Below are positions 1 to 21,652 of a DNA stretch of 21,652 nucleotides, one piece after another. Location of the stretch: positions 1 to 21,652 of IMG/VR virus record IMGVR_UViG_3300034072_001404. One strand, written 5' to 3'. Within the stretch, counting starts at the first letter, position 1. The number at the start of each line of letters is the position of its first letter. The position numbers were made by a program, and so were the translations under genes. Under the pieces are notes generated by a model. That model did no database searches. It was not told the DNA's origin and saw only the letters and a program-made list of their open reading frames with translations. This DNA comes from a virus.

Positions 1-1365
1 GGTCGCGCGCTGCGCCTGCGCCAGCATCGAGACGAAGTCGATGACGAGCGGACGGCCTTGGATGTCGGGCGGCGCGGGCGGGATGCGGCCGAGGTTTTCG
101 AGCACGTTGTAGGCGCGGTCGACCGCGACCTCCAGCATCTCGACGTTGACGCGGTCCACGACCGGGCCGAGTTGCGTGTACTTCTCGTCGTTGCGCAGGG
201 ACGCTTCGAGATCGTTCAACGGCTGCACGCCCTCGCGCTCCGAAATGGCGCGAAACAGATCGACGTAATAGCACTCGGCGACATCGCGCCGGATTTCGAT
301 ATGGTCCTCGCGGATCGCCTGAAGCGTCTGGTACTGCGGCTGGAAGATCGGCGCGAGGCTTTCGAGATCGGTTGCGGCTGCGAAATTGATCGAGCCGGGG
401 TCGAGCCGCAGCATCGTTGCCGCGAGACCGGTTGCCGCCTTCATCGGGGGCCGGTTCATCATGTCCTTGGCGTAGCCGCGACGCCGGGCGGAAAGCTGCA
501 TCTCGCGCATGTCCGGCAGCGCGTCGAAACCCGGGCACGCATCCGAGTACGGGTCACTGCCGGTCGTTTCCCAGCGCGGACCCCAGAAAGGCTTGCTGTC
601 GTAGCCGCCGACGCGCAGCAGCACGTCCTTGTTCGAGTTGCCCTGTTCCCAGAACACCGAGCGGTACGCCTTGTTGCCGATATCCAGCTTCGAGGGATCG
701 CGGTCGCGGTTGCGCTCGACGGCGTGAACGCACGGCACGAGGGTCTGCGGCTTGTTCTCGTTCCACAGGCGCTGCGTCGTCTTGGACAGGTTGGCCCACG
801 GGAACATGGCGACCATCTGGCTGACGGTCAGGAATACGTCGCGGTAGCAGGTATCGGTGTGCCCGGCATCGTCTTCGGCAATCCAGTAGTTGCCGATATC
901 GAGATGGTGGCTCGCGCCCATGTACTCTTGGTGTTCGAGCAGGAAGCCGACGCTCGCCCCGTAGTTGCCGAGGTCGCGATAGTTCAGCTTGAACGTGTCG
1001 TAGATGCCGATATCGGCAAAGAACTCGTAGATCAGCGCCTCGACATCGGCCAGCCATTCCTTGACCGCCTGAAACTCGTTCAGGTCGGGGTCGGTAACCT
1101 TCAGCTTGAACCACGGCATCGAACTCGGCGACAGACCGGACTGCATACCGTAGGCGAGCGTGCGCGCCGCGCGCCGGGCGTAGCTGTCCTTGCTCGTGTT
1201 GTTCGAGCGCCGCTTGTTCAAGCGGGTCTTGCTGTCGCCCAGAAACTGCGCGCGGCTCGACGACGCGTAGCGGTTGATCTCTTCCCAGTCAGGCTCGAAC
1301 GGCTTGCGCACCATCTTCATCGAAGACAGGCGGTTCTCGCACAGTTCGCGGATGGTTTTGCTCAC
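1..1365 (-). CDS. Portal / head-tail connector protein (T7-like), partial
   Basis: Reading from 1365 the frame is open to the left edge (455 codons), so the C-terminus lies outside the window. The protein resembles the phage head-to-tail connecting family (T7 gp8-type portal): an N-terminal segment with NRYASSSRAQFLGD and ARRAARTLAYGMQSGLSPSSMPWFKL-like text, a middle GNYGASVGFL stretch, and later MNRPPMKAATG and YYVDLFRAISEREG segments typical of the family. Portals form the dodecameric ring at the capsid vertex through which terminase threads DNA. The family is usually about 500-560 residues, so roughly the last fifth is missing. The chosen start is GTG at 1365, preceded by a GGGGGG ribosome-binding stretch and overlapping the ATGTGA end of the preceding membrane-protein gene. 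The first in-frame ATG is 15 codons later, at 1320. It is the fifth gene of the leftward packaging operon. The family assignment is by recognition of sequence style. Confidence 0.85.
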   Translation of the reverse strand, partial: MSKTIRELCENRLSSMKMVRKPFEPDWEEINRYASSSRAQFLGDSKTRLNKRRSNNTSKDSYARRAARTLAYGMQSGLSPSSMPWFKLKVTDPDLNEFQAVKEWLADVEALIYEFFADIGIYDTFKLNYRDLGNYGASVGFLLEHQEYMGASHHLDIGNYWIAEDDAGHTDTCYRDVFLTVSQMVAMFPWANLSKTTQRLWNENKPQTLVPCVHAVERNRDRDPSKLDIGNKAYRSVFWEQGNSNKDVLLRVGGYDSKPFWGPRWETTGSDPYSDACPGFDALPDMREMQLSARRRGYAKDMMNRPPMKAATGLAATMLRLDPGSINFAAATDLESLAPIFQPQYQTLQAIREDHIEIRRDVAECYYVDLFRAISEREGVQPLNDLEASLRNDEKYTQLGPVVDRVNVEMLEVAVDRAYNVLENLGRIPPAPPDIQGRPLVIDFVSMLAQAQRAT

Positions 1366-1697
1366 ATCGCCCCCCAGACTGCGGCGGCCCACCACATGAG
1401 TTTACACCCGACATGGATAGCCTGATCGGCGTTGAAACTGATCTTGCCTCGGCACTTGGCGTCGTCGGTCAGGAAATGAACCGCAGCCTCGGCAAAGAAC
1501 ACCCACCACAATCCGGTAATAAGCGCCGCCGACGCGCCGTGGATTGCCGCGTGGCTGGCAAGCACAGTCTGCCACGGCACCCCGGGGATGGCTGTCGTCC
1601 GGTTCTTGGCCTTGGACATGAAATCACCCTGTCCGGCGAAGTCGAACAAACAGTGAGCGCCGATCAGCGCGATAAGCATAAGCACCGGGTCAGTCAT
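1362..1697 (-). CDS. DUF3307-like small membrane protein
   Basis: A 111-aa hydrophobic protein. A start-proximal helix (about residues 4-20, LMLIALIGAHCLFDFAGQ) is followed by a conserved-looking GDFMSKAKN segment, a second hydrophobic stretch (about 42-72, with His49 and His53) and a third near the C-terminus (about 95-111, MWWAAAVWG). The H..FDF.GQ.DFM..K pattern near the N-terminus and the later HF.TDDAK pattern resemble the DUF3307 family of integral membrane proteins, whose role is unknown. The gene lies between the terminase-proximal small gene and the portal, and its stop overlaps the portal start (ATGTGA). A holin-like or inner-membrane role is possible from size and hydrophobicity, but nothing in the sequence proves it. 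Confidence 0.6.
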   Translation of the reverse strand: MTDPVLMLIALIGAHCLFDFAGQGDFMSKAKNRTTAIPGVPWQTVLASHAAIHGASAALITGLWWVFFAEAAVHFLTDDAKCRGKISFNADQAIHVGCKLMWWAAAVWGAM

Positions 1698-1701
1698 GTC
1701 T

Positions 1702-1893
1702 TCAAACCCCCAGCTTGGACACGGGCGGCGCGTTCATACCCTGCGGCCCGGCGAATACCATGGCCGAGGGCGCGAGACGCCGACGCGCGCGTGCGGATGC
1801 GGCAACCGTGGCATCGCCGTTATCGGGCAGGCGGCTGGCTTGGCGCACCGGCACCTTCTCGACCTTCGGCGTCTTCGGCTTCGGTACACACAT
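1702..1893 (-). CDS. Short basic phage protein between terminase and connector
   Basis: 63 aa, beginning MCVPKPKTPKVEKVPVRQAS, then a basic run (ARARRRL) and a C-terminal PQGMNAPPVSKLGV. I cannot name its function. Short proteins with an N-terminal Cys and a PK-P-K repeat are often found beside terminase and portal genes in podovirus-like phages; this is from general familiarity, not a search. No membrane helix or catalytic motif is visible, and it looks mostly disordered. It starts 5 bases after the TerL stop and ends 4 bases before the next start, so it is probably translated as part of the packaging operon. A structural or scaffold-associated peptide is plausible. Confidence 0.6.
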   Translation of the reverse strand: MCVPKPKTPKVEKVPVRQASRLPDNGDATVAASARARRRLAPSAMVFAGPQGMNAPPVSKLGV

Positions 1894-1898
1894 GATCG

Positions 1899-4511
1899 TC
1901 AGCCTTTCAATTCGTCGTAGCGGGTCTCGTCGTAGGACTTGGCCTGCCCGTATACCAGTTGCTCGCGCGAGACCGCCAATCCGCCGACCACGACCTGCCG
2001 TTTCGGGGTGTCGATGTTGGCGTACATCACCGCGTCACCCTTGTCGGTCGAGCGCATGATACGTTTCGCGATCTCGTCCTTGCTTTCGACCTTGATGCCA
2101 CCCTTCACGACCCAGAACAAGGGGGCAGTCAGGTCGGCCAGCAACTCGGCGTCGTCGGGCAGCGCAATCGGGTCCGGGTTCTCGGGGTCGAGGGCCTCGC
2201 GCAGCCGCCAGAGCAGCATCGCGCGCAGGTTGACGAACTTCAGCAGCCCGCGTGCGGCCGTCTCGTTCTCGGCCGACGCTGCGCCGTTGATGGGCACGAC
2301 ATGCACGGCCGCTTCTTCGAGGAAATCGAAGGGGCTGGTCCCGATGCCCACGACATCGAGATGCACGGGCGCGTTGTCGCGCCGGAAGCGGATGACCTGC
2401 GAGGCAGCGAGACTGCCCGAGTTCACGTCGACGCCCTTGATCGCGATCAGCGGTGCAAACCAGCGGCCATGGCGGCGCGAGATTATCATCTTGTCCTTGC
2501 CGGTCGCGCCGAGTGTGCTGCCCATGTTGCCGCCACGGGCCGCGTCAACGCCCATGCTCGTCATCTCGCCAGCCGCATCGCGAGGACGCCAGCGGTTCAT
2601 CGCCGCTTCGACCCACGCGGTCGGGATCAACTGGGAACGATGGTCTTCGGTGCCTGCCATAAAGTCGCCTCGCAGCATCTGGGACCGCAACGGTTCGGGC
2701 AGCGCCTGAAGCTGTGCGATGTAGCCGGATTTCACGTAATACGGGTTGTCGGTGACGCGCGACGTGATGAAGGTCCGCGATTTCGGGGTGACGATTTCCT
2801 CGGGCGCGTACTCGGCCGGGTCGAAGTCGTACACGGGCTTGCCGCCGACGATGACGAACTGCGCGCCGCCGCGCTCGACCGGCAACTCGTAATCGGGGTT
2901 GCCCTGCACCGTGGCGAACCACCGCAACTCGCCGTCCTTGGCCGGGTTCGGGTGCTTCTTGTCCAGCCATGGCGCGAAGAACTTGATGACCCAGCGGCCT
3001 TCGGGCGTGGTCGGCGGGTTGAACGCCATGATCGTGCGGCAACGCTGCTTCGGATCGGCAGAGCGGACCCAGCCCATGGTGTAGCGCACCTGCTTCTCGC
3101 GCATCTGGGTGACTTCATCATAGCAGTTCCTATTGATAAAGCCCTGATTAGTTATATAGTGGTTGGCACCTTCAACCGTGAGATCGAACAATGGCACGAC
3201 ACCAACATCGCAACAGTCCGAAGATTGAACACGAACCGAACGATCAGTGGTTCGTGTTTCCGAGTTATAGGGGTGGGCATACGACCACGTACGGCGGATA
3301 CGTGTGGGAGTTTGTAGGCCCGCATCCTCTAGCAAATAGATGGGGTTTCGTAGCCCAGCACCGGCTGGTGGGCGAAGACCTTGTCGGTCGCCCGCTGCGC
3401 AAAGGCGAAGTCGTTCACCACAAGAACAGCGTGCGTCACGACAACGACCCAGCCAACCTCGAAGTGATGACAGTCGAAGCGCACCGACGCCATCACTGGG
3501 CCGAACTGGCCGACATACCGCGCATCCCGATTGACGAAGACGCGCTGCGATGCGCCCTGCGAACCGAAGGATCGGTGAAAGGCGCGGCGCGCGTGCTCGG
3601 CATCGACCACAACGTGATACGCAACCGGTTTCCTGATCTGTGTGCGCCGTTCCAGCGCCAAAGCCCAACCAAGATCGACGATCCCCGTGATCTCGACCGC
3701 ATCGCGGCGTTCGCGGCTGACCCCGATGTCGGGTATCGCGAGGCTGCGACTGCGCTGAAGATGTCGGCGATAACGATCCAGCGCATTTGCAAGCGGCGTG
3801 GCTGGGTGTGGCAGAAGAAATCTCGTGGCCCGTGGCCTGCTGACGATGTTCGTCGGGAGAACCAGCGCGCCATCCGCAAGGGCCTAAGAGTTGGTGAGAA
3901 ACTCCCTGCACCTGACGAGCGCCGCCAGCCGTAACCAGCACCGCGCTGTCTGTCTTGCGAAGGGCCCGCGTCACGCGGCGCGGCCCTTCCAAGGTATCGA
4001 CCATGTCACCGACAGCAACGTCCTCGACAGGCTTGTACGAGCCGTCAGCCATCCACACCAGCGTCCCGGCCCCGACGCATTTGTGATCGTAATCGACGCC
4101 CTGCTGCTTCTCTTCGTCGCCTTCGTTCTCCAGCCCCGCGAACTCGATCAGCCGGTTGACGCCATCGGGCGTCGAGAAGGCCCATGTCGAGCCTTGCGAC
4201 GAGTAGCCGTCACGCGATCCGAGGATGCCCGCGATCTCCTGCACGAACTTCTTCGTGCTCACCTTCTCCTGACGGATGATAAGCGCGCGCCGGGCCTGCG
4301 TCGTCGCGATCCCCGATATCAGGAACGACTTGCCGCCACCGGCCGCACCGCCGAAGCCGATGATGTCGGCCTCGCTGTCGAAGGCCATGGTCTGCGGCCC
4401 CGGGTTGGGCTTGAAGATCGGCTCGTAGCCGTCAACGGCTGCGTCGAACTCCAGACGCTCCGAGGGCGTCATGTCGTCGCGCAGGCGGGCGATCTGGCTG
4501 GCCGTGTACAT
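1899..4511 (-). CDS. Terminase large subunit, interrupted by an in-frame intein
   Basis: An 870-codon frame. Removing the intein (residues 145-462) leaves a 552-aa terminase of normal size. Residues 55-62 are the Walker A loop (GAAGGGKS). Walker B is rebuilt only after splicing: VDYDHK joins CYDEVTQ, with Asp465/Glu466 (precursor numbering) as the acidic pair. A coupling motif MAFNPP lies at 495-500. The RNase H-like nuclease has its three expected acids: Asp656 (GVDAARGG), Asp719 (HLDVVGIG) and Asp826 (DKGDAVMYA). The enzyme would translocate DNA into the prohead with ATP and cut concatemers. The ATG overlaps the small-terminase stop by one base (TGATG), so the two subunits are probably coupled in translation. 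The precursor should have no ATPase activity until the intein splices, because the insertion splits Walker B. The intein also contains an antisense HNH gene. Confidence 0.92.
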   Translation of the reverse strand: MYTASQIARLRDDMTPSERLEFDAAVDGYEPIFKPNPGPQTMAFDSEADIIGFGGAAGGGKSFLISGIATTQARRALIIRQEKVSTKKFVQEIAGILGSRDGYSSQGSTWAFSTPDGVNRLIEFAGLENEGDEEKQQGVDYDHKCVGAGTLVWMADGSYKPVEDVAVGDMVDTLEGPRRVTRALRKTDSAVLVTAGGARQVQGVSHQLLGPCGWRAGSPDEHRQQATGHEISSATPSHAACKCAGSLSPTSSAQSQPRDTRHRGQPRTPRCGRDHGDRRSWLGFGAGTAHTDQETGCVSRCGRCRARAPRLSPILRFAGRIAARLRQSGCAVCRPVRPSDGVGALRLSSLRGWLGRCRDARCSCGERLRLCAAGDRQGLRPPAGAGLRNPIYLLEDAGLQTPTRIRRTWSYAHPYNSETRTTDRSVRVQSSDCCDVGVVPLFDLTVEGANHYITNQGFINRNCYDEVTQMREKQVRYTMGWVRSADPKQRCRTIMAFNPPTTPEGRWVIKFFAPWLDKKHPNPAKDGELRWFATVQGNPDYELPVERGGAQFVIVGGKPVYDFDPAEYAPEEIVTPKSRTFITSRVTDNPYYVKSGYIAQLQALPEPLRSQMLRGDFMAGTEDHRSQLIPTAWVEAAMNRWRPRDAAGEMTSMGVDAARGGNMGSTLGATGKDKMIISRRHGRWFAPLIAIKGVDVNSGSLAASQVIRFRRDNAPVHLDVVGIGTSPFDFLEEAAVHVVPINGAASAENETAARGLLKFVNLRAMLLWRLREALDPENPDPIALPDDAELLADLTAPLFWVVKGGIKVESKDEIAKRIMRSTDKGDAVMYANIDTPKRQVVVGGLAVSREQLVYGQAKSYDETRYDELKG
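3133..3160 (+). promoter_or_regulatory. Sigma70-like promoter for the antisense HNH gene
   Basis: TTGATA at 3133-3138, a 16-base spacer and TATAGT at 3155-3160, in a locally AT-rich patch, with a predicted start near 3167 and the HNH ATG at 3191. On the other strand the same bases encode the intein C-terminus: TTGATA lies opposite Phe-Ile-Asn of block G, and the -10 lies opposite His-Tyr-Ile of block F. It matches the sigma70 consensus better than any other promoter candidate in this window. It was not tested. Confidence 0.6.
3191..3934 (+). CDS. HNH homing endonuclease encoded antisense within the TerL intein
   Basis: 247 aa. The nuclease core spans about residues 47-102: QHRLVGEDLVGRPLRKGEVV, then HHKN (His76, His77, Asn79), Asn85, NLEVMT (Asn89) and EAHRRHHW. 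This matches the HNH_3-type pattern (HRLV..E...GR.L..GEVVHH.N....DN...NLE.MT..EH...H). Two helix-turn-helix-like segments follow, about 115-147 (GSVKGAARVLGIDHNVIRNRF) and about 165-202 (VGYREAATALKMSAITIQRI), as in homing enzymes with modular DNA-binding tails. The ORF lies wholly inside the intein and fills the interval between blocks A/B and F/G. Its first codons are antisense to block F and its last about 13 codons antisense to block B. ATG at 3191 is chosen; GTGAG about 10 bases upstream is a modest ribosome site. It presumably cuts intein-less terL alleles to drive homing. That role is inference; the nuclease family is clear. Confidence 0.88.
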   Translation: MARHQHRNSPKIEHEPNDQWFVFPSYRGGHTTTYGGYVWEFVGPHPLANRWGFVAQHRLVGEDLVGRPLRKGEVVHHKNSVRHDNDPANLEVMTVEAHRRHHWAELADIPRIPIDEDALRCALRTEGSVKGAARVLGIDHNVIRNRFPDLCAPFQRQSPTKIDDPRDLDRIAAFAADPDVGYREAATALKMSAITIQRICKRRGWVWQKKSRGPWPADDVRRENQRAIRKGLRVGEKLPAPDERRQP

Positions 4512-5020
4512 CAGTCGAAGAGCGACGACGCTTGGACGATCTTGTCGACCTCGCGCGCCTCGATCAGCGCCCGGGCCGGGTTGCGGCGCTGCTCGACGCG
4601 CTTCAGGATCGCGGCAGCGCGCAGAGCGCGTTCCTCGTCAGGCGTCTTCCCTGTGGTGTGGTCGTTGTTCGTGGTCACGTCGACGCGCTTGCCGTAGGTC
4701 TTGGGCTTCAGGTTCTCCGCAGCCCATTGCCGCGACTTGATGCGCTGTTCGGCGATCCGGCAGTCGGTTGCCGTCTTCGCCTTGCCGAACATCTCGTCAG
4801 CGAGGCTCACGACTTCCTCCGCATAGGTGTCGGCTTGGTCCTCGCGAGCGCGTGCATAATTCTCCGCGAACTCCGGTTCGGTGCGCAGCCACTGGTATAT
4901 GGTCTTCATCGAAATCGCGTTGTCGGTTGCGCGCTGATCGCGAACCCATTTCGACAAGGGCGTGCCTTCAGCCAACGCAGCGCAGATTTCGTCGGCGAGA
5001 TCGGGGTCAAATGGTCTCAT
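4511..5020 (-). CDS. Terminase small subunit
   Basis: 169 aa. The N-terminal 55 residues hold a helix-turn-helix-like DNA-binding segment (DEICAALAEGTPLSKWVRD, later MKTIYQWLRTEPEFAENYARA) typical of phage small terminases that recognise the packaging site. The middle (about 56-110) is a helical oligomerisation-type region with RIAEQRIKSRQWAAENLKPKTYGKR, a segment commonly seen in this family. The C-terminal third is charged and ends in SSLFD. The stop overlaps the TerL ATG by one base, and the gene is first in the leftward operon. There is no good Shine-Dalgarno sequence before ATG 5020 (CTCTGGGCT). A weak TTGACG (5063 to 5058, minus strand) lies upstream with a poor -10. Assignment rests on context and the characteristic helical motif. 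Confidence 0.85.
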   Translation of the reverse strand: MRPFDPDLADEICAALAEGTPLSKWVRDQRATDNAISMKTIYQWLRTEPEFAENYARAREDQADTYAEEVVSLADEMFGKAKTATDCRIAEQRIKSRQWAAENLKPKTYGKRVDVTTNNDHTTGKTPDEERALRAAAILKRVEQRRNPARALIEAREVDKIVQASSLFD

Positions 5021-5163
5021 AGCCCAGAGGTAACGCGATTGCGCGCTTCGTTCAAGCCGTCAACGCCGGTCGGGGCATTGGCCCCACGATTTCGCGTTTC
5101 CGCTTTCCGCTTTCCGATTGCCGGGCGACGATTTCCGCTTCCCTTATGTGTAGATTTGTGTGA

Positions 5164-5184
5164 TTGCTATTTTCCCCTATGTGC
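5164..5184. repeat. Left arm of perfect 21-bp inverted repeat
   Basis: Begins TTGCTATTTTCCCC and ends TATGTGC. It is the exact reverse complement of 5310-5330. Read on the minus strand it points toward the small terminase, so both copies face outward from the divergent region. Flanking bases extend the similarity imperfectly by about six positions. Confidence 0.85.
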
Positions 5185-5309
5185 TGGCCTCCCGTTACAT
5201 TTTGTTAGTGTTACACGCATATCCCTATCGCGCGCGATGTTTGTATTGTAAAACACTGTAGAATATGCCACATACCCGCATTAACATAAACATATGGTAC
5301 GAGACACCC

Positions 5310-5330
5310 GCACATAGGGGAAAATAGCAA
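5310..5330. repeat. Right arm of perfect 21-bp inverted repeat
   Basis: GCACATAGGGGAAAA through TAGCAA, exact reverse complement of 5164-5184, with 125 bases between the arms. It lies 30 bases upstream of the first rightward ATG (5361), a position fitting an operator, a dedicated promoter element or an origin-protein site. Confidence 0.85.
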
Positions 5331-5360
5331 GCGCACGAATATATTCTAAAGGAGACCAAC

Positions 5361-6131
5361 ATGCCCAGACCCCGTTCCCCGCTGACCGCCAACGAGATAG
5401 AGTACATCCACAGACGCTTTACCTACGACCCCGAGAAGGGGGAAATCTATCGCAAGCCGGGCAACAAATCCGCCATCCGGCTTCGCGCAGACGGGATGCT
5501 CTATGTCACCGCCGGGTCGAGCCGCAACATCCCCGCGAAAGACGTGGCGTGGTTCCTGCACACGGGAAACCTGCCCGACAGCGCCAGCAAGGTGAAGATC
5601 ATCCAGCGCGAAACCACACGCTGTGCATATGAACTGCGCGCCGACAACCTGTTCCTTGAGACCCCCGACTGCGCGTTCGGTGAAATGCACCTGCGCAGGT
5701 GGCACGAGCAGGAACAGCGCATAGCGGCGCGGGCGAACCTGATCGGCTACGAGACCAGCGACGAAGCCCGGTACGATACCGAACGCCTCGTGGCCGTGGC
5801 GATGGTCAAACTCGCCGCCGACAACATGAAACTCGCGCTCTCGCACGTCGAGTTGAACGAGACCCACTTCCCGTCCGGCGACACCTTGACCGAGAAGAAA
5901 ATCCGGGGGCATCTCGACCACACCATTATCGCCGCCAACGAGATCGCGCGCGTGCAGGGCTGGCAGTTCGACCCGAGCGACGTGCTGCGCCGCCCCGATT
6001 ACGGGGACAGCGTCGACGACTGGCTGTCCTACTACGGTCGCGTGGCCCGTTGCACCGACCCGGCGTTCCGCCATCTCGACGCTGACGCCGTGCTCGCGCT
6101 GCTCGCCCCCAAATCCAGCCTCTTCGACTGA
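5361..6131 (+). CDS. Degenerate HNH-fold (DNA-binding) protein, function unknown
   Basis: 256 aa, first gene of the rightward early operon, with a good AAAGGAG ribosome site. The N-terminal 100 residues follow the outline of phage HNH endonucleases: FTYDPEKGEIYRKPGNKS, then GMLYVTAGSSRNIPAKDVAW and FLHTGNLPDSASKV. The position where such enzymes carry IDHINGDRSDNR reads IIQRETTRCAYELRADNLF, so the catalytic Asp-His pair is absent and only an Asn-Leu pair remains. I infer a nuclease-dead DNA-binding domain. The rest (about 105-256) is helical, with no motif I recognise. It ends in KSSLFD, like five other proteins here. Position suggests an early regulatory or host-takeover role; that is inference. 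Confidence 0.75.
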   Translation: MPRPRSPLTANEIEYIHRRFTYDPEKGEIYRKPGNKSAIRLRADGMLYVTAGSSRNIPAKDVAWFLHTGNLPDSASKVKIIQRETTRCAYELRADNLFLETPDCAFGEMHLRRWHEQEQRIAARANLIGYETSDEARYDTERLVAVAMVKLAADNMKLALSHVELNETHFPSGDTLTEKKIRGHLDHTIIAANEIARVQGWQFDPSDVLRRPDYGDSVDDWLSYYGRVARCTDPAFRHLDADAVLALLAPKSSLFD

Positions 6132-6141
6132 AGGACCCGCC

Positions 6142-6528
6142 ATGGACATCAGCATTCGTCGCCTGCTGGACGCCGCGACCTCGACGGTGAAAGCGATGCC
6201 GGGGCACGACCCCAAGACGCTGCGCGTCATTCGTTGCCTGCCGGACAGTGTGCCCGTCGGCTACAACTTCAAGAAAAGGTTCGAGGAAAGCGCGCTCATG
6301 CGCCACCGCAAACCTGACACGGCGTACCACCCCGACACCATAATCGCGTATTGCGGGGCCATGGACCGGCTTTTCGGTGGCCTGTTCCCCCGATACCCTC
6401 GCGGCCCGTGGGCGCTGACATATCTGGCGAAGGGCGCGCTGGGTTGGGCAGGCAACCGCCGCATCCCCGTCACGCCCGAACACGAACTCGAAGCCCTCAC
6501 ACGGCTGAACTCTCCCCTCTTCGACTGA
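6142..6528 (+). CDS. Hypothetical early protein
   Basis: 128 aa, not recognised. It starts MDISIRRLLDAATSTVKAMP, has a basic middle (YNFKKRFEESALMRHRKPD) and a tryptophan/glycine-rich part (GPWALTYLAKGALGWAGNRR), and ends NSPLFD. No membrane segment is evident and no metal-binding cysteines are present. The ribosome site is in the repeated GAAGGACCC cassette just after the previous stop. Compact spacing (10 bases) and the shared C-terminal tag make a real gene likely. Confidence 0.7.
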   Translation: MDISIRRLLDAATSTVKAMPGHDPKTLRVIRCLPDSVPVGYNFKKRFEESALMRHRKPDTAYHPDTIIAYCGAMDRLFGGLFPRYPRGPWALTYLAKGALGWAGNRRIPVTPEHELEALTRLNSPLFD

Positions 6529-6541
6529 AAGGACCCACGAC

Positions 6542-6928
6542 ATGACCGGAGAAAGATACTACCGCTACGACGACAGCCCTTATGTCGACGCAGGGCCTCG
6601 CCTGTCCGAATACGTGCTCGTGCGCAAGACGCCCAAAGGCGCGTGGATCGTCGCCGCGTGGACCGCAAGACACTACGGCGTAGCCCGCCTCGCCGAACAC
6701 CCGGCCGAGGAACTACGCCGCGAGCACGGCGCTCGCTTCGTGCTCGACGGCAAAGGACGGCGCTTCGCGTACCCCGATCTCGCCGACGCGAAGGAAAGCT
6801 ACCGCATCCGCAAGGTCCGGCAGATACAGCACTGCCGCTACCAGATCACGAAAGCCGAGCAGGGGTTGGCTTGGTGTAGCGGCAAGCTGGAAAGCACCGT
6901 AAACCCGCAACTGATAACCTTCGATTGA
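6542..6928 (+). CDS. Conserved-type small phage protein
   Basis: 128 aa. It opens with ERYYRYDDSPYVDAGPRLSE, followed by YVLVRKTPKGAWIVAAW, a central RFVLDGKGRRFAYPDLADAK and a basic helical end ESYRIRKVRQIQHCRYQITKA. This order (aromatic start, TPKG.WI strand, F.YP...A, then R..RQI) resembles a family of small early phage proteins that I know only as hypothetical. It looks like a compact alpha/beta domain with a C-terminal helix. It ends ITFD, a variant of the shared terminal motif. The leader TGAAAGGACCCACGACATG is identical to the one before 6942. Confidence 0.75.
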   Translation: MTGERYYRYDDSPYVDAGPRLSEYVLVRKTPKGAWIVAAWTARHYGVARLAEHPAEELRREHGARFVLDGKGRRFAYPDLADAKESYRIRKVRQIQHCRYQITKAEQGLAWCSGKLESTVNPQLITFD

Positions 6929-6941
6929 AAGGACCCACGAC

Positions 6942-7661
6942 ATGACCAAGTTCAACATCGCAGACCGTGTACACATCGACAACTGCACGAGCATCACCGC
7001 AACGATCACCCGCATCTCGATCTGGGGCGACCCCGCGAACCCGCAGACCCAGTACCACGCCGAGTATTTCCACGAGGGCGACCTGCGCGAGTACTGGTTC
7101 GACGAGTGGCGGCTGACCAAGATAGGCTCGGCGCGGGACCCGGGCTGGATCGTCGACTGGGCACCGGCCCGCGCCGAAGCGGGGTCGCCCTTCGTCAAGC
7201 CCGAATACGGCGTCGAGGTTGGCGAGGCCAACCGCATGAACGCGGCGGGCCTGTCCGCATGTGACAAGTGCGGCGCGATCTACCCCAGCGCGCCCCCGGG
7301 CGTGCTCCACAAATGCGGCGCGTGCAGCGGCGGCATCTGTCACCCGGTAAAGCCCGAACCCGAGGACGATCTGGCGTGGAAACCGGTTGCGGGCGGTCCG
7401 AAGCGGTTGGTGCCCGAACCCGATGCCGGGCAAACCCCCGACGATCTGGCCACCGCGCCCGGTAAGCCGATATCCACAGGCGAACGTTTGGTGCCCGGTG
7501 TCGTGTACAAGCACGACGGCATCGGGCTGCTGCCGGTTCACCGCGACGAGGCGGTCGATCTCGTGTTCACCGACGGCGAGATCAAGCGCGATGTTCGCGC
7601 AGGCGATCACAACTGGCGCTACGTCGACCGCTACCGCATCGCGCCTACACAAGCAAAATGA
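6942..7661 (+). CDS. Hypothetical protein with beta-barrel-like N-terminus and zinc-ribbon-like Cys motif
   Basis: 239 aa. Residues 1-60 (FNIADRVHIDNCTSITATIT, later YHAEYFHEGDLREYWFDEWRL) look like a small beta-rich domain found in short phage proteins whose role is unknown. Around 107-130 two Cys pairs occur (CDKCG then CGAC, followed by one more Cys), fitting a small zinc site. A proline/acid-rich linker follows, then a last domain (GERLVPGVVYKHDGIGLLPV through DRYRIAPTQAK). The modules may be fused from smaller proteins. It is the last gene of the first early transcript; the next gene has its own promoter. Confidence 0.7.
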   Translation: MTKFNIADRVHIDNCTSITATITRISIWGDPANPQTQYHAEYFHEGDLREYWFDEWRLTKIGSARDPGWIVDWAPARAEAGSPFVKPEYGVEVGEANRMNAAGLSACDKCGAIYPSAPPGVLHKCGACSGGICHPVKPEPEDDLAWKPVAGGPKRLVPEPDAGQTPDDLATAPGKPISTGERLVPGVVYKHDGIGLLPVHRDEAVDLVFTDGEIKRDVRAGDHNWRYVDRYRIAPTQAK

Positions 7662-7692
7662 CAACTCGTTGATTTTCAACGAAACTTTGTCG

Positions 7693-7721
7693 TTGACAGG
7701 GCTAACCGATTGGTTCAGTAT
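7693..7721 (+). promoter_or_regulatory. Promoter with CTAAC-N6-GTT dyad (P1)
   Basis: TTGACA at 7693-7698, 17-base spacer, CAGTAT at 7716-7721. The spacer contains CTAACCGATTGGTT (7702-7715), an imperfect dyad shared with three other promoters in the window. Predicted start near 7729, immediately before a hairpin. A further palindrome CGTTGA-TTT-TCAACG lies just upstream (7667-7681). It drives the gene at 7773. Confidence 0.65.
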
Positions 7722-7730
7722 TCAGGGCAT

Positions 7731-7752
7731 GGAGAGCGGCGGTTCGCTCTCC
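7731..7752 (+). promoter_or_regulatory. 5'-terminal mRNA stem-loop
   Basis: GGAGAGCG (7731-7738), loop GCGGTT, CGCTCTCC (7745-7752): a perfect 8-bp stem at the expected 5' end of the P1 transcript, directly upstream of the ACCGGAGA ribosome site. Such terminal stems usually protect mRNA; that role is inferred. Confidence 0.6.
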
Positions 7753-7772
7753 ACCCGACCGGAGACACGACA

Positions 7773-8114
7773 ATGACCATCCTTCTGAACATCGGCCTGA
7801 ACACCCCCAGCGGCGATCCCGTCGCCAGCCTCGGCATGGAGCGCATCTACGAAGCGGGCAAGCTGCTGGAGACCTTCCGCAAGAACGTCGCGCTGCACGT
7901 CAGCGACACCGAGGAAACCCTCGTCGTCGAGTGTGAGAGCGAGTTCGGGATGCGCCAGAACGTCGAGAAGCTGTGCGAACTGCTCCAGCAGGACTGCATC
8001 GCCGTCATGTGCGGCAGCAAGGAGCGCGGCTGGCTGATCGGTCCCCGCGCCCACAAATGGGGCGAGTTCGACCCCACCAAGTTCCTGCTGCTCGACGGAT
8101 CGCGCGCAGCCTGA
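7773..8114 (+). CDS. Hypothetical early protein
   Basis: 113 aa from ATG 7773, chosen because CCGGAGA lies 7 bases upstream; a longer frame from 7710 would read through the promoter and hairpin. Sequence features: MTILLNIGLNTPSGDPVASL, a helix IYEAGKLLETFRKNVALHVS, two short strands (TLVVECES) and CIAVMCGSKERGWLIGP, ending FLLLDGSRAA. The pattern GLNTP.GDPV resembles small phage proteins known only as hypothetical. No catalytic motif seen. It is the first gene behind P1 and followed by a coiled-coil protein. Confidence 0.75.
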   Translation: MTILLNIGLNTPSGDPVASLGMERIYEAGKLLETFRKNVALHVSDTEETLVVECESEFGMRQNVEKLCELLQQDCIAVMCGSKERGWLIGPRAHKWGEFDPTKFLLLDGSRAA

Positions 8115-8141
8115 CCCCCGCCAACGAAAGGACCCAAGACC

Positions 8142-8414
8142 ATGAACAAGGACCGCCGTAAGCAGATCAAGGCCCTCGCCACCGCGCTCGACGCGCTGCG
8201 GGGTCAGCTTGAAGACCTGAAGAGCGAAGCGGAGACCATCCGCGACGAGGAACAGGAATACCACGACAACATGCCCGAGAGCATCCAGATGGGCGAAAAG
8301 GGCGACGCGGCACAGGAAGCCATCAGCGCGCTCGAAGAGGCCGTCGACGCGCTCGACGAAGCGTACAGCCAGATCGACCAGTCCATCGAACGCCTCGGCG
8401 ACGCCGAAGCCTGA
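8142..8414 (+). CDS. Small coiled-coil phage protein
   Basis: 90 aa, almost wholly helical with heptad character: NKDRRKQIKALATALDALRG, EDLKSEAETIRDEEQEYHDN, then MPESIQMGEKGD and a second helix EAISALEEAVDALDEAYSQI. The central EEQEY.DN.PES.Q segment between two helices recurs in many small phage proteins of unknown role, so this is probably a conserved family forming a helical hairpin. Very acidic, with no cysteine. Its ribosome site belongs to the AAAGGACCC cassette used by the 6142, 6542 and 6942 genes. Confidence 0.8.
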   Translation: MNKDRRKQIKALATALDALRGQLEDLKSEAETIRDEEQEYHDNMPESIQMGEKGDAAQEAISALEEAVDALDEAYSQIDQSIERLGDAEA

Positions 8415-8424
8415 CCCCACCGGA

Positions 8425-8463
8425 CCCCGGCCACCGCGCCGGGGCGAGGATGGCATCAGGCCA
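8425..8463 (+). promoter_or_regulatory. Intercistronic tandem hairpin element, copy 1
   Basis: A GC hairpin CCCCGGC (8425-8431) / GCCGGGG (8438-8444) is followed at once by CGAGGATGGCATCAGGCCA (8445-8463), which itself can fold as TGGC-ATCAG-GCCA. The same 19 bases follow a hairpin of unrelated sequence at 9933-9951. It lies 18 bases before the start at 8482. There is no U-run, so it is not a simple terminator. Role unknown. Confidence 0.6.
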
Positions 8464-8481
8464 CAACCGGAGACCGAAACC

Positions 8482-9093
8482 ATGATCCCCTTCAACATCA
8501 TCTACACGCACCGCTCGACCGGCAAGATCGAGTTCGTCACCCAGAACCTCGGAGCGGGCTACTGCTTCGGCGGCGCGGCTGACCCCATCGTCATAGAAGG
8601 CCCGGCCGCAGCCCTCGACATGGTGCGCTCGATCCAGCAGCGCCTCGACGCGCTGCCCCGCACCTTCGTCACCCGGCTGCGCGCTGTCCCGGCCCGCAAC
8701 CTGACCGGGGCCGACTTCGCCGATCAGGGTGACCGCATCGCGCTGGCGACGTTGGGCTACTTCAGCGTCGACCTGCCCTTCCACCGGAGGGCGCGAATGC
8801 TCCGCGCTGACAAGGTCGCGCTGATCGACGCGGCGTACCGGGCGCGCGGCACGAACCGCACGACCGAGCACAACCGCATCGGCCACATCATCGCCGCCGA
8901 GGGCGACACGGGCGGCGTCTGGGTCTGGTCCACCGGCCGCTACGCCGCCGCGTGCAAGGCGCTCGACGATGTCGTGCTGTCCGGCCCCCTGATGCGGCGC
9001 ACCCGCATGGAGATCGCCCAGATCGACAAGGAACTGGCGCTGATCGCCAAGGCCGCGAACCGCGAAACCGTTGAAGCACTGGAGGAAGTGTGA
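8482..9093 (+). CDS. Hypothetical early protein
   Basis: 203 aa, not recognised. The N-terminus IPFNIIYTHRSTGKIEFVTQ and GAGYCFGGAADPIVIEGPAA looks like an alpha/beta fold. The middle is basic and arginine-rich (SVDLPFHRRARMLRADKVAL), and a helical tail RTRMEIAQIDKELALIAKAA ends at EALEEV. No metal or nucleotide motif seen. The ribosome site is CCGGAGA. The stop overlaps the ATG of the zinc-finger-like gene (TGATG), so the pair are probably translated together. Confidence 0.7.
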   Translation: MIPFNIIYTHRSTGKIEFVTQNLGAGYCFGGAADPIVIEGPAAALDMVRSIQQRLDALPRTFVTRLRAVPARNLTGADFADQGDRIALATLGYFSVDLPFHRRARMLRADKVALIDAAYRARGTNRTTEHNRIGHIIAAEGDTGGVWVWSTGRYAAACKALDDVVLSGPLMRRTRMEIAQIDKELALIAKAANRETVEALEEV

Positions 9094-9257
9094 TGGCCCA
9101 CTGGTCAACCCGGATGTCATGCCACGCCTGCGGCAAGACCTTCCGTTCCGCCATCGCCGAGGCAAGGCACCGGCACAACTTCCCGGCCTTTTGCAAGCGC
9201 AACAAGCAGTTCGCGAAGTTCATCGCCGACAACTCGAAGGCGCTTGACACCCCCTAA
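9093..9257 (+). CDS. 54-aa Cys/His zinc-finger-like protein
   Basis: MAHWSTRMSCHACGKTFRSA continues IAEARHRHNFPAFCKRNKQF and ends NSKALDTP. It has a CxxCGKxF start (Cys10, Cys13) and a following HxH and Cys (His25, His27, Cys33), as in compact C2H2/C2HC fingers. Small size and basic charge fit nucleic-acid or partner binding. It starts in the previous stop (TGATG). Its own stop TAA (9255-9257) lies inside the CTAAC half of the next promoter's operator. No known family is claimed. Confidence 0.7.
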   Translation: MAHWSTRMSCHACGKTFRSAIAEARHRHNFPAFCKRNKQFAKFIADNSKALDTP

Positions 9258-9272
9258 CCAATCTGTTAGTGT
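9244..9272 (+). promoter_or_regulatory. Promoter with CTAAC-N6-GTTAG operator (P2)
   Basis: TTGACA at 9244-9249, 17-base spacer, TAGTGT at 9267-9272. The dyad CTAAC (9254-9258)-N6-GTTAG (9265-9269) fills the spacer and enters the -10. The -35 lies inside the 3' end of the 54-aa gene. Predicted start near 9280, directly before a 9-bp stem-loop. It drives the SprT-like gene. Confidence 0.7.
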
Positions 9273-9281
9273 ACACGTCAC

Positions 9282-9304
9282 CGGGGGCGGATGGCCCGCC
9301 CCCG
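9282..9304 (+). promoter_or_regulatory. 5'-terminal mRNA stem-loop
   Basis: CGGGGGCGG (9282-9290), loop ATGGC, CCGCCCCCG (9296-9304): a perfect 9-bp GC stem at the predicted 5' end of the P2 transcript, followed by the CAACCGGAGAA ribosome cassette. Same layout as the stem at 7731-7752 with unrelated sequence. Confidence 0.65.
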
Positions 9305-9324
9305 CGCAACCGGAGAACCACACC

Positions 9325-9903
9325 ATGACCCGCGAAGACTGGCTTGTCCGCTTCACCAACGCAGCCCGACCCAAGTTCGCCGAGATCGGCTCGCCCATCC
9401 CCGAGAACGTCCGCACGTCGGTCGGCTTCCCATCAGCCGGGATGAAGGGCAAGACCATCGGCGAGTGCTGGGGCGCTGGCGCGAGCAAGGACGGCACGTT
9501 CGAGATTTTCCTGCACCCGGGCCGGGCCGACACCGCCGAAGTCGCTGCCACGCTGACGCACGAACTGGTTCACGCCGCCGTCGGCCTCGACGCGAAGCAC
9601 GGCCCCCGGTTCCGCAAGGCGGCTGTCGCGCTGGGCCTGACGGGCAAGATGACGGCCACCACGCACGGCCCCGACTGGGCCGCGTGGGCGCAGCCCATCA
9701 TCGACGAGATCGGCCCCCTGCCCCACGCGGCGCTCGAAGGCCGGGTCTCCAGTTCGCGCGGCCCGGCGCAGAAGAACCGCCACCTGAAGCTGACCTGTAA
9801 CTCGTGCGGCATCTCGCTGCGCGGCACCCGCAAGCAGATCGAAAGCGTCGCCTATCTGCAATGCGTCAACCCCGAGTGCGACGGCGAGATGGAGATAGCC
9901 TGA
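9325..9903 (+). CDS. SprT-like zinc metalloprotease
   Basis: 192 aa from ATG 9325 (CCGGAGAA upstream). Residues 78-83 read THELVH: the HExxH site with His79, Glu80 and His83, and His92 (AKHGPRFRKAA) is the likely third ligand, spaced as in SprT/Spartan enzymes. Residues 158-185 hold a C-terminal zinc ribbon (CNSCG ... C....C: Cys158, Cys161, Cys180, Cys185), also typical. The N-terminal 60 residues (MKGKTIGECWGAGASKDGTF before EIFLHPG) match the beta-strand region preceding the active site. Eukaryotic Spartan cleaves DNA-protein crosslinks; the role of phage versions is not settled, but clearing proteins from phage DNA is a reasonable guess. It is under its own operator-bearing promoter. Confidence 0.88.
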   Translation: MTREDWLVRFTNAARPKFAEIGSPIPENVRTSVGFPSAGMKGKTIGECWGAGASKDGTFEIFLHPGRADTAEVAATLTHELVHAAVGLDAKHGPRFRKAAVALGLTGKMTATTHGPDWAAWAQPIIDEIGPLPHAALEGRVSSSRGPAQKNRHLKLTCNSCGISLRGTRKQIESVAYLQCVNPECDGEMEIA

Positions 9904-9913
9904 CACGACCGGA

Positions 9914-9951
9914 GGGCGGGTCTCACCCGCCCCGAGGATGGCATCAGGCCA
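9914..9951 (+). promoter_or_regulatory. Intercistronic tandem hairpin element, copy 2
   Basis: GGGCGGGT (9914-9921), loop CTC, ACCCGCCC (9925-9932), then CGAGGATGGCATCAGGCCA (9933-9951), identical to 8445-8463. The stem sequences of the two copies differ but pairing is kept. The ribosome site AGGAGAAG and ATG 9969 follow. Confidence 0.6.
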
Positions 9952-9968
9952 GAACAGGAGAAGTTGAT

Positions 9969-10529
9969 ATGTCCGTTATTGATGAAAAAGAACCGCTCGA
10001 AGCGGTTCACAAGGAAACCGGCCGCGTGGTGCCGATGACGTTCAAGGAATGGCATTGCGGGACGCACAATGGCAAACGCCACTTTGCGACCTTCGAGTGC
10101 CCCGACAGCAAAACCAGCAACTACGATTGGTATGACGACGGCGGCGATGTGTGCGAGCACAACAAGTGGTTCATCCGCAACGTGCAGGCCGCTCCCGCCC
10201 TGCCCGCCGACTGGGCTATCCAAGCGGCGATTGACCGGGCCAAGGGCCAATTCATAGACGGCAAGCCGTGGACGATACCTATCATCGTCGCGCACAATAG
10301 CACCGCGCCCTACGCCCGGCTCACCGTCGAACTCGCCCGCATGATCGAGAAGCACGAGGAAGCGCCGGACCCGCTCGCCGAGGATCGCGAGTTCGTAGCA
10401 GATATGTGGGTCCATTGCGGCTGGAACACTTCGGCTAAAGACATACGCAAAGGCCAATATGACGACATCGTCCGAAAAGCCATGTCCTTCCTGCGCGCCA
10501 ACGTTGACAAGATCACCCGCAGCGCGTAA
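9969..10529 (+). CDS. Hypothetical protein, last gene of early block
   Basis: 186 aa from ATG 9969, preceded by AGGAG. It begins MSVIDEKEPLEAVHKETGRV and continues VPMTFKEWHCGTHNGKRHFA and CPDSKTSNYDWYDDGGDVCE; the C-terminal half is helical (VELARMIEKHEEAPDPLAED, later YDDIVRKAMSFLRANVDKIT). Two Cys and several His in the first 70 residues could bind metal, but no known spacing is present. I do not recognise the family. A rho-independent terminator follows 34 bases after the stop, so it ends the rightward early transcript. Confidence 0.7.
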   Translation: MSVIDEKEPLEAVHKETGRVVPMTFKEWHCGTHNGKRHFATFECPDSKTSNYDWYDDGGDVCEHNKWFIRNVQAAPALPADWAIQAAIDRAKGQFIDGKPWTIPIIVAHNSTAPYARLTVELARMIEKHEEAPDPLAEDREFVADMWVHCGWNTSAKDIRKGQYDDIVRKAMSFLRANVDKITRSA

Positions 10530-10550
10530 CCTCCGGCCCGTTCCTCCCTG

Positions 10551-10595
10551 AACGCGCAACTCGCCCCCGGCCTCGACAGCCGGGGGTTTTCTTTT
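10551..10595 (+). repeat. 45-bp direct repeat, copy 1 (contains terminator)
   Basis: AACGCGCAACTCGCCCCC start through TTTTCTTTT end. It matches 10793-10837 at all but one position (G to A in the stem). Confidence 0.85.
10564..10595 (+). terminator. Rho-independent terminator of the early rightward operon
   Basis: CCCCCGGC (10564-10571), loop CTCGACA, GCCGGGGG (10579-10586), then TTTTCTTTT. Perfect 8-bp GC stem plus U tract, placed after the stop at 10529. Confidence 0.9.
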
Positions 10596-10792
10596 GTCTC
10601 GATCCGGGGTAAGGCTCGGGCAACGGCTGGCATAGAAGCCCCCCGGGGCCGAGGTCCGCGCGTTGAAGCCTGACGAGGCGGCGGTCTTTCTGGTGGACCG
10701 AAAAGAGGGGTTACCCTAACGATCAGACGGCGGCAGGGCGTCGAAGCTGTGCGGGCAGACAAGGCCCGACCCAACACAGCCCCAGCACTACG
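10596..10792. other. 197-base noncoding segment between two terminator copies
   Basis: No convincing gene on either strand. It holds small inverted repeats (GGTC 10683-10686 / GACC 10696-10699) and a GGGGTTACCC stretch (10707-10716). Because a second rightward terminator closes it, a short rightward transcript could arise here; no clear promoter was found. Confidence 0.4.
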
Positions 10793-10837
10793 AACGCGCA
10801 ACTCGCCCCCAGCCTCGACAGCCGGGGGTTTTCTTTT
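10793..10837 (+). repeat. 45-bp direct repeat, copy 2 (contains terminator)
   Basis: Near-identical to 10551-10595, with one substitution in the stem. The U-run reaches the stop codon of the convergent VapE-type gene. Confidence 0.85.
10806..10837 (+). terminator. Second rightward rho-independent terminator
   Basis: CCCCCAGC/GCCGGGGG stem with one A-C mismatch and the tract TTTTCTTTT. Read leftward there is no U-run, so it does not serve the VapE-type gene. It may block rightward transcripts from entering that gene antisense. Confidence 0.75.
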
Positions 10838-12995
10838 ATGCGTGCCAGATGTTCCCCGTCCGGCGAAGCCCCATGACCATCAGGATGCGCTCCATCCGGT
10901 TCGCGTGCCACTGGGTCACGCTGCCGACGCGCAGCCCGACGCAGTTCAGCGCCTCGGCCACAGTGAAGCCCCGCTCCAGCGGCTTGCGCTTCGTGATGTC
11001 CTCGCTCGTCATCCAGTCTTCGACGAAATCGGACCAGACATCGTAGACCCGGAACTCGTCGTGCTCGTGGACCGCCAGTTCCTCGGCTTCCTGCCACGAT
11101 ACGCCGCCCATCTTGAACAGCAGCGCCGCTTCGGCCCAAAGCTGCTCCCGGTCGCGCATGACGTGCTCGGGCACAAGCTGGCCAAGCTGGCCGACCATCA
11201 TCGGCAACCAGCGGCGCTCGCCCGTACCGTCGGCGAGGAAGCGTGGATCGTTGCCGGTCCCGATGAACACCAGCCTGCGCGCAAAGGTCTTGCCGAACTC
11301 GACGAACTTGGGGACCCATTCCTCATGGGTCTTGGTGACCCACGCCTTGATTTCCTCGGCCTCGCGGCTGTTCAGGCCGCGCAACTCTTCGAGTTCCCCG
11401 ACCAGTTTGCCGCGCATCATGCGCGACAGGTCGACATCCTTGGCGAGCAGGTTGATCGTCAGGTAGTGCTGCATGTCCGGCACCATGGCCTTGATAAGCG
11501 AGGTCTTGCGCGCGCCCTGCGCGCCGATCCACACCGGCACCATGTCAGCTTGGCACCCGGGCGAGAGCACCCGGCCCGCCATCGCGGTCCATAGATACTG
11601 GCCGACGGCCCGGCCGTAGCGCGAGGGCGGCACCTGAAGATACCGCTCGGCGAACTCGGTGACCCGGCTGACGCCGTCCCATTGCAGCCGGCCAAGCCAC
11701 TCGATGGCGCTGTCCATGCGGTTAATGTGCGCGGTCATCCGCACCGCGTCGCGCACCATCTCGATCCCCGGTCCCTTCATACCGCGCTTTTCCAGCCCCA
11801 GCCGGATGATCGTGTAGTCGGCATCAGTGAACGGTTCCCACTGCGCGCCTTCGGGCGAGCGGTCGCCGTCGGCGCGCATCAGTTCGTCGCGGAACTCGTC
11901 CCAGACAACGTGTACACCGGTTATGCCGCCATGCGAGACACAAGCGACCATGTTCGTGATGTTGTTCACCAGACCCCCGGTAGGGGTCCGCAGCAGCTTG
12001 GGCCACCCCCCGTTAGGATCGTAGGCGTTCGACCGGACCGCCGCAGGGGTCTTCGCGAGTTCCTCGATAACCTCGATGAAGCCAGAGATCGCGTAGCCGC
12101 ACTTCTCGTCGAACTCGCTGTCCTCGCGGCCCTCGCAGTGCGCGTGCAGGCACCGCCAGTGCCCCTTCTCGTACCCGCCCGTGCCAGCCGGGAAGTACGC
12201 GGTCGAGGTCGGCCCGCTCTGCGATGTGTGCTCGTGCTCGAACGGGCAGCGCAGGTACAGGACATCGTCGTCACCCGCGTCCCATACCTCCCAGTTCTTC
12301 AGCAGCCAGTCGGCGCGCGGATCGTCGCTCGAACCGGTGGCCGCGTCGCCCGCAGCGCGTCGGCGCTCGCGCGATACGATGGTCGGCCCGGTGGCGAAGG
12401 TCATCTCCAGCGCGTGGACCATCTTCGCGAACTCGTCGAGGCTGATCCGGGGGAAGGCGTCGAACGTGTTCCACTGGTATCGCCCGCCCGACGGGTGCGT
12501 GCCTTCGGCGATGAACTGGCGACCGTCGCCCAGTATCTCGACAATCTCGTCGCCGACCGGGATGACCAGCTTCGGGAAATACTCGTCAGACGGGCAGGAG
12601 AAGGCCAGCAGGCGCTTCCCCGATCCCGGGCGGGTGCGGGTCGGCAGGACGAGGCCCAGCGTCTCCTGCGCCAGCGTGGCGACCGCCTGCGCGAGTTCCG
12701 GGTCTCGGATGTCGATGTCGAGCGCGCGGATCGTGCGCGTCTGGATGCAGATGCCGTAGTCCGGCTCGCGCCGCCACTCCGAGATGTCGTCCTTGGTCGC
12801 GATGAACGATGTCCATTGCGACATGCCAATGGCGCACCGGTCGCGGTTGTATACGCTCGGGGTCTTGCCCAGACCCTGCATCGTCGAGCGTTCGCTGATC
12901 GTCGCGTTCGGGTTGCTCACCACCGGCAACAGGTCGGCGGTGAGACCGAGCGACGCGTATTTTTCCCACGCTTCGCGTGAGGCTCCGTAAGTCAT
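10836..12995 (-). CDS. Primase-polymerase / VapE-type helicase fusion
   Basis: 719 aa. Residues about 55-195 form an archaeo-eukaryotic-type primase domain: the metal pair LDIDI (Asp93, Asp95), PTRTRPGSGKRLLAF (118-132) and EILGDGRQFIAEGTHPSGGRYQW (153-175), as in bifunctional prim-pol proteins. A Cys/His patch (Cys250, Cys282, His284, Cys287) may bind zinc. Residues about 430-640 are the virulence-associated E/D5-like superfamily 3 ATPase: Walker A GAQGARKTS (491-499, with Arg496 replacing the usual glycine), acidic GELEEL (533-538), IGTGNDPRFLADGTGERRWL (578-597) with the Arg-Arg pair. It would unwind DNA and make primers for phage replication. It is the last gene of the leftward block. RBS GGAGAGGGG precedes ATG 12995. 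The changed Walker A glycine deserves checking but need not abolish activity. Confidence 0.88.
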   Translation of the reverse strand: MTYGASREAWEKYASLGLTADLLPVVSNPNATISERSTMQGLGKTPSVYNRDRCAIGMSQWTSFIATKDDISEWRREPDYGICIQTRTIRALDIDIRDPELAQAVATLAQETLGLVLPTRTRPGSGKRLLAFSCPSDEYFPKLVIPVGDEIVEILGDGRQFIAEGTHPSGGRYQWNTFDAFPRISLDEFAKMVHALEMTFATGPTIVSRERRRAAGDAATGSSDDPRADWLLKNWEVWDAGDDDVLYLRCPFEHEHTSQSGPTSTAYFPAGTGGYEKGHWRCLHAHCEGREDSEFDEKCGYAISGFIEVIEELAKTPAAVRSNAYDPNGGWPKLLRTPTGGLVNNITNMVACVSHGGITGVHVVWDEFRDELMRADGDRSPEGAQWEPFTDADYTIIRLGLEKRGMKGPGIEMVRDAVRMTAHINRMDSAIEWLGRLQWDGVSRVTEFAERYLQVPPSRYGRAVGQYLWTAMAGRVLSPGCQADMVPVWIGAQGARKTSLIKAMVPDMQHYLTINLLAKDVDLSRMMRGKLVGELEELRGLNSREAEEIKAWVTKTHEEWVPKFVEFGKTFARRLVFIGTGNDPRFLADGTGERRWLPMMVGQLGQLVPEHVMRDREQLWAEAALLFKMGGVSWQEAEELAVHEHDEFRVYDVWSDFVEDWMTSEDITKRKPLERGFTVAEALNCVGLRVGSVTQWHANRMERILMVMGLRRTGNIWHA

Positions 12996-13021
12996 GCTGT
13001 ACCCCTCTCCGGTCGGGTCAA

Positions 13022-13237
13022 TCAGTTGGAGCGGGCGTGCTCTACGACCTGCGCGACATCGCTTTTGACGAGAAGAGCAATGTCGATACCGTATTCACGC
13101 GCCACGATCAACGCGCGAGCCGGGGGCAGGAAGCCCTTGGCCCGGGCGGCGTGGACGAACTCGGCGCTCGTGCCGATTGTCTTGGCCAGCGCGGTGAGAC
13201 TTCCTGCGGCCTTGATGGCCTGTTCAATTCCGTTCAT
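13022..13237 (-). CDS. YdaS/Cro-like helix-turn-helix DNA-binding protein
   Basis: 71 aa. MNGIEQAIKAAGSLTALAKT, then IGTSAEFVHAARAKGFLPPA and RALIVAREYGIDIALLVKSD. The order (GS...LAK.IGTS.E.V..A...GF.PP.RAL.VA...GI) is that of YdaS/Cro-type HTH proteins, where G..P..RAL.....GI follows the recognition helix. RBS GGAG before ATG 13237. It is a candidate for the protein that binds the CTAAC-N6-GTT promoters; that link is inference only. It sits between a 92-aa gene and the helicase gene in the leftward operon. No CI-like partner is in the window. Confidence 0.8.
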   Translation of the reverse strand: MNGIEQAIKAAGSLTALAKTIGTSAEFVHAARAKGFLPPARALIVAREYGIDIALLVKSDVAQVVEHARSN

Positions 13238-13249
13238 TGTGTTCTCCGC

Positions 13250-13528
13250 TCATGACGCACTCCTTGCGCGGATCGCGGCGGCGACCTCATCGCAGGGGAT
13301 GTGAAGCACCGACATGTTTGCTATGTCGAAATCAGGCTTGCTGGTGAACGCCTTCGCGACTGCAATTCCCCTTGCCTCGTTGTCGCTATCCGCCACGCAA
13401 TAACCTAAAACATGTGAGAAAGTAGTGGTCGGCCCATCTTGCTTGCGGAGCATTACCGCGTAGCAATACAGCGCCCTATCCGGCCCCTCCGCCCTCTCGA
13501 TCCGGGCGGCTAGTTCGTTGCGGGTCAC
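13250..13528 (-). CDS. Small phage protein, ABA-sandwich-like N-terminus
   Basis: 92 aa with a GTG start at 13528, overlapping the upstream stop (GTGA). N-terminus MTRNELAARIERAEGPDRAL resembles the opening of phage ABA-sandwich proteins (LA.RIE.AEGPDR.LD). It continues YCYAVMLRKQDGPTTTFSHV with VLGYCVADSDNEARGIAVAK and ends EVAAAIRARSAS. Function unknown; the family link is tentative. Confidence 0.65.
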   Translation of the reverse strand: MTRNELAARIERAEGPDRALYCYAVMLRKQDGPTTTFSHVLGYCVADSDNEARGIAVAKAFTSKPDFDIANMSVLHIPCDEVAAAIRARSAS

Positions 13529-13722
13529 GCCGCCACTCCCCGCGCCAGTATGCCGTTGGCCTGCGCCACGCTGGGCAGGATCGTGATCGACGCGTTCGGC
13601 TCGATGGCGCGCAGCGCGTCGCGCGCTGCCTCGCGGGCGACCTTTTCGGCGTTGGCGAGATCGCGCTTCGCGCGTTCGTAAGCGCCGAGGCGTTCCTTCA
13701 GGATGTAGACTTCACGCTTCAT
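13525..13722 (-). CDS. 65-aa helical hypothetical protein
   Basis: Start ATG 13722, chosen over a longer upstream frame because it sits behind the CAACCGGAGAA cassette and overlaps the GNAT stop (ATGA). MKREVYILKERLGAYERAKR and DLANAEKVAREAARDALRAI form one long charged helix, probably a coiled coil, followed by EPNASITILPSVAQANGILA. Small phage proteins of this pattern (helix, then SITILP) are usually unannotated. No function assigned. Confidence 0.7.
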   Translation of the reverse strand: MKREVYILKERLGAYERAKRDLANAEKVAREAARDALRAIEPNASITILPSVAQANGILARGVAA

Positions 13723-14231
13723 CTGCTGTTCTCCGGTTGCAGGCGGCATTCCCAGCGGAATTTCGGTAGCCCCATGACCGGCTGGTACTCCCGATCCAAA
13801 TGGTCGTTCTTGCGCCACCCCGGCGCAACAGGTTTGGTAGCACCTGCTTTGCGCCACCCGGCCCCGCGTAGCGATGCCCCGGTCTCGTCCTGAAGTGTGT
13901 ACGAGATTACCAAGTCAAACCCCATCTCACGACAGACCCGGGTACACACCCCGTAAAGGAATGACACCGCGCCTTTCGGCGCGCGCTCGTCGGTGCAAGT
14001 GCGTAAAACTTCGCACACGTACCCGTACTTGTCTTTGTTCATGTAGGTAGCCGAAAGAGGGTTACCCACGATAGCCACCCCCACGATCCTGCCCTCAAAG
14101 ACGCAAGCGACAGCAAACTTACCGCCGTTTCTCGCGGTGCGCCCGTTGTGCCGGTGATGCTCGGCTACAAAATCATTAGCGGCGCGGAGCGTAATAGGCT
14201 TGGCCGTCAAAGTTCTCGATCTTTTGGTCAT
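13719..14231 (-). CDS. XF1762-family GNAT-like acetyltransferase
   Basis: 170 aa from ATG 14231, behind the CAACCGGAGAA cassette; an upstream frame from 14306 crosses the promoter. Features: ANDFVAEHHRHNGRTARNGG, FAVACVFEGRIVGVAIVGNP, LRTCTDERAPKGAVSFLYGV and FDLVISYTLQDETGASLRGA before GWRKAG. These match the XF1762-type family of GNAT-fold proteins found in phages and mobile elements (EHHRH...G, VGVAIVG.P, TDE...ACSFLYGA, ISYT...E.G.SL...GW). The substrate is unknown; the Mom-type DNA-modifying acyltransferases share this fold, so base modification is a possibility but not shown. It is the first gene of the leftward operon. Its last residues (LQPENSR) are encoded by the next gene's ribosome cassette. 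Confidence 0.8.
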   Translation of the reverse strand: MTKRSRTLTAKPITLRAANDFVAEHHRHNGRTARNGGKFAVACVFEGRIVGVAIVGNPLSATYMNKDKYGYVCEVLRTCTDERAPKGAVSFLYGVCTRVCREMGFDLVISYTLQDETGASLRGAGWRKAGATKPVAPGWRKNDHLDREYQPVMGLPKFRWECRLQPENSR

Positions 14232-14257
14232 CTGCTGTTCTCCGGTTGCAGTTGGCC

Positions 14258-14291
14258 CTAACCTGTTAGTTATCTTTTCCGCAGCCGTCAA
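14258..14291 (-). promoter_or_regulatory. Leftward promoter with CTAAC/GTTAG dyad (P5)
   Basis: On the minus strand TTGACG (14291 to 14286), 17-base spacer, TAACAG (14268 to 14263). The near-perfect dyad CTAACAGGTTAG (14258-14269) covers the -10 and uses the same half-sites as the rightward promoters, but with a 2-base centre. It drives the GNAT-to-VapE operon. Its -35 faces a TTGACA on the other strand (GTCAAC-ACCCCC-GTTGAC, 14287-14304). Confidence 0.6.
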
Positions 14292-14299
14292 CACCCCCG

Positions 14300-14305
14300 T
14301 TGACA
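14300..14305 (+). promoter_or_regulatory. Possible -35 of a rightward promoter for a small RNA
   Basis: TTGACA with no dyad downstream; the best -10 at 17 bases (CATCGA) is poor. It is mirrored by the leftward -35 six bases away. Included because a terminator closes the region 60 bases downstream with no gene between. Confidence 0.3.
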
Positions 14306-14334
14306 CACGCCACCGATAAAGGCATCGAGGGGTT

Positions 14335-14412
14335 GCCGACTTCTCCGGTTGGACTTGTGGAAAGCCCGCGAATACGCCTTCATAAGCGCGTTCGCGGGCT
14401 TTCTCATTTTTC
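14335..14412 (+). ncRNA. Candidate small RNA with anti-RBS seed
   Basis: A leader of about 25 bases containing TTCTCCGGTTGG (14341-14352) is followed directly by a strong terminator hairpin. The 12 bases are exactly complementary to the ribosome cassette CCAACCGGAGAA before the gene at 15471, to 11 bases of the one at 14459-14469, and to 10-11 bases before 8482, 9325, 13722 and 14231. Seed-plus-terminator is the usual form of a small regulatory RNA. The 5' end is a guess from the weak promoter at 14300. Alternatively, on the minus strand this is a stray ribosome cassette: the nearest ATG is about 16 bases away, too far to use. Confidence 0.35.
14360..14412 (+). terminator. Rho-independent terminator upstream of the replication block
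   Basis: GAAAGCCCGCGAA (14360-14372) pairs perfectly with TTCGCGGGCTTTC (14391-14403), then TCATTTTTCC. There is no U-run on the minus strand, so it acts rightward, yet no rightward gene lies between it and 10529. Confidence 0.8.
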
Positions 14413-14415
14413 CTG

Positions 14416-14444
14416 TTGACGCTAACCGGAAGGTTCGGCTAAGA
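14416..14444 (+). promoter_or_regulatory. Promoter of the rightward replication block (P4)
   Basis: TTGACG at 14416-14421, 17-base spacer CTAACCGGAAGGTTCGG carrying the CTAAC-N6-GTT dyad, then CTAAGA at 14439-14444. It lies directly after the terminator and 32 bases before ATG 14477. The -10 is weak, so an activator may be needed. Confidence 0.6.
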
Positions 14445-14476
14445 GGGACGCCTCAACACCAACCGGAGATACCGAA

Positions 14477-14929
14477 ATGGATGAATACACCCTCCGCGAC
14501 AAGGCTCTGGCCTACGCGATTGCCGCTGGCGGAACGACCAAGAACATCGTCTCGGCCGCTGCCGACTTCTACGCGTTCCTGTCCTCGGGAAACGCCGCCC
14601 CCTCCACGTCCAAGAGCAGCAGCGCCAGTGGCGCGAGCGACGCGAAGGCCGCTGCCCCCGATACGGCCACCCCTGCGCCTACGCCGTCTTCGGACAAGCC
14701 TGCCACGGAGACTGCGCCGACCGAGCAGCCGACGGAAGCTGGGACCCCGACGACATCCCATTCTGAAGTCAGCCGCACCGATGCGATGAAGGCCATGGGT
14801 CAGTTCATCGCGCTGAAGGGCGAAGCCGATTGCGTGGCGATCCTCGCTCGCTTCAACGCCTCCAAGTTCTCGGAGATCGACCCGGCGAAGTACGGCGAAC
14901 TGGTCGCCGCCTTTGAAGCAGGGGTTTGA
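14477..14929 (+). CDS. Two-domain protein with Ala/Ser/Thr/Pro linker
   Basis: 150 aa. A short N-terminal domain MDEYTLRDKALAYAIAAGGT with TKNIVSAAADFYAFLSSG is joined by a low-complexity linker (about 39-100, Ala, Ser, Thr, Pro) to a C-terminal domain MKAMGQFIALKGEADCVAIL with ARFNASKFSEIDPAKYGELV. The latter (AL...KG....V..LL..F....LSEIDP..Y..L) is a small helical domain common at the ends of phage replication-region proteins. Its function is not known to me. It is the first gene behind P4. Confidence 0.75.
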   Translation: MDEYTLRDKALAYAIAAGGTTKNIVSAAADFYAFLSSGNAAPSTSKSSSASGASDAKAAAPDTATPAPTPSSDKPATETAPTEQPTEAGTPTTSHSEVSRTDAMKAMGQFIALKGEADCVAILARFNASKFSEIDPAKYGELVAAFEAGV

Positions 14930-14932
14930 CGC

Positions 14933-15073
14933 ATGAAGGTCAAGCCTCTCACCTATCGTCTCCACGACGACAACGAAGGGTACGACGCCCTTCACCCGAC
15001 GCGCGGCTGGCGTCGGTTTTCCGCCAAACGCCTTCGTGCCCAGCGCCGCATGGCCGAGATACTGGACAGGTGA
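14933..15073 (+). CDS. 46-aa basic hypothetical protein
   Basis: MKVKPLTYRLHDDNEGYDAL then HPTRGWRRFSAKRLRAQRRM and AEILDR. It starts 3 bases after the previous stop and ends 3 bases before the next start. Basic C-terminal helix; likely a DNA or RNA contact. Not a known family to me. Confidence 0.65.
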   Translation: MKVKPLTYRLHDDNEGYDALHPTRGWRRFSAKRLRAQRRMAEILDR

Positions 15074-15076
15074 ACC

Positions 15077-15322
15077 ATGCGTGACATCCACGCCATCAAG
15101 TCCGACAACGTGCAGAGCGTCTTCCGGGGTATCGGTCGCGGCGAAGCGGTCGACATCTACAACATCCTGCACGCGGTCGCGAACAACAACGTGACGGCGG
15201 TGACCAAGGCCAAGGCCCGCCGTCTCCAGAAGGACCTCGCCGACAAGGCCGGGTTCAATTCGACCTATGACCCGCAGAAGGCTGCGGGCTACCGACACAC
15301 TCCGCTGGCCGTCACCGGCTGA
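15077..15322 (+). CDS. Hypothetical 81-aa protein
   Basis: MRDIHAIKSDNVQSVFRGIG, RGEAVDIYNILHAVANNNVT and AVTKAKARRLQKDLADKAGF, ending TPLAVTG. Mostly helical and basic, with no cysteines and no motif I recognise. The tight gap after the 46-aa gene puts it in the same operon. Large RNA stem-loops begin 4 bases after its stop. Confidence 0.65.
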   Translation: MRDIHAIKSDNVQSVFRGIGRGEAVDIYNILHAVANNNVTAVTKAKARRLQKDLADKAGFNSTYDPQKAAGYRHTPLAVTG

Positions 15323-15325
15323 GTG

Positions 15326-15453
15326 GAACTCCGCTGCGCGATCCCTTCAGCGCGCAGCGGGGTTCAAAGATCGGCTGGCCGGTGAATGAAGCACCGAGAA
15401 ACGTAGGCGTCGGCAACGCAGCGTCGCCTTCCGCGCCAGCCGATCTTTGAACC
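15326..15453 (+). ncRNA. Structured intercistronic RNA element (two overlapping long stems)
   Basis: Stem 1: 15326-15340 with 15351-15365 (15 bp, one U-G). Stem 2: GGTTCAAAGATCGGCTGGC (15361-15379) with its exact complement at 15435-15453 (19 bp). The 55-base loop has smaller stems such as CGGTG (15380-15384) / CACCG (15392-15396). The two stems share GGTTC (15361-15365), so they cannot both be fully formed. The ribosome site CCGGAGAA follows at once. There is no U-run. It could be an RNase III site or a switch controlling the DUF2800 gene. Confidence 0.65.
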
Positions 15454-15470
15454 AACCGGAGAACGAAGAA

Positions 15471-16841
15471 ATGACCGATATCTTGGAAGAGAAGCCGCAC
15501 GCGGTTCTCGGCGGCAGTGCCGCACCGACCTTCATGCGCTGCCCGGGCAGTGTACACCTGCAATCGTTCTTTCCCAAGAGTTCGTCGAAATACGCGGACT
15601 GGGGCACGGCTGCGCACGAACTTGCCGACATCTGCCTGAAGACCGGCACTGACGCAGAAGAGCACCTGAACCGCGTCTTCGTGGTCAACGGCGACCACTA
15701 CACCGTCGACATGGAGATGGCCGACTGCGTCAACACTTATGTCGCGCACGTCCACAGTTTCCTCGACCCCGAAACCGATATCATCATGTCGGAAGAGCAG
15801 GTCGACATCCAGTTCATCACCGGGGAACAGGACGCGGTCAGCACCAGCGACGTGATCGGCCTCACCGCCGACGGCAAGACGCTCGTGGTGTGCGATCTCA
15901 AGGGCGGCAAGGGCGTCAAGGTCGACGCCTTCGACAGCCGCAACCCCGACAAGATGCGCCCGGCCAGTTATGACCCGCAGACCTGCGTACCGAACTGGCA
16001 GATGGTCATGTACGGCGGCGCGTCGCTGGAGAAGTACAAGCTGATGTTCGACGCGGTCGAGCGCGTAAAGATGGTCATCATCCAGCCGCGCATCAACTGG
16101 GTCGACGTGCTCGACGTGACGGTCGAGCACCTTCAGGAACTCGTCGACCAGCTTTCGGTCGGATCGGGCGTCGCCATGAATGACGAGGGCCAGACCCTCG
16201 TGCCGGGCGAGAAGCAGTGCAAGTTCTGTCGCGCCAAGTCGACCTGCCCGGCGCTGACCGCGTCGGTCGTCGGCGCGGTGGCCAGCCGCAAGGTCTCGGT
16301 CAGCGAGGCGTCGGCGTTCGCCAGTCTGCCGAAGGCGATCTCCGCCGAAATCGTCAAGCCCGATGACGGTGAGGCGCTGTCGCAGGCTTACAAGTCGCTG
16401 GCGCTGGTTGAGGACTGGGTCAAGGGGGTCAAGGCCGAGGTCAAGGAACGCCTCGAAGACGGTCGCGGGGTCCCCAGGTTCAAGCTGGTTCAGGGCAAGC
16501 AGGGCGACCGCAAATGGGCCGACGAAGACGTGGCGCTCGCCGAACTGACGAAGAGCGGCAGGCTGAAGGTCGCCGAGGCGACGACCGCCAAGGTCATCAG
16601 CCCGACGCAGGCCGAGAAGGTCCTGAAGGACCGCCCCAAGATTTGGTCGAAGATCGTCGGCACCGAAGTCAACGGTAGCCCGATCATCACCCGCGCGCCG
16701 GGCGCACCGCAGATCGCACCTGAAAGCGATCCGCGCCCGGCTATCCAGATTGCCTCGACGGCCGAAACGTTCTCGGCTATCGTGCAATCCGCCGAAGGCG
16801 ATCTGCCGGAAGCGGTAACCACGTCCAGTCTTTTCGACTGA
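15471..16841 (+). CDS. DUF2800 RecB/Cas4-like nuclease
   Basis: 456 aa from ATG 15471 (CCGGAGAA upstream). It carries the PD-(D/E)XK order: GTAAHELAD (His49-Glu50), TSDVIG (Asp127), VVCDLKGGKG (Asp142-Leu-Lys144) and QMVMYG (Gln177, Tyr181). Cys24 plus Cys250, Cys253 and Cys259 (CKFCRAKSTC) are placed like the four iron-sulfur ligands of AddB/Cas4-type nucleases. DUF2800 proteins regularly sit beside DUF2815 and a family A polymerase in phages, and are presumed to process DNA ends during replication or recombination. The C-terminal about 110 residues are variable and end TSSLFD. Confidence 0.9.
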   Translation: MTDILEEKPHAVLGGSAAPTFMRCPGSVHLQSFFPKSSSKYADWGTAAHELADICLKTGTDAEEHLNRVFVVNGDHYTVDMEMADCVNTYVAHVHSFLDPETDIIMSEEQVDIQFITGEQDAVSTSDVIGLTADGKTLVVCDLKGGKGVKVDAFDSRNPDKMRPASYDPQTCVPNWQMVMYGGASLEKYKLMFDAVERVKMVIIQPRINWVDVLDVTVEHLQELVDQLSVGSGVAMNDEGQTLVPGEKQCKFCRAKSTCPALTASVVGAVASRKVSVSEASAFASLPKAISAEIVKPDDGEALSQAYKSLALVEDWVKGVKAEVKERLEDGRGVPRFKLVQGKQGDRKWADEDVALAELTKSGRLKVAEATTAKVISPTQAEKVLKDRPKIWSKIVGTEVNGSPIITRAPGAPQIAPESDPRPAIQIASTAETFSAIVQSAEGDLPEAVTTSSLFD

Positions 16842-16877
16842 ACATCCACGACGCTACGAATATAGGGAAATACGACT

Positions 16878-17570
16878 ATGGGTATCAAGATCAAGCTGGT
16901 CCACACCGAGGCCGATCCGGTTCGCTTTGCGTTCCTGCACCTGTTCGAGAAGCGCCCCGGCATGAAGAACGCCGACGGCTCGACCGGCAAGGACAAGTTC
17001 GAGGCGACCGCCATCCTGAAACCGAATGGCGCGAACGCCTCTCTGGTGCAGGACACTATCGTCGACGTGCTGAAGCAGTCGCTCGGCGAGGAACTGGTCG
17101 ATGTAATCGACCGCGACGGCGAGCGTACAGGCGAGAAGCTGCCCGCGTGGCAGTACTTCCTGAAGCACGAAGCCGATGACGAGCAGAAGGGGCTGCGCAA
17201 AGGCAACCTGAAGCGCAACGCCGCGCAGGAAATCTATTCCGGCTTCGAGGACATGGTGTACATCACCGCCAAGAACGAAGTGCGCCCGGGCGTCTTCATC
17301 CCCGGTCCGAACGGCCAGCCGGTCCCGGCTACCGTGTCCGACGGCAAGCCCTACGCGGGTTGCTACGGCCACATGGAAGTCGAGGTCTGGCTGTTGAACA
17401 AGCCGGGCGTCAAGAAGCGCGTGGTCATGGACCTGTGCGGCTGCATGTTCGCCAAGGACGGCGACGCGTTTGGCGGCGGGGCTACCCCGTCGAACGCCAA
17501 CAGCTTCGCTGGTCTCTCGGTGGCTGACGCCGGGGGTGGCGACGCGCCGAAGGGTGGCCTCTTCGACTGA
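16878..17570 (+). CDS. DUF2815 single-strand DNA-binding protein
   Basis: 230 aa. It has an N-terminal beta-rich segment (IKIKLVHTEADPVRFAFLHL), FEATAILKPNGANASLVQDT, a central LKRNAAQEIYSGFEDMVYIT, PYAGCYGHMEVEVWLLNKPG and a Gly/Ala-rich tail ending GGLFD. Length, order and neighbours fit DUF2815, a phage OB-fold-like ssDNA-binding family. The disordered tail with a conserved end recalls SSB tails that recruit partners, although the terminal residues differ from the bacterial DDIPF. It follows DUF2800 by 36 bases; AGGGAAA serves as ribosome site. Confidence 0.88.
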   Translation: MGIKIKLVHTEADPVRFAFLHLFEKRPGMKNADGSTGKDKFEATAILKPNGANASLVQDTIVDVLKQSLGEELVDVIDRDGERTGEKLPAWQYFLKHEADDEQKGLRKGNLKRNAAQEIYSGFEDMVYITAKNEVRPGVFIPGPNGQPVPATVSDGKPYAGCYGHMEVEVWLLNKPGVKKRVVMDLCGCMFAKDGDAFGGGATPSNANSFAGLSVADAGGGDAPKGGLFD

Positions 17571-17575
17571 TCCCT

Positions 17576-17628
17576 CGCGGGGCGGGATTGTTTCCCCGCG
17601 CCGCTGGCAGACCGGTCATAGTCTGCCA
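17576..17628 (+). promoter_or_regulatory. Two intercistronic hairpins
   Basis: CGCGGGG (17576-17582) / CCCCGCG (17594-17600) and TGGCAGAC (17605-17612) / GTCTGCCA (17621-17628), both perfect. No U-run follows, so an mRNA processing or stabilising role is likelier than termination. The next ribosome site is CCGGAGAA at 17638. Confidence 0.55.
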
Positions 17629-17651
17629 ACCTTTCAGCCGGAGAAATTGAA

Positions 17652-17879
17652 ATGGAACTCTTCCACGAAATCGTTGACGCGCGGGCTATCGTCCGCTTCC
17701 CCAACACCGTGCTTAAGCAGGTCAAGGTTTACCGCCGCGAGGGCAAAGTGTATGTCGCGCACGCAGGCGGCTTTCTGCGCATTCTGAAGCCCTTCCGGGG
17801 CGAGGACCACTGGCCGACGACCAACCCGAACGTAACCGTCATCGGGCTTCCCGAAACTGTAGCGAGCACGCTCGCATGA
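17652..17879 (+). CDS. Hypothetical 75-aa protein
   Basis: MELFHEIVDARAIVRFPNTV, LKQVKVYRREGKVYVAHAGG and FLRILKPFRGEDHWPTTNPN, ending LPETVASTLA. A small beta-rich domain. Similar short proteins (R.PN...KQV.VY..GD.VYV..G.GF.R) appear in podovirus-like replication regions without known function. The ATG has CCGGAGAA 6 bases upstream. The stop overlaps the next start (ATGA). Confidence 0.7.
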   Translation: MELFHEIVDARAIVRFPNTVLKQVKVYRREGKVYVAHAGGFLRILKPFRGEDHWPTTNPNVTVIGLPETVASTLA

Positions 17880-18145
17880 CCCTCTCAATCGAAGAGATGC
17901 GCCGCCGCAGGGCGCTGGCGAAGAAACCCGTGAACTCGCAGTTCGGTTTCCGCATAAACAGGCACCAGCAGTTCCTGAAGCAGCAGCGCGAAAAGGGCGA
18001 CCGCAACCGTGAGGCGCTGGCCGAGTACATGGCCGAACACGGCGGCTCGGTCTCGGCTGCGGCTCGCGCGCTGGGGATGTCGGCAGGCACCGCGCTGAAG
18101 CACTGGCGCACGATCTGCGAAGGGCTGGGGGATCAGGCGGTATGA
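17876..18145 (+). CDS. Helix-turn-helix protein before DNA polymerase
   Basis: 89 aa. A basic N-terminal part (MRRRRALAKKPVNSQFGFRI) and helix (HQQFLKQQREKGDRNREALA) precede a homeodomain-like HTH, about residues 50-85: EHGGSVSAAARALGMSAGTA then LKHWRTICEGLG. It probably binds DNA. Both ends overlap neighbours (ATGA), so it is translationally coupled to the 75-aa gene and to the polymerase. It is another candidate for the protein that reads the repeated operator. Confidence 0.75.
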   Translation: MTLSIEEMRRRRALAKKPVNSQFGFRINRHQQFLKQQREKGDRNREALAEYMAEHGGSVSAAARALGMSAGTALKHWRTICEGLGDQAV

Positions 18146-20163
18146 CCGAACGCCTGCTGTTCTTCGACACCGAAACGTTCTGCCAGACCCCGATACAGGT
18201 CGGCACGCACCGCTACGCCGAGGATGTCGAGATCATCGTCGCGTCGTGGGCGGTCGGCATGTTCGGCCCGGTCAAGGTCGCCGACCTCACCGACGATGAC
18301 GGTATCGGATGCAAGCCACTGCCCGACGAACTCGTCGAGTTGCTGCGCGACCCCGGCGTGACGATCATCGGCCATAACTTCGGCAACTTCGACCGTACCG
18401 TCCTGCGCCACGCCATCGGCACCGAGATCGCGCCGGAGCGGATCATCGACACGATGGTTCAGGCGATGTCGCACGGCCTGCCGGGCGGGTTGGAGAAGCT
18501 GGGCGACATCTTCGGGGTCAGCGAGGCCGACGCCAAGATGAAAGAGGGCAAGGACCTTATCAAGCTGTTCTGCAAGCCCATGCCGAAGAACCAGACGATC
18601 CGACGCGCGACCAAGGTGACGCACCCCGACGAGTGGGCGATCTTCCTGCGCTACGCCGGGTCCGACATCTCTTCGATGCGACACATTTTCTATCACATGC
18701 CAAAGTGGAACTACCCCGGCGTCAGCACCGGCAACCGGCTTGCGCCGGAGCGCGCGCTCTGGTGCCTCGACCAGCGCATTAACGACCGGGGGTTCGCCGT
18801 CGACACCGATCTGGCACGCGCGGCGGTCGAAGCCGTCAACGCCGACCAGAAGGTCCTGAACGACCGCACCGACACCATAACCGGGGGCGACGTGGCCCGC
18901 GCGACGCAGCGCGACCGCCTGCTGAAGCACCTGCTCGCCGAGTGGGGCGTCGACCTGCCCGACATGACCAAGACCACGCTGGAGCGCCGGGTCAACGACG
19001 AGAACCTGCCAGACCCGGTCCGCGAACTGATCGCGATCCGGCTCGAAGCGTCGCAGACCAGCACGTCGAAGTACAACGCGTTGGTGAAGGGCGTCAGCGC
19101 CGACGGCAGGCTGCGCGGCACACTCCAGTTCTGCGGGGCCTCACGCACCGGCCGCTGGGCCGGTCGCGTGTTCCAGCCCCAGAACCTGCCCCGGCCCGAT
19201 ATGCCCGCCGACGAGATCGAGATGGGTATCGAGGCGCTGAAGGGCGGCTATGCCGACGTGATGTTCGACAGCCGTATCTCGCTGGCGAGCAACGCGATCC
19301 GGGGCTGCATCATCGCACCGCCCGACAAGAAATTGGTCATCGCCGACCTGTCCAATATCGAGGGCCGCGTTCTCGCGTGGCTGGCGGGTGAGGAATGGAA
19401 GCTTCAGGCGTTCCGCGATTACGACCGGGGCGAAGGCCCCGACCTGTATCTCGTCACGGCTGGCAACGTGCTCGGCAAGGCCCCGGGCGAGGTCACTAAG
19501 GACGAGCGCCAGTCGCACGGAAAAGTGCCGGAACTTGCATGTGGTTATCAAGGCAGCATCGGTGCGTTCGCGTCGATGGCGGCGCTGTACGGCATGGACA
19601 TCCCCGAGTGGCAGGTCGCCGAGATCGTCGACGGCTGGCGCGACAAGAACCAGAAGATCGTCAACTTCTGGTGGCAGCTTCAGGACGCGGCTATCGAGAC
19701 CACGCTGACGGGTCAGGAGACCCGGGTGGGCCGGTACATCCGCTTCACCAAGGTCGGCAACTGGTTGCGCGCTCACCTGCCCAGCGGACGCGTGCTGTGC
19801 TACGCCGACGCGCGGATGATCGAGGACCCCCGGTTCAAGGGGCGGCAGACGCTCTCGTACATGGGGCTGAACAGCTACACCAAGCGGTTCGAGCGCCTGA
19901 CGACCTACGGCGGCAAATGGGCCGAGCAACTCACGCAGGCGACTGCCCGCGATGTCATGGCGCATGGGATGCTGCTCGCCGAGGACAATGGCTACCCGAT
20001 TATTTTAACCGTGCATGACGAGTTGCTGACGGAGACGCTTGACACGCCTAACTATTCGGTTAGTGTGCTGTCGCGGCTGATGTCGCGCACCCCCGACTGG
20101 GCCGATGACCGGTTACCGTTGGCGGCTGCGGGCTTCGAGACGTACAGATACCGGAAAGGGTAG
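18142..20163 (+). CDS. Phage family A DNA polymerase with 3'-5' exonuclease
   Basis: 673 aa. The exonuclease domain (about 1-190) has DTET (Asp9, Glu11), GHNFGNFD (77-84, Asp84) and YAGSD (171-175), all acids kept. The polymerase domain has motif A ADLSNIEGR (401-409, Asp402, Glu407), a motif B region KVPELACGYQG (461-471) and motif C VHDEL (624-628, Asp626). This is the phage form, lacking the 5' nuclease of bacterial Pol I. No thioredoxin-binding insert was identified. It overlaps the HTH gene by ATGA. A second promoter with the shared dyad lies inside its 3' end, where the coding sequence is AT-rich and uses a TTA leucine codon just upstream. Confidence 0.95.
   Translation: MTERLLFFDTETFCQTPIQVGTHRYAEDVEIIVASWAVGMFGPVKVADLTDDDGIGCKPLPDELVELLRDPGVTIIGHNFGNFDRTVLRHAIGTEIAPERIIDTMVQAMSHGLPGGLEKLGDIFGVSEADAKMKEGKDLIKLFCKPMPKNQTIRRATKVTHPDEWAIFLRYAGSDISSMRHIFYHMPKWNYPGVSTGNRLAPERALWCLDQRINDRGFAVDTDLARAAVEAVNADQKVLNDRTDTITGGDVARATQRDRLLKHLLAEWGVDLPDMTKTTLERRVNDENLPDPVRELIAIRLEASQTSTSKYNALVKGVSADGRLRGTLQFCGASRTGRWAGRVFQPQNLPRPDMPADEIEMGIEALKGGYADVMFDSRISLASNAIRGCIIAPPDKKLVIADLSNIEGRVLAWLAGEEWKLQAFRDYDRGEGPDLYLVTAGNVLGKAPGEVTKDERQSHGKVPELACGYQGSIGAFASMAALYGMDIPEWQVAEIVDGWRDKNQKIVNFWWQLQDAAIETTLTGQETRVGRYIRFTKVGNWLRAHLPSGRVLCYADARMIEDPRFKGRQTLSYMGLNSYTKRFERLTTYGGKWAEQLTQATARDVMAHGMLLAEDNGYPIILTVHDELLTETLDTPNYSVSVLSRLMSRTPDWADDRLPLAAAGFETYRYRKG
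20039..20066 (+). promoter_or_regulatory. Intragenic promoter with CTAAC-N6-GTTAG operator (P3)
   Basis: TTGACA at 20039-20044, 16-base spacer, TAGTGT at 20061-20066. Dyad CTAAC (20048-20052)-N6-GTTAG (20059-20063), arranged almost as in P2. It lies in the last 125 bases of the polymerase gene and would drive the 20167, VRR-NUC and SNF2 genes. Confidence 0.6.
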
Positions 20164-20166
20164 AGC

Positions 20167-20463
20167 ATGATCCGCTGGCACGCCGGGTTGCTGGTGAAGG
20201 ACGGCAACGACATCAAGCAGAGCATCCGCAACGCAAGGGAAAGATCAATTATGGCCCTCACCGAGAAAGACCGCAACGACCGCGTCGACCAGATCATGGC
20301 GGCGGTCGATCACCTGTTCACCGCCCGGCTGGCGGTCGAGAACATTGCGCAGCGCCCCGACGGGCCGGACGCGCCGACGCAGGCAGAAGTCGATGCGGCC
20401 GAAGCCGAACTCGACGAAGCCAAGGCCGAACTCCGGCGTGTCCTGCTCTACGCGGTGCGCTGA
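20167..20463 (+). CDS. Small acidic helical protein
   Basis: 98 aa from ATG 20167, with GGAAAGGG 6 bases upstream. A second good start at 20251 (AAGGGA upstream) would give 70 aa: MALTEKDRNDRVDQIMAAVD and later AEVDAAEAELDEAKAELRRV, a coiled coil. The first 28 residues (MIRWHAGLLVKDGNDIKQSI) may belong to a separate peptide or an extended form. No known function. Confidence 0.6.
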   Translation: MIRWHAGLLVKDGNDIKQSIRNARERSIMALTEKDRNDRVDQIMAAVDHLFTARLAVENIAQRPDGPDAPTQAEVDAAEAELDEAKAELRRVLLYAVR

Positions 20464-20464
20464 C

Positions 20465-20785
20465 ATGCAGAACCACTACATGGTCCGCGAGAGCACGGTC
20501 GAGGATTACCTCGTCAGCCGCGTCGCTGAAACCGGGGGGTTCACTCGCAAGCTGCAATGGATCGGCCGACGCGGTGCGCCGGACCGGCTCTGCGGCTGGC
20601 CTGCGGTCGTGCTGGAGAAGATGGGTGTACACGCTCTCGTCGAACTGAAGCGCCCCAAGGGGCCGACCGCCGAGGCGCACCAGAAGAGGGAGCACAAGCG
20701 GCTGCGCGCAATCGGGTTCAAGGTTTACATCTGCCACGACAAGGTCGACGTGGACAGGTTCATTCTGGAGATGACGACGAGATGA
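20465..20785 (+). CDS. VRR-NUC domain nuclease
   Basis: 106 aa from ATG 20465, chosen because it follows the previous stop by one base; a longer frame overlaps that gene. Motifs: RESTVEDYL (N-terminal Glu), RGAPDR (Asp about 37), LVELKRPKG (Glu-Leu-Lys) and EAHQKREHKRLRAIGFKVYI with HQ, then the closing D.VDRFI. This is the PD-(D/E)XK order of stand-alone phage VRR-NUC proteins (G.PDR...vELK..kG..s..Q......l...G..v). These are thought to nick or resolve branched DNA and are often coupled to an SNF2-type helicase, as here (ATGA overlap). Confidence 0.9.
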   Translation: MQNHYMVRESTVEDYLVSRVAETGGFTRKLQWIGRRGAPDRLCGWPAVVLEKMGVHALVELKRPKGPTAEAHQKREHKRLRAIGFKVYICHDKVDVDRFILEMTTR

Positions 20786-21652
20786 AAACCTTCGTCCCCC
20801 GGCCATGGCAACCGCCGATGATCGAGCACATGCTGACGCACCCCCGGTGCGCCGTGTGGGCCAAGATGGGTGCGGGCAAGACCGCCTCGACGCTTGCGGC
20901 GGCGAAGTCATTCGGCATGTTCGACGCGTTCCCCGTGCTGATACTCGGCCCGAAGCGCGTGGCGCGCAACGTCTGGCCGTCAGAGCCGGGTGAGTGGTCC
21001 GATTTCCAGCACATGCGCGTCGTCAGCATCGAAGGTACGCAGACCGAACGCTTCGCCGCGCTGGCGCAGAAGTCGGACTTCTACTCGACCAACTACGAGC
21101 AGTTGCCGTGGTTGGTGAACCATCTCGGTATCAAGAACTGGCCGTTCAAGACGATCATCGCCGACGAGGCGACCCGACTGAAGGGCTTCCGACTGCGCAA
21201 CGGCGGGCAGCGAACCGCTGCGCTGGCGAAGATTATCTCGCGCACCGAGCGGTTCATCGAACTGACCGGCACGCCGTCACCGAACGGGTTGAAGGACCTC
21301 TGGGGTCAGTTCTGGTTTCTCGACGGCGGCGAGCGTCTGGGCCGGACGCACGAGGCGTTCAAGGACCGCTGGTTCAAGCCATCGAAGTCAGGCTACGGCA
21401 TCGAGCCGTTCCCATTTGCGCAGGAGCAGATACAGGCCCTCGTCGCCGATCTGGCGATCACCATCGACCCGTGGGACTTCCTGCCGGAAGATCAGAAGCG
21501 CCTGCCGGTCGAGAAGGACATCGTCGTCGAACTGCCCCCGGCCGCGCGCCGGATGTACGACGAGATGGAGCGCAAGATGTATCTGGAGATCGGGCACGCG
21601 TTGGGCACGCACGAGATCGAGGCCGTCAACGCCGCGTCGAGGACCCTGAAGT
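20782..21652 (+). CDS. SNF2-type DEAD/DEAH helicase, partial
   Basis: 290 codons to the right edge. Residues 1-30 are an N-terminal Q-motif-like part (MKTFVPRPWQPPMIEHML). Motif I is AKMGAGKTAS, motif II is ADEATRLKG (DEAx), and motif III is ELTGTPSPNGLKDLWGQFWF. These are SNF2/Swi2-like ATPase features shared by phage helicases paired with VRR-NUC. The C-terminal RecA lobe is only starting (LPPAARRMYDEMERKMY) and lies mostly outside the window. A role in remodelling DNA at forks is inferred from neighbours. Confidence 0.9.
   Translation, partial: MKTFVPRPWQPPMIEHMLTHPRCAVWAKMGAGKTASTLAAAKSFGMFDAFPVLILGPKRVARNVWPSEPGEWSDFQHMRVVSIEGTQTERFAALAQKSDFYSTNYEQLPWLVNHLGIKNWPFKTIIADEATRLKGFRLRNGGQRTAALAKIISRTERFIELTGTPSPNGLKDLWGQFWFLDGGERLGRTHEAFKDRWFKPSKSGYGIEPFPFAQEQIQALVADLAITIDPWDFLPEDQKRLPVEKDIVVELPPAARRMYDEMERKMYLEIGHALGTHEIEAVNAASRTLK

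What the first reader, a model, noticed from the sequence alone, without database searches (positions are those of the whole stretch)
3126..4079. Intein whose homing endonuclease is encoded on the opposite strand
TerL carries an in-frame intein with block A (Cys145), a weak block B (His206), blocks F/G, terminal Asn462 and +1 Cys463. Between the splicing halves, where a LAGLIDADG or HNH domain would normally be fused in frame, the minus frame has no nuclease. The plus strand there encodes a full HNH enzyme with two HTH tails. So a splicing element and its mobility enzyme share the same DNA in opposite orientations. I do not know a described example of this arrangement.
Basis: partly seen in the sequence, partly recalled or inferred. 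Interest (0 to 1): 0.92.

Follow-up and report, generated by a model that had tools for sequence, protein, structure and literature searches.

The report
Intein with endonuclease on opposite strand
In a large family of bacterial viruses, the gene for the DNA-packaging motor carries a self-removing protein segment whose stretch of DNA also encodes, read backwards on the other strand, a complete DNA-cutting enzyme that probably spreads the element, an arrangement I could not find described.

Summary
The terminase (TerL) ORF on the minus strand carries an intein at exactly 3126-4079. Intein-less relatives (up to 83% identical) join cleanly at this Walker B site. The plus strand of the intein encodes a 247-aa HNH nuclease (3191-3934), wholly inside it. 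The minus frame crosses the nuclease gene without a stop, although about 5 stops are expected from its codons (P about 0.001). Scans of IMG/VR gave 44 distinct measurable members of the same kind, all read in TerL. In every one the nuclease is antisense, lies inside the intein and sits in the same relative frame; shuffling predicts 407 intein-frame stops, and none are seen. Substitutions switch strands at the borders: the intein frame is conserved at both ends, the nuclease frame in the middle. AlphaFold folds the two intein ends as a splicing domain (pLDDT about 95) and leaves the antisense-encoded middle disordered; the nuclease folds well. HNH-less members of the family exist. A second group of inteins overprints an HNH gene on the same strand in a shifted frame. 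None of 50,697 annotated phage records held the antisense family. Splicing and homing are inferred, not shown.

The parts
1899..4511 (-). TerL ORF, 870 aa, host gene with intein
3126..4079 (-). Intein, TerL residues 145-462 (318 aa), inserted one residue before the Walker B YDE motif
   Evidence: exact join in intein-less homologues
3855..4079 (-). N-terminal splicing half (blocks A and B; Cys1 codon 4077-4079, block B His62 codon 3894-3896)
   Evidence: pLDDT mostly 94-98 over residues 1-70; alignments A8 and A11
3300..3842 (-). Intein-frame stretch that is the antisense of the HNH gene; predicted disordered
   Evidence: pLDDT mostly below 50; no family match
3126..3296 (-). C-terminal splicing half (HPY motif, blocks F and G, terminal Asn; penultimate Arg)
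   Evidence: pLDDT 87-98; HPY in all 30 aligned rows
3267..3275 (-). HPY motif, also kept in HNH-less members
3191..3934 (+). HNH endonuclease gene, 247 aa, nested antisense within the intein
3278..3511 (+). HNH catalytic core (VHH...DN...NL...H)
   Evidence: (HNH_3), invariant residues
3536..3799 (+). C-terminal helical DNA-binding tails (two HTH-like units)
   Evidence: weak HTH and NUMOD1 matches; helices
3855..3934 (.). Overlap zone: HNH C-terminal tail antisense to the block B region
   Evidence: position in the window; lowered variation at all codon positions in the corresponding part of 22 relatives
3191..3296 (.). Overlap zone: HNH N-terminus antisense to HPY and block F
3133..3160 (+). 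Sigma70-like promoter TTGATA-N16-TATAGT (10/12) inside the last intein codons, upstream of the HNH start
   Evidence: same position in most family members; partly implied by the amino-acid motif
3178..3183 (+). Shine-Dalgarno-like GTGAGA, 7 nt before the HNH ATG
   Evidence: sequence
4511..5020 (-). Terminase small subunit, upstream neighbour
   Evidence: Pfam Sf6_terminase, E=2.3e-25

Best explanation
It is a mobile intein in the Walker B motif of phage TerL, and its HNH homing endonuclease is overprinted antisense in the same DNA. Minus-strand translation gives one 870-aa precursor. Residues 1-75 and about 262-318 of the intein fold together as a Hint splicing domain, the antisense-encoded middle is a tolerated disordered loop, and splicing restores TerL. 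The plus strand is a separate gene, probably read from a sigma70 promoter that lies inside the codons of blocks F and G, so the nuclease can be made independently of, and probably earlier than, the late terminase. The nuclease would cut intein-less TerL genes and repair would copy in the whole 954-bp unit. Shown by sequence: the limits, the two open frames, conservation of both, one clade for the antisense arrangement. Predicted: the folds. Inferred: splicing, promoter use, timing, cutting.
For: Exact insertion limits from intein-less alleles, which carry no HNH in the stretches held around TerL. All 57 antisense loci found (some duplicate contigs) have an open intein frame and identical relative phase. 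44 distinct measurable members: 0 stops against 407 expected, and every HNH ORF inside the intein. Codon-position switch in 22 relatives: N block variable at intein position 3 (0.47), core at intein position 2, which is HNH position 3 (0.31 against 0.13 and 0.08), C block back to position 3. Splicing residues kept: Cys1 44/44, HPY 44/44, and N[KR]N ending in 40/44; invariant block B His in the 30-row alignment. Hint fold predicted and matched to solved inteins; HNH protein folded, pLDDT 83. Ten diverse hosts all TerL. The antisense members and the HNH-less minis form one supported clade (99/91), with the minis nested. Patchy presence: the window TerL is closer to intein-less L002 (85%) than to intein-bearing L150 (62%).
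Against: No experiment. The penultimate His is Lys or Arg in nearly all members and the block B Thr is absent in the window. Intein and extein similarities correlate strongly (0.93), so recent transfers between distant phages are not evident. The promoter match is largely implied by the protein motif (simulated 8.4/12, observed 9.4). No cleavage site is known.
Confidence: 0.85

Rival explanations
1. The HNH gene is a free-standing parasite that invaded a minimal intein and homes between HNH-less and HNH-bearing inteins, not between intein-less and intein-bearing TerL genes; the intein itself is then immobile.
For: HNH-less members L223 and L224/L226 and a shortened member with only an HTH remnant, L153/L235, exist in the same family. 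Related HNH proteins occur outside inteins.
Against: HNH and Hint similarities are strongly correlated (0.96). The minis are nested in the antisense clade, which reads more easily as loss. Nuclease and intein sit in the same relation in every member.
Confidence: 0.15
2. The long antisense frame is a chance effect of GC-rich codon use, and the arrangement means nothing.
For: Other antisense frames in this GC-rich phage are often open.
Against: The phase used is the one rich in stops in the other phage genes. Synonymous shuffles give P about 0.001 for the window and 407 expected against 0 seen over 44 members, whose HNH genes have GC from 40 to 61%.
Confidence: 0.01
3. The insert is removed at RNA level (an intron with an antisense nuclease gene), so no protein splicing takes place.
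For: Antisense homing genes are known in group I introns (PMC9548176).
Against: No Rfam intron match in 1800-5400. An intron needs no open frame, Hint fold or terminal Asn, yet these are kept.
Confidence: 0.02
4. The HNH protein serves DNA packaging or excludes rival phages by cutting their terminase genes, and homing is secondary.
For: HNH proteins are recurrent partners of terminases in some phages (Kala et al., known to me from its citation in PMC10448857); HNH genes can act in competition between phages (PMC7468147).
Against: Close TerL relatives without the intein carry no HNH within the flanks held.
Confidence: 0.1

Closest known systems
Mobile inteins with an in-frame endonuclease domain (LAGLIDADG such as PI-SceI; in-frame HNH as in L032 and L033)
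   Same: Hint splicing domain with nuclease coding sequence at the usual insertion position between N and C halves; insertion in an essential active-site motif
   Different: Here the nuclease is not part of the precursor: it is a separate gene on the opposite strand, and the precursor carries its meaningless antisense translation
Fractured genes with split inteins and a free-standing endonuclease (Dassa et al. 2009, known to me from memory; paper not held, cited in PMC10448857)
   Same: Free-standing endonuclease gene between the two intein halves, in phages; L013-L019 and Proteus phage Pm5461 UvsX look like this
   Different: There the host gene is broken into two ORFs and trans-splices; here one ORF runs through the nuclease gene
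Group I introns with antisense homing endonuclease genes (Didymium Dir.S956-2 and I-DsqI, PMC9548176)
   Same: Self-splicing element with homing gene on the opposite strand, proposed internal promoter
   Different: The intron is removed as RNA and needs no open frame across the nuclease gene; here both strands must be read as protein
Same-strand frame-shifted HNH genes inside TerL inteins (L156, L176, L208, L269, L290 and others, this work)
   Same: HNH gene overprinted inside an intein ORF that stays open
   Different: Same strand, another frame; different Hint lineage with ordinary HN endings and another HNH subtype

Membership tests
Intein (Hint splicing domain) | In-frame insertion absent from homologous alleles | tested here: met
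Intein (Hint splicing domain) | Block A Cys/Ser first residue, block B His, terminal Asn, +1 Cys/Ser/Thr | tested here: met
   window sequence. The +1 class was part of the search pattern used to place the ends, so only the agreement with Walker B is independent
Intein (Hint splicing domain) | Hint fold | tested here: met
   predicted model, pLDDT about 95 for both halves; Foldseek E=3e-5 to PI-SceI, TM 0.7 (target) to DnaB and DnaX mini-inteins
Intein (Hint splicing domain) | Penultimate His (common, not strictly defining) | tested here: not met
   Arg in the window, N[KR]N in 40 of 44 members
Intein (Hint splicing domain) | Protein splicing activity | not testable with these tools
   needs expression
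Mobile intein with in-frame endonuclease domain | Endonuclease fused in the intein reading frame | tested here: not met
   no nuclease in the intein frame; HNH on the other strand
HNH endonuclease (HNH_3 type) | H-N-H motif and family profile | tested here: met
   Pfam HNH_3, E=1.4e-9; invariant H76, H77, N85, N89, H98 in 26 members
HNH homing endonuclease | Cuts the element-free allele | not testable with these tools
   needs cleavage assay
Fractured gene / split intein | Host gene broken into two ORFs | tested here: not met
   single 870-codon ORF; one ORF through the HNH in all 57 loci, two of them cut by the contig end
Group I or II intron with homing gene | Ribozyme structure | tested here: not met
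   no Rfam match up to E=1

The most novel reading that the evidence does not exclude
Phages carry a general class of inteins whose homing nuclease is an overprinted gene: antisense with its promoter written into the splicing motif, or same-strand in a shifted frame. The splicing precursor then needs the other frame only to stay open, and nuclease expression is uncoupled from the host gene.
Probability: 0.65. Interest if true: 0.95.

Novelty: new variant of a known kind. Interest (0 to 1): 0.9.

Why it matters
Textbook homing inteins fuse splicing and cutting in one protein. Here the two functions are separate genes on opposite strands of the same DNA, joined by selection on both frames. It is a clean natural case of long antisense overprinting (about 210-320 codons in 44 measured members), with HNH-less relatives for comparison. 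It shows a way to uncouple nuclease expression from a late essential gene, and gives a Hint domain that tolerates a long disordered insert, which could be useful for protein engineering. Gene callers that forbid long overlaps would miss it, which may explain its absence from annotated phages.

Tried and rejected
Chance openness: rejected by synonymous shuffles. RNA intron: no Rfam match. Insert at the same site in about 100 other TerL homologues fetched by extein similarity: none; L090 and L092 have only an ordinary linker insertion. Close relatives of this intein in 50,697 annotated phages: only conventional or split inteins. First scans with the window protein alone found no sister; N-block alignments did. 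An alignment too diverse to search and a genome search with a wrong handle gave nothing. 299 genomes of the family of the Sphingomonas sp. QA11 genome (L120) gave three other inteins without HNH. The embedded promoter as proof of selection: weakened, because the protein motif alone predicts most of the match. HNH fold search gave only weak partial matches (I-F HNH Cascade, I-HmuI). Literature searches found no antisense nuclease in an intein, but subscription papers, including Dassa 2009, are not held.

Full report
What was checked. The window is a 21.6-kb IMG/VR virus record. Its minus ORF 1899-4511 is a terminase large subunit and lies next to the small subunit. Homologues in other viral contigs, up to 83% identical, are uninterrupted; the aligned sequence passes from ...GVDYDHK directly to YDEVTQ with one variable residue (Leu, Ala or Phe) where the window has Cys463. 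The insert is therefore exactly residues 145-462, window 3126-4079, one residue before the Walker B motif.

The nuclease on the other strand. The plus ORF 3191-3934 matches HNH_3 (E=1.4e-9) and several phage HNH families. Its AlphaFold model is confident from about residue 20 to 205, with an HNH core followed by helical HTH-like units. It lies wholly within the intein DNA. The intein-less relatives carry no HNH gene in the stretches held around or next to TerL.

Is the double frame real? In the antisense phase used, other genes of this phage are full of stops. Shuffling synonymous codons of the HNH gene gives on average 5.0 stops in the intein frame and none in about one shuffle in a thousand. 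All seven NTN codons before an A-starting codon avoid T or C at the third base, against 28 of 47 elsewhere that have it.

A family, not a one-off. Alignments of the N-terminal splicing block were used to scan IMG/VR. A profile survey then asked which loci with this block have an HNH domain nearby on either strand, without asking for an open frame. Fifty-seven loci have it antisense (some are the same contig fetched twice), and in every one the intein ORF runs open through the nuclease gene, with the same relative phase (two end at the contig edge). Forty-four distinct members could be measured: 407 intein-frame stops are expected under synonymous shuffling, none is seen, and all HNH ORFs lie inside the intein. 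The listed splice junctions lie at a TerL Walker B motif, and ten diverse hosts were confirmed as TerL. Exteins are down to 20% identical.

Which frame is conserved where? In 22 members of equal length the N block varies at intein codon position 3 (0.47 against 0.17 and 0.09). The core varies at intein position 2, which is HNH position 3 (0.31 against 0.13 and 0.08). The C block returns to position 3. In the two overlap zones variation is lower and mixed. So the core is constrained as HNH protein and the intein frame only has to stay open, while the ends serve the intein.

Structure. With 30 family sequences, AlphaFold gives pLDDT of mostly 94-98 for intein residues 1-70 and 87-98 from about residue 261 to the end, and mostly below 50 between. 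Foldseek matches solved inteins, including DnaB and DnaX mini-inteins across both halves with target TM-scores of about 0.7. The invariant HPY motif belongs to the Hint domain, because HNH-less members (L223, L224/L226) keep it. The family ends in N[KR]N in 40 of 44 members rather than the usual HN, so the odd end of the window intein is a family trait.

History. In a tree of the splicing blocks, the antisense members with the minis and the remnant form one clade (99/91), apart from the same-strand group and the LAGLIDADG inteins sampled. The HNH-less members fall inside it, which fits loss. The window TerL is closer to intein-less L002 (85%) than to intein-bearing L150 (62%), a patchy pattern as expected of a mobile element. 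The high correlation of intein and extein similarities (0.93) shows that transfer, if it occurs, is mostly among related terminases.

Expression. A sigma70-like promoter, TTGATA-N16-TATAGT, lies on the plus strand at 3133-3160, within the last intein codons and upstream of the HNH start. Most members have one at the same place, two of them with perfect hexamers. Codon resampling shows that the motif NHYI...[IV]N[KR]N alone predicts 8.4 of 12 matches; the observed mean is 9.4. The promoter is thus plausible, but only weakly shown to be selected. Because TerL lies on the minus strand and most of the replication genes on the plus strand, early and independent nuclease expression is the natural inference, not a result.

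A second overprinted class. Other TerL-type inteins (L156, L157, L161, L162, L176, L178, L184, L208, L213, L269, L272, L286, L290, L293, L299) carry an HNH gene on the same strand in a shifted frame while the intein frame stays open: over the 18 cases tested (L191 in yet another frame), 39 stops expected and none seen, in several with an AGGAG-like site before the start. In-frame HNH inteins (L032, L033) exist for contrast.

Known or not. Antisense homing genes are known in group I introns (PMC9548176), where no open frame across them is needed. Fractured genes with split inteins place a free endonuclease between the halves but break the host gene. No open-access paper found describes an antisense nuclease in an intein, and searches of 50,697 annotated phage genomes with four members found no relative of this intein family. 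The element is a homing intein in likely function, but fails the defining feature of the conventional kind, the in-frame nuclease. I therefore rate it a new variant of a known kind, with unusually strong evidence. Splicing, cleavage and homing remain to be tested.

Noticed in passing
L156, L157, L161, L162, L176, L178, L184, L208, L213, L269, L272, L286, L290, L293, L299: TerL-type inteins with an HNH gene on the same strand but in a shifted frame, the intein frame staying open; no intein-frame stop seen in any.
   Followed up: partly
L223, L224, L226 (mini); L153 = L235 (remnant): HNH-less members of the antisense family; L235 keeps only an antisense HTH remnant.
   Followed up: partly
window 4522, 6120, 6517, 16830, 17559: At least five window genes (small terminase, two unknown ORFs, DUF2800, ssDNA-binding protein) end in the same tripeptide Leu-Phe-Asp before the stop; 0.03 such DNA motifs are expected in shuffles. 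Possibly a shared docking tail.
   Followed up: partly
window 3123-3125: The residue just after the intein is Cys, where intein-less relatives have Leu, Ala or Phe; the intein is tied to a changed extein residue.
   Followed up: no
L253, L267, L184: TerL ORFs with two intein N-block matches.
   Followed up: no
L013-L019: RecA-like gene broken by a split intein with a same-strand gene between the halves, of the fractured-gene type.
   Followed up: no
window 13719-14306 and 13022-13237: Mom-like DNA-modification protein (below gathering score) and YdaS/Cro-like HTH near the primase.
   Followed up: no
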